Positions 1-64,000 of a DNA stretch of 64,000 nucleotides are shown here, one piece after another. Under the pieces are notes generated by a model. It did no database searches. It saw only the letters and a program-made list of their open reading frames with translations, and was not told the origin of the DNA. A program made the translations under genes and the position numbers. Each line of letters starts with the position of its first letter. Within the stretch, counting starts at the first letter, position 1. The DNA lies in the NCBI GenBank assembly GCA_016871415.1, contig VHDL01000012.1:1-64000 (forward strand), given 5' to 3'. The DNA is from Verrucomicrobiota bacterium (GTDB taxonomy: Bacteria; Verrucomicrobiota; Verrucomicrobiia; Opitutales; UBA953).

Positions 1-494
1 TGATGCATGCCCGTGGCGGCCACCGACTCACAGAAGCGTTCGCCGTGCTCCTCGAGGACCGAAAGGACGGTGTTGCGCAGGCCTTCGTGCGGGATGCGGC
101 CGACGATGCCCATGAGGTCGGTACGCATCTTCACGGGATCGTGACGCGAGACGGGCGTCAGACGGCCCATCACCGAAGGATCGGCGCGCTCGGCGTCCGA
201 AAGCGGGGCGAGTCCGTCGACCTTGAGGTCGGGCCGTCCGACGTATTCGCCGACCGAACCGCTGACGCGCGCGACGGAGCCCGCCTTGAGTCCGACGAGG
301 GCCTGGCGGAGGGGAGAGTCGTTGAAGACGCGCACCTTCAGGTCATCGGTGGCGTCCGCCGCGGTGAACTCCTGATACTGGGAGCCGTTCTTGGCCGTGC
401 GCACGGCGACCTCGCCCAGGGCGCAGATGGCATGGAAGCGTGAACCGAGGGGCAGGGCCTTGGCTTCACGGAGGGAATGCAGCGGTTCGGACAT
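1..494 (-). CDS. YhaM-like OB-fold/HD-domain 3'-5' exonuclease, C-terminus off window
   Basis: The frame opens at ATG 494 and runs off the left edge with no stop, giving about 164 N-terminal residues. Residues 15-95 look like an OB-fold nucleic-acid-binding domain; the segment AVRTAKNGSQYQEF resembles the start of this domain in YhaM/CBF1-family 3'-5' exoribonucleases. The later segment (MRTDLMGIVGRIPHEGLRNTV, shortened here to its helical character) is the usual linker before an HD phosphohydrolase domain, which would lie outside the window. Known YhaM proteins trim single-stranded RNA and DNA. The gene is divergent from the HEAT-repeat gene at 606. The start codon follows no clear Shine-Dalgarno sequence. 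The family call rests on the OB part only, because the catalytic HD residues are not visible. Confidence 0.7.
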   Translation of the reverse strand, partial: MSEPLHSLREAKALPLGSRFHAICALGEVAVRTAKNGSQYQEFTAADATDDLKVRVFNDSPLRQALVGLKAGSVARVSGSVGEYVGRPDLKVDGLAPLSDAERADPSVMGRLTPVSRHDPVKMRTDLMGIVGRIPHEGLRNTVLSVLEEHGERFCESVAATGMH

Positions 495-605
495 GCCTTC
501 ATCCTGCCCGCCCCCGGCGGCGGCGAAAGGGTAAAAGTGCGGACGGGAAAGGGTGCGGGATTGAAAGAAGGGCCGGCCTCGTCACCTTCGGCATACGCCC
601 CCGCC

Positions 606-1382
606 ATGCTCCGCCCCGCCCTGCTCCTCCTCGCCCTGGCCGCCTCGCTCACCGCCGAGCCCGCACGGCAGGATCACGCCAAGTACGCCGCCGCGCTGAA
701 GGAGTTCCGCTCCGGCAAGGCCGCGCCCGTTGACGCACTGCGCGACAAGGCCTCCGCGCCGGAGGTGCGACGCGCCGCGGTCGACGCGCTGCGCGAACGC
801 CTGCTCGATGAGCCCGCCGGCCCGCTGGCGAAGGCCGCGGCCGGCCTGCTCGCCGAAACCGACGCCGACACCGCGCGCCTGCTGCTGGCCGCCCTCGCGG
901 AGGCCAAGGTCACGTCGGCGGCCGACGCCGTCGCCGCGCTCGCCGGCAAGGCCGACTCACCCGTGCGCGTCGACGCCGCCCTGGCGCTCGCCGAGATCGG
1001 CGGCGCGCGCGCCGTGCCGCTCCTCGCCGCACTCGCCAAGGATGAAGCGCTCGCGGAGACCGTCACGGAAGCCCTCGGCAAGACCTCAGGCCCCGGCGTG
1101 ACCGACGCCTTCATCGTAGGCATCAAGGACAAGGGCCTGCCCTCCGTCTCGAGGACCGCACTCATCCGCGCCTCCGTGACACGCAACAACCGGGCGGTGG
1201 CCGCAGCCCTCTGCGAGACGGTCGCCGAGGAGGACATGCGCATGGAAAGCCAGAAGGGCCTGCTCCGTCTCGCCACCGCCGCCGACCTGTCAGCCCTGCG
1301 CAAGGCCGAGCAGTCCGTGAGCAACGAGGCGACCAAGGCCGCCCTCGGACGACTCATCAAGAAGCTCGAAGCGGCGAAGTAA
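606..1382 (+). CDS. Exported HEAT-repeat protein
   Basis: 258 residues. Residues 1-18 form a signal peptide (MLRPALLLLALAASLTAEP). The rest is an Ala/Leu-rich helical repeat protein: units such as VRVDAALALAEIGGARAVPLLAAL around residues 115-140 match the HEAT/PBS-lyase repeat pattern. There is no catalytic motif, so it is probably a periplasmic scaffold or binding protein. HEAT repeats also form the middle of the large exported dehydrogenase at 7628-10747, and the next two genes are also exported, so a shared role in envelope or sugar metabolism is possible but unproven. The open frame extends upstream to 477. ATG 606 was chosen because it begins the signal peptide directly. Confidence 0.75.
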   Translation: MLRPALLLLALAASLTAEPARQDHAKYAAALKEFRSGKAAPVDALRDKASAPEVRRAAVDALRERLLDEPAGPLAKAAAGLLAETDADTARLLLAALAEAKVTSAADAVAALAGKADSPVRVDAALALAEIGGARAVPLLAALAKDEALAETVTEALGKTSGPGVTDAFIVGIKDKGLPSVSRTALIRASVTRNNRAVAAALCETVAEEDMRMESQKGLLRLATAADLSALRKAEQSVSNEATKAALGRLIKKLEAAK

Positions 1383-1385
1383 CCT

Positions 1386-1447
1386 CCACCCCGCCCCCAC
1401 CCCTACCCCTGTCCCCGCCCCTGTCCCTGTCCCTGCCCCTGTCCCTA
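1386..1447. repeat. C-rich tandem repeat (CCCTGT-type), G-quadruplex-prone on the - strand
   Basis: The stretch between the HEAT-repeat gene and the ThuA gene is nearly all C and T, built on repeated CCCTGT/CCCCTGT units. The complementary strand therefore carries many runs of three to five G separated by 1-3 bases, which fits the G-quadruplex pattern. It ends 13 bp before the ThuA start codon and holds no Shine-Dalgarno sequence. A similar C-rich stretch lies at about 2276-2345, upstream of the next gene. Confidence 0.7.
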
Positions 1448-1460
1448 TACAACTACCCCC

Positions 1461-2231
1461 ATGCGCTCCCTCCTCGCCCTGCTCATCGCCGCCGTCGCCT
1501 TCGCCGCCGAACCCGACCGCGCGCTGGTCTTCTCCAAGACCGCGGGCTTCCGTCACAAGGACTCCATCCCGGTCGGCAACGAGCTCCTGAAGAAGCAGTT
1601 TGAGTCCCTCGGGTTGCAGGTCGACCTCTCCGAGGACTCGGCGGTCTTCACTTCCGAAAACCTGGCCCGCTATCGTGTCGTGGCCTTCATGAGCACGACC
1701 GGAGACATCATGCCTCCCTCCGTGGCCAAAGACGCCGCGCCCGAGGTCAAGGCCGCGGCCGAGAAGGAAGGCGCCGCACGACGCAAGGCCTTCGAACAGT
1801 GGATGGAAGCCGGCGGCGGATTCGTCGGGGTGCATGCCGCCTCCGACACCGAATACAAGTGGCCCTGGTACGGGAAGATGATCGGAGGCTATTTCAATGG
1901 GCATCCCGCCATCCAGGAGGCCGTGCTGCGCCCGGCCGTCACCGACCATCCTTCGACCGTGCACCTGCCCCGCAACTGGAAGCGACGCGACGAGTGGTAC
2001 AACTTCCGCAAGCCCATGCAGCGTGACATCGAGATCCTGCTGACCATCGACGAGACCACTTACGACGCCGGCAAGTCGGCCATGGGCGCCCATCATCCGA
2101 TGGCGTGGTGCAAGGAAGTCGGCCAAGGTCGCATGTTCTACACCGCCGGCGGCCACACCAAGGAATCCTTTTCCGAAGACCTCTTCGTCCGTCACATCCT
2201 GGGCGGCATCCGCTGGGTCATCCGCAAGTAA
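1461..2231 (+). CDS. Exported ThuA-like domain protein
   Basis: 256 residues. Residues 1-16 are a signal peptide (MRSLLALLIAAVAFAAEP). The remainder is one ThuA-like domain: the N-terminal strand RALVFSKTAGFRH, a central GGGFVGVHAASDTEY near residues 115-130, and a C-terminal HPMAWCKEVGQGRMFYTAGGH. ThuA domains have a class I glutamine-amidotransferase-like fold and occur widely in Verrucomicrobiota and Planctomycetes next to Gfo/Idh oxidoreductases and sugar enzymes. Their exact reaction is poorly known; in rhizobia ThuA/ThuB act in trehalose oxidation. The next gene is a Gfo/Idh enzyme, which fits a joint role in periplasmic sugar oxidation. ATG 1461 follows a C-rich leader with no Shine-Dalgarno sequence. 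Confidence 0.85.
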   Translation: MRSLLALLIAAVAFAAEPDRALVFSKTAGFRHKDSIPVGNELLKKQFESLGLQVDLSEDSAVFTSENLARYRVVAFMSTTGDIMPPSVAKDAAPEVKAAAEKEGAARRKAFEQWMEAGGGFVGVHAASDTEYKWPWYGKMIGGYFNGHPAIQEAVLRPAVTDHPSTVHLPRNWKRRDEWYNFRKPMQRDIEILLTIDETTYDAGKSAMGAHHPMAWCKEVGQGRMFYTAGGHTKESFSEDLFVRHILGGIRWVIRK

Positions 2232-2275
2232 GCCACCTGCGGCAAACGGGAAGGCCCCACGGCCAAGGCACGCTC

Positions 2276-2345
2276 TGCCCCTGCCCCGCCCCCATCCCTA
2301 GATCATTCCCCATCCGACCCCCACCCTCATCCCTGTTGCCACCCT
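2276..2345. repeat. C-rich low-complexity intergenic stretch
   Basis: Pyrimidine-rich sequence with irregular CCCATCC/CCCCCAC units between the ThuA gene and the Gfo/Idh gene. It resembles the stretch at 1386-1447 but is less regular. No promoter or terminator stands out in the 150-bp gap. Confidence 0.45.
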
Positions 2346-2381
2346 CGGCCTGAACCCTTACTCAAGAACCCACCCCTCCCC

Positions 2382-3671
2382 ATGAACAAGTCCTCCCGTC
2401 GCTCCTTCCTGAAAAACTCCGGCCTGGCCGGAGCCGCCCTCAGCTTCCCGTCCATCATCCCGGCGTCCGCGCTGGGCAAGGACGGCGCCGTGGCGCCCAG
2501 CAACCGCGTCCAGCTCGTGGGCATCGGCCTCAAGGGCATGGGCGGCAGCAACCTCCGCAAGCTGATGACCGTTCAGGGCGTGCAGGTGATCGCCCTCTGC
2601 GACGTCGACCGCCGCGTGCTCGACTCCGCCTCCAAGTCCGTTGAGGCGAAACAGAAGTCGGCGCCCAAGGTCTACCAGGACTTCCGCGAGGTGCTCGCCA
2701 AGGAGAAGCCCGACGCGATGACGCACGGCCTGCCCGACCACTGGCACGGCGTGATCAGCTGCGCGTTCCTGCGCGCCGGCGTCGACGTCTACGGCGAGAA
2801 GCCGCTCGCGAAGACCTTCGCCGAAGGCCGCGCCATCGTGGAGGCCGCCCGCGACAACGGCCGCGTCTGGCAGACGGGCATGTGGCAGCGCTCCACGGGC
2901 AACTTCCGCCGCGCCATCGAGCTCGTGCGCAACGGCACCATCGGCAAGATCCACAAGGTCGAGGTCGGCACGGGGCCCAACGGACACCAGATGCCCGAGG
3001 CGCCGAAGGCCGGCGAGAAGCCTCCGGCGGAAGTGGACTACGACCTCTGGGTCGGCCCCTCGGCCGAGTTCGCCTACGATCCGCGCGTCTTCCACTTCCA
3101 CTGGCGCTGGCACACCAACTTCGGCGGCGGCCAGCTGCTCGACTGGGTCTGCCACCACCCCGACATCGCCCTCTGGGCCATGGGCAAGGATGCCGAATTC
3201 CCGGTCGCCGTCGAAGGCACGGGCACGCTGCGCGAAGGCCCTTGGGACACGCACCGCGACTACGACTACACGGTGACCTACGCCGACGGACTCGCGGTCA
3301 ACATCAGCAGCAAGTTCATGGGCGTGCGCTTCCACGGGGAGAAGGGCGAAATCTACGTCAACCGCGGCAAGCAGACCTGCTCCGTCGAAGGGCTCTGGGA
3401 CAAGGACCTGGGGCCGGACGCCTGGCGCTGCCCCGGCACGACCGACCATCACCAGGAGTTCGTCGACTGCGTCCGCAGCCGTCGCCGCCCGGTGGCCCAC
3501 GCGCTCGCCGCGCACCACACCACGGCCGTCGGCCACCTCGGCAACGCCGCGGTGTTCACCGGCCGCAAGCTGAAGTTCGACGGCGGCGCGGGCAAGTTCA
3601 TCAACGACACGGGCGCGACCGCCATGCTCTCCCGCGAGCTGCGCAAGCCCTGGTCGCTCGAGAAGGTCTGA
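2382..3671 (+). CDS. Tat-exported Gfo/Idh/MocA-family oxidoreductase
   Basis: 429 residues. It starts with a twin-arginine signal (SRRSFLK at residues 5-11, then a hydrophobic stretch ending near ALG), so it is probably folded with its cofactor in the cytoplasm and then exported. A Rossmann-type N-terminal part follows (VQLVGIGLKGMGGSNLRKL, then VIALCDVDRR). The family hallmark EKPLAK is near residue 139, with Lys as the expected catalytic base. The C-terminal half is the Gfo/Idh α/β domain (FGGGQLLDWVCHHPDIALWAM). Exported homologues are very common in Verrucomicrobiota and are thought to act on sugars; the substrate here is unknown. Only 4 bp separate its stop from the next start, so the two are probably cotranscribed. 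Confidence 0.9.
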   Translation: MNKSSRRSFLKNSGLAGAALSFPSIIPASALGKDGAVAPSNRVQLVGIGLKGMGGSNLRKLMTVQGVQVIALCDVDRRVLDSASKSVEAKQKSAPKVYQDFREVLAKEKPDAMTHGLPDHWHGVISCAFLRAGVDVYGEKPLAKTFAEGRAIVEAARDNGRVWQTGMWQRSTGNFRRAIELVRNGTIGKIHKVEVGTGPNGHQMPEAPKAGEKPPAEVDYDLWVGPSAEFAYDPRVFHFHWRWHTNFGGGQLLDWVCHHPDIALWAMGKDAEFPVAVEGTGTLREGPWDTHRDYDYTVTYADGLAVNISSKFMGVRFHGEKGEIYVNRGKQTCSVEGLWDKDLGPDAWRCPGTTDHHQEFVDCVRSRRRPVAHALAAHHTTAVGHLGNAAVFTGRKLKFDGGAGKFINDTGATAMLSRELRKPWSLEKV

Positions 3672-3675
3672 CCGG

Positions 3676-4773
3676 ATGGACGAGGAGCCGTCACCGGGCG
3701 GCAGCCGCTTCCTGCTCGGCATGGTCGCCGGGGCCGCCCTGGTCTGGGCGATCTTCGGACGCAAGTTCGAGATCCCCGGCCCGTGGTCGCCGTCCCGCGA
3801 GGTCGCCCTACCCCGGGGCGACGTGCCCGCACGCTCGGCGGCCGACCTCAACGCCCCCGCGCGCAACGCCTCGGCGGTCGGCTACGAACGGGTCCTCGAG
3901 GGCATCCGCAACGGCAAGCTGCCCCAGCTCAGCCGTGAGCAGGTCGAGGCCTACCTCGAGTCGAAGGACCGCTCCACGGCCAGCCTCATCTGCGCGTTCC
4001 GTCTGACGAAGGACCTCGCCTACCTGCGCGAAGCCGTGAACGCCGACGGCACCGATCCCGCGGCCCAGCTTGAACTGGCGCTCCGCGGCGAGACGCCTGA
4101 CGAACGCTCCTCCGCGCTCGAGGTCTTCCGCCAGCTCAAGCCCGACAACCCGATCGGCGACTACCTCGCCGCCCAGCGCGACCTCGCCGCCGGAGACTAC
4201 GGCCGAGCCGCCGCCGCGCTCTTCGACTCGATCGAGAAGGGGCCGCTCGCCGACTATGGTAAGGAAGCCATGGCCGGCGCGGAGGAGGCCTTCACGCAGG
4301 CGGGCTACGAGCCGCTGGCCGCCAAGCTGGCCGCCTTCGGCGCAATGGACGCCATGGCCGTCCAGAACCTGGCCGCGGTGGGCCGGGGCGCCGGCGACCT
4401 GCTCAACGTCTTCATCGCGCAGGGCGACATCGACGCCGCGGCGCCGACCTTCGAGGCCGGTCGCTCGCTGGGACAGCGGCTGCAGGGCGAGGACCAGATG
4501 CTCATCCACCAGCTCACCGGCATCAGCCTCGAGCGCTCCTTCGTCGAGCAGCTCGACCCCCTGACCGTCATCGGCCCCTCGGGCCAGACCGCTGGCGAAC
4601 GCCTCGTGTCCCTCCAGACCTCGCTCAACGAAATCAAGGACCTGACCAAGGACGCTACCGGCCTCATGAAAATGAACCGGGAGGATTTCGAGACCTACTT
4701 CGAAATCGCGTCGTCGAAAGGCGAGCTCGAGGCCCTGCGTTGGTATCGCGCCCAACGCCCCGCGGGCAAGTGA
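3676..4773 (+). CDS. Membrane-anchored helical-repeat protein of unknown function
   Basis: 365 residues; I do not recognise a family. Residues 11-28 (RFLLGMVAGAALVWAIFG) form one N-terminal membrane segment, followed by a Pro-rich linker to about residue 60. The rest is helical and rich in Ala, Leu and acidic residues. Around residues 150-240 the pattern NPIGDYLAAQRDLAAGDYGRAA resembles degenerate TPR units (a pair of helices with A/G at packing positions). There is no lipobox and no catalytic motif. It starts 4 bp after the Tat oxidoreductase, so translational coupling is likely, and it ends at a strong hairpin shared with ahcY. It may be an anchored adaptor for exported proteins, but that is a guess. 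Confidence 0.65.
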   Translation: MDEEPSPGGSRFLLGMVAGAALVWAIFGRKFEIPGPWSPSREVALPRGDVPARSAADLNAPARNASAVGYERVLEGIRNGKLPQLSREQVEAYLESKDRSTASLICAFRLTKDLAYLREAVNADGTDPAAQLELALRGETPDERSSALEVFRQLKPDNPIGDYLAAQRDLAAGDYGRAAAALFDSIEKGPLADYGKEAMAGAEEAFTQAGYEPLAAKLAAFGAMDAMAVQNLAAVGRGAGDLLNVFIAQGDIDAAAPTFEAGRSLGQRLQGEDQMLIHQLTGISLERSFVEQLDPLTVIGPSGQTAGERLVSLQTSLNEIKDLTKDATGLMKMNREDFETYFEIASSKGELEALRWYRAQRPAGK

Positions 4774-4784
4774 CCCAAACAGAA

Positions 4785-4806
4785 GGGGGCCGCTTGCGCG
4801 GCCCCC
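4785..4806. terminator. Hairpin between convergent genes
   Basis: Perfect 9-bp stem GGGGGCCGC / GCGGCCCCC (4785-4793 and 4798-4806) with a TTGC loop. It lies 11 bp after the + strand gene and 22 bp beyond the stop of ahcY on the - strand. There is no long U tract on either side, but position and symmetry suit a bidirectional terminator. Confidence 0.7.
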
Positions 4807-4828
4807 TCGGTGACGGCTGACGTCCCAC

Positions 4829-6244
4829 TCAGTAGCGGTAGCTGTCGGACTTGTAGGGTCCCTGGACCTGAACGCCGATGTAGGCGGCCTGATCCTTCGA
4901 CAGATTGGTGAGACGCGCGCCGATCTTCTGCAGGTGCAGGCGGGCGACCTCCTCGTCGAGGTGCTTAGGCAGGAGGGTCACGCCGGGCTTGGCCTGGGCG
5001 CGGGTCTCCCACAGGTGCAACTGAGCGAGGACTTGGTTGGTGAAGGAGGTCGACATCACGTAGCTCGGGTGGCCGGTGGCGCAGCCGAGGTTCACCAGGC
5101 GGCCTTCGGCCAGCATGTAGAGCTGGCGTCCGTCCTTGAAGGTGTAGCGGTCGACCTGCGGCTTGATGGTGTCCTTCTTGGCGCCCTTGTGGGCGTTGAG
5201 GCGGGTCACCTGGATCTCGTTATCGAAGTGGCCGATGTTGCAGACGATGGCCTGATCCTTCATCCGCAGCATGTGCTCAAGGGTGATGATGTCCTTGTTA
5301 CCGGTGGCAGTGACGTAGATGTCGGCCTTGCCGAGGGTGTCCTCAACGGTGACGACGCGGTAGCCTTCCATCGCGGCCTGCAGGGCGCAGATGGGGTCAA
5401 TCTCGGCGATCTGCACGGTGGCGCCGAGTCCGCGGAGGGACTGGGCCGAGCCCTTGCCGACGTCACCGTAGCCGATGACGAGGGCGACCTTGCCGGCCAC
5501 CATGACGTCCGTGGCGCGCTTGATGCCGTCCACGAGGGACTCGCGGCAGCCGTAAAGGTTGTCGAACTTCGCCTTGGTCGCGGTGTCGTTCACGTTCACC
5601 GCGGGGACGAGCAGGGAGCCCTCCTCGAGCATGCGGTAGAGGCGCTTGACGCCGGTAGTGGTCTCCTCAGAGACGCCCTTCCACTCCTTCACGACCTTGT
5701 GCCAGTGTCCGGGGCGCCGCTTGGCGACCTTCTTGAGCAGATTCTTGATGATCTGCTCCTCCTCGGATTCGGAAGAGGTGTTCACCCACTTGGATCCGTT
5801 CTCGAGTTCGAAGCCCTTGTGAATGAGGAGCGTGGCGTCGCCGCCGTCGTCGACGATCAGCTGAGGGCCGCTTCCGTCGGGCCAGGTGAGCGCGCGCATG
5901 GTGCACTCCCAGTACTCCTCGAGGGTCTCGCCCTTCCAGGCGAAGACGGGCAGGCCAGCCTTGGCAATCGCCGCGGCGGCGTGGTCCTGGGTGGAGAAGA
6001 TGTTGCAGGAGGCCCAGCGGACGTCCGCGCCGAGCTCGGCGAGGGTTTCGATGAGCACGGCCGTCTGCACGGTCATGTGCAGGGAGCCGGAGATGCGCAC
6101 GCCCTTCAGGGGCTTCTTCCTGCCGTATTTGGCGCGCAGGGCCATGAGGCCGGGCATCTCGTGCTCGGCGACCTGAAGTTCTTTGCGGCCCCACTCCGCG
6201 AGGGAGAGGTCGGCCACGTCGTAATCGTTGAATTTCTTGGGCAT
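4829..6244 (-). CDS. ahcY: Adenosylhomocysteinase
   Basis: 471 residues, full length. It hydrolyses S-adenosylhomocysteine to adenosine and homocysteine using bound NAD, clearing the product of methylation reactions. Visible signs include an N-terminal substrate part ([28 protein letters not shown]), the NAD-binding [12 protein letters not shown], and the C-terminal tail ending KSDSYRY, whose Lys and Tyr contact NAD in known structures. The insert of about 40 residues after LIHKGFELE ([16 protein letters not shown]) marks the longer subtype found in many proteobacteria and plants. metK lies 14 bp upstream on the same strand, so SAM synthesis and SAH removal share an operon. Confidence 0.98.
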
Positions 6245-6258
6245 GGTGGGTGTGAAGG

Positions 6259-7440
6259 TTAGGCGCCGAGGGCCTTGCGGAAGGCGGCCAGGCGGGAGGT
6301 GGTCTCCCAGGGCAGGCCCTTCTTGCCGAAGTGGCCGTAATGGGTGCTGGCGCGGTAGATCGGACGGCGCAGGTCGAGCTGGCGGATGATCTCGGCGGGA
6401 TTGAAGAGGAAGACCTTCTTCACGGCGCGGAGAATGCGCTCGTCGGAGACCTTGCCGGTGCCGAAGGTGTCGACGTGCAGGCTGGTCGGCTCAGGATGAC
6501 CGATGGCGTAGGCGGCCTGGATCTCGACACGCTCGGCGGCGCCAGCGGCGACAATGTGCTTGGCGACCCAGCGAGCCATGTAGGCCGCGGAACGGTCGAC
6601 CTTCGTCGGATCCTTGCCCGAGAAGGCGCCGCCGCCGTGACGGCCCATACCGCCGTAGGAATCGACGATGATCTTGCGGCCGGTGAGGCCGCAGTCGCCC
6701 TGGGGCCCGCCGACGACGAAACGACCCGTGGGGTTGATCAGGAACTCGGTGTGACGGGAGAGAAGCGAGGCGGGCAGGACCTTGCAGACGACCTGCTCGA
6801 CGCAGAATTTCTCGATCTGGCGGTGCGAAACATCGGCGGTGTGCTGGGTGGAGATGACGACGTTCTCGATGGCGACGGGACGGCCGTCCTCATAACGCAC
6901 GGCGACCTGCGACTTGCAGTCAGGACGCAGCCACTCGGTGCCGCGGGCGCCGGACTTGCGGAGGCGTGCCAGGGCGCGGTTGAGACGGTGGGCGAACATC
7001 ACCGGGGCGGGCATGAGCTCCGGGGTCTCCTCGGAGGCGTAGCCGAACATGATGCCCTGGTCGCCGGCGCCCATCTTGGCGTGCTTCTTCCCCTCAGCCT
7101 TGCGCTCGTCGACGCCCTGGGCGATGTCGGGCGACTGCTGGGTGAGGAGGTTGGTGATGAAGACCTTGTCGGCGTGGAAGACGTCGTCGTCGTTGACGTA
7201 GCCGATCTCGCGGATGGCGGCCCGGACGACCTGCTCGAAGTTCACGCGGGCCTTGGTGGTCAGCTCGCCGGCGATCACGACGTGGTCGCTCTTGACTAGG
7301 GTCTCGCACGCGACGCGCGAGAAGCGGTCCTGCGCCAAGCAGGCGTCGAGGACGGAATCCGAGACGCTGTCGGCCACCTTGTCGGGATGGCCCTCGCCCA
7401 CGGATTCGGAGGAGAAGATGAAGGAGGAGGTCTTCGCCAT
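6259..7440 (-). CDS. metK: S-adenosylmethionine synthase
   Basis: 393 residues. It makes SAM from methionine and ATP. The N-terminal [14 protein letters not shown] carries the ATP-binding His and Asp; [12 protein letters not shown] and the glycine-rich [16 protein letters not shown] loops are both intact. ATG 7440 gives the usual [19 protein letters not shown] start; an in-frame upstream extension to 7491 is open but unlike the family. It is the first gene of a two-gene operon with ahcY. The leader (7441-7520) contains small hairpins that might regulate it; see that entry. Confidence 0.98.
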
Positions 7441-7520
7441 GACGGAAGCACGATGGTGGGGAAAGCCCCAAAAGCAAGCATCCATCATCATATCAGTATG
7501 AGTAGATGCGTTTTAAAATA
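7441..7520 (-). promoter_or_regulatory. metK leader and promoter region with small hairpins
   Basis: This leader is unusually A+T-rich near 7511-7520 (TTTTAAAATA), which suits a promoter for metK-ahcY. On the transcript strand a 5-bp hairpin TGGGG-CTTT-CCCCA (7470-7457) ends 16 bases before the start codon. A 5-bp stem GCATC/GATGC pairs 7505-7509 with 7478-7482 around a 22-base loop. I could not match it to a known SAM or SAH riboswitch by eye. It could be an unlisted SAM-sensing leader or have no function. Confidence 0.3.
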
Positions 7521-7577
7521 GGGGCGGGGGCGGAGACGGGGCAGGACTGCGGACGAAGGCAGGGGCAGGAAGGGGCA

Positions 7578-7602
7578 CGAAAAGGGGCGCCTTGCGGCGC
7601 CC
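7578..7602 (-). terminator. Terminator of the large dehydrogenase gene
   Basis: Perfect 7-bp stem GGGCGCC / GGCGCCC (7585-7591 and 7596-7602) with a 4-base loop. Read on the - strand, the stem is followed by CTTTTCG. It lies 25 bp after the stop of the gene at 7628, so a factor-independent terminator is likely. Confidence 0.75.
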
Positions 7603-7627
7603 TTCGCAGGTCCGGGGCGACCGGAGA

Positions 7628-10600
7628 TCAGCCACCGATCGACTTCAGGGTGACGAGATACTCGATGAGGGAGGTGAACTCGTCAACGGTGAGGCCGGCG
7701 GCGAGACCGGCCGGCATCATCGACTGCGGGAGATGCTTCTCTTCCCTCACGTCGTCGCGCTTGATCTTGGAGACCTGGCCGGCGATGTTGCGGAGGGTGA
7801 TCACGCCGTCGGCCTCGCCGGTGACGAAGCCCATCTGGTCCGGGCCGTCCTTCATCGAAAGGACGACGGTCTGGAAGCCCTGGGCGACGACCTTATTCGG
7901 ATCGAGGATGGAATCGATCAGGTATTCGCGCGGGAACTTTGCGCCGGCGGCGCCGAGGTACGGACCCTTCTGCTCGGCGGCGAGGTCAACGGCATGACAG
8001 GCCACGCAGCCCTGCTGGGTGAAGAGACGCTGGCCGCTTTTCACGTTGCCGCGGCCCTTGAGGGCGGAGGCGGTGACGGACTTGGCGTCGAGCTGGGCGA
8101 TCTTCTTGCCCTTGCTGGCGGCGGCGAGCTTGCCCGCGACGAGCGCGGCCTTGGCGGCGTTGATCTGGAGGACGTTGTCTCCCTTCATGCCTTCCTGGAG
8201 CTGCTTGTCGAAGCCGGTGAGGCCGAGGTCGGCGACGGCATGGAAGAAGCCTAGGTCGCGCGGATTCTTGTCCACGTGGCCGCGGACGGCCTTCTTCTGC
8301 TGCTCCTTGGTGAGCGGGCTGCTGAGGACGTTGAGCAAGGCCTTCCAGAGGATCGTGGAAGCCGCATCCTCGGCCTTGTTGGCCATCGCGCGGAGCTTGT
8401 TCACCTGGTTGCCGCGTTCGGCCTCATAGATGAAGTCGCTGATCGCCTGCGTGGCGGAAGCGGGTGCCTGGGCGTCCTTGGACCAGCCGGCGAGGACCTT
8501 CACGCGCGGTTCGAGTCCGGCGTCGCCTTCGACCCTGAGGAGGGCCTTGTAGCAGCCGAGGCGCTCCTCCCACTTGCGAGAAGCCTGCAGGGCGGCGTCG
8601 ACGAGCAGGGCCTGGTCGGCCGGACGCAGGGTCTGGGAGGCCATGGCGAGGCGGAGCGGATCGAGGCCCTCGAGCTTGAGGTCGGTGATCGCGATGCGGT
8701 TCTTGGCGAGGACCTCGAGCGAGGCCATGCGCAGGTTGCCCGGCAGCTTGGCGTAGGCGGCTTCGAGGCCCTGATGGATGCGCGCCGTAGCGGACCAGGC
8801 GACGGGTTCGAAATACGGGCCGCGATCATCGGGGCGGGTGTTCCACCAGTCCTTGTAGTTCCACGGCTTCTCGACGTGGTAGAGGCGGGCAAGCGCGGAG
8901 ACCGCGCCGAAGCGGACGGATTCGTCGCCGCTCAGGCTCAGCTTGAGCAGGCCGTCGACGGCTTCGTCGGAGTGGATGCCCTGGAGCGCGCGGAAGGCGA
9001 CAAAGCGTTGCGCGGGATCGGCGAGCGCGGCGAGGCAGGCCTGGGCGTTGCCGAGGCCGCGGAGGGCCGCGATGGCGGTGTGCGGCAGGCGGTAATGTTC
9101 GCCTTCGCCGAGCCTGGACTCGTCGGCCGGCCACTGGGCGGCGGCGGCGAGGATGGCCGGGGCGGCGTCCTTCGCGCCGAGACGCTGGAGGCCGATGAGG
9201 GCCTGCAGGCGGACGCGTGGGTCGGTGTCCTTCAGGGAGTCGACGAAGAGCTGAGCCGGCACGCCTTCGAGCTGCGTGGTGCGGTCGGCGAGCGCGCGCA
9301 GGACGAACTCGCGGACGGCGGCGTCCTGGGCGAGGCCGACGAGGCCGGCATTGGCCTTGGCACCGAGGAGCTGCTTGTACGTGAAAATTGCGGCGACGCG
9401 GGCGTAGAGGTGCTCGGAACCAGAGCGCGCGATCGTGAGCACGGGCTCGGCGAGCGCGGGCTTGGCGCGGTCGAGGATCTGGCGCTGGGTCTCGAGGCGC
9501 TGGACGGCGGACTTCGAGGAGAGCTGCTTCACGAGGTCGGCGTCGGAGAGCTTGGTGACGTCGACATAGACGTTGGGCTTCACGTCCTTGGCGGTGATGA
9601 TCTGGATGGTGCCGTTCGGGTAGTAGATCGGCTCTTCGACTTCCTTGCCGTCCTTCATGACCTTCTTGCTCTTCGGCTTGTTGGTGCCGAGGTAGCTGAA
9701 GCCGCCGCCGCGCCAGTCGGAGAGGAAGAGGCGGGAGTTGCCGTCGACGTCGAAGTCGGTGGCGCGGGCGACCTTCTCGAAGGTCTCCTGCTGGGCGACG
9801 AACGTGGCCTCGAACCGCTTGATCGGGTGGCGGTGCAGCGTGCCGGTCGTCCAGTCGCAGGTAAAGAGGGACTCGCCGAAGTCGCCGGGGAAGCCAGGCT
9901 CGCTCAGGTAGAGGCCGCCGGTGCCGGAGCCGCCGCCGTAGTCGGCGAGGGGGTGGGCGATCTCGTCGGCGAAGTTCTTGTACAGGCGCGGGTAGCCGGC
10001 GTCGGCCAGCGAGGTATAGTGATGGAAGCGGGTGTTCCAGCCCTTGCCGTCGTTGGTGTTGTCGCGGGAGAAGAGGTCGAGGGTCGGGGAGATGGCCACG
10101 TCGCAGATGTTGCGGGTCATCACGGTGTGGTTCTCGAGCTCGGTGCCGTCGGGGCGGACGCGCATGACGCCGCCGCCGTACAGGGTGACGCGCTTCTTGT
10201 CGCCCAGGCCGAGGGCGCCGTCGTTGTCACGCAGGAGGCCCGCGCCGAAGTCGCCGACGGCGATGTAGAGCCAGCCGTCGATGCCCATGCGGCAGCCGTT
10301 GGTGGTGTGGTCCGCGCCGCGGGGGTGCTCGATGCCGCCGCCGAGGCCATCGACGAGGAGCGTGCGCTCGGTGGCGTAGTCGGCCTTGCCGTCGCCGTCC
10401 TTGTCCTGAAACTTGGAGAGGAAAGGCGGGTGGACGAGGTAGAAGACGCCGCCGACGAAGTGGCCGCCGCGCGGGCTCTCGACCTTGGTGTATTCGACGA
10501 CCTGGTCGGCGACGCCGGCGCCCTTGGTGTCGCGGGCGATGAGGATGCGGCCCATGCCCGGGACATGGCCGAGGGAGCCGTTCTTGTCAGAAGAGACGTA

Positions 10601-10747
10601 GACGTCGCCGTTGGCGGCGGCCGACACGGCGGTCGGGTAGATCTCGGGCACCTGGGCGTTACCGAGGAACTCGCGGATGACGAACCCTTCCGGCACGGCC
10701 TGGGCGGCCGCGGCGAAGAGGAAGAGTCCAAGGGAGGAGCGTACCAT
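7628..10747 (-). CDS. Exported PVC-type membrane-bound dehydrogenase / HEAT / cytochrome c protein
   Basis: 1039 residues. Residues 1-17 are a signal peptide (MVRSSLGLFLFAAAAQA). Residues about 20-370 form a β-propeller of the 'putative membrane-bound dehydrogenase' type, related to sugar/sorbosone dehydrogenases (HPRGADHTTNGCRMGIDGW, FTCDWTTGTLHRH). The middle, about 430-850, is HEAT-like repeats (DPRVRLQALIGLQRLGA). The C-terminus is a haem-binding cytochrome c domain with CVACH near residues 914-918 and a distal SMMPAGLA Met. Such fusions are abundant in Verrucomicrobiota and Planctomycetes and are thought to oxidise sugars or polyols in the periplasm and pass electrons to the respiratory chain; the substrate is unknown. 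The frame stays open upstream to 12172, but ATG 10747 starts the signal peptide. Confidence 0.92.
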   Translation of the reverse strand: MVRSSLGLFLFAAAAQAVPEGFVIREFLGNAQVPEIYPTAVSAAANGDVYVSSDKNGSLGHVPGMGRILIARDTKGAGVADQVVEYTKVESPRGGHFVGGVFYLVHPPFLSKFQDKDGDGKADYATERTLLVDGLGGGIEHPRGADHTTNGCRMGIDGWLYIAVGDFGAGLLRDNDGALGLGDKKRVTLYGGGVMRVRPDGTELENHTVMTRNICDVAISPTLDLFSRDNTNDGKGWNTRFHHYTSLADAGYPRLYKNFADEIAHPLADYGGGSGTGGLYLSEPGFPGDFGESLFTCDWTTGTLHRHPIKRFEATFVAQQETFEKVARATDFDVDGNSRLFLSDWRGGGFSYLGTNKPKSKKVMKDGKEVEEPIYYPNGTIQIITAKDVKPNVYVDVTKLSDADLVKQLSSKSAVQRLETQRQILDRAKPALAEPVLTIARSGSEHLYARVAAIFTYKQLLGAKANAGLVGLAQDAAVREFVLRALADRTTQLEGVPAQLFVDSLKDTDPRVRLQALIGLQRLGAKDAAPAILAAAAQWPADESRLGEGEHYRLPHTAIAALRGLGNAQACLAALADPAQRFVAFRALQGIHSDEAVDGLLKLSLSGDESVRFGAVSALARLYHVEKPWNYKDWWNTRPDDRGPYFEPVAWSATARIHQGLEAAYAKLPGNLRMASLEVLAKNRIAITDLKLEGLDPLRLAMASQTLRPADQALLVDAALQASRKWEERLGCYKALLRVEGDAGLEPRVKVLAGWSKDAQAPASATQAISDFIYEAERGNQVNKLRAMANKAEDAASTILWKALLNVLSSPLTKEQQKKAVRGHVDKNPRDLGFFHAVADLGLTGFDKQLQEGMKGDNVLQINAAKAALVAGKLAAASKGKKIAQLDAKSVTASALKGRGNVKSGQRLFTQQGCVACHAVDLAAEQKGPYLGAAGAKFPREYLIDSILDPNKVVAQGFQTVVLSMKDGPDQMGFVTGEADGVITLRNIAGQVSKIKRDDVREEKHLPQSMMPAGLAAGLTVDEFTSLIEYLVTLKSIGG

Positions 10748-10768
10748 GGGTGTGGAGGTCAAAAATAA

Positions 10769-10796
10769 AATGTAGGTGCTCCCTTGATTGTTCCAA
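10769..10796 (-). promoter_or_regulatory. Candidate promoter of the dehydrogenase gene
   Basis: Reading on the - strand, TTGGAA (10796-10791) and TACATT (10774-10769) are separated by 16 bp. Each matches 4 of 6 bases of the σ70 boxes. The -10-like box is 21 bp before the start codon, which would give a very short untranslated leader. The A+T-rich patch (AAAAATAAAA) stands out in this G+C-rich region. Confidence 0.35.
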
Positions 10797-10864
10797 GCGG
10801 GAAGCGAAGTCGGGTCCCATCTTAGCGTCTTGCCCGTCGGGCCGTGGGGGCTAACCCTCGGAAT

Positions 10865-12622
10865 ATGGCCCTTCCGGTGCTCAGGTTCTTCCCTCGTCCG
10901 AGAGAACTGACCCTCCGCGGGGGGTGGCTCAAGGCGCCCCCCCTGCCCCACCCGACGTCCGTCTTCCTCGCCGGCCTCCCGACGAACATGGACGAAGCCC
11001 GCGCGGCCCTGGCCCGGCCGCCGGAAGGTGCCTGCCGAATCGTCCATGCGCCGGAACGCGGACCGGAAGGCTACCATCTCGAGATCCTCGCCAGCGGCAT
11101 CCGCCTCCACGCCGGAGACGCGCACGGCTTGCTCTACGGCGCGCAGACCCTCCGCCAGATTGCCGCGCAACATCCGGACGAGCTGCCGCACCTCGAGATT
11201 ACCGATTCGCCCGACCTGCCCGTCCGCGGCTTCATGCTCGACGTCTCGCGCACGCGCGTGCCGACGCAAGCCGAGCTGCTCGCGCTCGTCCGCGCCTTGG
11301 GCCACTTGCGCGTCAACCAGCTCCAGCTCTACGTCGAGCACGCCTTCGCCTTCCGCGGGCACGAGGACGCCTGGCGGGACGCTTCGCCACTGACGCCCGC
11401 GGAGATCCGCGAGCTCGACGAAGCCTGCGCCGCGCTCGGCATCGAGCTCGTGCCAAACCTGAATACTTTCGGCCACATGGAGCGCTGGCTCCGTCACCCG
11501 CGTTACCGCGCAATGGCCGAATGCCCCGAAGGCTGGATCCATCCGCTGACCGGCCAGTTCAAGGAAATCCCTGGCACGCTGCGCCCCGACCAGGCGTCGC
11601 TCGACTTCGTGGCAGGCCTCCTCGACGACACCTTGCCGAACTTCCGCAGCCACCAGGTGAACATTGGCGGCGACGAACCGTGGGAGCTCGGCCAAGGTTT
11701 CAGCAAGCAGGCCGTCGCCGAACGCGGGAAGCACCGGGTCTACCTCGATCATCTCAAGAAGCTGTGCGCGCTGGCCACGGCCCGCGGGCGGACGCCGCAG
11801 TTCTGGGGCGACATCCTCCTCGAGGACCTCGCGCTCGCGCAGGACGCGCCGGCCGACGCCGTGCCGGTCGTGTGGGGCTACGACGCCGGCCACCCGTTTA
11901 AGGAACAATGCGGACGCCTCCGCGAACTCGGGCGGAACTACCTCGTCGCGCCGGGCACGAGCGCCTGGCAGAGCTTCACTGGCCGGCTCGACAATGCGCT
12001 GACCAACCAGGCCGAAGCCGTCGGCGCGGCCGTGCGCCACGAGGCGCGCGGTATCCTGCTCACCACCTGGGGCGACAACGGCCATCACCAGCCGTGGCCG
12101 ACCGCCTGGCTCCCGATGGCCGCGGGCCTCGCGATGGCCTGGCGCTTCACGGCCAACCTCTCGCCGGACCACGCGCGCGGATGCTCAGTCCTAGGCGGCC
12201 TCTCCGCCGCCGACGGCGCCGCGGCCGCCGAGACGCTGCGCCTCATGGGGACGTTGGACGAGCTCACGGCGAAGTCGGTGCGCAACCGCAGCCTCTCTTG
12301 GGACTTCCTCACCTGCGGGCCCGAGGCGCTACCGGGGCACCTCGAGGGCTTGAAGGCAAAGGAGGCCGAGGCCTCGCTCGCGCATCTCGACCGCTGCCGC
12401 GCCTCAGCCGCCAGCATTTCCGATCGGCGCGTGCGCGAGGAACTGACGCTCGGCGTCGACCTCGCCGCCGCCGGATTCCGGCGTGCGCTCGGCCGCGGAC
12501 TTCCGTCCGAAGAAAGGGCTTCGCTGCTCGCCCGGCACCGGGAGATCTGGCTGCGACGCTGCCGTCTGGGCGGTCTCGACGAAAGCTGCGCGCTGCTGTT
12601 CGGGGAACCCGTGCGCCGTTGA
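10865..12622 (+). CDS. Glycoside hydrolase family 20-like protein (β-N-acetylhexosaminidase type)
   Basis: 585 residues, no signal peptide, so probably cytoplasmic. The N-terminal 110 residues resemble the α/β domain that precedes GH20 catalytic barrels (GDAHGLLYGAQTLRQI). The barrel starts at LPVRGFMLDVSRTRVPT and carries GGDEPWELGQG with the Asp-Glu pair at residues 270-271, the expected acid/base pair of GH20. After the barrel there is a helical C-terminal extension of about 150 residues without a recognised domain. It would act on N-acetylhexosamine glycosides. CotH begins 22 bp downstream, so this is probably the first gene of the CotH-VTC-DUF4956 operon. An alternative GTG start at 10844 adds 7 residues. 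Confidence 0.8.
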   Translation: MALPVLRFFPRPRELTLRGGWLKAPPLPHPTSVFLAGLPTNMDEARAALARPPEGACRIVHAPERGPEGYHLEILASGIRLHAGDAHGLLYGAQTLRQIAAQHPDELPHLEITDSPDLPVRGFMLDVSRTRVPTQAELLALVRALGHLRVNQLQLYVEHAFAFRGHEDAWRDASPLTPAEIRELDEACAALGIELVPNLNTFGHMERWLRHPRYRAMAECPEGWIHPLTGQFKEIPGTLRPDQASLDFVAGLLDDTLPNFRSHQVNIGGDEPWELGQGFSKQAVAERGKHRVYLDHLKKLCALATARGRTPQFWGDILLEDLALAQDAPADAVPVVWGYDAGHPFKEQCGRLRELGRNYLVAPGTSAWQSFTGRLDNALTNQAEAVGAAVRHEARGILLTTWGDNGHHQPWPTAWLPMAAGLAMAWRFTANLSPDHARGCSVLGGLSAADGAAAAETLRLMGTLDELTAKSVRNRSLSWDFLTCGPEALPGHLEGLKAKEAEASLAHLDRCRASAASISDRRVREELTLGVDLAAAGFRRALGRGLPSEERASLLARHREIWLRRCRLGGLDESCALLFGEPVRR

Positions 12623-12644
12623 CTGCACCGGAACGGCGCGCAGG

Positions 12645-14225
12645 ATGAACGCCGTGAGCGCACTCCGCCCTGCCCTCCTGAGCGCCCTCGCGGCGACGCG
12701 CCTCGTCGCGCAGCAGGCGCCGGGTGAGGTCTCGCCCGATGCGCTCTTCGCCGGAGCCCTGCCCCGGATCGACCTCCGCCTCGATCCCGGAGCCCTGAAG
12801 GCGCTGGAGAAGGACCCGCGCGACTGGGTCGACTTCGTCCTCGCCGAGCAGGGCGGCGCCACGCTCAAAGACTGCCACATCAAGCTGAAGGGTTCCGCCG
12901 GCAGCTTCCGCCCCATCACCGACCCCCGTCCTGGCTTCTCCATCCGCACCGACAAGACTCAGAAGAAGCAGGAGTTCCGCGGGCTGGGGAAGTTCCAGCT
13001 CAACAATTGCGCGCAGGACGGCTCGATGCTGCTCGAGCTACTCGCGGGAGAGATGGCCCGCAAGGCCGGCGTGCCGGCGTCGCGCTGCACGCACGCCTGG
13101 GTCTCGCTCAACGGCCAGGCCCTCGGGCCCTACGTGCTCAAGGAGGGCTTCAACGCGGAGTTCCTCGGTTACTTCTTCAAAGACACGAAGGGCCACCTCT
13201 ACGACGGGGGCTTCGTGGCGGACATTCGGCCCGACATGGAGGTCGACCGCGGCGATCCCAAGGACAACCGGCGGCTGATGGAGCTCATCGGCGCCTGCCA
13301 GGAGCAGGATTCGGCGAGGCGCGCCGAGCGCCTCAACGCCGTCGTGGACGTCGATGCCTACCTGCGGCACCTCGCGATGGAGCAGGTCCTCTGCCACTGG
13401 GACGGCTATTCGTTCAACCGGAACAACTACCGGATCTACGAGAACCGCGCCGACGGGCGCTTTCACTTCATCCTGCACGGCATGGACCAGGTCTTCGGCG
13501 ACAACCGCTGGTACGTGTTCCGCCGGCCGGGCGGACTCGTGCCGGACGCGCTGTGGTCCTACCCGGCCATCCGCGCCCGCTACCGGGAGCAGTTCACGCA
13601 GGTCTACGTGCGCGCCCTACGTCCCGTCGACTGGCCCAAGCGCGCACTCGTCGTCGCCGAGGCCGTGGAGCTCCGGCTACGCCTGATCTCCGTGGAGGAG
13701 TCCAAGCGCTTCGCCGACCGCGGCCGCGACGCCTCCGAAAGCATCCGCCGGCGGCTGGAGCATGTCCGCCAGCAACTCGATGACGCCTCCCGCCTGCGTC
13801 GCGCGGGAGGCGCGGTCGCCCTCGGAAGCTACCATTGGACCCGCTCGACGGACAAGGACGCCAAAGCGAATGAGCCCGACTTCGACGGCCGTGGCACCCT
13901 CCGTCTGGGCGTCGATGCCGAAGGCGGAGCGGACTGGCGGCTTCAGCTGGCGCTGCCGGCCGGACGATACCGGATCACCGCGGGCGTGCGCACCAAGGAG
14001 GTGCGGGCCGATCCGGCGAAGGGCCCCGGCTTCCGCATCCGTCTCTCCGGACAGTCCGAGAGCCCTGCCTTGAAATCGCTGACGGGCACCCAGACGTGGC
14101 GCTCGGTGAGCGCCGACTTCATCGTGGCCGAGGAAGGGGAGCCGACGCTGGTGATGGAGCTCAAGGCCGCCGGCGGCGAAGCCTGGATTGACCGCTCGAC
14201 CATCTCCCTCATCCGCCTGCCCTAA
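12645..14225 (+). CDS. Exported CotH kinase-family protein with C-terminal β-domain
   Basis: 526 residues. Residues 1-22 are a signal peptide (SALRPALLSALAATRLVAQ). The CotH domain spans roughly 35-380: LKGSAGSFRPITDPRPGFSI, GKFQLNNCAQDGSML, DVDAYLRHLAMEQVLCHWDGY, NNYRIYENRADGRFHF and the metal-site-like HGMDQVFGDN all follow the family pattern. Bacillus CotH is an atypical protein kinase that phosphorylates spore-coat proteins. Residues about 400-525 look like a β-sandwich (carbohydrate-binding-like) module. Being exported, it would act outside the cytoplasm. VTC starts 3 bp after its stop. Its kinase activity and substrate here are unproven. The open frame extends to 12483; ATG 12645 was chosen because it begins the signal peptide and has AGG just upstream. 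Confidence 0.88.
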   Translation: MNAVSALRPALLSALAATRLVAQQAPGEVSPDALFAGALPRIDLRLDPGALKALEKDPRDWVDFVLAEQGGATLKDCHIKLKGSAGSFRPITDPRPGFSIRTDKTQKKQEFRGLGKFQLNNCAQDGSMLLELLAGEMARKAGVPASRCTHAWVSLNGQALGPYVLKEGFNAEFLGYFFKDTKGHLYDGGFVADIRPDMEVDRGDPKDNRRLMELIGACQEQDSARRAERLNAVVDVDAYLRHLAMEQVLCHWDGYSFNRNNYRIYENRADGRFHFILHGMDQVFGDNRWYVFRRPGGLVPDALWSYPAIRARYREQFTQVYVRALRPVDWPKRALVVAEAVELRLRLISVEESKRFADRGRDASESIRRRLEHVRQQLDDASRLRRAGGAVALGSYHWTRSTDKDAKANEPDFDGRGTLRLGVDAEGGADWRLQLALPAGRYRITAGVRTKEVRADPAKGPGFRIRLSGQSESPALKSLTGTQTWRSVSADFIVAEEGEPTLVMELKAAGGEAWIDRSTISLIRLP

Positions 14226-14228
14226 GCG

Positions 14229-14939
14229 ATGTCCGCGCGCTTCGAGCACAAGTTCATCGTGAGCGCCCACCAGACCGACGCCCTCGTGTCGGCGCTCGGG
14301 CCGTCGCTCATTCCCGACGCGACCGCCGGCGGATCCTACCCCGTCCTCACGCTCTATCACGACTGCCCGGAATTCTCCGCCCTCGAGGCCCAGCGTCGCG
14401 GGGCGCCCTTCCGGAGCAAGGTGCGCGTGCGCTGCTACGGCAGCGCCGACGGGCGCATCGCCCCGACGACCTTCGTCGAGCTCAAGCGCCGTGACGGCCC
14501 GGACGGAGCCAAGGTCCGCGCCAGGGGCACCGCGGCCGCCTGCGCGGCGCTGGCCCGCGGTGACGCAGATGCCGCCGCCGACCTTGAGCCCGGGGAGCGC
14601 GCGGCGGCGGCGGAGATCGCCGGCTTCGCCCGACCCGCCGGCCTGCGGCCTGCCTGCCTGATGCGTTACGACCGCAGGGCGTGGTCACTCGGCGCCCTCC
14701 GTCTGACGCTGGACCGCGACCTGATGGTCCGGCACGAGGACCTCCGGGCGAGGCCCGATGACCGGGCGTTCGTCCGGCGGGCTCTCGAAGCGGACCGGCT
14801 GGTCCTCGAGGTGAAGGGCGAAGGCGCCGTGCCGTTGGAGATTGCACTTCTGTTCACGCGGCTTGGAATTCGACCCTGCCCCTTCAGCAAATACGCCGCC
14901 GGGATGGCCGCCGCGAATCCCCTTCACCCATGCAACTGA
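14229..14939 (+). CDS. VTC-domain polyphosphate polymerase
   Basis: 236 residues, one VTC (CYTH-like tunnel) domain without the SPX domain of yeast Vtc proteins. The tunnel-lining basic and acidic residues are all present in order: RFEHKF at the start, RSKVRVRCY near 60, FVELKRR near 85, MRYDRRAW near 145, LRLTLDRD near 158, LVLEVKGEG near 195 and FSKYAAG near 225. In yeast Vtc4 the equivalent domain makes polyphosphate from ATP. No membrane segment, so it should sit at the inner face of the membrane with the DUF4956 protein, whose gene overlaps it by 10 bp. Starts 3 bp after cotH. Intact motifs argue for an active enzyme. Confidence 0.9.
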   Translation: MSARFEHKFIVSAHQTDALVSALGPSLIPDATAGGSYPVLTLYHDCPEFSALEAQRRGAPFRSKVRVRCYGSADGRIAPTTFVELKRRDGPDGAKVRARGTAAACAALARGDADAAADLEPGERAAAAEIAGFARPAGLRPACLMRYDRRAWSLGALRLTLDRDLMVRHEDLRARPDDRAFVRRALEADRLVLEVKGEGAVPLEIALLFTRLGIRPCPFSKYAAGMAAANPLHPCN

Positions 14940-15667
14940 TCACGAACCTCATCGCCCAGGCCCCGACCCTCGAGAAACGCCTGCACGCACTGCTCATCCC
15001 GAAGTCCTTCGGCGCGCCCTCCCCCGCGGTGTTAGAAATCCTCTTCGCCATCCTGTTTAGCTTCGGGCTGTGCGCGCTGGTCGCGTGCACCTACCGCTCC
15101 GTGTGCGGCCCGGAGCGCCACTCCCAGGACTATGTGCACACGCTCGTGATTCTCGGCACCGTCGTGACCCTGACCATCATGGTCGTCTCAGGCAACGCGG
15201 CCGCCGCCTTCGGCATGTTCGCCGCCTTCTCCATCATCCGCTTCCGCCGCACCGTGCGGCAGTCGCGCGACATCGCGTTCGTCTTCCTCGCCATGGGCGC
15301 GGGCCTTGCGGTCGGCGCGCGGCAGTACGTCCTCGCGCTCGTCACCGTCCCGGCCGTATGCGGACTCGCGCTGCTGCTCTCCCGGGCGAACCTCTTCGCC
15401 GCCGCGCCAGCGCCCCTGCGCCTGCGCGCGCGCCTCGGCGCCGACCAAGACCCTGGCGCGCTGCTCGCCCCCGCCTTCGCGGCGCACCTCGCGCGGCACG
15501 AGCTGCGGTCCCTGGAGAACGTGCAGGCCGGCCTGCAGCTCGAGGCCTCCTACGACATCGTCCTGCGCGACCCGTCCGGGACGTCGGCCTTCCTGGCCGC
15601 CGTGCGTGAGGCGACCGGCAACAACCGCGTCATCCTGCGTTCGGGGGACGTCGAGACGGCCGACTGA
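14930..15667 (+). CDS. DUF4956 integral membrane protein
   Basis: 245 residues. Hydrophobic segments lie around residues 33-55, 66-87, 90-105, 115-130 and 130-152. The family signature is clear: AAFGMFAAFSIIRFR, then RQSRDIAFVFLAMGAGLAVGA. The C-terminal 90 residues are soluble. The function of DUF4956 is not established, but its genes commonly sit beside VTC and CotH genes, as here. It overlaps the VTC gene by 10 bp, a sign of translational coupling. A working guess is a membrane partner that receives or moves polyphosphate made by the VTC protein. It is the last gene of the operon; sdhB converges on it. Confidence 0.88.
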   Translation: MQLITNLIAQAPTLEKRLHALLIPKSFGAPSPAVLEILFAILFSFGLCALVACTYRSVCGPERHSQDYVHTLVILGTVVTLTIMVVSGNAAAAFGMFAAFSIIRFRRTVRQSRDIAFVFLAMGAGLAVGARQYVLALVTVPAVCGLALLLSRANLFAAAPAPLRLRARLGADQDPGALLAPAFAAHLARHELRSLENVQAGLQLEASYDIVLRDPSGTSAFLAAVREATGNNRVILRSGDVETAD

Positions 15668-15679
15668 GGGGCGGAGGAG

Positions 15680-15694
15680 GCCCGGACGGGCTTT
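15680..15694 (+). terminator. Weak hairpin between DUF4956 gene and sdhB
   Basis: GCCC-GGAC-GGGC followed by TTT on the + strand, 12 bp after the DUF4956 stop. The stem is short and the U run minimal, so confidence is low. Confidence 0.35.
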
Positions 15695-15701
15695 GCCTGC
15701 G

Positions 15702-16508
15702 TCAGTCGCCGCCCTTGCGGGGCTTACCGGTGGTGGAGAAGAACTCCTTCACCCGGGCGCGCACGTACTCGCGGTTGAGCCGGGCGATCACGTCGAGCGT
15801 GATGCTCTTCGGGCAGTGCGCCTGGCACTCGCCGTAGTTGGTGCAGTTGCCGAAGCCGGCCTCGTCCATCGCCTTGACCATGGCCAGCGCGCGCCGTTCG
15901 CGTTCCGGCTGGCCCTGGGGCAGGATGCTGAGGTGGGTGACCTTGGCCCCGACGAAGAGCATCGCCGAGCCGTTCTTGCAGGAGGCCACGCAGGCGCCGC
16001 AGCCGATGCACTCCGCGGCGTCCATCGCCTCGTCGGAGACCGTCTTGGGCACCGGCGTGTTGTTGGCCTCGGGCGCCGAGCCCGTGCGGACGGTGATGAA
16101 GCCGCCCGCCTGGATCACGCGGTCGAAGCCGGAACGGTCGACCACGAGGTCCTTGAGGACCGGGAAGGCGCGGGCGCGCCAGGGCTCGACCGTGATCGTC
16201 TCGCCGTCACGGAAGTTCCGCATGTGCAGCTGGCAGGTCGTCACGCCCGGGATGGGCCCGTGCGGCATACCGTTGATTGTCATCGAGCACATGCCGCAGA
16301 TGCCCTCGCGGCAGTCGTGGTCGAAGGCGAAAGCTTCGCGGCCCTGCCGGACCAGCTGCTCGTTGAGCATGTCCATCATCTCGAGGAACGAGGCGGTGAC
16401 GGGCACCGCGGCGAGCTCGTGCTCTTCGAAGGCGCCGGGGCTGCCGGCGCGCTGGCGCCAGACGCGCAGCTTGAGGCGCAGGGTGCGATCGGGTGTGTCG
16501 GCGGCCAT
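15702..16508 (-). CDS. sdhB: Succinate dehydrogenase / fumarate reductase iron-sulfur subunit
   Basis: 268 residues. It relays electrons from the SdhA flavin to quinone. The [2Fe-2S] ligands are in [10 protein letters not shown] near residue 65, the [4Fe-4S] ligands in [13 protein letters not shown] near 165, and the third cluster in [13 protein letters not shown] near 225. The length and cluster spacing match the Bacteroides/Chlamydia/Verrucomicrobia type. ATG 16508 starts [10 protein letters not shown]. sdhA ends at 16514, 5 bp upstream, so the order of transcription is sdhC-sdhA-sdhB. Confidence 0.96.
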
Positions 16509-16513
16509 GGCGG

Positions 16514-18442
<1,929 letters not shown>

Positions 18443-18447
18443 GGAGC

Positions 18448-19113
18448 TCACTTGAGGATGCCAGCGAGTACGGCCACGGGGATGGAGACGAAGCCGAGCG
18501 CCACGATCCAGGCGTAGGCCAGGGAGAGGCGGTCGAGGCGGCCGCGCCAGCGCTCATTGCGCAGGCCGAGAGTCTGGAAGAGGCTGCTGAAGCCGTGCCC
18601 GAGGTGGAGGCAGAGCAGCAGCATGCTCACGACGTAGAAGACGGAGACCGGGGCGGAGGAGAAGCCCGTCACGACCATGCGGTAAACGCTGTCGAACTTC
18701 TGTCCGCCGAGGGCAGCCGCCTGGAAAGTGTAGTGTAAGAGATGGAAGACGATGAAGGCCAGCAGGACCAGTCCAGTGTAGGGCATGGTGCGGGAGCCGA
18801 GCGTGGCGCGCCGGGTAGCGTCGACGGAGGGCCCGCCGTCCCGGGCGGCGCGATTCTCAAGCGTAAGCGTGACGCCGGCCCAGACGTGGGCGGCGGCGCT
18901 GAGGAGCAGGACAATCCGGGAAGTCCAGAGGAGGAGGGGGTTGGCGTGGAGCCAGGCGGCGTAGGCGTCGATGGCGGCCGGCCCCTTGAACATCAGCAGG
19001 TTGCCCGACATGTGGCCCAGCACGAAGCCGGCCAGCACGAGGCCGGTGATCGCCATAACGACCTTCTTCCCGACGGAGGACGGTCGGCAGACTTGGCAGG
19101 AGGAGTCGGACAT
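18448..19113 (-). CDS. sdhC: Succinate dehydrogenase cytochrome b558 subunit
   Basis: 221 residues with about five hydrophobic segments: [79 protein letters not shown] and a C-terminal one. His residues in the first four segments (LGHMSGN, AAHVWAG, FHLLHY, LHLGHG) are placed to bind two haems b. This is the single large membrane anchor of three-subunit SDH enzymes, so no sdhD is expected or seen. It is the first gene of the sdhCAB operon; upstream it faces pyrG across a 291-bp gap. Confidence 0.93.
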
Positions 19114-19134
19114 GCGCGTGAGAGGCTGGATTAG

Positions 19135-21006
<1,872 letters not shown>

Positions 21007-21082
21007 TTCAGCACGGCATCGCCCACCGGCACCGCTCACAACCACGCAGGCGAAGGTCCGCCGCAGTCCTTTTACCCCCGCC

Positions 21083-22048
21083 ATGTCCTACCTTGAATCC
21101 GCCGGCACCTGGGTGTCCCGCCTCCGAACCGAAGTCGCTCGCGTCGTCGTCGGCCAGCAATACCTCATCGACCGGCTGCTCGTGGGCCTGCTCGCCAACG
21201 GCCACGTCCTCCTCGAAGGCGTACCCGGCCTGGCGAAGACGCTCTCCGTCCGCACGCTCGCCCGGGCGGTGACGGCGGAGTTCTCCCGCATCCAGTTTAC
21301 GCCTGACCTGCTTCCCGCCGACATCGTTGGTACGCTCATCTACGACCCAAAGACGGGGGCCTACTCCGCCAAGAAGGGCCCAGTGTTCGCCAACTTCGTG
21401 CTGGCCGACGAAATCAACCGCGCGCCGGCCAAGGTGCAGTCGGCGCTGCTGGAGGCGATGCAGGAGCGACAGGTCACCCTCGGCGGCGAGACGCACGCCC
21501 TGCCCGCGCCCTTCCTCGTACTCGCCACCCAGAACCCGATCGACCAAGAGGGCACCTACCCGCTGCCCGAGGCCCAGGTCGACCGCTTCATGCTCAAGCT
21601 CAACGTGGGCTACCCGACCCGCGAGGAGGAGCGCCGCATCCTCGACGCCATGGCCACGACCGCCCCGAAGCTCGACGTCGAGCCCGTCGTGACCACCGCC
21701 GAAATCCTCGAGGCGCGTCGCGCAATCGACGCCGTGCGCGTGGCTGACGCCGTGCGCGACTACGTGGTTTCGCTCGTCCTCGCAACCCGCGGTCAGCAGC
21801 CCAGCGGGCCCGACCTCGGACGCTTCGTGCAGTTCGGGGCCTCCCCCCGGGCCACCATCAGCCTGACCCTCGCCGCCAAAGCCTGGGCCTTCCTGCAGGG
21901 CCGCGACCACGTCACGCCGCAGGACGTCAAGGACATCGCGCCCGACGTGCTCCGACACCGCCTAATCCTCACCTACGAGGCCGACGCCGAGGGCGTGGGC
22001 GCCGACGAAGTCGTGCGCCGCGTGCTCGACGCCGTGCCGGTGCCCTGA
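21083..22048 (+). CDS. MoxR-family AAA+ ATPase
   Basis: 321 residues. Walker A is EGVPGLAKT near residue 45, Walker B is VLADEINRAPAK near 110, and the sensor region LATQNPIDQEGTYPLPEAQ near 150 is the MoxR signature. The C-terminal lid domain follows. MoxR ATPases act as chaperones that load or activate VWA-domain partners, here the BatA/BatB proteins. It heads a run of overlapping genes reaching 28892. The frame is open from 20981, but ATG 21083 gives the normal family start. Confidence 0.95.
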   Translation: MSYLESAGTWVSRLRTEVARVVVGQQYLIDRLLVGLLANGHVLLEGVPGLAKTLSVRTLARAVTAEFSRIQFTPDLLPADIVGTLIYDPKTGAYSAKKGPVFANFVLADEINRAPAKVQSALLEAMQERQVTLGGETHALPAPFLVLATQNPIDQEGTYPLPEAQVDRFMLKLNVGYPTREEERRILDAMATTAPKLDVEPVVTTAEILEARRAIDAVRVADAVRDYVVSLVLATRGQQPSGPDLGRFVQFGASPRATISLTLAAKAWAFLQGRDHVTPQDVKDIAPDVLRHRLILTYEADAEGVGADEVVRRVLDAVPVP

Positions 22049-22055
22049 GCCGAAC

Positions 22056-22964
22056 GTGGCCGCCCAAGTCCCGACGACCCCGCAGGAGGCGCTCCGCGAC
22101 GCGCGGCGCGTGGAGATTGTCGCGGCCCGCGCAGTGAACGACGCGATGAGCGGGGCCTACCTGTCCCGCTTCAAGGGACGCGGCACGGACTTCGAGGAGC
22201 TGCGCGAGTACGTGCCCGGCGACGACGTGCGCACGATGGACTGGAACGTGACCGCGCGCACGGGACGCCCGTTCGTCCGCCTGCACCGCGAGGAGCGTGA
22301 GCTGACGCTCGTGCTCGCGGTCGACGTCTCCGGCTCGGGCTCCTTCGGCTCCGGTCGCGCCACGCTCCGCGAACGCGCCGCCGAGGTCGCGGCTTGCCTC
22401 GCCGTCTCCGCGCTGCGGGCGGGCGACCGCGCGGGCCTGCTGCTCTTCTCGGACCGCGAGGAACTCTGGGTGCCGCCGCGCAAGGGCCGCCGCCAGGCGC
22501 TGCGCATCATCCGCGAGGTGCTCTCCTTCCGCCCGGTGAGCCGGCGCACGGACTTCGCTCCGCCCCTGCGCCGGCTGGCCCGCGCGCTCCGCCGACGTTC
22601 GCTCGTGGCCGTGGTCTCCGACTTCCTGCCGGGAGCCGGCGACGCCGACGCCATGGTCACCGCGGTCGGCGAGCTCGGCTCACGGCATGAGACGGCGTGC
22701 GTCCAGCTGCTCGACGAACGCGAGCGTACCCTCCCTGACGTGGGCGTGGTCGCCCTCGAGGACGCCGAGACGGGCGAGCAGCGGGAAGTCGACACGTCGG
22801 ACCTGTGGGTGCGGGAGCGCTTCACGGTGCGGGCCGAGGCCCGCCTCACCGAGATTGGCACGGCCCTCGGCCGCGCCGGTGCCGACATCCTCAGGCTAGA
22901 GCCTGAGGAGGAGGCCGCTCCGGCCCTCACCCGCTTCTTCGAACGCCGCCGCCGCAGACGATGA
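22056..22964 (+). CDS. DUF58 protein of the Bat operon
   Basis: 302 residues from GTG 22056, 7 bp after moxR. The core is a DUF58 domain: GAYLSRFKGRGTDFEELREYVPGDDVRTMDWNVTAR is the hallmark, followed by a VWA-like fold with LAVDVSGSGSFG, where the MIDAS-like DxSxS is kept. There is no membrane segment, so it is cytoplasmic. DUF58 genes directly follow moxR in most Bat operons. Its stop overlaps the next start by 4 bp (ATGA). Confidence 0.92.
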   Translation: MAAQVPTTPQEALRDARRVEIVAARAVNDAMSGAYLSRFKGRGTDFEELREYVPGDDVRTMDWNVTARTGRPFVRLHREERELTLVLAVDVSGSGSFGSGRATLRERAAEVAACLAVSALRAGDRAGLLLFSDREELWVPPRKGRRQALRIIREVLSFRPVSRRTDFAPPLRRLARALRRRSLVAVVSDFLPGAGDADAMVTAVGELGSRHETACVQLLDERERTLPDVGVVALEDAETGEQREVDTSDLWVRERFTVRAEARLTEIGTALGRAGADILRLEPEEEAAPALTRFFERRRRRR

Positions 22965-23452
22965 GCACCGACGCACCAGCTGACTTCGTCCTGAAGGGAC
23001 CGATGCCGGAGGTGCCTCCGGGCCTCCTGCTCTCGCCCTGGACCTGGTCGGCCGTCATCCTGCTGGGCGGCGTCATCTGGGGGCTCGCGCTGCTGAGGAA
23101 GGCTAGGCCCGCCCCGGCCGACCCGGCCGCCGAGACGCGTCGCGCAATCGACGCCGCCCTCGCGCTTCCCCCCGAGCAGGCGCTCACCGCCCTCGCCGGC
23201 GCCCTGCGACGCTACGTCGCGGCAGTCGAGCCAGCCGCTCCCGCCGGGCTCTCGACGGAGGAGCTGGAACACCGCCTGAGCGCGCTCCCCGAGTTCATGC
23301 CCGCGCGCCAGCCCCTCATCGCCGCCCTGCGCGCCGCCGACGCCTCGCGCTTCGCCGGGGCGGAGACGGATCCCGCTCTCGTGGCCGCGGCCGCGCGCGA
23401 GGCGGTGAACCGGACGGAAGCGGCACGGGGGGCCCTCGCCCGCGCGTCATGA
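22961..23452 (+). CDS. DUF4381-like single-span membrane protein
   Basis: 163 residues. One membrane segment at about residues 25-43 (WTWSAVILLGGVIWGLALL) is followed by a helical cytoplasmic domain. This architecture and position (between DUF58 and the first VWA protein) match DUF4381, a small component of Bat operons with no assigned activity. It overlaps both neighbours by 4 bp, so it is translated with them. Confidence 0.75.
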   Translation: MSTDAPADFVLKGPMPEVPPGLLLSPWTWSAVILLGGVIWGLALLRKARPAPADPAAETRRAIDAALALPPEQALTALAGALRRYVAAVEPAAPAGLSTEELEHRLSALPEFMPARQPLIAALRAADASRFAGAETDPALVAAAAREAVNRTEAARGALARAS

Positions 23453-24492
23453 CGGAGTTCCTCGGAGACTTCGAACGGCCGTGGGCGCTGCTGCTGCTCG
23501 CGCTCCTCCCGCTCTATGCGTGGCTGCGCGGCGGGCGCTCAGGCTCCTCCGCCCTGCTCTACCCCGACGCCTCGCTGCTGACCGAGGTCTCCCGACCGGT
23601 CAAGTCGGGCGCCGGCTCGCTGAGCGCCTTCCTGCGCCTGCTCTGCGCGGCGGCGCTCATCGTGGCGCTGGCCGGACCGCGCACGCCCAACCGCGAGATC
23701 GAACGGGAGTCGGAGGGCGTCGACATCATGCTCGTGGTGGACCTCTCCTGGTCGATGATGGCCCTCGACATGGGCAGTCAGGACCGCGAGGTCACGCGCT
23801 GGGACGTCTCCCAGGACGTCATCCGCGAGTTCATCGCCAACCGCCCCGACGACCGCTTAGGCGCCGTCGTCTTCTCCGGCAAGCCCTACCTGCTGAGCCC
23901 CCTCACCGTAAACAAGGACTGGGTGAAGTCCGGCGTGGGCCGTCTCCACATCGGCTCCATCCGCGAGACCGGCACCGCCATCGGCGAGGCCGTCGCCATG
24001 GCCGTCGACCGGATGAAGTCGCTGCCGGCCAGGTCCTCCAAGGTCATCATCCTGCTCACCGACGGCGACGACAACATGAGTAAGGCCATCCTCCCGCTCC
24101 CCGCGGCGGAACTCGCCCACGCCCTCGGCGTGCGCCTCTACGCCATCGGGCTGGGCAAGGACGAACCCACCGTGCTGCCGCAGTTCGACGTCAGCACAGG
24201 TAAAATCTACCGTGACGTCCTTGGCCGCACGGTGCCAATGCAGACCATCAACCCGGCCAACTACGAGATGCTGGGCCGCATGGCCGCGGTCGCCGACGGA
24301 CGCTTCTACCGCGCACTGGACCGGGGGCAGCTCGCCAAGGTCTACGACGAGATCGGCCGGCTCGAGCGCACCGAGGTGCGCATCCGCGAAACGGTCACCT
24401 ACGACAGCCACCGCCAGGCCTGGATTGCCGCCGGACTGCTCCTGCTCCTCCTCGAACTCGCCTTCGCCGTCGTCCGGCCCCGGGCCCCCTGA
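23449..24492 (+). CDS. batA: BatA: membrane-anchored VWA-domain protein
   Basis: 347 residues. A hydrophobic start (ALLLLALLPLYAWL), a second span near residues 63-80 (RLLCAAALIVALAGP), a VWA domain from about 95 to 290 and a final span near the C-terminus (AAGLLLLLLELAFAVV). The metal-site motif is DLSWS, with the later Asp in LTDGDDN. The order of spans and VWA matches BatA of Bacteroides. Bat proteins are linked to aerotolerance and envelope stress, though their mechanism is not settled. It overlaps the upstream gene by 4 bp. Confidence 0.9.
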   Translation: MTEFLGDFERPWALLLLALLPLYAWLRGGRSGSSALLYPDASLLTEVSRPVKSGAGSLSAFLRLLCAAALIVALAGPRTPNREIERESEGVDIMLVVDLSWSMMALDMGSQDREVTRWDVSQDVIREFIANRPDDRLGAVVFSGKPYLLSPLTVNKDWVKSGVGRLHIGSIRETGTAIGEAVAMAVDRMKSLPARSSKVIILLTDGDDNMSKAILPLPAAELAHALGVRLYAIGLGKDEPTVLPQFDVSTGKIYRDVLGRTVPMQTINPANYEMLGRMAAVADGRFYRALDRGQLAKVYDEIGRLERTEVRIRETVTYDSHRQAWIAAGLLLLLLELAFAVVRPRAP

Positions 24493-24496
24493 GACC

Positions 24497-25516
24497 GTGG
24501 ACTTCTCCGACCCTCACTTCGAACGTCCGCTCCTGCTGCTCGCCGCCGTCGCCGCCGCCGGACTCGCCCTCGGCGGACTCCGCTGGGCCGACGCGCGTCG
24601 CCGGTCGGGGCTGGCCGGTTTCGCCGCAGAGCGGCTGCTCGGCCACCTGCTCGCAGGGCACTCGGCCGCGCGCCGTGTGATCAAGGACCTGATGGTGGCC
24701 ACCGCCGTGCTACTGCTGGGCGTCGCCGCCGCCGGCCCCCGCTGGGGCTACGTCACCACCGCCGCCCGCGCCTCGTCCGAGGACGTGATCTTTGTGCTCG
24801 ACGTCTCGAAGTCGATGATGGCCAGCGACGCGCGCCCCTCGCGGCTCGCCCGCGCGAAGGCCTCCGTCTCAGCCTTCGTGAAGACGAAGGGCACGGGTAG
24901 CGTGGGCCTCGTCGCCTTTGCGGGTCAGGCCTTCCTGCAGTGCCCGCTCACGCGCGACTACGACGCGTTCAGCCGGGCGCTGGAGGAGACCGACACCTCG
25001 GTCATTCAGGTCACGGGCACCGACATCGGACGCGCGCTCGAGGAGGCGGAGGCCGCCTTCGCCCCCAACCGCAGCCGCAAGCTGGTCATCCTGCTGACCG
25101 ACGGCGAGGACCTCGAGTCGGGCGGCGTCGACGCCGCCAAGCGGCTCGCGCGCAACGGGCTCGTCGTGCACGCCGTCGGAGTCGGCACCGCCGCGGGCGG
25201 CACCATCTCGGTGGTCGGCCCGCTCGGCACGCTCGAGACGCTCAAGGACGCCGAGGGCGCCGCCGTGATCAGCCGGCTCGACGAGGCCACGCTGAGCAAG
25301 GTCGCCGAGGTGGCGGGCGGGCGCTTCGTGTTGCTCGGCACCGCGGGCGAAGGCATGGAGGCGCTGCGTCTCGCGGTCGAGGCGGGCACCGACTCCGCCC
25401 ACGCCGGCCGCCAGGGCGTGCCCCGCGAGCACTGGTTCGTGACCCTCGCGCTGGCGCTGCTCGTCGTCGAGACGCTCCTCTCCACCCGCCGCCGTCCGGC
25501 GGCTGAAGCCTCATGA
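24497..25516 (+). CDS. batB: BatB: membrane-anchored VWA-domain protein
   Basis: 339 residues from GTG 24497, 4 bp after batA. Spans near residues 11-28 and 65-83 precede a VWA domain with the metal-site motif DVSKSMMASDARPSRL and LTDGEDLESGG; a C-terminal span (WFVTLALALLVVETLL) closes it. The frame is open upstream inside batA, but the start fits both the batA stop and the N-terminal span. Two VWA proteins in a row are standard for Bat operons. Confidence 0.9.
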   Translation: MDFSDPHFERPLLLLAAVAAAGLALGGLRWADARRRSGLAGFAAERLLGHLLAGHSAARRVIKDLMVATAVLLLGVAAAGPRWGYVTTAARASSEDVIFVLDVSKSMMASDARPSRLARAKASVSAFVKTKGTGSVGLVAFAGQAFLQCPLTRDYDAFSRALEETDTSVIQVTGTDIGRALEEAEAAFAPNRSRKLVILLTDGEDLESGGVDAAKRLARNGLVVHAVGVGTAAGGTISVVGPLGTLETLKDAEGAAVISRLDEATLSKVAEVAGGRFVLLGTAGEGMEALRLAVEAGTDSAHAGRQGVPREHWFVTLALALLVVETLLSTRRRPAAEAS

Positions 25517-26475
25517 AGCCCATCATCATCGCCGCGCTGCTCGTCAGCGCATCCGCCGCCGCGGCGGAGGATCCGCTCCGGGACCTCGACGCCCGGGAAT
25601 TGCATAACCTCGGCACCACCCGCCTCAGGGCCGGGGATCACGCCGGCGCCGAGGAGGCGCTGCGCGCCTCGCTCGGCCGTGACGTCGATGCGCTCCGTCC
25701 GCCGGCGCTCCACAACCTCGGGCACGTGCGCTTCGGCAAGGGCCGCGACGCGCTCAAGGGACGGACCTCGGGTGACCTGACCGAAGTGACCGTCGCCCGC
25801 TCCTTCGTGGAGGCCGCGGACGCCGACATCGCCGACATGCAGGACCAGATCCAGCACCTCGACGACGCCAAGAAGGCGGGGGTCGAGCCCGACTACGTGC
25901 CGGCCCAGGCCGCGCTCGCTGGCGGCATCGGCACGTTCCGCGAGCTCCGCAAGCTCATCCCCAAGGAGGAGGCCATGCTGGGCCGCCGCGGGCAGGCCGA
26001 CGCCGCTTGGACGCGCTCGATTGCCGACTTCCGCGGCGCGAACGAGCTGGACGGCGCGGACACGGCCGCGCAGTCCAACGCCGAAGCGGTCGAGGAGCTG
26101 CTCCGCGCGCTCCGCAGGCAGTCGGCCGACCTTGAGGAGATGGTCGAGATCCAGCGCAAGAAGCTCGAGGAGCTGCGCGAGACGATCCGCGAGCTCATCC
26201 GGCGCCTGCCCGACGACCAGCTGCCGCCACAGGCACAGGACGGCGAGGACGAGGAGGATCTCTTCCCGCCGGAGCGCCGCCGGCCCCGCCCGCAGCAGGG
26301 CGGACGCACCAATCCGCGCGAAGGCGAGGAGCGCCGCATGGACGAACAGGAGGCCCGCGGCGCGCTCGAGGGCCTGCGCAACGAATTCGGTCGCAAGATG
26401 CCCTCGAGCCGCAGGCCCGGCGAGCAGCCTGGCGCCGGCGGGAAGCCCGAGGAACGGAAAGGCAAGGACTATTGA
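25513..26475 (+). CDS. batC: BatC-like exported TPR/coiled-coil protein
   Basis: 320 residues. A signal peptide (IIIAALLVSASAAAAE, residues 3-18) is followed by one or two TPR-like units (ELHNLGTTRLRAGDHAGAEEAL; ALHNLGHVRFGKG). A long charged helix around residues 190-235 (LEEMVEIQRKKLEELRE) is probably coiled coil. The tail is rich in Pro, Arg, Glu and Gly and probably disordered. Its position between BatB and BatD supports the BatC call; the sequence family is weakly conserved. Overlaps batB by 4 bp. Confidence 0.75.
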   Translation: MKPIIIAALLVSASAAAAEDPLRDLDARELHNLGTTRLRAGDHAGAEEALRASLGRDVDALRPPALHNLGHVRFGKGRDALKGRTSGDLTEVTVARSFVEAADADIADMQDQIQHLDDAKKAGVEPDYVPAQAALAGGIGTFRELRKLIPKEEAMLGRRGQADAAWTRSIADFRGANELDGADTAAQSNAEAVEELLRALRRQSADLEEMVEIQRKKLEELRETIRELIRRLPDDQLPPQAQDGEDEEDLFPPERRRPRPQQGGRTNPREGEERRMDEQEARGALEGLRNEFGRKMPSSRRPGEQPGAGGKPEERKGKDY

Positions 26476-26478
26476 GCC

Positions 26479-28140
26479 ATGCGCGCCCTCCTGACGTCCC
26501 TCGCCTGCCTGCTCGCCGCCCTCCTCGGCGCGCAGCAGGACGTCGTCAGCTGGGAGGTCACGCCCCCGGTCTGCGGCCCCGGCCAGCCCTTCCGGCTGCA
26601 GGTGCGTATCGAGTCGAGCACGCCGCTCGGCCCGGCGGAGCGCATCGGCAAGGACCTGCGGGCGCCCGTCGGCATGGCGCTGCGCTTCTCCGGACAGATC
26701 TTCCGCGCGGGCTCCAACGAGGCGCTGCTCAACTTCTCGGGCGTGGCGCCGGAACCGGCCGCCGACCACGTGATCCCAGACTTCCTGGCGCGGTTCTCCG
26801 GCAAGACCTTCACCGTGAGCGGGGTGACGGTGCGCGTCCGCGAGGGCACGGGTTTCCGCAAGGAGGGCGTGGCCCGGGCCGAACTCGAACTGCTGGACCG
26901 ACCCTTCTTCGTCGGCGAGCGCATCCGCGGGGCAGTGCTGCTGCGCGGGAGCGAGACCGAGCCCGTGACGGGGGCCTTCGGCTTGGAGACCTCGGCGGAG
27001 GGGTTCAGCTTCGCCGTCACCTCCGAGGACGAGGACCTGCCCGACGGCCTCGGCCGCGCCATCCGCTTCGAGCTCACGCCCATCCGCCCCGGGCCCGCGG
27101 GGTTCAGCGTGGGAGGTATCATGCTGGTGCAGCCGGGCGGCTTCGGCGCCTTCAGCGCGGCCGGACGCGACCGGCCGTTCAGCTTCTCCCGCAATATCCG
27201 CGTCGAGCGCGTGCCCCAAGAGGGCCGGCCGGCCGACTGGAGCGGAGCCATCGGACGTTTCACGGCGGAAGCGGTGCAAATCTCCAACTTGACGCCCGAG
27301 GTGGGCGAGCCAATCCAGTTCCGCGCGCTCCTCTCCGGGGAGGGCAACCTCGACCGCATCGTGCCTCCCGAGCTGAGCGGCGGCGAGCAGTGGGACGTGC
27401 TGCCCGCGCCAGAACGCCGCCGTCGCGCCGACACCCAGCGCGCCTTCAGCTGGCGCCTAGTGCCGCGCCTGCCCGGCCTTCTGATGACGCCCGCGGTGCG
27501 CATCAGCGTCTTCGACCCCGAGACGCGGAAGTTCAGCGAGGTGGTCTTCTCGCCGCAGGAGGTGACCGTGACGGGCGAGGCGCCGGCCAAGGTGGAACTG
27601 ACTCCGGCCGCCCGCTCGGCCGACCCCACGGCTCCCGGCGCCGTCACCGGTCTCCTGGCGCCCTCGGCCGGCTCACGCCAGCTGCGGCCCTCGATCCTGC
27701 ACGACATCGCCTCGGCGGCCGGATTCTGGCGAACCAATTCGGCCCTCGCCGCGCTGGCCCTGGCGGGCTCGGCGTTCGTGGGCGTCGCCGCGTTCCTGAC
27801 GCGCAACCCGCGCTTCATCGCGTGCTTACGGGCGAAGCGCGCAGCCTCCTCGGCCCTCGCCGCCGCCTCCGCCGCGAGGCGACGCGGCGACTGGGACGCC
27901 TTCGCGCGCGCCGCCGTGCGCGGACTGCGCGCCGGCTGCGCCTACCTGCTCGAGGCGGAACCGGAGGCGCTGACCTCCGGCGACGTGCTCCGGGCGATGC
28001 CCGAGGCCCGCGCCGAAACGGTCGGTCGCACCTTCCTCCGCGCCGACGGCGTCAAGTTCGGCGCCTCCGACCTGCCCTCGCTCGAGGCCGACGCGGACGC
28101 GGTCCAGTCCCTCCTCTCCGAACTCACCCGTATCCAATGA
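26479..28140 (+). CDS. batD: BatD: oxygen-tolerance family membrane protein
   Basis: 553 residues. A signal peptide (LLTSLACLLAALLGAQ) precedes periplasmic β-sandwich repeats (two related units starting near residues 22 and 135, e.g. FVGERIRGAVLLRG and a third near 265, VGEPIQFRALLSGEGNL). One membrane span lies near residues 420-438 (ALAALALAGSAFVGVAAF) and a cytoplasmic helical tail follows. This matches the BatD layout. Starts 3 bp after batC; its stop shares ATGA with batE. Confidence 0.88.
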   Translation: MRALLTSLACLLAALLGAQQDVVSWEVTPPVCGPGQPFRLQVRIESSTPLGPAERIGKDLRAPVGMALRFSGQIFRAGSNEALLNFSGVAPEPAADHVIPDFLARFSGKTFTVSGVTVRVREGTGFRKEGVARAELELLDRPFFVGERIRGAVLLRGSETEPVTGAFGLETSAEGFSFAVTSEDEDLPDGLGRAIRFELTPIRPGPAGFSVGGIMLVQPGGFGAFSAAGRDRPFSFSRNIRVERVPQEGRPADWSGAIGRFTAEAVQISNLTPEVGEPIQFRALLSGEGNLDRIVPPELSGGEQWDVLPAPERRRRADTQRAFSWRLVPRLPGLLMTPAVRISVFDPETRKFSEVVFSPQEVTVTGEAPAKVELTPAARSADPTAPGAVTGLLAPSAGSRQLRPSILHDIASAAGFWRTNSALAALALAGSAFVGVAAFLTRNPRFIACLRAKRAASSALAAASAARRRGDWDAFARAAVRGLRAGCAYLLEAEPEALTSGDVLRAMPEARAETVGRTFLRADGVKFGASDLPSLEADADAVQSLLSELTRIQ

Positions 28141-28892
28141 GGACGCCTTTCACCGCGCTCTGCCTCCTGCTCCTCGCCTATGCCGCGCTGCCGGCCGCCG
28201 AAGATCCTGCGGCCCAGGCCTACGCCAGGGGCGAATACGCGGAGTCCGTGCGGCTCTGGGAGGAGCGGGCGGCGCGGGACGGCGTGACCTCCGGATTGCT
28301 CGCCGCGCTGGGCAACGCAGAGTGGCGTCTCGGCCACAAGGCCCGCGCGGTGCTGTGCTGGGAACGCGCGCTCCTCATCGACCCTACGGACCCCGTGGCC
28401 CTCGCCGGCATCCGCCACGCGCAGAACGCCGGGGGCGCAAAGCGCCCGCCGTCGAACTGGCTGGAAGACTACGCGTCCTTGCTGCCGTCCGGAGCCTGGA
28501 CGCTCGTCGCGGCCGCGGCCTTCTGGATGGCCGTCGCGGCCCTGCTCGTGCCGCGCGTGACGGGAAGACGCACCGGGCCCTGGTCCAACGCGTCCCTGCT
28601 CATCGGCCTCACGGCCTTCGCGCTCTCCCTGCCCGGCATCTGGGGCGCCTACGCCCGGTCGGACCGCGCCGTCGTGCGCCGCGCCGAGACACCGCTGCGT
28701 CTGACGCCGACGGCGGAGGGCGAGTCGGTGGGCTCCTTCGAGGAAGGCGACATGGTGCGCGCCGGACGCAGGCTCAACGGCCATGTGCGCGTACGCGCCT
28801 CGGACGGCCGGACGGGCTGGGTGCGCGCGGGTGAAATCGAGGCGGTGGAGACGTTCGCCCTTCCCGCACGCGCGGGGACGGAGAATCCGTAG
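28137..28892 (+). CDS. batE: BatE: TPR plus SH3-like membrane protein
   Basis: 251 residues. Signal peptide (TALCLLLLAYAALPAAE), TPR-like units from residue 24 to 95 (AYARGEYAESVRLWEE; ALGNAEWRLGHKARAVLCWERAL), two membrane spans near 120-140 and 155-173, and a C-terminal SH3-like domain (TPTAEGESVGSFEEGDMVRAGRR, then GRTGWVRAGEIE). This is the standard BatE architecture. It begins on the batD stop (4-bp overlap) and completes the Bat operon. Confidence 0.88.
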   Translation: MRTPFTALCLLLLAYAALPAAEDPAAQAYARGEYAESVRLWEERAARDGVTSGLLAALGNAEWRLGHKARAVLCWERALLIDPTDPVALAGIRHAQNAGGAKRPPSNWLEDYASLLPSGAWTLVAAAAFWMAVAALLVPRVTGRRTGPWSNASLLIGLTAFALSLPGIWGAYARSDRAVVRRAETPLRLTPTAEGESVGSFEEGDMVRAGRRLNGHVRVRASDGRTGWVRAGEIEAVETFALPARAGTENP

Positions 28893-28927
28893 CCCCTTTC
28901 GCCGTCGACAGGAGGCCGCGGCGCGGG

Positions 28928-30073
28928 TTGGATGCCGCCGTGCGCATCCTGGACCGCCTCGTGCTGACCGAGTCCGCCGTCGCCGTGGGCGGCTCGACCG
29001 CCGTACTGCTCTTCCTGCTCACCGCCGGCAACGTGTTGAAGCAGGTGGCGGGGGCCGTGGCGGCAGGAAGGGTCGACGGATGGGAAGGGCTGGAGCTAAT
29101 CCTGCTGCTGCTGCCCGGACTGCTGCCCTACGCACTGCCGCTGGGCGTGCTCACGGGCGTCCTCCTGGCGTTCGGCCGGCTCTCCGCCCAGCACGAACTG
29201 ACCGCGATGAAGGCGGGGGGCGTGAGCTTGGGCCGGGCCGCCCGCCCGACGCTCGTCCTGGCGGGGATGCTCGCCCTGCTGAGCGCCTGGCTCAACCTGG
29301 AGGCGGCGCCCTGGGCGAACACGGAGTTCCGCCGCCTGCTGATGGGCGCCGCGAACGACAACCCGGCGGCCGTCATCGTCCCGGGCCAGCTCAACCGCAG
29401 CTTCGCCGGCCTCGTGATCCGCGCCGGAGGCCGGCAGGACGACGTGCTCTCCGACTTCTGGGCCTGGCGCGTCGACGATAAGGACCGACTGGTGCAGACC
29501 GTCCACGCGAGGGAGGCCCGCATCGTCCGTGAGACCAGCGCCGAGGGCGGGACTTCGCTACGCATCGAGCTCACCGACGCCCGCATGGATTCGCGGGACG
29601 GCGACCCCACTGGCCCCGCCTCCTACGCGACGGCCCGCACCGCCTCGCTTGCGCTGCCCGAGGCGCGCGGGAGCGTCGGCGGCGTCTTTGAGCGCAAGCT
29701 GCGGTGGCTCACCACCTCGGAACTCTTGGAGGGGACGGACAAAGGCTGGAACCTGCCGCGTGACGCCACCCCGGCCCAGGTCGAGGCCTCGAAATCCGCG
29801 GTACGCACCCAGCTGATGGCGCATCTGGCCGGCGCGTTCTCGGTCTTCGCGCTGGCGTTGCTCGCGGTACCTCTGGCGGTGAAGGTCGGCCGCAAGGAGA
29901 CCTTCGTAAACGCCACCGTCGGGCTCGGCGTGGCGCTGACTTACTACCTGCTGACCTCCGCCGCGGGCTGGGTGAGAGATCCGGATCTCCTCCCCGAGGC
30001 GGTCGTCTGCCTTCCCGCGCTCGGCGTGGCCACCGCGGGCGCGTGGATGCTCTCCCGCACCGAAAGGCGCTGA
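28928..30073 (+). CDS. LptF/LptG-family permease
   Basis: 381 residues from TTG 28928, which lies 12 bp after AGGAGG (28910-28915), one of the few good Shine-Dalgarno sequences in the window. Spans near residues 18-36, 54-80 and 100-120 precede a periplasmic β-jellyroll domain (about 135-270), and three more spans follow (FALALLAVPLAVKVG etc.). This is the LptF/LptG layout; those proteins form the membrane part of the lipopolysaccharide exporter with LptB. The usual second paralogue is not adjacent. 35 bp after batE, so it may be cotranscribed. It converges with ctaG. Confidence 0.87.
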   Translation: MDAAVRILDRLVLTESAVAVGGSTAVLLFLLTAGNVLKQVAGAVAAGRVDGWEGLELILLLLPGLLPYALPLGVLTGVLLAFGRLSAQHELTAMKAGGVSLGRAARPTLVLAGMLALLSAWLNLEAAPWANTEFRRLLMGAANDNPAAVIVPGQLNRSFAGLVIRAGGRQDDVLSDFWAWRVDDKDRLVQTVHAREARIVRETSAEGGTSLRIELTDARMDSRDGDPTGPASYATARTASLALPEARGSVGGVFERKLRWLTTSELLEGTDKGWNLPRDATPAQVEASKSAVRTQLMAHLAGAFSVFALALLAVPLAVKVGRKETFVNATVGLGVALTYYLLTSAAGWVRDPDLLPEAVVCLPALGVATAGAWMLSRTERR

Positions 30074-30080
30074 CGGAGGG

Positions 30081-30860
30081 TCAGCGGTCCCGGCGGTACC
30101 AGGTGAAGAACGCCCAGGTCATGAAGCCGAGGGAGAAGAACTCGTTGAAGCCCTTCATGAGGGCCGCTCCGAGAATCATGTCGTCCATCGGATCGAGGCC
30201 CGAGACGCGCGGGGCCAGCCGGTAGGTCTCGTAGACCGGATGGTCGCCGAAGATGAGCGCGCCCCAGAGCGGCAGGTCGCCCACCATCAGGGCGAAGGCG
30301 TAGAGCATCATTGCACCGGGACCGAGACGCGGAAGCGCGGACGAGGGCGAAACGAGCGGCCAGACCATGAGCAGCGCCGGCACGAACATGCTCCAGTGCT
30401 CGATTACGTGCAGGGTCTTGTCGCTGAGCGCCGCCTCATAGAGCTCGGGGAAATGCCAGCCCGAGAACACCATGGTGAAGAGCACGCCAGCCGTCACCGG
30501 ATGGGTCAGGGCCCGCAGGACGGCCCGCAGCCGGGGCCGACGCTCCAAGAACGGATCGGTCATCTCCGGCGGCAGGCCGCTGACAATCAGCGGCGCGGCG
30601 ACGTAGATGAGCAGCATGTGCTGCAGCATGTGAGCGCAGAAGAGGAACGACTCACCGAGCTGGTCGAGGGGCGACCCGACGGCCACGTAGGCCGCCGCCA
30701 CGCCGAGATGGAAGCGCGCGGCGCGCCAGACGGGGAACCGGAAGAGGGCGGGCGCGCAGACGGAGCGCCAGGGCCCGGTGGCCAGCGCGTAGGCCCAGGA
30801 GGCGCAGACGACCGTGACCAGCAGGAGCGGCTCGGTGTGCCAGTGGAGCGGGACGTTCAT
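30081..30860 (-). CDS. ctaG: Cytochrome c oxidase assembly factor CtaG (caa3 type)
   Basis: 259 residues, about seven membrane spans. Motifs of the caa3_CtaG family are present: FLFCAHMLQHMLLIYVAAPLI and GWHFPELYEAALSD with HVIEHWSMF, whose His residues are thought to bind copper. In Bacillus CtaG is needed to form active caa3 oxidase, probably delivering copper. It is the last gene of the ctaCDEFG operon here. ATG 30860 begins MNVPLHWHTEP; the open frame upstream is Pro-rich and unlike the family. Confidence 0.9.
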   Translation of the reverse strand: MNVPLHWHTEPLLLVTVVCASWAYALATGPWRSVCAPALFRFPVWRAARFHLGVAAAYVAVGSPLDQLGESFLFCAHMLQHMLLIYVAAPLIVSGLPPEMTDPFLERRPRLRAVLRALTHPVTAGVLFTMVFSGWHFPELYEAALSDKTLHVIEHWSMFVPALLMVWPLVSPSSALPRLGPGAMMLYAFALMVGDLPLWGALIFGDHPVYETYRLAPRVSGLDPMDDMILGAALMKGFNEFFSLGFMTWAFFTWYRRDR

Positions 30861-30888
30861 GCGACCGGTGGGGACCGGCGGTCCGGGC

Positions 30889-31233
30889 TCAGCCGAACCA
30901 CTTGGTGTCGATGCGGCCCACGTCGAACAGGGCAATCATCGCAGCGAACGTCGCGAAGGCCAGCACCAGGCCCGACATGAAGAGCCAGAAGAGCAGGCTC
31001 TTGTCGTAGATTAGGTGCATGAACCACAGGATGACCGCAAAGAACTTGCCGGCGGAGAGCACGGCGAGCGTGGTCAGGAGGACGCCGGCGGAGAGCGGCA
31101 GGAAGATGAGCACGATCTCGATCCCCGTCACCACCGCGAGCCAGAGGGCCAGCGTGATGAAGTGGTGGTAGCGGCGCACCTCCTCGGTGAGCAGGGCGGG
31201 GTCGGCGGCCTCGTAGGCGTGGGCGGGGGACAT
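30889..31233 (-). CDS. ctaF: Cytochrome c oxidase subunit IV
   Basis: 114 residues with three spans: FITLALWLAVVTGIEIVLIFL, AGVLLTTLAVLSAGKFFAVILWFMHL and FWLFMSGLVLAFATFAAMIAL. The small three-span protein with HHFITLALWLAVVTGIE is typical of the subunit IV (COX4_pro/CyoD-like) family. It lies between ctaE and ctaG on the same strand. An in-frame extension to 31413 is open, but ATG 31233 is the family start. Confidence 0.87.
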   Translation of the reverse strand: MSPAHAYEAADPALLTEEVRRYHHFITLALWLAVVTGIEIVLIFLPLSAGVLLTTLAVLSAGKFFAVILWFMHLIYDKSLLFWLFMSGLVLAFATFAAMIALFDVGRIDTKWFG

Positions 31234-31246
31234 GGACTCGTTTAGT

Positions 31247-31930
31247 TCAGGGGGTGAGGCCGGGGACGGGCGGGAGTCCGTTGCCCCAGATGCCGTCGGG
31301 GCCGAGGTACTCGACGAGGTAGACGGCGGTGAAGATGATGATCCAGACGATGTCGACGAAGTGCCAGTAGAGGCCGGCCACCTCGACGTCGAGGGCGCCC
31401 ATGTGGCCGCCAAGGCGTCCGGTGAAGCTGTAGAAGTAGAGGAGGACGAGCCAAAGCACGCCGATGGCGACGTGCGTGCCGTGTGTGCCGGTGAGCACGT
31501 AGAAAGTGGATCCGAAGACGCTGTTCTGGATAGTTAGCCCCTGATGGTAGAAGTGCGTGAACTCATACACCTGGCAGCCCAGGAAAATCAGCCCGAAGAT
31601 GATTACGCCGAGCACGTTCCGGCGGAAGGACTTCAGCTGGCCGCCCTTGTGCATGGCGGAGACCGCGAGGGCCATCAGGAACGAGGACATCAGCAGGATG
31701 AACGTCGAGAACGACGTGAGCTCGATGTCGAAGAGGCGCTGGACGAAGCGCTGGTGACCCTCGGCGTCGGTGAAGCCGGTCGGGTAGAGCTTCCGGTAGA
31801 GCAGGTGGGTCGAGATCAGCGTCCCGAAGAACATGCAGTCGGAGGCTAGGAAGAGCCACATGATGAGCTTCTTGTGGTCGATTCCGGTCGAGGTCGGGGC
31901 CTCGTGGGCGTGGGCGGCGGAATCGGACAT
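31247..31930 (-). CDS. ctaE: Cytochrome c oxidase subunit III
   Basis: 227 residues, five membrane spans. Hallmarks are LIMWLFLASDCMFFGTLI at the start, the acidic QVYEFTHFYHQGL, and GTHGTHVAIGVLWLVLL. The C-terminal end GLYWHFVDIVWIIIFTAVYL matches the family exactly. It stabilises subunit I and guides oxygen. Located between ctaD and ctaF. Confidence 0.96.
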   Translation of the reverse strand: MSDSAAHAHEAPTSTGIDHKKLIMWLFLASDCMFFGTLISTHLLYRKLYPTGFTDAEGHQRFVQRLFDIELTSFSTFILLMSSFLMALAVSAMHKGGQLKSFRRNVLGVIIFGLIFLGCQVYEFTHFYHQGLTIQNSVFGSTFYVLTGTHGTHVAIGVLWLVLLYFYSFTGRLGGHMGALDVEVAGLYWHFVDIVWIIIFTAVYLVEYLGPDGIWGNGLPPVPGLTP

Positions 31931-31951
31931 GGAAGTCGAGAAGGGGCTCGT

Positions 31952-33997
31952 TCAGCGGGCGGAAGATGCCTCGGCGGGAGCGGGAGCGGAGGAGACGGGG
32001 GAGACGGGGGTCTTCAGCATGTAGCCGCCCGGACCTTCGAGGGCCCAGAGCCAGATGCCGATGAAGAGCACGCCGAGCCCGGCGATGACGACCCAGCCGA
32101 CGTGCGGGACACCCATGGCGGACATCGGCATGCCGAGTCCGGCGAGAAGGAAGCCGCACGAGGCCAGCAACGGCATCCAGGACTGGCTCGGCATGTGGAC
32201 GCCGGCCTCGCCGCCGTCCTGCTCGTAGGCGATGCGGTGCGGACCGTGCTTGTGGACGAAGAAGGCGTCGCGGCAGACAATCACCGGGCTGCGGGCGAAG
32301 TTGTACTCTGGCACGGGCGAGGGCAGCGACCACTCGAGCGTGCGGCCGTCCCACGGATCGGACGCGCACTTCTCGCCGCGGAAGACGGTCCACACCAGGT
32401 TGGCGAAGGCGATGAACACGCCGATGCCGAGGATGAACGCGCCGATGGTCGCGACGAAGTTCCAGGTCTCCCAGCCGAAGCCGGCGTGATAGGTGTGCGT
32501 GCGCCGTGGCTGGCCGGCCAGTCCGAGGTAGTGCATCGGGCCAAAGGCGAGGTTGAAGCCCAGGATGACGAGGCCGGACGCCCAGTAGGCGACGCTGGCC
32601 TTCGGCATGCGTCCGAAGATCTTCGGGAACCAGAAGTAGAGACCAGACATCAGGCCGAGGAGCACGCCGCCGAGCAGCACGTAGTGGAAGTGCGCGATAA
32701 CGAAGTAGCTATCCTGCTGCTGGGCGTCCGCGGGGGCGGCGGCGTGCATGATGCCGGAGAAGCCGCCGCACATGAACATCCAGATGAAGCCGAGGGAGAG
32801 CACCATCGGCGGGGTGAAGCGCACGCGGCCGCCCCAGATGGTGCCGAGCCAGTTGAAGATTTTCACGCCCGTGGGCACGGCGATTGCCATGGTCAGGAGG
32901 GAGAAGGCGGCAGTGGGCACGGGGCCAAGGCCGGTGGTGAACATGTGGTGGCTCCACACGGCGAAGCCGAGGAAGCCGATGACGGCGCCGGAGAAGACGA
33001 CGATGGGGTAGCCGTAGAGGGACTTGCCGGCGAAGGTGGGCAGGACCTCGGAGACGATGCCCATCGCGGGGAGGACGAGAATGTAGACCTCCGGGTGCCC
33101 GAAGATCCAGAAGAGATGCTGCCAGAGGATGGGCTGGCCGCCGGCGGTCGGGTTGAAGAAGTTGGCCCCGAACTGGCGGTCGAACATCAGCTGGATGAGC
33201 GCGACGGTGATTGCGGGGAAGGCCAGGATGATGAGGAAGGAGGTGACGAGGGTCATCCAGGTGAACGCCGGTAGGCGCATCATGGTCATGCCTTTTGCGC
33301 GCATGTTCAGGATGGTGCAGATGAAGTTGAAGGAGGCCGCGAGCGAGGCGATGCCGAGGATCTGGATGCCGATGATCCAGAAGTCGGTGCCCACGCCGGT
33401 GAAGCGGGGAGCGCGCAGGGCGGCGTCGGCCTGGCCGAAGGTGCCGGAGAGCGGCGCGTAGCTGAACCAGCCGTTGGCGGGCGCGAAGTCGCGGTAGACG
33501 AGGGCGTTGTACCAGTCGAAGGACTTAAACCAGCCCGCGAGGTGCGCGAACTCGAAGAGCCAGCTGGCGTTGAGGATGAAGGCACCGAAGACGAAGGTCC
33601 AGAGGGAGAATGCGTTGAGGCGGGGGAAGGCCACGTCACGCGCGCCGATCTGCAGGGGGACGAGGAAGTTGAAGAACGCGGCGGAGAGCGGCATGACTCC
33701 GAGGAAGATCATCGTGGTGCCGTGCATGGTGAACAGCTGGTTGTACATGCGCGCCGTGACGAAGTCGTTTTCCGGCCGAGCCAGCTGGGTGCGGATGGCG
33801 AGGGCCTCCACGCCGCCGACGAGGAAGAAGAACATGGCGAAGGCTCCGTAAAGCACGCCAATCTTCTTATGGTCGACGGTGGTCAGCCAGTCGCGCAGGC
33901 CGGTGAAACGGTCGGGACGGATGAGGCCGATGTCGCTGCGCTCAGGAGCGAGGTCGTAGCGAGAGGCGACGGGGGCGTGATGGTGGTCGTGGGACAT
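31952..33997 (-). CDS. ctaD: Cytochrome c oxidase subunit I, caa3 type
   Basis: 681 residues. Catalytic subunit that reduces oxygen to water and pumps protons. GHPEVYIL contains the copper-B His and the Glu of A1-type enzymes; SHHMFTTG gives the other copper-B His pair; IAHFHYVL carries the haem His residues; the D-channel Asp is in ARDVAFPRLNAFS and the K-channel Lys in VPTGVKIFNW. The C-terminal 130 residues beyond the core carry two or three extra spans (LLASCGFLLAGLGM, WVVIAGLGVLFIGIWLW), as in long caa3-type CtaD. ctaC lies 21 bp upstream. Confidence 0.97.
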   Translation of the reverse strand: MSHDHHHAPVASRYDLAPERSDIGLIRPDRFTGLRDWLTTVDHKKIGVLYGAFAMFFFLVGGVEALAIRTQLARPENDFVTARMYNQLFTMHGTTMIFLGVMPLSAAFFNFLVPLQIGARDVAFPRLNAFSLWTFVFGAFILNASWLFEFAHLAGWFKSFDWYNALVYRDFAPANGWFSYAPLSGTFGQADAALRAPRFTGVGTDFWIIGIQILGIASLAASFNFICTILNMRAKGMTMMRLPAFTWMTLVTSFLIILAFPAITVALIQLMFDRQFGANFFNPTAGGQPILWQHLFWIFGHPEVYILVLPAMGIVSEVLPTFAGKSLYGYPIVVFSGAVIGFLGFAVWSHHMFTTGLGPVPTAAFSLLTMAIAVPTGVKIFNWLGTIWGGRVRFTPPMVLSLGFIWMFMCGGFSGIMHAAAPADAQQQDSYFVIAHFHYVLLGGVLLGLMSGLYFWFPKIFGRMPKASVAYWASGLVILGFNLAFGPMHYLGLAGQPRRTHTYHAGFGWETWNFVATIGAFILGIGVFIAFANLVWTVFRGEKCASDPWDGRTLEWSLPSPVPEYNFARSPVIVCRDAFFVHKHGPHRIAYEQDGGEAGVHMPSQSWMPLLASCGFLLAGLGMPMSAMGVPHVGWVVIAGLGVLFIGIWLWALEGPGGYMLKTPVSPVSSAPAPAEASSAR

Positions 33998-34018
33998 CGC
34001 GAGGAATCGGTAAGGGGA

Positions 34019-35302
34019 TTACTTGAGGGTGAGCAGGTACTCGGCGAGGGCGTCGAGCTCCGCCGCGGTGAGCTGAGTGCGGGTCTCGTTGAGGCCCGCC
34101 ACGTTGAACATCTTGTAATAGTGCATGCGGTTGCCCGGCTTGACGTCGCGGGTGGCCTCGCCATCGCCATGGAGCACGCCAGAGGAACCGATCCACTTGA
34201 TGAGGTTCGCCTTCTGCACGGCGTGGTCGACGGGCGCGGAGGCCTCGGTGTTGCCGCCGGCCGCGGCCACGGCGGCCTGCTGCGCGGCGGGATCGCGGTT
34301 GTCCAGCCAGGCGCCGGCGAGGGACTTGCGCGAGGCGACGTGGGTGAGGTCGGGTCCGAAGGCGCCGGCGCCGAAATGGCCGCCAACGTTGTGGCACATG
34401 GCGCAGGTCTTGGCGGCGAAGAGGGCCTTGCCCTCGGCGGCCCTGCTGCCGGCGACGGGCTCGGCGGCGTCCTTCTTCTGGGCGCTCACCCAACGGGTGA
34501 ATTCAGCGGGCTCGACGACCTCGACGCGGAACAGCATGTAGGCGTGGGAGTCGCCGCAGAACTCGGCGCACTGGCCGTAGTAGTGGCCGGCCTCGTCGGC
34601 CTGGATCCACATGTGGTTGCGTCGGCCGGGCATGAGATCGACCTTGCCGGCGACCTTGGGAATCCAGAAGGAGTGGATGACGTCCTCGGACCTCAAGTTG
34701 ATGCGCACGGGCACTCCCCGAGGGATGACGAGTTCGTTGGGCACGCTGCGACGGCCTTCGTTGGTGAGGCCGAGCTGCGGATACTCGAAACGGAACCACC
34801 ACTGCTTGCCGACGACATCCACCTCGAGGACCTGGTCCTTAACCGCTTCGGCGTAGTTCTCGACGCCGCCTTCGGCGCGAGGATACCAGGCGGAGAGCCG
34901 GGCGGCGGGCACGAGCTCCTCCGGCACGTCGTCGGTGTACCAGATGCCCTTGAGGGTTGGGATGGCGAGGAAGACGAGCGCGCCGATGGAGGCGACGATG
35001 AGCAGGATTTCGGTCAGGGGATTGCCGTGCCCGTCCTCGACGATGGCCGGCTTGTTCTCATCACCAGGCCGGGCGCGGAAGCGGATCACGGCGTAGACGA
35101 GGAGTCCTCCGACGACGGCGAAGAGCACGGTCACGAGGTAGACCGAATCCATGAAGACCTCGTACTGCAGGCGGGCGACGGGACCCTTGTGGTCAAAGGT
35201 CGACTGGCGCACTTTCAGGTCAGCCTCCGAACAGCCGGCGGTCAACAGGGCGATGACCGGGAGAACTAGAAGGCCGACTCTGGCGAAGAAACGGGACAAC
35301 AT
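34019..35302 (-). CDS. ctaC: Cytochrome c oxidase subunit II fused to cytochrome c
   Basis: 427 residues. A lipoprotein signal with lipobox LLTAGC (Cys 24) and two spans (VTVLFAVVGGLLVYAVI; EILLIVASIGALVFLAI) lead to the CuA domain with CAEFCGDSHAYM, where both Cys, the His and the Met ligand are intact. The C-terminal third is a cytochrome c domain with CAMCH near residue 302, which makes this a caa3-type oxidase that accepts electrons from a tethered cytochrome. It heads the operon. The start ATG 35302 gives the signal peptide; a longer frame upstream to 35362 has no support. Confidence 0.95.
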   Translation of the reverse strand: MLSRFFARVGLLVLPVIALLTAGCSEADLKVRQSTFDHKGPVARLQYEVFMDSVYLVTVLFAVVGGLLVYAVIRFRARPGDENKPAIVEDGHGNPLTEILLIVASIGALVFLAIPTLKGIWYTDDVPEELVPAARLSAWYPRAEGGVENYAEAVKDQVLEVDVVGKQWWFRFEYPQLGLTNEGRRSVPNELVIPRGVPVRINLRSEDVIHSFWIPKVAGKVDLMPGRRNHMWIQADEAGHYYGQCAEFCGDSHAYMLFRVEVVEPAEFTRWVSAQKKDAAEPVAGSRAAEGKALFAAKTCAMCHNVGGHFGAGAFGPDLTHVASRKSLAGAWLDNRDPAAQQAAVAAAGGNTEASAPVDHAVQKANLIKWIGSSGVLHGDGEATRDVKPGNRMHYYKMFNVAGLNETRTQLTAAELDALAEYLLTLK

Positions 35303-35534
35303 GGGAGACGAAAGTAAATCAAACGTTAAACATGGAAAAAAGCAGGGGTTTGCAAGCCGCACCTCCCTAAGGGCACCTCCTTAGCCCCAAGAAAAGGGCA
35401 TCCGGGAATTTTGCATTATAAACAACTGATTATCATGGCTTTATGTTTAATATTAGCTATCATGGAGACTTATTATTGAGAAGCGGGTCAGGGGTTGCGC
35501 AGGGGGCGAGTCCCGCTCACTGCTGGTAGAGCCG
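35303..35534. promoter_or_regulatory. A+T-rich divergent region between ctaC and folP
   Basis: 232 bp with the lowest G+C content of the window around 35395-35480, as expected for promoters of the oxidase operon (-) and folP (+). It contains a direct repeat TATCATGG (35431-35438 and 35458-35465, 27 bp apart) and a tandem 14-bp repeat GCACCTCCCTAAGG/GCACCTCCTTAGCC (35359-35386). Such spacing suits an operator with sites on one face of the helix. No clear σ70 pair. Confidence 0.5.
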
Positions 35535-36383
35535 ATGTCCTGGAGCAGCCCGCATGGCACTTCCCTGCCCGACTGGCGGTCGCGCACGCTCCTGATGGGG
35601 GTGCTCAACGTCACGCCGGACTCGTTCTCCGACGGCGGGCTGGCCTCCACGCCCGAAGCCGCCGTCGAACGGGCGGAAGCGCTCGTGCTGGAAGGGGCCG
35701 ACGTAATCGACGTGGGCGGCGAATCCACCCGGCCGGGGGCCGAGCCGGTCGACGCCGCGACGGAGCTGGCCCGGCTGCTGCCCGCGGTGCGCGCCATCCG
35801 GGAAAGGCTCCCAGGAATCGCGATCTCCGTCGACACCTACCGAGCCGCGACCGCCCGGGCCTGCGTCGAAGCGGGAGCGGACATCGTGAACGACGTCGAA
35901 GGAGGACGGCATGAAGCCGGCGCGACGGGATCGCCGATGGGCGCGGTCTGCGCCCGGCTGCGCTGCCCGCTCATCCTCATGCACCGCCGCAAGACGGCCG
36001 ACTACGTCGACTTCTGGCCGGAAATGCTGGCTGACCTGCGCGACTCAGTCCGCCGTGCGCTTCACGAAGGGGTGAGGCCCGAACAGGTCTGGACCGACCC
36101 CGGCTTCGGCTTCGGCAAGACGCCCGACCAGAACCTGCAGCTGGTCAGGAACCTGGAGAGGGTGGCGGCCCTCGGTCATCCGGTGCTGCTCGGCACCAGC
36201 CGCAAGTCCACCCTGGGACTCGTGCTCGGACGCGAATCCCCGCTGGACCGCCATGAGGGCAACGCCGCGACCGCGGCGTGGGGCATCGCCCAGGGCTGCT
36301 CGATGGTGCGCGCCCATGACGTGGCCCGGATGCGACCGTACTTGCGGATGGCCGACGCCCTGAGGGCGGGACGCATCCGCTGA
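35535..36383 (+). CDS. folP: Dihydropteroate synthase
   Basis: 282 residues. It joins para-aminobenzoate to dihydropterin pyrophosphate in folate synthesis. LLMGVLNVTPDSFSDGG near residue 20 and VIDVGGESTRPGAEPV near 57 are the two family signatures; DPGFGFGKTPDQNLQL near 191 and the final GCSMVRAHDV are also conserved. The first 16 residues are variable, so the start could be slightly later. folC lies about 10 kb away on the other strand. tRNA-Thr lies just downstream on the opposite strand. Confidence 0.96.
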   Translation: MSWSSPHGTSLPDWRSRTLLMGVLNVTPDSFSDGGLASTPEAAVERAEALVLEGADVIDVGGESTRPGAEPVDAATELARLLPAVRAIRERLPGIAISVDTYRAATARACVEAGADIVNDVEGGRHEAGATGSPMGAVCARLRCPLILMHRRKTADYVDFWPEMLADLRDSVRRALHEGVRPEQVWTDPGFGFGKTPDQNLQLVRNLERVAALGHPVLLGTSRKSTLGLVLGRESPLDRHEGNAATAAWGIAQGCSMVRAHDVARMRPYLRMADALRAGRIR

Positions 36384-36396
36384 AAAGACTCCCCGG

Positions 36397-36469
36397 AGCC
36401 AGCAGTCGGGGTCGAACCGACGACCTGCCGCTTACAAGGCGGCTGCTCTACCAACTGAGCTATGCTGGC
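36397..36469 (-). tRNA. tRNA-Thr (anticodon TGU)
   Basis: On the - strand a full cloverleaf can be drawn: acceptor GCCAGCA/TGCTGGC, D stem GCTC/GAGC, anticodon stem GCCGC/GCGGC around loop CTTGTAA (anticodon TGT at 34-36), T stem GTCGG/CCGAC with loop TTCGACC, and discriminator T. The CCA end is not encoded. 73 nt, no intron. It is convergent with folP. Confidence 0.96.
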
Positions 36470-36591
36470 TTTTCCGAGGCTCAGGAAGGGTTGTTCACAG
36501 AACGGGGGTGTCAACCCCGGGCAGGGTGTTTTAGGGGTTGAGTGCCCGGCCAATTTGAACGAAATTTCTCGACCCCCAGACCCCAGCATCC

Positions 36592-37884
36592 ATGCGAAAC
36601 TCCGCACCGTTCCTCCTACTCTGCGCCGGCATCGTCGGTTGCTCGACTTCAGGTTCCAATCTCTCCAACACGGTGACCGTGACCTCGAACCCCACCGCCG
36701 CCGCGGTGAGGCTCAACGGCGAGGCGGTCGGCCGTACGCCGACCGAGGTCACCCTCGACCGCACCAAGACCTACGAGATGAGCGTGGGCAAGGGCGGCTT
36801 CATCACCGAGTCGACGACCATCCGTCCCAAGGCGATCAACACCAAGAAGGGCGTCAAGTTCGGCTTCCCTGAGACGATTCAGTTCACTCTGACTAAGGTG
36901 CCGGGCGCGGGCGACCCCACGGTGCCCGAACAGGACAGCGCCGAGTTCCGCAAGCTGGTGAAGCGCGCCAACGGTGATTCCACCGACGAAAGCTCCGGCA
37001 TCAAGGCGGACCTCGCCGGCGTGGCCGAGTCGGCCCGCCGCATGCAGGATCCCGCCGTCCAGCCCAAGACGGCCGAAGCGAAGCAGAATTACGAGGCCGC
37101 GCTAAAGGCCCTGGCTGACCGCGCCGCCGAACTTGAAAAGCAGGTCGATGACAGCCGCGGTGCCGCCAAGGCCGAAACGGCCAAGGAACTCTCCCAAGTC
37201 CAGAAGGCCCTCGAAGAACAGAAGGCCGCCGCCGCCAAGGCCCGGGAGGAACTCGCCACCGCCAAGGCCGACGTCGAGGCCAAGCTCGCCGCCGCTGGCA
37301 AGAATTCTGACGCGAAGGCCGCCGAAGCCGCCAAGGCCGCCGAACAGGAAGTCGCCAAGGCCCGCCTTGCCGCCGAGGAAACTAAGGCCGAGGCCATGAA
37401 GGCCGCCGAAGCCAAGGTCGCCGAAGCCGCCGCGGCGGCGGCGGAAGCCAAGGTCGCCGCCGAAGCCAAGGTCGCCGAAGCCGCCGCGGCGGCGGCGGAA
37501 GCCAAGGTCGCCGCCGAAGCCAAGATCGCCGAAGCCGCCAAGGCCGCCGAACAGGAAGTCGCCAAGGCCCGCCTTGCCGCCGAGGAAACCAAGACCGAGG
37601 CCATGAAGGCCGCCGAAGCCAAGGTCGCCGAAGCCGCCGCGGCGGCGGCGGAAGCCAAGGTAGCCGCAGAGGCCAAGGTCGCCGAAGCCGCCAAGGCCGC
37701 CGAACAGGAAGTCGCCAAGGCCAAGGAGGCGGCGGACGCCGCCAAGGCCGCCGCCGCCAAGGCCGCCGCCGCCGAGTTTTCTGCGCGCTTCGCCCTCCTG
37801 GAATCCCGCCGCCGCGCGAAGACGATCACCGAGGAGGAGTATGCGGAGCAGCTCGCCGCCCTGCGCAAGAAGCTCGGCGAATGA
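36592..37884 (+). CDS. PEGA-domain lipoprotein with Ala/Glu/Lys helical repeats and SHOCT-like end
   Basis: 430 residues. The lipobox (LLLCAGIVGCS, Cys 17) marks a lipoprotein. Residues 26-100 form a PEGA-like β-domain (VTVTSNPTAAAVRLNGEAVGRTP). From about 160 to 395 comes a long Ala/Glu/Lys-rich helix, almost certainly coiled coil or single α-helix, built of units such as KVAEAAAAAAEAKVAAEA. The last 30 residues (FALLESRRRAKTITEEEYAEQLAAL) resemble a SHOCT oligomerisation motif. The layout suits a rod that spans the periplasm or binds the cell wall, but no function is known. The gene has its own terminator. ATG 36592 starts the signal peptide. Confidence 0.8.
   Translation: MRNSAPFLLLCAGIVGCSTSGSNLSNTVTVTSNPTAAAVRLNGEAVGRTPTEVTLDRTKTYEMSVGKGGFITESTTIRPKAINTKKGVKFGFPETIQFTLTKVPGAGDPTVPEQDSAEFRKLVKRANGDSTDESSGIKADLAGVAESARRMQDPAVQPKTAEAKQNYEAALKALADRAAELEKQVDDSRGAAKAETAKELSQVQKALEEQKAAAAKAREELATAKADVEAKLAAAGKNSDAKAAEAAKAAEQEVAKARLAAEETKAEAMKAAEAKVAEAAAAAAEAKVAAEAKVAEAAAAAAEAKVAAEAKIAEAAKAAEQEVAKARLAAEETKTEAMKAAEAKVAEAAAAAAEAKVAAEAKVAEAAKAAEQEVAKAKEAADAAKAAAAKAAAAEFSARFALLESRRRAKTITEEEYAEQLAALRKKLGE
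37321..37780 (+). repeat. In-frame DNA repeats inside the PEGA lipoprotein gene
   Basis: A block beginning GCCGAAGCCGCCAAGGCC recurs at 37321, 37528 and 37681, 207 and 153 bp apart. The difference is exactly 54 bp: the first block holds two copies of an 18-residue unit (KVAEAAAAAAEAKVAAEA) and the second holds one. The copies are almost identical at DNA level, which indicates recent expansion or contraction by slippage or recombination, with the frame preserved. Confidence 0.85.
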
Positions 37885-37907
37885 CACGGCCCTGAGCCGA
37901 CCCGTAG

Positions 37908-37940
37908 AGCCCGGCCTGACCACCGGGCTTTTTCTTTGGT
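37908..37940 (+). terminator. Rho-independent terminator after the PEGA lipoprotein gene
   Basis: AGCCCGG (37908-37914) pairs with CCGGGCT (37923-37929) around an 8-base loop and runs straight into TTTTTCTTT. This is the clearest intrinsic terminator in the window; it lies 23 bp after the stop codon. Confidence 0.88.
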
Positions 37941-37980
37941 TTTGATTGGAAGCCGGAAACGCGGCCCGCACGTTGAAAGC

Positions 37981-39072
37981 ATGCCGGACATGCTCTCCCT
38001 CACGCCCCTCCACCCACTGCACGTCGAGCTCGGCGCGCGTCTGGTGCCCTTCGCCGGCTGGGAGATGCCGGTGCAGTATTCGGGCATCATCGAAGAGCAC
38101 CACGCGGTGCGGCGCGCCTGCGGGCTGTTCGACGTCTCCCACATGGGCGAGGCCCGCGTGCGCGGCGCCGACGCCGTGAGGCTGCTCGACCGCGTGATGA
38201 CCAATGAGATGGCCTCGCTGCGCGCAGGTCACGCCCGCTACACGGTGATGTGCCAGCCCGACGGCGGCTGCGTCGACGACGTGATTGTCTACCGGATGGG
38301 CGACGCGGAGTTCTTCATCTGCCTCAACGCGTCCAACGCCGCCAAGGACATCGCCTGGCTGCGGACGCACGCCCAAGGGCTCTCGGTCGAGGTCGTCGAC
38401 GAATGCTCGCGCTGGGCACAGCTCGCGCTCCAGGGGCCGAAGGCGGAGGAAATCCTCGCCAAAGTCACCACGCTCCCTTTCGCCAGCCTGCGCCGCTTCG
38501 CCTTCGCCGAGGGCATCGTCGCCGACGCGGCGGGCTGCGTCGTCTCCCGCACGGGATACACCGGCTCGCCCGGCTTCGAAATCTACCTCCCCGCCGAAAC
38601 CGCGGTGACGGTCGCACGGGCGCTGCTCGAGGCGGGCCGTCCGCTCGGCCTCATCCCCACGGGACTGGGCGCGCGCGACTCACTCCGGCTCGAAGCCGGC
38701 TACCCGCTCTACGGCCACGAGATCTCGGGGACAATCTCACCGATTCAGGCGGGGCTCGGCTGGGCGGTGAAGTTCTCCAAGCCCGACTTCATTGGACGCG
38801 AGGCCCTCCGGCGTCAGGCCGAAGGCGGCCCGGCCTCATCGGTCACGTTCTTCTCCCTCGATGACCGGCGCATCGCCCGCCAGGGCGCCGCGGTCTTCGC
38901 GGGCGACCTCAGGGTCGGCGAAGTGCTCTCCGGCACGCAGTCCCCGACGCTCGGCAAGCCGATCGGCTCGGCGCTTATCGCGGCCGGACAGGCGGCCGCG
39001 GGCGGGCTGACGGTCGACATCCGGGGCCAGCGGGTGCCGATGGTCCTTTCCGCCGGACCCTTCGTGAAGTGA
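37981..39072 (+). CDS. gcvT: Glycine cleavage system aminomethyltransferase (T protein)
   Basis: 363 residues. It transfers the methylene group from the lipoyl arm of GcvH to tetrahydrofolate and releases ammonia. Hallmarks: [25 protein letters not shown] at the start, [11 protein letters not shown], the folate-site Asp in [11 protein letters not shown], and [21 protein letters not shown] 37981 (MPDML) gives the normal start; ATG 37990 is also possible. gcvH follows 40 bp downstream; gcvP is not in the window. Confidence 0.96.
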
Positions 39073-39112
39073 AGGGTTGAAACGAAGTCCCCGCTCCCCT
39101 ACTCCGCCCACC

Positions 39113-39493
39113 ATGAGCCAAGTCCCCACCGACCTCCGCTACACCAAGGAGCACGAATGGATCCGGATGCGGCCCGACGGCACCGCGGAGATCGGTATCA
39201 CCGACCACGCGCAGTCGGCCCTCGGCGACGTCACCTACGTCGACCTGCCCAAGGCTGGCGCGAAGTTCGTCGCGGGGGACACGTTCGGTACAGTCGAGTC
39301 GGTCAAGGCCGCCTCGGACCTCTACGCGCCGGTAGCCTGCGAGATCATCGAGTCCAATTCAGCCCTCGACGGGGCGCCCGACCTCGTGAACCGCGAACCC
39401 TACGCCGGCGCCTGGATGATCCGCGTGCGCCTCGCCGACCCGTCCTCGATCTCCAGCCTGCTCGACGCTGCGGCCTACGCGGCGGTCCTCTAA
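39113..39493 (+). CDS. gcvH: Glycine cleavage system H protein
   Basis: 126 residues, normal length. It carries the lipoyl arm that shuttles the aminomethyl group. The lipoylation Lys lies in ESVKAASDLYAPV near residue 65. YTKEHEWIRM at the start and GDVTYVDLPKAG are the family signatures. Forms a pair with gcvT; the P subunit must be encoded elsewhere. Confidence 0.97.
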   Translation: MSQVPTDLRYTKEHEWIRMRPDGTAEIGITDHAQSALGDVTYVDLPKAGAKFVAGDTFGTVESVKAASDLYAPVACEIIESNSALDGAPDLVNREPYAGAWMIRVRLADPSSISSLLDAAAYAAVL

Positions 39494-39536
39494 GCGTCCG
39501 GTTGACCGCGTCGGTCGGCGCCGCCATCCTGCGCGC

Positions 39537-40246
<710 letters not shown>

Positions 40247-40250
<4 letters not shown>

Positions 40251-41734
40251 GCCTCCGCCCGCTGCTCCTGCTGCTGGCGCTGCTCACGGCGTCGACGGGC
40301 CTCGCCCAGGAACGCCCGCTGCGCTGGGGCGCCGCCTCCGACGGCAACGTGCCCTTCGCCTTCCACCCCGACGAGTCCGACGCGCTGACGGGGTTCGAGA
40401 AGGAGCTGATCGACGAGGTCGCCCGCCGGATGGGCCGGCGGGCCGTGCACGTGCGCAACGACTGGGATGGGCTCATCCCGGGCCTCCAGACGGGCTCGTA
40501 CGACCTGGCGATCAACGGCATCGAGATCAGCGACGACCGGGCGCGGTCGGTCGACTTCTCCATCCCCTACTTCCGCGGCTACGAGCAGATCGTGGTCCGG
40601 CGCGGCGAAGCCGGAATGCGCTCGCTCGGAGAGCTCGCCGGGCGGCGCGTGGGCACCCTCGGGCAGACGCTCGCGCTCGAGCTGCTCGAACGCACGCCCG
40701 GCGTCACCGCGGTGAAGTACGACCAGGAGCTGCAGGCCTACGCCGACCTCGCCACCGGTCGGCTCGACGCCGTGCTCCTCGACTTCCCCATCGCCAAGTA
40801 CTACGCGGGACCCGACCCGCGCCTCGAGCTCGTGGGCGGCCCGGTCGGCGAGTTCCGCTACGGCGTCGCGCTGCCCAAGGGGTCGCCGCTCAAGCGCGAG
40901 GTCGACGCGGCGCTCGCGGGCATGACGGCCGACGGCACGCTCCGACGCATCCTCTCAAGGTGGGACCTCTGGGGGCCCGCGCAGGCGGCGCTGCTCAATC
41001 AGCCGCCCGAACCCGACGGCCCTCCCACGGGCTACCTGGAATACGTCGCCCGCTCCCGCGCCTCCACGCCGTGGACGGAGAAGCTCGCCCGCTACTTCTC
41101 CGCGGAATCGCTCGCCCTGCTCGGGCGCGGCGCCCTGACCACCCTCGCGCTCTCCGCCTGCGCCATGGCGCTCGCCGTGGTCCTCGGACTCGCCCTCGCC
41201 GCCGGCCGCGCGTTCGGCCCGCGTCCGCTGGGGTTCGTCTGCACGGCCTACGTCGAAGCCGTGCGCGGCACGCCGCTCCTCATCCAGGCGCTGTTCCTCT
41301 ACTACGGTCTACCGGAAATCGGCCTCCGCCTGCCGCCCTTCGTCGCGGGCGTGCTCGCGCTGGGGCTCAACTACGCCGCTTACGAGTCGGAAAACTTCCG
41401 GGCGGGGCTGCGCGGCGTGCCCCGCGGACAGGAGGAGGCCGCGCTGGCGCTCGGACTGTCGCGCGGCCAGGCGCTGCGCCACGTGGTCCTGCCCCAGGCC
41501 CTGCGCGTGGCGCTGCCACCGATGACCAACGACTTCATCAGTTTGCTGAAGGATTCCTCGCTGGTCTCGATGATCACCCTGCTCGAGCTCACGGGCGCCT
41601 ACCAGCGCCTGGCCACACAGCATTACGACTACTTCCTGCTCGGGGCCGTGGTGGCCGCCTTCTACCTGCTCCTCGGGCTGCCCTTCGTGCGCCTGGCGCG
41701 CCGGCTGGAGGCGAAGCTGGACCGGGCGCGCTGA
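40247..41734 (+). CDS. Amino-acid ABC transporter: binding protein fused to permease
   Basis: 495 residues from GTG 40247. A signal peptide (LLLLLALLTASTGLAQ) leads to a periplasmic family-3 solute-binding domain at about 22-245 (LTGFEKELIDEVARRMG, LQTGSYDLAINGIEISDDR, RRVGTLGQTLALELL). A GlnP-type permease domain follows from about 280 (LLGRGALTTLALSACAMAL), with the ATPase-coupling loop ENFRAGLRGVPRGQEEAALALGLS near 390. Because the binding domain is fused, each transporter dimer carries its own receptors. The substrate is a polar amino acid; which one is not clear from sequence. Confidence 0.93.
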
Positions 41735-41777
41735 CCCGCCTTGCGCTTTGCGTCGCCGCCCCTAGGTTCGCCCGACG

Positions 41778-42917
41778 ATGTCGTTCGCCGAAGTCCACGC
41801 CGGACACTCCTGGGAGGGCGCGCTGGCCCGCATCGGCGCCTGTTCCGACGCCGACGTGCGCCGCGCGCTGACGCGCGCGTCCGAGGGCTCGGCCGGAATC
41901 GACGACTTCGTGGCGCTGCTCTCGCCCGCCGCCGCGGGCCGGCTCGAGGAGATGGCCCGCCTCTCGCAGGCCCGCACGGTGCGCCGCTTCGGCCGAACGA
42001 TGCAGCTCTTCGCGCCGGCCTACCTGTCCAACGAATGCCAGAACGTCTGCACCTACTGCGGCTTCTCGGCGGGCAACAAGGTGGCGCGACGCACGCTCAC
42101 GCCGGCGGAGATCCTCCGTGAGGCCGGGGCGCTGAAACGGCTGGGCTTCGGACACGTGCTGCTGCTCACGGGTGAGTCGACCAAGGTCGCCCTGCCCTAC
42201 TTCCGGGAGGCGCTCTCGCTGCTGCGGCCGCACTTCTCCTCGCTCTCGATGGAAGTCCAGCCGCTGGAGACGGAGGAATACGCCGAGCTCCGGCGCCACG
42301 GACTCAACGGGGTGCTGGTCTACCAGGAGACCTACCACCGCGAGACCTACGGGACGCACCATCCCAAGGGACGCAAGTCCGACTTCCTGCACCGTCTCGA
42401 CGCGCCCGACCGGGTCGGCGCGGCCGGGGTGCACCGCATCGGGCTCGGCGCGCTCTTCGGACTCGAGGACTGGAGGGCGGAATGCTTCTTCACGGCGCTG
42501 CACCTGCTCTGGCTGGAGAAGAAGCACTGGCGCAGCCGCTTCAGCGTCTCCTTCCCGCGCATCCGTCCGCACGAAGGCGGGCTCACGCCCAAGGTCGAGA
42601 TGACCGACCGCGACCTGGTCCAGGCGATCTGCGCGTTCCGGCTGCTGCACGGCGAGGTGGAGCTGACGCTCAGCACGCGGGAGAGCCGCCGGTTCCGCGA
42701 CCACGCCTGCCGGCTGGGGGTCACGGCGATGAGCGCGGGCTCGCGCACGAACCCGGGCGGTTACGCGGAGGGCCGCGAGGCCTCGCTCGAGCAGTTCGAG
42801 ATCGAGGACGACCGCGCGCCGGAGGAGATCGCGGCCATGCTCCGGGCCGCGGGCTACGAGCCGGTGTGGAAGGACTGGGACCCTTCCTACGACCGCCCGG
42901 AGGCGGTCACGGCGTGA
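41778..42917 (+). CDS. thiH: 2-iminoacetate synthase
   Basis: 379 residues, radical SAM enzyme that splits tyrosine to make dehydroglycine for the thiazole ring of thiamine. The [4Fe-4S] motif is CQNVCTYCGFS (C-x3-C-x2-C) near residue 90; HVLLLTGES and MEVQPLETEEYAEL follow as in ThiH. The last 100 residues end with FEIEDDRAPEEIAAML, typical of the family. thiG, thiS and thiF are not in the window. rsmE starts within the stop codon. Confidence 0.93.
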   Translation: MSFAEVHAGHSWEGALARIGACSDADVRRALTRASEGSAGIDDFVALLSPAAAGRLEEMARLSQARTVRRFGRTMQLFAPAYLSNECQNVCTYCGFSAGNKVARRTLTPAEILREAGALKRLGFGHVLLLTGESTKVALPYFREALSLLRPHFSSLSMEVQPLETEEYAELRRHGLNGVLVYQETYHRETYGTHHPKGRKSDFLHRLDAPDRVGAAGVHRIGLGALFGLEDWRAECFFTALHLLWLEKKHWRSRFSVSFPRIRPHEGGLTPKVEMTDRDLVQAICAFRLLHGEVELTLSTRESRRFRDHACRLGVTAMSAGSRTNPGGYAEGREASLEQFEIEDDRAPEEIAAMLRAAGYEPVWKDWDPSYDRPEAVTA

Positions 42918-43663
42918 GCGCCCCGCGCGTCTGGCTCTCCGCGACGCCCGCCGAAGGCGCGCGCACGGTCACGCTGGGACCCGAGGAGTCCGCGCATCTC
43001 GTGCGCAGCCTGCGCGCGCGACGCGGCGACGCGGTCACGCTGCTCGACGGGCGCGGGCTGGTGGCGGAAGGCGTGCTCGCGGAAGCCGACGCGGGCGGCG
43101 CCTCGGTGGAGCTGGTCTCGGTCCGCCGCGTCCCGCGCCCGAGCCCCGCGATCACGCTCGCCCAGGGCATGCCCAAGGGGGGCGTGATGGACGACCTGAT
43201 GCGCACGGCCTGCGAGGCGGGCGCATCGGCGGTCGTGCCGCTCATGACGGCGCGCTGCGAGGTGCGGCTCGACCCGGAACGCGCGGCCGCCCGCCGCACG
43301 CGCTGGGCGACGCAGGCGGCCGAGGCGTGCAAGCAGTCAGGGCATCCGTGGCTCGCCGACATCGCCGAGCCCTTGGAATTCGGACGCTGGCTGGCCTCGC
43401 TCGGCCCCGCGGCCGGGGATGAACTGCGTCTGACGGGCTCGCTCGAGGCCGACGCCGAGCCGGTCGGACGGCTCGACTTCTCCGCCGCGACGAAGGTCGT
43501 CTGGCTGATCGGTCCGGAAGGCGATCTGGCGCCCGAAGAGCTGGCGGCGGCTCGCGCCGCGGGCTTCCGGCCCTGCTCGCTCGGTCCGACGGTGCTGCGC
43601 GCGGAGAACGCGGCGCTCGCCTGCCTGGTGGCGACCTTCGCCCTCGCGGGACGCGGACGCTGA
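42914..43663 (+). CDS. rsmE: 16S rRNA m3U1498 methyltransferase
   Basis: 249 residues from GTG 42914, overlapping the thiH stop by 4 bp (GTGA). RsmE methylates U1498 of 16S rRNA. PUA-like N-terminus (HLVRSLRARRGDAVTLLDG), then a SPOUT domain: LAQGMPKGGVMDDLMRTACEAGASAVVPL, AAEACKQSGHPWLADI and the SAM-binding knot VVWLIGPEGDLAPEELAAA followed by SLGPTVLRAENAAL. All the knot motifs are intact. It ends 2 bp before the convergent aminotransferase gene. Confidence 0.93.
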   Translation: MSAPRVWLSATPAEGARTVTLGPEESAHLVRSLRARRGDAVTLLDGRGLVAEGVLAEADAGGASVELVSVRRVPRPSPAITLAQGMPKGGVMDDLMRTACEAGASAVVPLMTARCEVRLDPERAAARRTRWATQAAEACKQSGHPWLADIAEPLEFGRWLASLGPAAGDELRLTGSLEADAEPVGRLDFSAATKVVWLIGPEGDLAPEELAAARAAGFRPCSLGPTVLRAENAALACLVATFALAGRGR

Positions 43664-43665
43664 GC

Positions 43666-44829
43666 TCAGGCGCGGCGGCCGGGGGCGCGGGCGACGACCG
43701 CCTTCATGCGGCGCAGGATCTCCTGCAGGCGCGGCCGCGGGCAGCCGAAGTTGAGTCGCACGTGCCCCAGACCGCCGAAGTCGGCCCCGTTGCTCAGGCC
43801 GACGCCGCCCTTCTCGAACTCGACGTGCGGGTCGTCGAAGCCGAGCGCGGTGACGTCGAACCAGGCGAGGAAGCTGGCCTGCGGGCGCTGTCGGAGGACG
43901 ACGCCGGGCATGCCGCGGAGCTCGCGCTCGATGAGGTCGAGGTTGCCGCGGAGGTATTCGACGCAGGCCTGGCGCCAGGGCTCGCCGTGGTCGAAGGCGG
44001 CCTGGGTGGCGGCGAGGCCGAACATGTTCTGGTCCAGCGAGAGCCCCTGCAGGACGCGCCGGAAGCGCGTGCGCAGCGCCGGATCGGAGATGACCGCGAA
44101 GCCGCAGGTGAGTCCGGCGACGTTGAAGGTCTTGCTCGCGGCCATCAGAGTGACCGTGCGCGCGGCGAGTTCCTCGTCCATGGCCGCGAAGACGGTGTGC
44201 TTGGCGGCCGGGTCGAGCACGAGGTCGCTGTGGATCTCGTCGGAGCAGACGGTCAGGTCGTGGCGGCGCACGAGGTCGCCGAGCTGGCGCAGCTCGTCGC
44301 GGTCGAAGACGCGGGCGAGCGGGTTGTAGGGGTTGCAGAGCAGCAGGACCTTGGCGTGCGGTTGCGCGCAGGCCGCCTCGAGACGCTCCCAGTCGAACGT
44401 CCAACGGCCGGCTTCGAAGACCATCTCGAGCTTGATCGGGTTACGCTCGGAGAGCACGGGCGCCGTCATGAACGGCGGGTAGACAGGCACGGTGGTGACC
44501 ACGGATTCGCCGTGGGCGCTGGCGCACCGGATGGCCGCGTGGATGCCCGGCACAAGCGAGCACATGAAGATGATCCACTCGGGGCGGACCTCCCACCCGT
44601 GCCGGCGGCGCAGGTGGTTGACGACCGACGCAAAAACGGCGTCACGTTGCGCGGGGTAGCCGAAGACGCCGTGGGCGGCGCGCTCACGCACGGCCTCGAC
44701 GACCGCCGGCGGCGACATGAAGTCCATGTCCGCAATCCAGCAGGGGATAACGTTGCGTCCGGCGTACTTCCGCCACTTGGTGCTGTCAGTGCCCGCCCGC
44801 TCGGGACAGGTATCAAAGTCGAAGGCCAT
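43666..44829 (-). CDS. PatB/MalY-type PLP-dependent aminotransferase (C-S lyase)
   Basis: 387 residues, fold-type I aminotransferase. IPCWIADMDFMSPPAVVEAV at residues 28-47 and GVFGYPAQRD are hallmarks of the MalY/PatB group, which cleave cystathionine to homocysteine. CNPYNPLARVF (the family usually has NPHNPxGRVW), CSDEIHSDLV, and the PLP-binding Lys in ASKTFNVAGL near residue 235 are present. The link to metK/ahcY methionine metabolism is plausible but rests on family only. Divergent from the alkyltransferase gene. Confidence 0.88.
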   Translation of the reverse strand: MAFDFDTCPERAGTDSTKWRKYAGRNVIPCWIADMDFMSPPAVVEAVRERAAHGVFGYPAQRDAVFASVVNHLRRRHGWEVRPEWIIFMCSLVPGIHAAIRCASAHGESVVTTVPVYPPFMTAPVLSERNPIKLEMVFEAGRWTFDWERLEAACAQPHAKVLLLCNPYNPLARVFDRDELRQLGDLVRRHDLTVCSDEIHSDLVLDPAAKHTVFAAMDEELAARTVTLMAASKTFNVAGLTCGFAVISDPALRTRFRRVLQGLSLDQNMFGLAATQAAFDHGEPWRQACVEYLRGNLDLIERELRGMPGVVLRQRPQASFLAWFDVTALGFDDPHVEFEKGGVGLSNGADFGGLGHVRLNFGCPRPRLQEILRRMKAVVARAPGRRA

Positions 44830-44891
44830 CGAGGGACGTATGGGGTGAACCTTGGATTGAACGGCTGGACGGGCAAACGCATTCTGAACGC

Positions 44892-45353
44892 ATGCGCGTC
44901 CGGTTCGTTCCCGCCGGCTACCTCCGGGGCCTCGAGGCGCGGACGGCGCTCCGCGACGGCTTTGCGGAGGCGGTGACGCCGGACGGTCGGCTGGTGGCGC
45001 GAGCCCCCGGCCGTCCTTCGCTCCTCGCGCTGCTCAGGCGGCTCGGCGTGCGGCCGATCGCGGGCCGGGCACCGCGGACGAAGGCGGCGGTGGCCGCGGG
45101 CTCGCCCTTCCGCGTAAAGGTGTGGCGGGCCTGCTTGGACATCCCCGGGGGACGGACGGACACCTATGGCTCGCTCGCCCGAAAAGTGGGCTGCGGTTCC
45201 GCACGCGCGATCGGCGGGGCGCTGGCGGCAAATCCGCTCGCGGGCCTGATCCCCTGCCACCGCGTGGTGGCCGCCGACGGGCCGGGCGGCTTCGCCTGGG
45301 GCGGCACGCGCAAGCGGCGCTGGCTCCGGAAGGAGGCCCGTGGGGCTGCCTGA
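44892..45353 (+). CDS. O6-alkylguanine-DNA alkyltransferase-family protein
   Basis: 153 residues. The C-terminal DNA-binding and active-site domain starts at FRVKVWRACLDIPGGRTDTYGSLA, with the recognition helix SARAIGGALAANP and the reactive Cys in PCHRVV near residue 121. These proteins remove alkyl groups from guanine by self-inactivating transfer to Cys. The N-terminal 65 residues are diverged. The reactive Cys is kept, so it is not an alkyltransferase-like (ATL) protein. Overlaps comF by 14 bp. Confidence 0.9.
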   Translation: MRVRFVPAGYLRGLEARTALRDGFAEAVTPDGRLVARAPGRPSLLALLRRLGVRPIAGRAPRTKAAVAAGSPFRVKVWRACLDIPGGRTDTYGSLARKVGCGSARAIGGALAANPLAGLIPCHRVVAADGPGGFAWGGTRKRRWLRKEARGAA

Positions 45354-46062
45354 GATCCTCGACCGCGGACTGCTCGACCTGCTGCTACCGCGGGATTGCG
45401 CGGTCACGGGCGAGCCGCTGGACGAAGGGATCCGAGCCCATCTCTCGCCGCAGGGGGCCATGCGCCTGATGCGCATCCATGACCCGCGCTGCCTGCGCTG
45501 CGGACATCCCTACGAAGGACTGCTCGAAGGGGAGATGGAGTGCCCCCACTGCCGCGGCCTGCGGCCCGCCTTCGGACGCGCCGTCTGCGCCTTCCGGGCG
45601 TGCGGAGCGGCACGCCGGCTCATCCATCGGATGAAGTATTCCGGCGCCCCCTGGCTCGCGGAGGACCTCGCGGCCGCCGCGCTCGAGGACGAGGCCTTCC
45701 GACGGCATCTCGCCGGCTCGACGCTAGTGCCAGTGCCGCTGTATGCCGCACGGGCGGCCGAACGCGGCTACGACCAGGCGCTCGAGGTAGCCGCGGCCCT
45801 GGCGCGACGCGCGCCGGGCTGCGCGTTGCGGCGGCTGTTGAGACGGACCGAAGACACGCCCACGCAAACGCGGCTCGGCCGCAAGGAGCGCCGGCGCAAC
45901 GTCGCCGATGCGTTCCTCGCCGCCGGCCGGCCAGACCCTGGTGCGCGTCATGTCGTGATTGACGATGTGCTCACCACGGGCGCGACGCTCTCCGCCTGCG
46001 CGCGGACGCTGCGTCGGGCCGGCGCGCGCCTCGTCGACGCGGCCGCTCTCGCCCACGGCTAA
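45340..46062 (+). CDS. comF: ComF-family phosphoribosyltransferase-like protein
   Basis: 240 residues from GTG 45340. A zinc ribbon with paired Cys (CLRCGHP, CPHC) around residues 50-70 is followed by the PRTase domain: LIHRMKYSG, LVPVPLYAARAAERGYDQALEVA and the PRPP loop VVIDDVLTTGATLSAC near 205. ComF proteins help take up DNA in naturally competent bacteria, though their gene is widely kept for unclear reasons. It ends 1 bp from the convergent pseudouridine synthase gene. Confidence 0.93.
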   Translation: MGLPEILDRGLLDLLLPRDCAVTGEPLDEGIRAHLSPQGAMRLMRIHDPRCLRCGHPYEGLLEGEMECPHCRGLRPAFGRAVCAFRACGAARRLIHRMKYSGAPWLAEDLAAAALEDEAFRRHLAGSTLVPVPLYAARAAERGYDQALEVAAALARRAPGCALRRLLRRTEDTPTQTRLGRKERRRNVADAFLAAGRPDPGARHVVIDDVLTTGATLSACARTLRRAGARLVDAAALAHG

Positions 46063-46063
46063 G

Positions 46064-46867
46064 TCACTCGGCGAGGGCGGCCTCGAGCACGGACGGCGCG
46101 ACGCCCATGCGATGCAGCACGAAAGCGCGCATGTCGGCGGCGAGGGGGGCAGAGAACGTGCGCGTGAAAGCGGGTGAGCGGAAGTCGAGGCGGCTGGCGT
46201 GCAGGGCCTGGCGGCCGAACTCGAGCTTCGCGGCCAACCGCGGGGTCCATCCGTGCGTGATGAACTCGAGGAACAGCGTGTCGTCGCCGCCGTACGTCTT
46301 GTCGCCGGCCACCGGATGGCCGAGCCACAGCGCATGGGCGCGGATCTGATGCTTGCGTCCGGTGTGCGGCTGGACGCGCGCAAGGGTGTATCCGCCGCCG
46401 GTGAGCAGCGGCTCGAAGAACGTCGCGGCCGGCAGGGAGCCCGGGCCGGGACGGACGGCAGTCTTCACCACGACCTCGCTAGTCTCGTCGGGCCCGAGCG
46501 GCTGGTCGACCGTCACGGGCTCCTTCAGCTCGCCCCGCAGGATCGCATGGTAGGTCTTGAGGACCAGCCGTCGCTCGATGGCGGTCTGCGCGGCCGAGGC
46601 CGCGGCGTAGTGCTTCGCGATGAGGATGATACCGCTCGTCTCCCGGTCGAGGCGGCTGACGAGGTGGGAGACCTCCATGCCGCGCCACGCCTTGACCGCA
46701 CCGACCAGCGAGGACCACGGGCCGTCCTTGGACGGATGGCAGACGAGCCAGCCCGGCTTGTCGAAAACGAGGTAGTCGTCGTCCTCCGCGAGCAGCCAGC
46801 CGGGCAGGTCGGCGGGGTCGACCTTGGGCGGATCCGATCCGGGCGGGACGAACTTCCAGTCGCTCAT
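46064..46867 (-). CDS. RluA/RluD-family RNA pseudouridine synthase
   Basis: 267 residues from ATG 46867. The catalytic Asp lies in SHLVSRLDRETSGIILIAK near residue 75; DDDYLVFDKPGWLVCHPS and the C-terminal TGRKHQIRAHALWLGHPVAGDKTYGG are family signatures. There is no S4 domain at the N-terminus, so it resembles RluA/RluC-like catalytic domains, acting on rRNA or tRNA; the target is not predictable. Starts within the last codons of folC (4-bp overlap). Confidence 0.93.
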   Translation of the reverse strand: MSDWKFVPPGSDPPKVDPADLPGWLLAEDDDYLVFDKPGWLVCHPSKDGPWSSLVGAVKAWRGMEVSHLVSRLDRETSGIILIAKHYAAASAAQTAIERRLVLKTYHAILRGELKEPVTVDQPLGPDETSEVVVKTAVRPGPGSLPAATFFEPLLTGGGYTLARVQPHTGRKHQIRAHALWLGHPVAGDKTYGGDDTLFLEFITHGWTPRLAAKLEFGRQALHASRLDFRSPAFTRTFSAPLAADMRAFVLHRMGVAPSVLEAALAE

Positions 46868-48126
46868 CGCGGCGCGTTGAGCCGGTCCTGCAGCGCGTCG
46901 CGGCGGCGGCCGGAATGGCGGGCGATGACCTCGCCCACTAGGTAGAGCGACCCGAGCACGACGACGGCCTCGCCCGGCGCGGCGCAACGTCCCGACGCGG
47001 GGAAGAGGTCGGCCGTGCGCGCGACCGACGCCTCGCCGCGGAAGGCCGCGGGCACCAGAGCGAGAAGCTCGGCGGGGTCACACGCGCGCTCATCGTCAGC
47101 ACGCACGAAGATGAGCCGGCCGGCGTGGCGGGCGGCCGCCTCGACCAGCGGACGGGCGCGCGCCGCGCCGAGCGCGCCCAAGATGACCGTCGGGGAACCA
47201 AGCCCGGCGAGGAGCGCCTCGGCCGCGCGGGCGCCCTCCTCATTGTGAGCGCCGTCGACGACGAGGACGCGGCTGTCACCAAGGGGCAGCCGTTGCCAGC
47301 GTCCCTCCCAGGTCACCGAGCGCAGCGCCTCGCGCGCGACGTCGTCCCTCACGGGCAGTCGGGCAGCAAGCTCGCACGCGAGCAGGGCCGCGCCGGCGTT
47401 GCGCCGCTGATGGTCGCCAGCCATGCCGCACTCCGGCAGGCCGTCACGGAAACGTTCACGGACGAGGTGCAACGGCGCGCCGACTTCCGCGGCGCGGGCC
47501 TGCACTGCCGCCTCGGCCTCGGGCGGCAGGTCGGCCATGACGCAGGGCGCGCCGGGCTTGATGATGCCGGCCTTCTCCCGGGCGATGTCCGCGTACGTCG
47601 GGCCTAGGAATTCCTGGTGGTCGAGCCCGATGGACGTGATGACGGTAACCTCCGGCACGCAGACATTGGTCGCGTCGAGACGGCCGCCGAGCCCGGTCTC
47701 CAGGATGTTGACCTCGGTGCGTCGCTCGCGGAACTCGAGCAGCGCCGCGGCGGTGATCAGCTCGAAGAACGTCGGCGCGAGGTCCGCGTCCTGCGCCGCG
47801 AGCGCGTCGTGATGCGGCCGGAGCGCCTCGGCGAGCTCGGCCACGCGCGCCTCGGTGACCGCCTGCCGCCCGACCCGGATGCGTTCGCCGACCGAGACCA
47901 GGTGCGGACTCGTGTAGAGCCCCGTCAGACGGCCGTGCGCGCGTTGCACCGCCTCGATCATCGCGCACGTGGAGCCCTTGCCGTTGGTGCCCGCGACGTG
48001 GAAGCAGGGGGCGGCGAGCTCGGGCCGGCCGAGCCGGTCGGAGAGCGCGCGCATGCGTTCGACCCCGAGCCGCGAGCCCAGGTTGCGCAGTCCGGTCAGC
48101 CAGCGGATCGTTGCGTCCGCGTCCAT
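46864..48126 (-). CDS. folC: Folylpolyglutamate synthase / dihydrofolate synthase
   Basis: 420 residues. It adds glutamate to folates. The P-loop HVAGTNGKGSTCAM is at residues 43-56; LYTSPHLVSVGERIRV, NILETGLGGRLDATN and the C-terminal VVDGAHNEEGARA are the Mur-ligase-like motifs of FolC. accD ends 10 bp upstream on the same strand, as the accD-folC order seen in many bacteria. It overlaps the pseudouridine synthase by 4 bp. Confidence 0.96.
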   Translation of the reverse strand: MDADATIRWLTGLRNLGSRLGVERMRALSDRLGRPELAAPCFHVAGTNGKGSTCAMIEAVQRAHGRLTGLYTSPHLVSVGERIRVGRQAVTEARVAELAEALRPHHDALAAQDADLAPTFFELITAAALLEFRERRTEVNILETGLGGRLDATNVCVPEVTVITSIGLDHQEFLGPTYADIAREKAGIIKPGAPCVMADLPPEAEAAVQARAAEVGAPLHLVRERFRDGLPECGMAGDHQRRNAGAALLACELAARLPVRDDVAREALRSVTWEGRWQRLPLGDSRVLVVDGAHNEEGARAAEALLAGLGSPTVILGALGAARARPLVEAAARHAGRLIFVRADDERACDPAELLALVPAAFRGEASVARTADLFPASGRCAAPGEAVVVLGSLYLVGEVIARHSGRRRDALQDRLNAPR

Positions 48127-48136
48127 CGGCGCTGGA

Positions 48137-49006
48137 TCAGGCCGCGTGGGCGCGGGTCGGCCGGCGGCGGGCGTGGGTAAAGGCGCGGAGCAGACTGGAG
48201 AGCCTGGCCTTCATCTCCTTGCGCTCGACGATCATGTCGATGAGGCCGCGCTTGAGCAGGAACTCCGAGGTCTGGAAGCTGTCGGGCAGGTCCTGGTTGG
48301 TCGTCTCCTTGATGACGCGCGCGCCGGCGAAGCCGATGAGCGCGCCGGGCTCGGCCACGATGACGTCGCCGAGCGTGGCGTAGCTGGCCATCACGCCCGC
48401 CATGGTGGGATTGGTGAGCACGGCGACGTAGGGCAGGCCGGCCTCGCGCAGGCGCGCGAGCGCGGCGGACGTCTTGGCCATCTGCATGAGGGAGAGGATG
48501 CCCTCCTGCATGCGGGCTCCGCCCGAGGCGCAGACGACGACGCAGGGGCACTTCATCTTGAGCGCGCGCTCGATGGCGCGGGTGACCTTCTCGCCGGCGA
48601 CCGAGCCCATCGACGCGCCCATGAAGGCGAAGTCCATGACGGCGAGGCTGACCGGCAGGCCGTCCATCCGGCCGTGGCCGCAGATGACGGAATCGCGCAG
48701 GCCGGACTTCTTCTGGTGCTGGGCGACGCGCTCGGGATAGGATCCGCCGGCGGTGAACTTCAGGGGGTCGCGGGAGACGAGGCGGGCGTCGGTCTCCTTC
48801 CAGGTGCCCTCGTCGATGAGGAGCTCGATGCGGCGGCGGGCGGGCAGGCGCTCATGGTAGCCGGAGACCGGGAAGACGTTCCAGTTGGCCTCGAGGTCCT
48901 TGGTGTAGACCATCTCGCCGGTCGACGGGCACTTCACCCAGAGCCCGGCGGGGATGTCCTTCTTCTTGGGAGTCGGGGTGTGGGTGCGCTTGCGGAAGAC
49001 GGCCAT
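48137..49006 (-). CDS. accD: Acetyl-CoA carboxylase carboxyltransferase β subunit with degenerate zinc ribbon
   Basis: 289 residues. With AccA it transfers carboxyl from biotin to acetyl-CoA in fatty-acid synthesis. The crotonase-fold core is intact: [34 protein letters not shown], then [14 protein letters not shown] and [17 protein letters not shown]. In the N-terminal zinc ribbon only Cys 26 remains; the other three ligand positions, aligned on the E. coli protein, are Thr 29, Phe 45 and Ser 48. The rest of the ribbon aligns well, so this is substitution and not deletion. accD and folC are probably cotranscribed. Confidence 0.93.
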
Positions 49007-49102
49007 GACTGGGAGGTCAGGAGGTTGGCGGTTTGGAGGCAGCGGCGGAAGGCGAAAACCTCCGTGCCAACGGCCAAAACGCCTTAAAACGGACTTTTTC
49101 GG

Positions 49103-50482
49103 TCAACGGCGGGGCGTTCCGGCCAGACGCTCGAGGAGGAGTCCGTAGGCCTTGATGGCACGTTCGGCCATCTTGAGCTCGAAATTTTCGTCCGGGGCGT
49201 GGAGGCGGGACTCCGGCGTGAAGAGACCAATCATCACCGAATCGAGCCCGGTCTCACGGCGGATGTCACCGATGATGGGCACGCTGCCGCCTTCGCGGAG
49301 GTAGAGCGGCGGCCGGCCGAAGGCCTCGGCGACCGCGCGGTCGGCCTCGCGGAACGCGCGGGCGAGCACGGGGTTCTGGTCCGCGGGCGTGTTGGGCCGG
49401 TCGGGCGGGCAGACGAAGTAGGCGGGGTTGCCCTGCATCTCGCGTATCTCGACACGCACGCCCTTGGGAGCGCGGGCGCGCACGGCCTCGGAGACGCGGC
49501 GGAAGATGTCGACGGGGTCCTGCCCCGGCACGAGGCGGCAGGTGAGTTTGGCGAAGACGCGCGAAGGGATGACGGTCTTGGTGCCGGCGCCCTGGTAGCC
49601 GCCACCGATGCCGTTGAACTCGAGCGTCGGCCCAAAGCGCACGGCCTCGAGTCCGTCCATGCCGGGGCCGGGGTGCAGCTCGTCCACGCCCAGCGAGCGG
49701 CGGAAGTCGTCCTCCGAGAGCGGGTAGCGGCGCAGCTCGTCGCGTTCCCAGCGGGCGGGGGCCTCGACCCCTTCGTAGAAACCCTCCACCGCCACGGCGT
49801 TGTCGGCGTCGTGGAGGGACGCGCAGAGTTCTGTCAGCGCCTGGATGGGGTTGTAGACCGCACCGCCGAAGAGTCCCGAGTGCAGGTCGGACTTGGGGCC
49901 GACCAGGCCGATCTCCATTCCCACCAGTCCGCGGAGACCGGTCGTGATGACGATCTGGTCGGGGCTCGGGCTGGCGGTGTCGGAGAGGATGACGCAGTCG
50001 GCCTCGGCCAGCTCGGCCTTCCTTGCGTGGAGGAACTCCGGGAAGCTCGGCGAGCCGATCTCCTCCTCGCCCTCGATGAGGAACGTGATGCGCAGCGGGA
50101 GGTCGGGTCGCCGGCGGAGCAGCTCGGCCAGCGCGGCTACGGCGACGAGGTGCGGACCCTTATTGTCGGCGGTGCCCCGGCCCCAGATGCGACCGTCGCG
50201 CACGACGGGCTCAAAGGCGGGCGTGGTCCAGAGGTCCAGCGGATCCGCGGGCTGGACGTCGTAGTGGCCGTAGAGCACGACGTGGGGCCATTCGGCCGGC
50301 CCGCGGCGACGGCCAATCACGACCGGGTGCAGCGGCGTGGGGACTACTTCGACCTCGAGCCCCGCCTGGCGAAGCAGCCCACAGCAGTGTTCCCGGGCGC
50401 CCTCCATCCCCGCACGGAAGGCGGCATCGGTCGAGACACTGGCGTGCCTGACGTATTCGGTGAGCTCCCGGACAAAATCCAT
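49103..50482 (-). CDS. M20-family metallopeptidase (dipeptidase)
   Basis: 459 residues. Zinc-binding motifs: VVLYGHYDVQP near residue 80, the bridging Asp in WGRGTADNKG near 110, and EGEEEIGSP near 145; the final His is in FTPESRLHAPDENF near 430. The dimerisation (lid) domain lies between about 190 and 330 with LHSGLFGG. These enzymes split dipeptides. ATG 50482 is preceded by GGAGG at a normal distance, one of the few clear ribosome sites; the frame is open far upstream. Divergent from tyrS. Confidence 0.9.
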   Translation of the reverse strand: MDFVRELTEYVRHASVSTDAAFRAGMEGAREHCCGLLRQAGLEVEVVPTPLHPVVIGRRRGPAEWPHVVLYGHYDVQPADPLDLWTTPAFEPVVRDGRIWGRGTADNKGPHLVAVAALAELLRRRPDLPLRITFLIEGEEEIGSPSFPEFLHARKAELAEADCVILSDTASPSPDQIVITTGLRGLVGMEIGLVGPKSDLHSGLFGGAVYNPIQALTELCASLHDADNAVAVEGFYEGVEAPARWERDELRRYPLSEDDFRRSLGVDELHPGPGMDGLEAVRFGPTLEFNGIGGGYQGAGTKTVIPSRVFAKLTCRLVPGQDPVDIFRRVSEAVRARAPKGVRVEIREMQGNPAYFVCPPDRPNTPADQNPVLARAFREADRAVAEAFGRPPLYLREGGSVPIIGDIRRETGLDSVMIGLFTPESRLHAPDENFELKMAERAIKAYGLLLERLAGTPRR

Positions 50483-50621
50483 ACCTCCATTAGGAGCCGG
50501 AACCCCGCGAAGGGCAAGGGTCCGGGCGAGTTGACCGGCTGACATAACGGCCGGCCGGGGGCCGCCTCCGGCCGAGCCAATTTGGACTTCTCCCCGGGGG
50601 CGGGTTGGGGAACATTGGGCC

Positions 50622-51809
50622 ATGTCCCCTGAAGAGCAGCTGCAGCGCATGCGCGCCCGCGCCGAGAAGTTCATCGGCGGCGAGGGCGTGCTCAGGCGCC
50701 TCAAGGAGGGACGCCGCCTGCGCGTGAAGCTGGGCGTCGACCCAACCCGTCCCGACCTGACCTTCGGGCACATGGTCGTCTTCCGGAAGCTGCGCGAGTT
50801 CCAGGACATGGGCCATCAGGCCGTCCTGATCATCGGCGACTACACCACGCGCATCGGCGACCCCACCGGCAAGTCCGAGACCCGGCCCGTGCTCAGCGAG
50901 GCCGAGATCGAGGAGAACGCCCGCACGTACCTCGACCAGGCCTTCCGCATCCTCGACCCGGGGAAGACCGAAGTCCGCCGCAACAGCGAGTGGTTCGGGA
51001 AGATGTCCTTCCTCGACGCCCTGCAGCTCAGCCGCCGGATGACCGTGGCGCAGATGCTCGCGCGGGACGACTTCGCCAAGCGTCACGCCGCCAATGTCCC
51101 CATCTCCCTCGTCGAGTTCCTCTACCCCCTCCTGCAGGGACACGATTCCGTCGAGCTTAAGGCCGACGTCGAGATTGGCGGCAGCGACCAGCTCTTCAAC
51201 ATGCTCGTCGGCCGCGACCTCCAAGAGCAGCACGGGCAGCCGCCGCAGGCCGTCCTCGGCATGCCCCTGCTCGTCGGACTCGACGGCGATAAGAAGATGT
51301 CGAAGAGCCTCGGCAACTACATCGCCTTCAACCATCCCGCCAAGGACATGTTCGGGCGCATCATGTCGGTGCCCGACGCCACCATGTGGGCCTACTACGA
51401 CCTCCTCCTGCTGGCCGCGGCGGCCGAGGTCGCGGAGCTCAGGGTCCTCCACCCGATGGAGGCCAAGAAGCGCCTTGCCGCGCGTCTCACGGACATATTC
51501 CACGGCGAGGGCGCCGGCGCGCGTGAGCGGGCCGAGTTCGAGAACGTCTTCTCCAAGGGCGGCGTGCGCAGCGACATGCCCGAGTTCGCCTGGGACGCCC
51601 TCTCCGGCGGCGCGGCCGAGGTCGGCATCGTCGACCTGCTCGCCGCGACGAACCTCTTCCCCTCCAAGAAGGAGATTCGCCGCCTGATCGAGGGCGGCGC
51701 CGTCCGCCTAGGCGAGGAGAAGGTCGCGGACCCCGCCCGCAAGGTCGCCCGACCGGCGGGAGAGCTCGTCATCCAGGCCGGCAAGCGGACCTTCCTGAAG
51801 GTGAAATGA
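50622..51809 (+). CDS. tyrS: Tyrosyl-tRNA synthetase
   Basis: 395 residues. Class I synthetase. The HIGH-like motif is PDLTFGHM near residue 46, KMSKS is at about 225, and the tyrosine-binding IIGDYTTRIGDPTGKS is intact. The 395-residue length and a C-terminal S4 RNA-binding domain (SKKEIRRLIEGGAVRLGEEKV) match the bacterial TyrZ-like subtype. ATG 50622 begins the alignment. A hairpin follows the stop and then dnaE. Confidence 0.95.
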   Translation: MSPEEQLQRMRARAEKFIGGEGVLRRLKEGRRLRVKLGVDPTRPDLTFGHMVVFRKLREFQDMGHQAVLIIGDYTTRIGDPTGKSETRPVLSEAEIEENARTYLDQAFRILDPGKTEVRRNSEWFGKMSFLDALQLSRRMTVAQMLARDDFAKRHAANVPISLVEFLYPLLQGHDSVELKADVEIGGSDQLFNMLVGRDLQEQHGQPPQAVLGMPLLVGLDGDKKMSKSLGNYIAFNHPAKDMFGRIMSVPDATMWAYYDLLLLAAAAEVAELRVLHPMEAKKRLAARLTDIFHGEGAGARERAEFENVFSKGGVRSDMPEFAWDALSGGAAEVGIVDLLAATNLFPSKKEIRRLIEGGAVRLGEEKVADPARKVARPAGELVIQAGKRTFLKVK

Positions 51810-51813
51810 CCCG

Positions 51814-51836
51814 GGGCCGCCGTCGCGGCCCTTTGC
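51814..51836 (+). terminator. Terminator after tyrS
   Basis: GGGCCGC (51814-51820) pairs with GCGGCCC (51825-51831) around CGTC, followed by TTTGCCC. The stem is perfect, the U run short. 4 bp after the tyrS stop. Confidence 0.65.
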
Positions 51837-51866
51837 CCTTCCCCATCCCCCGCGGGCGTCCCTAAG

Positions 51867-54800
51867 ATGGCCTTCCCCAGCATGGCCGCCGAGCACGAGA
51901 GCCGCGACTTCGTCCACCTGCACGTCCACACGGACTACAGCATGCTCGACGGCTGCAGCCGCATCGACCGCCTGATGGAGCGCGCCTGCGACATGAACAT
52001 GCGTGCGGTGGCCATCACCGACCACGGGAACCTCTTCGGCCTTTTCGACTTCTGGAACGAAGCCCAGCAGCGCTCCAAGGGCGGCGTGAAGCTCAAACCC
52101 ATCCTTGGCTGCGAGCTCTACCTCGTCTGGGACCATGCGCTCACCGACAAGCCCGACCGCCGCGAACACCGCTACTACCACATGGGCGTGCTGGCCCGCA
52201 GCTTCAAGGGCTACCAGAACCTGACCAAGCTCGTCTCCGACGCGCACGTCCGCGGCCTACACTACAAGCCGCGTACCGACCTGACGCAGCTGGCCGCCCA
52301 CGCCGACGGTCTGATCGGCTTCTCCGGCTGCCTGCAGGGCGTCATCCCGCAGCACCTGCTCAAGGACGACTGGGAGGGCGCGCGCAGAGCGTGCGGGCGC
52401 TTCGTGGAGATCTTCGGCCGCGAAAATTTCGTGATTGAGATCATGGACCACGGCATCGAGGAGCAAAAGCGCATCATCGCGCCGCTGCTCCGCCTGGCCG
52501 AGGAGTTCCGCCTGCGCGTCGTGGCCACCAACGACGTGCACTACGTCGGCGAAGGCGACGCCACCGCCCACGATGCCATGCTCTGCATTCAGACCGGGGC
52601 GCGCCTAGCCGACGAGCGGCGCATGCGCTACCCCGCGCGCGAGTTCTACCTCAAGAGCGAGGCCGAGATGCGGCGCGTTTTCTCCGAGGTGCCCGAGGCG
52701 ATCCCCAACACCGTGGCGATCGCCGAGATGTGCGACGTGAAGCTGCCCGTGGGGGAGAACAACTACCCCGTCTACGTCTTCCCGCCCGAGGCGCGCCCGA
52801 AGCCCGCGGCGAAGTTCGACGTCATCCTTGACGAATACGAAAGACTGAAGAACGGGCTGCTCACGGCCCAGAGCAAGGAGGCCGCGTTCAAGGTGGACGA
52901 GGCCGCGCGCGCCAAGATGCGGGCCAACGGCTCCTACCTGCTCGAGCAGGTGAAGCGCGGGCTGAAGGACCGCTACGGCGTGGATTACGACCAGCCCGCC
53001 TCCTGGAAGGACGAGAAGGCCCCGGGACCCGGCCGTGCTAGCCCCGCGGAGCTCTGCCGACGCGTCGACTTCGAACTCGGCGTCATCGCCGGCACGGGCT
53101 TCGTCGACTACTTCCTCATCGTCTGGGACTTCATCGACTGGGCGCGCCGGCAGGACATCCCCGTCGGCCCCGGCCGCGGCTCGGGCGCGGGATCCATCGT
53201 GGCCTTCTGCCTGAAGATCACCGACATCGATCCCATCCGGTTCGGCCTGCTCTTCGAGCGCTTCCTCAACCCCGAGCGCGTCTCCGCGCCCGACTTCGAC
53301 ATCGACTTCTGCATGCGCCGCCGCGACGAGGTCGTAGCCTACGTGCGCCGCAAGTACGGCGAGGATCGCGTGGCGAACATCATCACCTTCGGCACCTTCG
53401 GGGCTAAGATGGTGGTGCGCGACCTGGCCCGCATCCGTGACCTGCCCTTCGTCGAGACCAACCGCCTGGCCAAGCTCGTCCCGGACGACATCAACATCTC
53501 GCTGGAGGACGCGCTCAGAAAGTCGAACGAGCTGAGCGCCGAGGTGGAGGCCAACCCGCAGGCGGCGGAGATCGTCGAGACCGGTCGCGTCATCGAGGGC
53601 ATGGTGCGCAACTCGGGCAAGCACGCCTGCGGCATGATCATCGCCGACCGCCCGCTGACCGACATCATCCCCGTGACGATGCAGGAGGGCGACCTCACCA
53701 CGCAGTACGCCAAGGACCCAGTCGAGAAGCTCGGGCTGCTGAAGATGGACTTCCTCGGACTGAAGACGCTCACGGTCATCGACGACGCGCAGCGCCTCGT
53801 GCGCCGCCACCGCGGTCGGCCGGACTTTGACATCGAGAAGATGGGCTTCGAGGACGCCAGGACCTACGCCCTGCTCAACGACGCCCGCACAGTCGGCGTG
53901 TTCCAGCTCGAATCCGGGGGCATGCAGTCGCTCTGCCGGCAGTTCAGTCTCTCCTCCATCGACGAGATCGTGGCGCTCATCGCGCTCTACCGCCCGGGCC
54001 CGATGCAGTTCATCCCCGACTACGTCCGGGGCAAGAAGGACCCCTCCACAGTCAAGTACGCACACCCGCTCCTCGAGAAGGTCGCCCGCGAGACCTACGG
54101 GATCCTGGTCTACCAGGAGCAGGTGATGGAGGCGGCGCGGGTGGTGGCCGGCTACACCCTCGGCGGCGCCGACATGCTTCGCCGCGCGATGGGCAAGAAG
54201 ATCAAGGAGGAGATGGAGCAGCAGCGCTCGGTCTTCGTCGAGGGCGCCAAGGCCACGAACGGCATCGAGCGGAAGAAGGCGGAGGAAATCTTCGCCATCC
54301 TCGAGAAGTTCGCCGAGTACGGCTTCAACAAGTCGCACTCCGCGGCCTACGCCGTGCTCTCCTGGCGCACGGCCTACCTCAAGGCCAACTACCCAGTCGA
54401 GTTCATGGCCGCCGTGCTCTCCTCCGAGCAGGGCAATTCCGACAAGCTGGCGGAGTTCGTGGGCGAGGCCGAGGCGATCGGGCTCAAGATGCTCGGACCC
54501 GACGTGAACCTCTCCGACACCGACTTCACGCCGGTGCCGGCCGACAACGCCATCCGTTTCGGCCTGGGCGCGATCAAGGGCGTGGGCGACGTAGCCGCGC
54601 GCGCGGTCGTGGCGGAGCGCGCCAAGAACGGGCCCTTCCGCGACTTCTCCGAGTTCGTCGCGCGCATGGGAGACCAAGACGTCAACGCGCGCACGCTCGA
54701 CTGCCTGATCCGGGCCGGCGCCTTCGACGGCACGGGCGAGGACCGCCAGCACCTGGTCGACTCGGTCGAGTCGGTGCGCCGCCATCACTCGACAGAGCGC

Positions 54801-55625
54801 AAGGAGCGCGCGTCCGGCCAGGGCAGCCTCTTCGACATGCTGGCCGGCGACGCTGCGGGCGACGTGCGCCAGGCCGACCTGATCATCCGCCGCTCGGCGC
54901 CGATGCCCAAGCTCGAGAAGCTCAACGGCGAGAGGCAGCTGCTCGGCTTCTACCTCAGCGGGCATCCGTTGGCGGACTACCACGGCCTCGACGAGGCGGT
55001 GGCGACGCTGACCGGCCCGCCGGAGCGGCTCGAACTGGACCGCAAGGAGCGGCACCCAGTGCGCCTGTGCGGCATCGTGAGCATGCTCGAGAAGAAGATC
55101 TCGAAGAAGGACAACCGCCCCTGGGCCCTCTTCCAGGTCGCCACCCGCTCGGCCACGGTGCCGGTGATGATGTTCTCCGAGGCCTACGAGGCGGCCGCGG
55201 CCCTGAAGGAGGGCGAGCTACCGCTGCTCATGGACGGCTCGCACGTGATCGTCGACGCCCGCCTGGTCTTCCGCGAGGAACGCGAGGAGTGGATGGTGAA
55301 CGCGCACGCCATCCGTCCGCTGCGGACCGCGCCGGGGCTACTCAAGAAGGTCCTCTTCGCGCTGCGTCCCGGCCCCGAGGCGGGCGACTTCATGGAGCGC
55401 CTGGTGAGCCACGCGCGCCGCGTCGACGGACCCACGGTCGTGCAGGTCGGCTTCGTGCAGCCGGACGGGCGCGTGCTCGTGGCCGAGGCCGCCCGTGGCA
55501 TGACGACGCGGTTCGACTTCGAGACCTACGGGGAATTCGGCCGGCATCCGGCGTGCATGGGCGTGCAGGTGGAGGCGCAGGTACCCTCCTCCCCCGCGCC
55601 CCGCAAGAACGGCCCGCGGAGCTGA
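51867..55625 (+). CDS. dnaE: DNA polymerase III α subunit
   Basis: 1252 residues. Replicative polymerase. The N-terminal PHP domain starts [13 protein letters not shown] near residue 16. The polymerase core has [16 protein letters not shown] near 433 and the catalytic Asp pair in PDFDIDFC near 474; [18 protein letters not shown] and [16 protein letters not shown] follow. The β-clamp and DNA-binding C-terminal region includes the HhH-like GLGAIKGVG near 895 and an OB-fold ([16 protein letters not shown]). There are two ATG candidates, 51867 and 51882; the first is given. It is a full-length DnaE1 type, not the shorter DnaE2. Confidence 0.97.
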
Positions 55626-55740
55626 CCACCGGCCTTAGGGCCTTGCCCAGCGGTACTTCCATGCAACCATGACTGGCCGAAAGTATCCCTAGTTTCTAGA
55701 ATGGGCTGGCTTAAGCCCAGCTATCTTCATGCTTTAAGCG

Positions 55741-56709
55741 ATGCGGCCGCTAAGGATTGCCTTTTCTGACTTCTGCAACGTGGTGCGGCCGGAGGACGTC
55801 GACTTTCTGCGCCCTATCAAGGCATCAAGGGCCGTTGAGTTCTTAGATTTCGGAGATGCTGATCTGCTCTTCTATTCGGACTTCGGCGAGCGGCATTGGG
55901 AGTTCAAAGGGTTGAAGGTTTATATGACCGGAGAGAACATGCTTCCAGATTTCGGGCAGTGCGACCTTGCGTTCACGCCTTTCGAATCCCCCGATGAGCC
56001 GAGGGCCGTCCGGATGCCCTACTATGCCCAGATATTGCCTAGTCTCGGCAGTCTAGTCAGGCCTACCGATTATGACGCACGCGCCCTGCTCGCCCGCGAG
56101 AAGTTCTGTTCCTTTGTCGCCAGCAATCCTCGAGGACCTGAACGCAATGCGTTCTTCCGTGCCCTCCTTCGCAGAAAGCCGGTCGATTCCGCCGGGAGAC
56201 ATTTCAACACCACGGGCTCGCGTCTCACGGATAAGCACGCCTTCCTGCTCGGCTATCGCATGAATCTGGCCTTCGAGAATACGAGATCTACCGGCTATGT
56301 GACGGAGAAACTAGTGGAGCCACTGCTGGCAGGCTGCGTACCCATCTACTGGGGGGCCCCGGACGTGACACGGGATTTCAATCCGGACTGCATGATCAAC
56401 GTCGCGGACTTCCCGGACTTTGACACCGCCATCGACCATATTCTTACGGTCGACGCGGACCCGGCGGCGCGTCTCGCGATCCTCAGCGCCCCGCCCTTCA
56501 GGGGCAACGTGGAGCCTGCCTGCCTGGCTCCGTCCTATATGGCGGACCACATCATCAAGTTGATTGATTCGGGTGCTAAGCCCGGCCGGCGCACCTACCG
56601 TCACCGTCGCTTACGTGAGCATGTCTATGGCTCCTCCCTTCGACAGAGTTGGGTGAGCGTTAAGTGCAGAATCGATGGCCTTGCCTGGCGGCTGGGCCTG
56701 CGATCCTGA
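55741..56709 (+). CDS. Glycosyltransferase family 10 (α-1,3-fucosyltransferase-like)
   Basis: 322 residues. The GT10 hallmark is very clear: LAFENTRSTGYVTEKLVEPLL then GCVPIYWGAPDV around residues 178-215, the GDP-fucose-binding region. The N-terminal half (FLDFGDADLLFYSDFGE; YMTGENMLPDFGQCDLAFTP) also fits. It would add fucose in α-1,3/4 linkage to a surface glycan. No signal peptide or membrane span; the basic C-terminal tail (RTYRHRRLREHVYG) may touch the membrane. It is the first gene of the glycan region and uses A and T more freely than the genes upstream. Confidence 0.93.
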   Translation: MRPLRIAFSDFCNVVRPEDVDFLRPIKASRAVEFLDFGDADLLFYSDFGERHWEFKGLKVYMTGENMLPDFGQCDLAFTPFESPDEPRAVRMPYYAQILPSLGSLVRPTDYDARALLAREKFCSFVASNPRGPERNAFFRALLRRKPVDSAGRHFNTTGSRLTDKHAFLLGYRMNLAFENTRSTGYVTEKLVEPLLAGCVPIYWGAPDVTRDFNPDCMINVADFPDFDTAIDHILTVDADPAARLAILSAPPFRGNVEPACLAPSYMADHIIKLIDSGAKPGRRTYRHRRLREHVYGSSLRQSWVSVKCRIDGLAWRLGLRS

Positions 56710-56727
56710 GGACCGTCCTTATACTGC

Positions 56728-57483
56728 TTAGCGCCTCGCCTGGCTACGCCTAGTACGCTCATACGCCATCGCCTCCGCGAGGAATACGTAGAAGGCGTCC
56801 TGCATCGCCCGCACGAACCCACGGGGGCCGGAGAATATCATCCGGCGGAGAAAGAGGTGCTTGAATAACGCGAGCGGGAAAACAGCGAAGACCCTGAGCG
56901 CCGAACCTCCGCGGCCGGACTTCTCCCACATGACGTTCTTGAGGGCGGCGTAGCGATTCAACTTATCCATGTAGACCGTCACCTTGTCGTAGCCCTTGTG
57001 ATGGATGATTACCCCGGGGATGGTCGGATGCCGGCCCGGGACCTCGATGTGCTCATGGACTGTATTCTCGAGATCCCAGACGGCCTGATCTCGCCGATAG
57101 ACTCGGAGGAAAGGCCGGCAATGGGAGCTGACCATGGACTCCCCCATAAATTCGTCGTCGCGGGCGATCCGGTAGCCGACTGCCGCCCCGCTCTCAATCG
57201 CCTGACGGATAAGCGGGATGGCCCCAGCGGAAAGGATTTCGTCGCCGTCCATGTTCAACAGCCATTCGTGGGCGCACCGCCGGAGCGCGAAATCCTTCTG
57301 CTTCGCGAAGCCGAGCCAGTCCTGATGAATGACCTTGGCGCCGGCCGCGCGGGCAATCTCCAAAGTCCGGTCGGTCGAGCCGCTGTCGACGACGATGATT
57401 TCATCGGCGCCGGCGCAAGAAGCGAGGACCTCTGCGAGGTGAGCCCCTTCGTTCTTGGTAATTAGGTAGACGCTCAACCCCAT
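56728..57483 (-). CDS. Glycosyltransferase family 2 (lipopolysaccharide core WaaE-like)
   Basis: 251 residues. SVYLITKNEGAHLAEVLAS at the start, the DxD-type IIVVDSGSTDRT and WLLNMDGDE, and the later DDEFMGESMVSSHCRPFLRVYRR and VHEHIEVPG match the WaaE/KdtX-like GT2 subgroup, which adds sugar to LPS core. A C-terminal hydrophobic stretch (VFAVFPLALFKHLFL) probably anchors it to the membrane. It is the only - strand gene in this part of the cluster and is divergent from the GT25 gene. Confidence 0.88.
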   Translation of the reverse strand: MGLSVYLITKNEGAHLAEVLASCAGADEIIVVDSGSTDRTLEIARAAGAKVIHQDWLGFAKQKDFALRRCAHEWLLNMDGDEILSAGAIPLIRQAIESGAAVGYRIARDDEFMGESMVSSHCRPFLRVYRRDQAVWDLENTVHEHIEVPGRHPTIPGVIIHHKGYDKVTVYMDKLNRYAALKNVMWEKSGRGGSALRVFAVFPLALFKHLFLRRMIFSGPRGFVRAMQDAFYVFLAEAMAYERTRRSQARR

Positions 57484-57592
57484 GTCGCGAGCCTTGCCAT
57501 GTAACGGACTATTGCAAGTCGGACCAAGCTGTCACGTAGCCGAAGCCCGGCTTGACGCCGAGGCTAGGTCGGCTCTGCTTTGTCTGATCACG

Positions 57593-58339
57593 ATGAGCCA
57601 TCCCCCTGTCATCGTCATTTCAGTCCCGGGCGGCAGAAGGAACGCTCTCGCCACCGCTCACCTTGAAGCGCTCGGCTTGACCAGCTCAATCTCCCCTGCC
57701 GTCTTCGTCCAGACGACCGCAGAGGAAGTTCCGGGATACCAGCACGGTCGGCGCCTCCGGGAGCTCGGGTATGGGCTGACCAAGGGCGAGATCGGCTGCT
57801 TCCTGGCCCATAAGGCGGCCTGGGAGCAGGTCGTCCGTCATAAGCAGGTCAGCATCATCCTGGAAGACGATGCGCGGCTGGATGAGCGACTGATACCTTC
57901 GCTCGAACCGATCGCCGCCGCGGTCGCCGGAAAATCCATGGTCGTCAGGCTATTCAGCGCCAAGCACCCGAAACACAAATCTTGGCGAGTCCTGCCCGGG
58001 GGCTACGAACTGGTTCGGCCGCTATCTGCGGGCGGCTCAACCGTCGCCTACCTGATCACGCCCGAATCCGCGCTAAGACTCCTGGCCGGCTCCCGAAGTT
58101 TCTGGCTGGCGGTCGACGAATACATGGACGACGAAGCCGCGCACGGCGCCGCTGTTCTCCACGGCTTCCCGGAGCGGGTGAGGCATGAGGACGAAGGAGC
58201 TTCGCTGGTTGGAAGTCGCGCGAAACCGCGACTGAGCCTACTGAGGAAAATCGGGCGAGAATTGCGGAGGGCCGTTCGCAATATCCGTCAGGCGGCCCAC
58301 CGGGAACTTGTCCTCTGGAGACTCGGGTTGCGGTTCTGA
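57593..58339 (+). CDS. Glycosyltransferase family 25 (LPS biosynthesis)
   Basis: 248 residues from ATG 57593. GT25 signatures: VIVISVPGGRRNALATAHLEAL at the start, LTKGEIGCFLAHKAAWEQVV near residue 65, and the DxD-like IILEDDARLD near 90, with a C-terminal VDEYMDD motif. GT25 enzymes often add galactose to LPS. The frame is open upstream to 57482, but ATG 57593 starts the conserved part. Divergent from the GT2 gene. Confidence 0.87.
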   Translation: MSHPPVIVISVPGGRRNALATAHLEALGLTSSISPAVFVQTTAEEVPGYQHGRRLRELGYGLTKGEIGCFLAHKAAWEQVVRHKQVSIILEDDARLDERLIPSLEPIAAAVAGKSMVVRLFSAKHPKHKSWRVLPGGYELVRPLSAGGSTVAYLITPESALRLLAGSRSFWLAVDEYMDDEAAHGAAVLHGFPERVRHEDEGASLVGSRAKPRLSLLRKIGRELRRAVRNIRQAAHRELVLWRLGLRF

Positions 58340-58595
58340 ACGGCCCCGCCAACGACCTTCGGCCTCATATTCCAGAAACGCTTGATTCCGCCAACCGGCC
58401 CGCCAGACCTGCCCGGATGAGATCGAGGCTGTCGCGCGGCCTAGCCAACGCGTTGCCCGCAGGACCCGGCTGAACGTCCATTTCCTGGCGGGGGCGGCGG
58501 ACTGCCCTCGCCGGAACGGACATGGGCTGGCACCAGAGGGTGCCGGCCTGCCTTTCGCCTTGCTGGCAGAACGGACAAACGCTTCTTGTTGCGAC
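58340..58595. other. Intergenic gap within the glycan region
   Basis: 256 bp between the GT25 and DUF268 genes. I see no convincing reading frame, tRNA or repeat in it. Composition is like the surrounding genes, so a decayed gene is possible. Confidence 0.4.
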
Positions 58596-59393
58596 ATGAA
58601 GAAGCCGTCCATCCTGGAGTGCGTCCGGTGCTTCCTGAACCCGACGACCTGGCGGCTTGCGCTGAGACTCCGGCGTCAGCGACAGCCACTCCGCTTCCTG
58701 CCGTTCTACTATTCGCAGCTAAGGGAGTTCGTCGCCAAGGGGGGCAAAGTGGACAAGCCGCATCCCATCTTGTATGACTTCACCGATCAGGCCGGAAGCG
58801 CCAGCGGCCATTATTTCCACCAGGACCTCTTGGTGGCTCAGCTGATCCACGAAGCTAAGCCGGTTCGTCACATCGACGTCGGCTCCCGGGTCGACGGATT
58901 CGTGGCGCATATGGCTTCGTATCGGCCCATCGAGATCATGGACGTGCGCCCCTTGCAGGGCACGGCCCATAAGAACATCCTCTTCCTTCAGGCGGACCTC
59001 ATGCAGGAGAATAACGCCCCCACCGAGATCACCGACTCGCTTTCCTGCCTCCATACGATCGAACATTTCGGGCTCGGCCGCTACACCGACCCATTGATGC
59101 CCGACGGCCATCAGCGCGGCTTCCGGAACCTGCTGCGCATGCTCAAGCCCGGCGGCCTGCTCTACATCAGCTTCCCGATCGCGGCCCGGACCCAGGTCTG
59201 CTTCAACGCCCATCGCATCTTCGCGCCTCGGGAAATACTCGGCTGGCCGACCGGCGGATGCCGCCTGGAGCTGCTCCGCTTCGATTATGTCGATGACTCG
59301 GGCGGCCTGCACCAGGAAGCGGACCTCCATAAGTTGGCAATCGAAGACACTTACGGCTGCGGCATCTACGTCTTCCGCAAGCACCTCGCGTGA
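58596..59393 (+). CDS. DUF268 methyltransferase-like protein
   Basis: 265 residues from ATG 58596. HIDVGSRVDGFVAHMASY near residue 97 looks like a SAM-binding loop, and SLSCLHTIEHFGLGRYTDP near 150 followed by LKPGGLLYISFP has the layout of a class I methyltransferase, matching DUF268. These genes sit in O-antigen and capsule clusters and are suspected sugar methyltransferases, without a proven reaction. Its stop overlaps the next start (TGATG). Confidence 0.82.
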   Translation: MKKPSILECVRCFLNPTTWRLALRLRRQRQPLRFLPFYYSQLREFVAKGGKVDKPHPILYDFTDQAGSASGHYFHQDLLVAQLIHEAKPVRHIDVGSRVDGFVAHMASYRPIEIMDVRPLQGTAHKNILFLQADLMQENNAPTEITDSLSCLHTIEHFGLGRYTDPLMPDGHQRGFRNLLRMLKPGGLLYISFPIAARTQVCFNAHRIFAPREILGWPTGGCRLELLRFDYVDDSGGLHQEADLHKLAIEDTYGCGIYVFRKHLA

Positions 59394-60256
59394 TGAAGCC
59401 GTCGGTAACGTCGGTCATCGACGGGGGCGTCGGCAATCAGATGTTCCAGTATGCCGCAGCCAGGGCATTGAGTCATCGCCTTGGCGCCGAACTGACCCTC
59501 GACGTGCGGAGGCTGAATCATCGGGCACACAGGGCCTTCGGCCTCGCCGACTTCAAGCTGGCGCCTTCTTGCCGGATCCTCGCCGAAGGCCCCCCGGGCA
59601 AGCCACCCGGGAGATTCGGCCGGCTCGTTCGCTCGGCCTTGGGCGTCCGGGACTACTTCGCCGAAAAAACCTTCGCCTACGACCCCGCAGTCCTAGGCCT
59701 TGCCGCACCGGTCACCTTGGACGGATATTTCCAGAGCGAACGTTACTTCCGCGAAGAGGCGGCGTTGATCCGCGCGGACTTCGAACCCAAGGCGTCGCTG
59801 GCCGAGGCCATCGATTGGCGGGCCGCATGCTTCCCCCCCGGCCCGACGGCTTCCCTGCACGTCAGGCGTGGGGATTACGTCGAAGCCAAGAACCAGGCAT
59901 ACCACGGGCTCGCGACGTTGGCATATTATGAAAGGGCCTTGGCCATCTTGGCCGAACGTACGGCCGTGATGCCGACGATCTGCGTCTTTACCGATGACCC
60001 AGGCTGGGTAAGGGCGAACCTGCCCTTGCCCCGGGGAACCCGCTATGTCTCCGAACACACTTCCGCGGCGCTAGAAGACCTGATCCTGATGTCGCGATGC
60101 ACGCACCACGTCACGGCGAACAGCAGCTTCTCGTGGTGGGGCGCCTGGCTGAACCCACGCGCGGACAAGATCGTGATCACCCCGGCGCAATGGTTTCAGC
60201 CCGGAGCCGGCCTCGATACGCGCGACCTACGACCGACCTCCTGGCTCGCCGTCTGA
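59393..60256 (+). CDS. Glycosyltransferase family 11 (α-1,2-fucosyltransferase-like)
   Basis: 287 residues. The start GGVGNQMFQYAAARALSHRLG and the GDP-fucose-binding SLHVRRGDYVE near residue 158, then FTDDPGWV and SRCTHHVTANSSFSWWGAWL, are the GT11 hallmarks. Adds fucose α-1,2, usually to galactose. Together with the GT10 gene at 55741 it could build a doubly fucosylated structure. No membrane span. Confidence 0.94.
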   Translation: MKPSVTSVIDGGVGNQMFQYAAARALSHRLGAELTLDVRRLNHRAHRAFGLADFKLAPSCRILAEGPPGKPPGRFGRLVRSALGVRDYFAEKTFAYDPAVLGLAAPVTLDGYFQSERYFREEAALIRADFEPKASLAEAIDWRAACFPPGPTASLHVRRGDYVEAKNQAYHGLATLAYYERALAILAERTAVMPTICVFTDDPGWVRANLPLPRGTRYVSEHTSAALEDLILMSRCTHHVTANSSFSWWGAWLNPRADKIVITPAQWFQPGAGLDTRDLRPTSWLAV

Positions 60257-60303
60257 TCCAAGTTAGGGATGGACGGCCGTATGATGCGGGGTTCCATCCT
60301 GTC

Positions 60304-61377
60304 ATGGGCCAGCCACAGATATCCATCGTGATTCCGGTCTGGAACGGCGAACGCTACCTCCGCCAGACCCTCGACAGCATCCTCGCCCAAGACCTGACCG
60401 ACTTCGAACTCCTGGTGATCGACGACGGCTCGGCGGACGGCACCGCCGGCATCCTGAGGGAGTATTCGCGCGATCCGCGCCTTCGCGTCCACACGCAGGA
60501 AAACCAAGGCCTGGTCAGGACCCGCAACATCGGCCTGAGCATGGCTTCATGCGAACTACTGGCTTTCATCGATGCGGACGACCTGGCGGTCCCGGCGAGG
60601 ATGTCGCTTCAATCCGCTTACCTGAACGCCCACCCTGACGTCGCCGCCGTGGGGAGCCACATCCTGTACATCGATCCCGATGGACGCCCGTTGCGCACGC
60701 TCCGCTACCCGACAGGACCCGCCAAGGTCGCGGCCGCCTTGCAGGACCATAACGCCTTGGCCCAGCCGGCCATCATGATACGCCGCTCGGCCGCGCTGGC
60801 GGTCGGGGGGTACCGCAACGCCTTCAGATACGGGGCGGAGGATTATGACCTGTGGCTCCGCATGTCGGAACGCCACGCGGTCGACAACCTGCCGCAGGTC
60901 CTCACGCATTACCGGATCCATGGCGCAAGCATCACCCACACGCGACGTGCGGATCAGCTGATCGCCGCCTTCGCGGCCAAGTGCAGCGCGCGTCGGCGGC
61001 GGAACGGACAAGCCGACCCGGTCGACGGCCAGGATACGCCCATCACAGAGGCCGACCTCGGCCGGTACCGGCTCGAGCCTGACGAAAGGGCCGCGTTCAT
61101 GAGGATCCGCCTGGACGCGCTCCGTCTTCGCGACGCCGGGCCGGAAGACTACCTGGAACTGTTGGCCCAATCATGGGAACTTCGTCCGTATCTCCGCCGA
61201 GGTCGCCATGTCCGCCATATCCTGATGCCGTCGGCATTCATGTTGCTACGGCATCATAGGCTGGCCGCGGGACTTCGCTGGATCGGCCGCGCCATGACGC
61301 GCGAGCCGCTCAGTGCGGCATGGATGGTGCTGCGAAGGACGGTCGCGGCGATCGGCCTGGGCCGAAAAAGCGGATAG
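60304..61377 (+). CDS. Glycosyltransferase family 2
   Basis: 357 residues from ATG 60304. GT-A fold: ISIVIPVWNGERYLRQTLDSIL, LLVIDDGSADGT and LLAFIDADDLAVP with the metal-binding DADD near residue 91, then GAEDYDLWLRMSERH near 180 with the catalytic ED. The C-terminal 120 residues are helical and basic. Acceptor unknown. 47 bp after the GT11 gene. Confidence 0.92.
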   Translation: MGQPQISIVIPVWNGERYLRQTLDSILAQDLTDFELLVIDDGSADGTAGILREYSRDPRLRVHTQENQGLVRTRNIGLSMASCELLAFIDADDLAVPARMSLQSAYLNAHPDVAAVGSHILYIDPDGRPLRTLRYPTGPAKVAAALQDHNALAQPAIMIRRSAALAVGGYRNAFRYGAEDYDLWLRMSERHAVDNLPQVLTHYRIHGASITHTRRADQLIAAFAAKCSARRRRNGQADPVDGQDTPITEADLGRYRLEPDERAAFMRIRLDALRLRDAGPEDYLELLAQSWELRPYLRRGRHVRHILMPSAFMLLRHHRLAAGLRWIGRAMTREPLSAAWMVLRRTVAAIGLGRKSG

Positions 61378-61414
61378 CCGGCGGCATGAGCCGGGCCGCG
61401 CCGCGCGCGCCGGT

Positions 61415-62176
61415 TCAGCCCCGGAGGGCCCGATTCACGGCGATAAAGTTGGCGATGACGAAGACCTCGTCGCGCTCCTGGTATCGCTCGATGCGCATGA
61501 CGCCCAGAGGCGTTATCCGATAAAGGTCGAAGCCCGCTTCCTCGAAGAAGCGCCAGAGGTCGCGGAAGAAGACCTTTGTGTCGATGTTCGTTCCGCCGAA
61601 CTCGAATTGGAGCACGCGGACGTAGCGAATTGCGTCACCGAACCCCCGCAGGACCATCAACTCAAAGCCTTCGACGTCGATCTTCGCCATGTCGACGACC
61701 CGTCCGGACAGTGCTTGCTTCCAATAGGCGTCGAAACGGCGAACCTCGACCTCCTGCATCGGATCAAAACGGATGTCGAGGTGACCGAGCTGACGCCGGG
61801 CCAGGCTGGCCATGCCGGAACCATCGCGATCGGCGAAGAGTGTCATGCGGCCGGCGACATCCGACAAGGCGGCCTGCTGCAGGCAGACCTTCTCCTGGCG
61901 GGCAAAGCGCTGCATGAGCCGGCTCAGGTTGGAGGTCGCTGGCTCGAAGAGATGCAGTTCCAGGTCGGGGAAGGCTCGGAGCAGTTCCGCGGAATAGTCG
62001 CCCACATTCGCCCCGATATCGACAGCCAGCCGTGGGCTGCTTCCAAGGAAAGATGATACCATGCGGACTTCCTGCCCGATCGTAGCGGTTCCATACCCCT
62101 TCCCGCAAAAATAGGCCGCCCGATTTTCGACCGAGACGCATAGTTTATAAAAAGCACGCGACAGACTGAACTTCAT
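61415..62176 (-). CDS. FkbM-family methyltransferase
   Basis: 253 residues. The SAM loop LAVDIGANVGDYSAEL is near residue 52, HLFEPATSNLSRL near 76, and the family signature KIDVEGFELMVLRGFGD near 168. FkbM proteins O-methylate polyketides and sugars; in glycan clusters they usually cap or decorate the polysaccharide. Convergent with the GT2 gene. Confidence 0.93.
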   Translation of the reverse strand: MKFSLSRAFYKLCVSVENRAAYFCGKGYGTATIGQEVRMVSSFLGSSPRLAVDIGANVGDYSAELLRAFPDLELHLFEPATSNLSRLMQRFARQEKVCLQQAALSDVAGRMTLFADRDGSGMASLARRQLGHLDIRFDPMQEVEVRRFDAYWKQALSGRVVDMAKIDVEGFELMVLRGFGDAIRYVRVLQFEFGGTNIDTKVFFRDLWRFFEEAGFDLYRITPLGVMRIERYQERDEVFVIANFIAVNRALRG

Positions 62177-62418
62177 GCCATTGGTCTAGCGCCCGGCAGC
62201 TGCTGAGCGACCAAAAAGTCCCGGACGACCGTTCGTCGCCTCACCGGGCTGACGCGAACTCGAAGCCATGCGCCACCGAGATCGCCCACGTCGGGTGATC
62301 GACCCAGCCGACCACCCATATGCTGCCGACGATGGTCAGCCCGATCGCGTCAAGCGGCCGACGCCGGCCGAGCTGGTTTATCCTTTCGCCACCCCCGCAA
62401 GCCGCTAAATTAGGCACC
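62177..62418. other. Gap between FkbM and Gfo/Idh genes
   Basis: 242 bp holding the divergent promoters. On the - strand a short run around 62241-62380 could encode a hydrophobic fragment (DAIGLTIVGSIWVVGWVDHP), but it has no start of its own. Confidence 0.35.
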
Positions 62419-63516
62419 ATGTCCCTACGCCCCCTTGGTTTCGGCATCTGGGGGACCGGCATGATCGCCGAGTTCCACGCCCGCGCGCTCGCCGAGATCG
62501 CCGGCGTGAAGCTCGTCGTCGCGTATAACCGCTCTCCCGCCAAAGGGCGTGACTTCGCCGCCAAGCACGGTGTCACGTTCGCCGAGACGCCCGAAGCGCT
62601 GCTGGCCCACCCCGACGTGGACATCGTCTGCCTCTGCACTCCGAGCGGCGATCACCTCGCCCCGGCCCTCGCCTGCGCCAAGGCCGGCAAGCACGTCGTC
62701 GTCGAGAAGCCCCTCGAAGTCACCCTCGCCCGTTGCGATGAACTCAATGCCGCCTGCGCCAAGGCCTGCGTGACCGTCGCCGGCATCCTGCCGCGGCGCT
62801 TCGGCGCCGGCGCGGTCGCGCTCAAGGCCGCACTCGAGGCCGGCCGCTTTGGCAGGCTCACGCTGGCCGGCGCGCTCATCCCCTGGTGGCGCACGCAGGC
62901 CTATTATGATTCTGCGGCCTGGCGCGGAACGTACCGTCTCGACGGGGGCGGCGCGCTCATGAACCAGGGCATCCACACGATCGACCTGCTGCTCTGGCTG
63001 ATGGGTCCGGTCCACCGCGTCTCCGCCACGGCAGGGCTGATGGCGCACGAGGGCGTGGAGGTCGAGGACGTGGCCGCGGGCTGGATCGAGTTCGCCAACG
63101 GGGCGCGCGCGACCCTCGCCGGCTCGACGGCCTGCTGGTCGTCCACGGGCTTCCCGGCGGAGATTCGCATCCATGGCACGAAAGGCTCGGCGGTCCTGCG
63201 CGACGATCGGCTCTCGACCTTCGACTTCGACCCTCCCCTGCCCGCGGACGCCGCGCTTCTCGCTCCGGCCGTGGAAGGCGGCGGCGCCGGGGCCAACGAC
63301 CCCAAGGCCATCGGCCACGCCTGGCATCGCTCGAACCTCGAGGACGCCGTCGCCGCGATCCGTTCAGGCCGACCGCCCTCCGTCGACGGCGCCCAGGGGC
63401 GCGTCGCCGTCGAAGTCATCCTCGCGCTCTATCAGTCCGCGCAGGCCGGCGGAACGCCGGTGGAGCTGCCGTTGGGCCGCGACCCCTCGCTGAAGAAGCT
63501 CGGCGTAAAACGTTAG
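62419..63516 (+). CDS. Gfo/Idh/MocA-family oxidoreductase, glycan region
   Basis: 365 residues, cytoplasmic (no signal peptide). Rossmann start GFGIWGTGMIAEFHARALAEI, EKPLEVT near residue 97 with the catalytic Lys, and GGGALMNQGIHTIDLLLWL near 180. The layout resembles nucleotide-sugar dehydrogenases of the WlbA group. In this context it probably oxidises a nucleotide sugar for the polysaccharide; the exact substrate is unknown. The end is bounded by the TGCA motifs at 63530-63695. Confidence 0.88.
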   Translation: MSLRPLGFGIWGTGMIAEFHARALAEIAGVKLVVAYNRSPAKGRDFAAKHGVTFAETPEALLAHPDVDIVCLCTPSGDHLAPALACAKAGKHVVVEKPLEVTLARCDELNAACAKACVTVAGILPRRFGAGAVALKAALEAGRFGRLTLAGALIPWWRTQAYYDSAAWRGTYRLDGGGALMNQGIHTIDLLLWLMGPVHRVSATAGLMAHEGVEVEDVAAGWIEFANGARATLAGSTACWSSTGFPAEIRIHGTKGSAVLRDDRLSTFDFDPPLPADAALLAPAVEGGGAGANDPKAIGHAWHRSNLEDAVAAIRSGRPPSVDGAQGRVAVEVILALYQSAQAGGTPVELPLGRDPSLKKLGVKR

Positions 63517-63529
63517 AGGCGTCTGATGC

Positions 63530-63695
63530 GTGCAAAGGTGCAACCGGAGCGGAGCTCCTGTGCAAAGGTGCAAAAGTGGATTCAGAATCAGCCGTCCAGT
63601 TGAACAGATGGCCTGTGAGCAAGGGAGGCTTTGAAGAGGCCTCTCAAAGGTGGGTTAGGATAATACCCAGTCCAAGGTGAGATGCACCTTTGCAC
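63530..63695. repeat. Three TGCA-N4-TGCA motifs, two direct and one inverted
   Basis: GTGCAAAGGTGCA occurs at 63530-63542 and 63560-63572, 30 bp apart, and as the inverse TGCACCTTTGCAC at 63683-63695. Each contains TGCA arms spaced by 4 bases. They fill the gap between the Gfo/Idh gene and the sugar transferase gene, where a transcript from either side would pass. Confidence 0.7.
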
Positions 63696-63708
63696 CCCCC
63701 TGGGGCCT

Positions 63709-64000
63709 CTAGTTTTTATTGCCGCCGCGAAACTCCTCCATCGTCTTCCCTTCCCCGGCGTCGATTCCCGAACGGGCGAAGACTTTGAAGAAGGTCAGGA
63801 CGACGATCTTCATGTCCAACCGGAAGCTCCGGTGGTCGACGTACCAGACGTCGAGGGCAAACTTCTCCTCCCAGGTGAGGGCGTTACGTCCGTTGACCTG
63901 GGCCCAGCCGGTGACGCCGGGTTTCACCTCCATGCGTCGGGCCTGGAAGGCATCGTAGCGCCCGACGTAGCGCATGAGCAGGGGCCGCGGGCCGACGACG
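63709..64000 (-). CDS. Undecaprenyl-phosphate sugar phosphotransferase, C-terminal part
   Basis: About 97 C-terminal residues; the 5' end is outside the window. EVKPGVTGWAQVNGRNALTW, EEKFALDVWYVDHRS and DMKIVVLTFFKVF are the end of the bacterial sugar-transferase (WcaJ/PglC) domain. This enzyme starts assembly of the repeat unit on undecaprenyl phosphate, which explains why the cluster of glycosyltransferases is next to it. Confidence 0.93.
   Translation of the reverse strand, partial: VVGPRPLLMRYVGRYDAFQARRMEVKPGVTGWAQVNGRNALTWEEKFALDVWYVDHRSFRLDMKIVVLTFFKVFARSGIDAGEGKTMEEFRGGNKN

Follow-up and report, generated by a model that had tools for sequence, protein, structure and literature searches.

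Gene content of the locus

The window that we analysed, a 64,000-nucleotide stretch on contig 12 of a 2.2 Mb Verrucomicrobiota genome (99.5% complete), carries four open reading frames lying head to tail on the forward strand, all of which we verified and matched to Pfam families with scores above the curated cut-offs. These encode a GH20-like hexosaminidase (10865..12622; GH20 and GH20b domains, 44–46 bits), a kinase-fold CotH protein that is probably exported (12645..14225; 98 bits), a VTC-domain protein (14229..14939; 94 bits, cut-off 23) and a DUF4956 membrane protein (14930..15667; 60 bits). GH20 and CotH are separated by 22 bp and CotH and VTC by 3 bp, and VTC and DUF4956 overlap by 10 bp, so the gene order and spacing described in an earlier sequence-only reading stand for the window itself. 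The product of a divergent gene adjoining GH20 (7628-10732) is a large protein that combines HEAT-like repeats with a C-terminal CxxCH heme motif; the gene adjoins GH20 in most of the genus, but three loci (L063, L064, L065) lack it between GH20 and metK.

A three-gene cassette within the genus

The conserved unit is CotH-VTC-DUF4956 (12645-15667). VTC was present in 24 of the 36 genus relatives searched, and in all 24 it lay between CotH and DUF4956, an order kept too consistently to be chance. Where the contigs reach, the 24 genomes share a single chromosomal site, which reads metK, a cytochrome-like gene, GH20, the CotH-VTC-DUF4956 cassette and sdhB. The gap between CotH and VTC is 1–6 bp in all Opitutae loci, while the spacing of VTC and DUF4956 varies, across all loci, from an overlap to a gap of 143 bp. 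The proposal that these three genes form one unit is thus borne out: their order is not confined to one genome, and the residues of VTC and CotH, far from varying freely in relatives, are conserved.

Within the genus CotH, VTC and DUF4956 are present or absent together, and the cassette is gained or lost as a three-gene block with GH20 as its resident neighbour. In four cassette-less genomes (G006, G011, G018, G030) GH20 lies directly against sdhB with no cassette gene in between, and the same holds for a fifth (G024), in which the junction contains a stretch of N. In G011 the flanks of the empty site meet within ~300 bp, with no coding relic of the cassette found between them. The cassette-less species fall in three places in the GH20 tree, one of them inside the cassette-bearing clade, a pattern suggestive of at least one loss. 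Short dispersed palindromic repeats occur at the empty site (L059:7079-7385) and at both cassette flanks in relatives (L045, ~6573 and 9793), and could help cassette loss.

GH20 was also considered as a fourth, functional member of an amino-sugar system, as the sequence-only reading had proposed. Its catalytic domain has the D-E pair, with the GGDE motif conserved in relatives, and it was found in 34 of the 36 genus relatives, with the same neighbour and strand as in the window in the 17 whose contigs reach it. This constancy, the 22-bp gap in the window’s genome and the glycosidase-like gene found 3′ of the module in both an Anaerolineales locus (L124) and Streptococcus would all suit such a system. 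Against it, GH20 is kept without the cassette in the five relatives named above, and other families of the same order contain GH20 homologues where VTC or CotH is lacking. Over 47 loci the GH20-CotH gap extends from 22 bp, in the window, to ~2 kb with a median of ~350 bp (approximate values, since gene starts come from automatic trimming and some loci were retrieved twice). Moreover, CotH has a signal peptide, whereas none was found on GH20 in any relative examined. Given its retention in cassette-less relatives, its variable gap and its missing signal peptide, we rejected GH20 as a fourth element; the four-gene reading is largely refuted, and we regard it as highly improbable. The tight packing of all four genes, although real in the window, does not extend to GH20 and CotH in relatives and is peculiar to this genome, where the gap is the smallest of the 47.

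A near-obligate pair with an exchangeable exported partner

Scanning GTDB contigs with DUF4956 retrieved 79 loci from Opitutae, Chthoniobacterales, Anaerolineales, Clostridia, Coriobacteria and Methanolobus, and in nearly all of those whose contig reaches that far the gene immediately upstream of DUF4956 was VTC. A search of a plasmid collection gave one match, in Nonomuraea. To guard against the bias introduced by a DUF4956 query, the two families were also counted separately in genomes. Among 155 Verrucomicrobiota genomes, VTC was found in 26 and DUF4956 in 25, all 25 of which also carried VTC (hypergeometric P ~5e-28, a value that is too small because the genomes are related), and 27 of 28 DUF4956 places were beside VTC by coordinates. 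In Bacillota (the phylum of a Lachnospiraceae genome), VTC was found in 21 of 149 genomes, and DUF4956 was adjacent at all 20 VTC loci examined, these being a sample of the 26 VTC places. The constant core beyond the genus is therefore VTC plus DUF4956, a pair that occurs in Verrucomicrobiota, Bacillota, Coriobacteria, Chloroflexota and methanogens. That the two are almost never apart suggests a two-part polyphosphate machine, which may pass polyphosphate through the membrane.

The third position is filled by exchangeable exported proteins, CotH or Cthe_2159 (a secreted carbohydrate-binding family), and never by both. At the 20 Bacillota loci, CotH adjoins the pair in 13, Cthe_2159 in 5, neither in 2 and both in 0 (Fisher p 0.0014, somewhat too small since L162 and L163 are near copies). 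In the DUF4956 scan, too, Cthe_2159 lies 3′ of the pair at 12 loci, and no CotH was found anywhere in 8 of 13 genomes bearing VTC and DUF4956.

Other neighbours were seen in particular lineages. By gene layout, 11 of the 20 Bacillota loci (L156-L158, L160-L163, L166-L168, L175) have an OmpR-type response regulator and a histidine kinase next to VTC-DUF4956, with one pair confirmed by Pfam and most others assigned by similarity to that pair. In Chthoniobacter/Prosthecobacter-like loci (L107, L111, L112, L114), a pseudopilin-like gene lies 3′ of VTC-DUF4956, with a very large multi-domain CotH of 1330-2406 aa beyond it. The Anaerolineales locus (L124:6894-12142) has CotH-VTC-DUF4956 followed by its glycosidase-like gene, which is the layout of the Streptococcus pel accessory block.

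Predicted properties of the three proteins

The VTC protein (236 aa) consists of the VTC domain alone, with no fused SPX domain detected by Pfam, and its profile match is to yeast Vtc4 (E 9e-17) and specifically to the Vtc4/Vtc2/Vtc3 group. We compared it with Vtc4 at nine catalytic or tunnel positions, and eight are conserved, K455 being the exception. In the alignment K8, R66, R68, K86, K95, R149, E194 and K221 correspond to Vtc4 K200, R264, R266, K281, K294, R361, E426 and K458, and all eight positions are invariant in 16 sequences, which agrees with the earlier view that the tunnel residues are kept. R264, R266 and E426 have been described as key residues of Vtc4 (PMC9911596). On these grounds VTC is a probable cytosolic, ATP-dependent polyphosphate polymerase. 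PPK1 is also encoded in the window’s genome, so VTC was rejected as the sole source of polyphosphate, and storage polyphosphate needs no CotH-VTC-DUF4956 cassette.

CotH matches the fold of Bacillus cereus CotH (5jda, Foldseek E 5e-18). Its D253 and N261 are invariant and D281 is present in at least 90% of sequences, in keeping with the claim that the kinase residues are preserved; family, fold and active-site aspartates together make it a predicted kinase. The C-terminal part (approximately residues 390-526, 13812..14222) is all-beta in the prediction and resembles a CBM-like jelly roll, with Foldseek matches to CBM61, CBM16 and CBM35 (E ~1e-4). A signal-peptide-like N-terminus recurs in relatives, which supports the earlier suggestion of export; the localisation of CotH, like its substrate, is something we infer. 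Part of the genus has a tandem CotH duplication upstream of VTC, with ~230-275 bp between the copies (L034, L035, L037, L038, L074, L085, L092, L110), and four loci (L057, L058, L072, L073) have a second, clearly different CotH away from the cassette (E ~1e-58 to Pfam).

The DUF4956 model (pLDDT 87) has five predicted transmembrane helices, as expected for the integral membrane protein that had been proposed, and a C-terminal domain for which the fold search returned ACT domains and the C-terminal domain of MgtC. The alignments for structure prediction left out L155, the row from the plasmid collection. R104-F105-R106 (15239..15247), in the predicted cytosolic TM3-TM4 loop, is invariant in 59 bacterial and archaeal sequences, and would lie on the cytosolic face if the C-terminal domain is cytosolic. 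Arginines on a cytosolic loop are also expected from the ordinary positive-inside rule. DUF4956 is a Pfam family other than the VTC transmembrane domain, and for its transmembrane part neither a PDB match nor the VTC transmembrane domain was among the matches listed, which were filled by the ACT-like domain.

A possible split polyphosphate synthase and translocase

The best explanation that we can offer, still a tentative one, is a split VTC-type polyphosphate synthase/translocase that serves an exported partner. VTC would make polyphosphate from ATP in the cytosol, and DUF4956, as its dedicated membrane partner, would most likely take the growing chain at its arginine-rich cytosolic loop and then move it across the inner membrane, with polymerase activity and translocation both presumed. 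Two separate proteins would in this way do the work of the catalytic and transmembrane parts of the eukaryotic VTC complex. CotH, as an exported glycan-binding protein of kinase fold, would act on the outer side in place of the Cthe_2159 of other lineages, the exported partner there binding to glycans or altering proteins, and the likely outcome being polyphosphate or phosphate on or near a surface polymer. In favour of the split are features observed at these loci, namely the gene content and linkage, with co-occurrence and adjacency of the pair, presence or absence as a block, the conserved Vtc4-type catalytic residues and the exchangeable, glycan-related third gene, together with the multi-helix DUF4956 and its R-F-R. 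The reading also leans on the precedent of the yeast complex, in which basic transmembrane residues draw polyphosphate into the channel and are needed for polyphosphate in the lumen (PMC9911596).

Several points weigh against the split VTC. No sequence match or detected fold match links DUF4956 to the VTC transmembrane domain (the matches listed were mostly ACT-like), the R-F-R arginines fit the positive-inside rule as well, and PPK1 gives another route to polyphosphate. The main alternative, which we consider unlikely, is that polyphosphate stays cytosolic and DUF4956 only anchors VTC, or switches it through a ligand of the ACT-like domain, with no export and with CotH co-regulated for another reason. 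A ligand-type regulatory role has been proposed for MgtC-type proteins, and the match of the DUF4956 C-terminal domain to ACT regulatory and MgtC C-terminal domains suits such a switch. The MgtC resemblance has also been noted for the Streptococcus homologue (PMC12345266). A purely cytosolic system leaves unexplained, however, the exported third partner at 18 of the 20 Bacillota loci.

Genetic results from Streptococcus intermedius bear on both the split VTC and a further alternative. Deletion of the CotH or DUF4956 homologue altered the amount of Pel and aggregation, whereas deletion of the polymerase homologue SIR_1593 caused no drop in aggregation and was reported without such an effect on Pel (PMC12345266). 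This difference counts against the split VTC, and the small effect on Pel would suit a VTC protein that is another CYTH/TTM triphosphate-tunnel enzyme, such as a phosphotransferase charging a membrane or glycan acceptor then used by CotH. We found no assay of such a prokaryotic VTC in the papers that we read, and the residues compared, of the E426 type and the basic tunnel, are common to the superfamily. Yet the profile match points specifically to Vtc4/Vtc2/Vtc3 and the polymerase residues are retained, and we judge this alternative less probable again than a cytosolic role. An extension of the split VTC would have exported CotH, located where ATP is absent, use polyphosphate delivered by VTC-DUF4956 as phosphoryl donor, giving self-supplied extracytoplasmic phosphorylation of glycan-bound targets; this is a speculation to which we give very little weight.

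A near-obligate pair of VTC and an uncharacterised membrane protein is a small and directly testable candidate for polyphosphate transport across a prokaryotic membrane, and this wider pattern, an obligate pair with an exchangeable exported partner, is of more interest than the window’s own copy.

Comparison with known systems

The spore-coat kinase CotH of B. cereus and B. subtilis (PDB 5jd9, 5jda) shares the kinase fold and active-site aspartates with the window’s CotH, which adds a signal peptide and the CBM-like domain and has no sporulation context. With the eukaryotic VTC complex (Vtc1/Vtc3/Vtc4; PMC9911596) the locus has in common a catalytic tunnel domain with its key residues and a linked membrane part; here, in contrast, the two parts are separate proteins with no SPX, and DUF4956 has no detected homology to the VTC transmembrane domain in a fold search that scarcely covered its transmembrane part.

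In Gram-positive bacteria, pel operons can carry cotH, a poly-phosphate polymerase gene and DUF4956 together as accessory genes (PMC7112168), as in S. intermedius SIR_1594-1591, which ends with a DUF4832 glycosidase (PMC7112168, PMC12345266). Shared with this block are the three contiguous families, an exported CotH and a glycosidase nearby. The window’s glycosidase differs in being a GH20 that lies upstream, has no signal peptide and is independent of the block, and its CotH has a CBM-like domain where that of Streptococcus is described with FN3. A link to Pel (pelDEADAFG) was rejected, as none of the 57 genomes searched (the window’s genome and 56 relatives) has PelG. Of 17 Bacillota genomes with VTC and DUF4956, 15 likewise lack PelG, and PelF and PelG were present at 1 of the 20 Bacillota loci examined (L165). 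The synteny of CotH, polymerase and DUF4956 has been reported as not found outside Pel loci (PMC12345266), which our survey contradicts. An earlier non-Pel case is NELoc-2 of Clostridium perfringens, with VTC, DUF4956-like and CotH genes (PMC2879425); it too brings VTC and CotH together at a single locus, and has a chitin-synthase-like glycosyltransferase close by, whereas none adjoins the window’s cassette. The CotH-VTC-DUF4956 module has thus already been described, among Pel genes and in C. perfringens, as an uncharacterised one, and the window’s copy belongs to that module, outside Pel.
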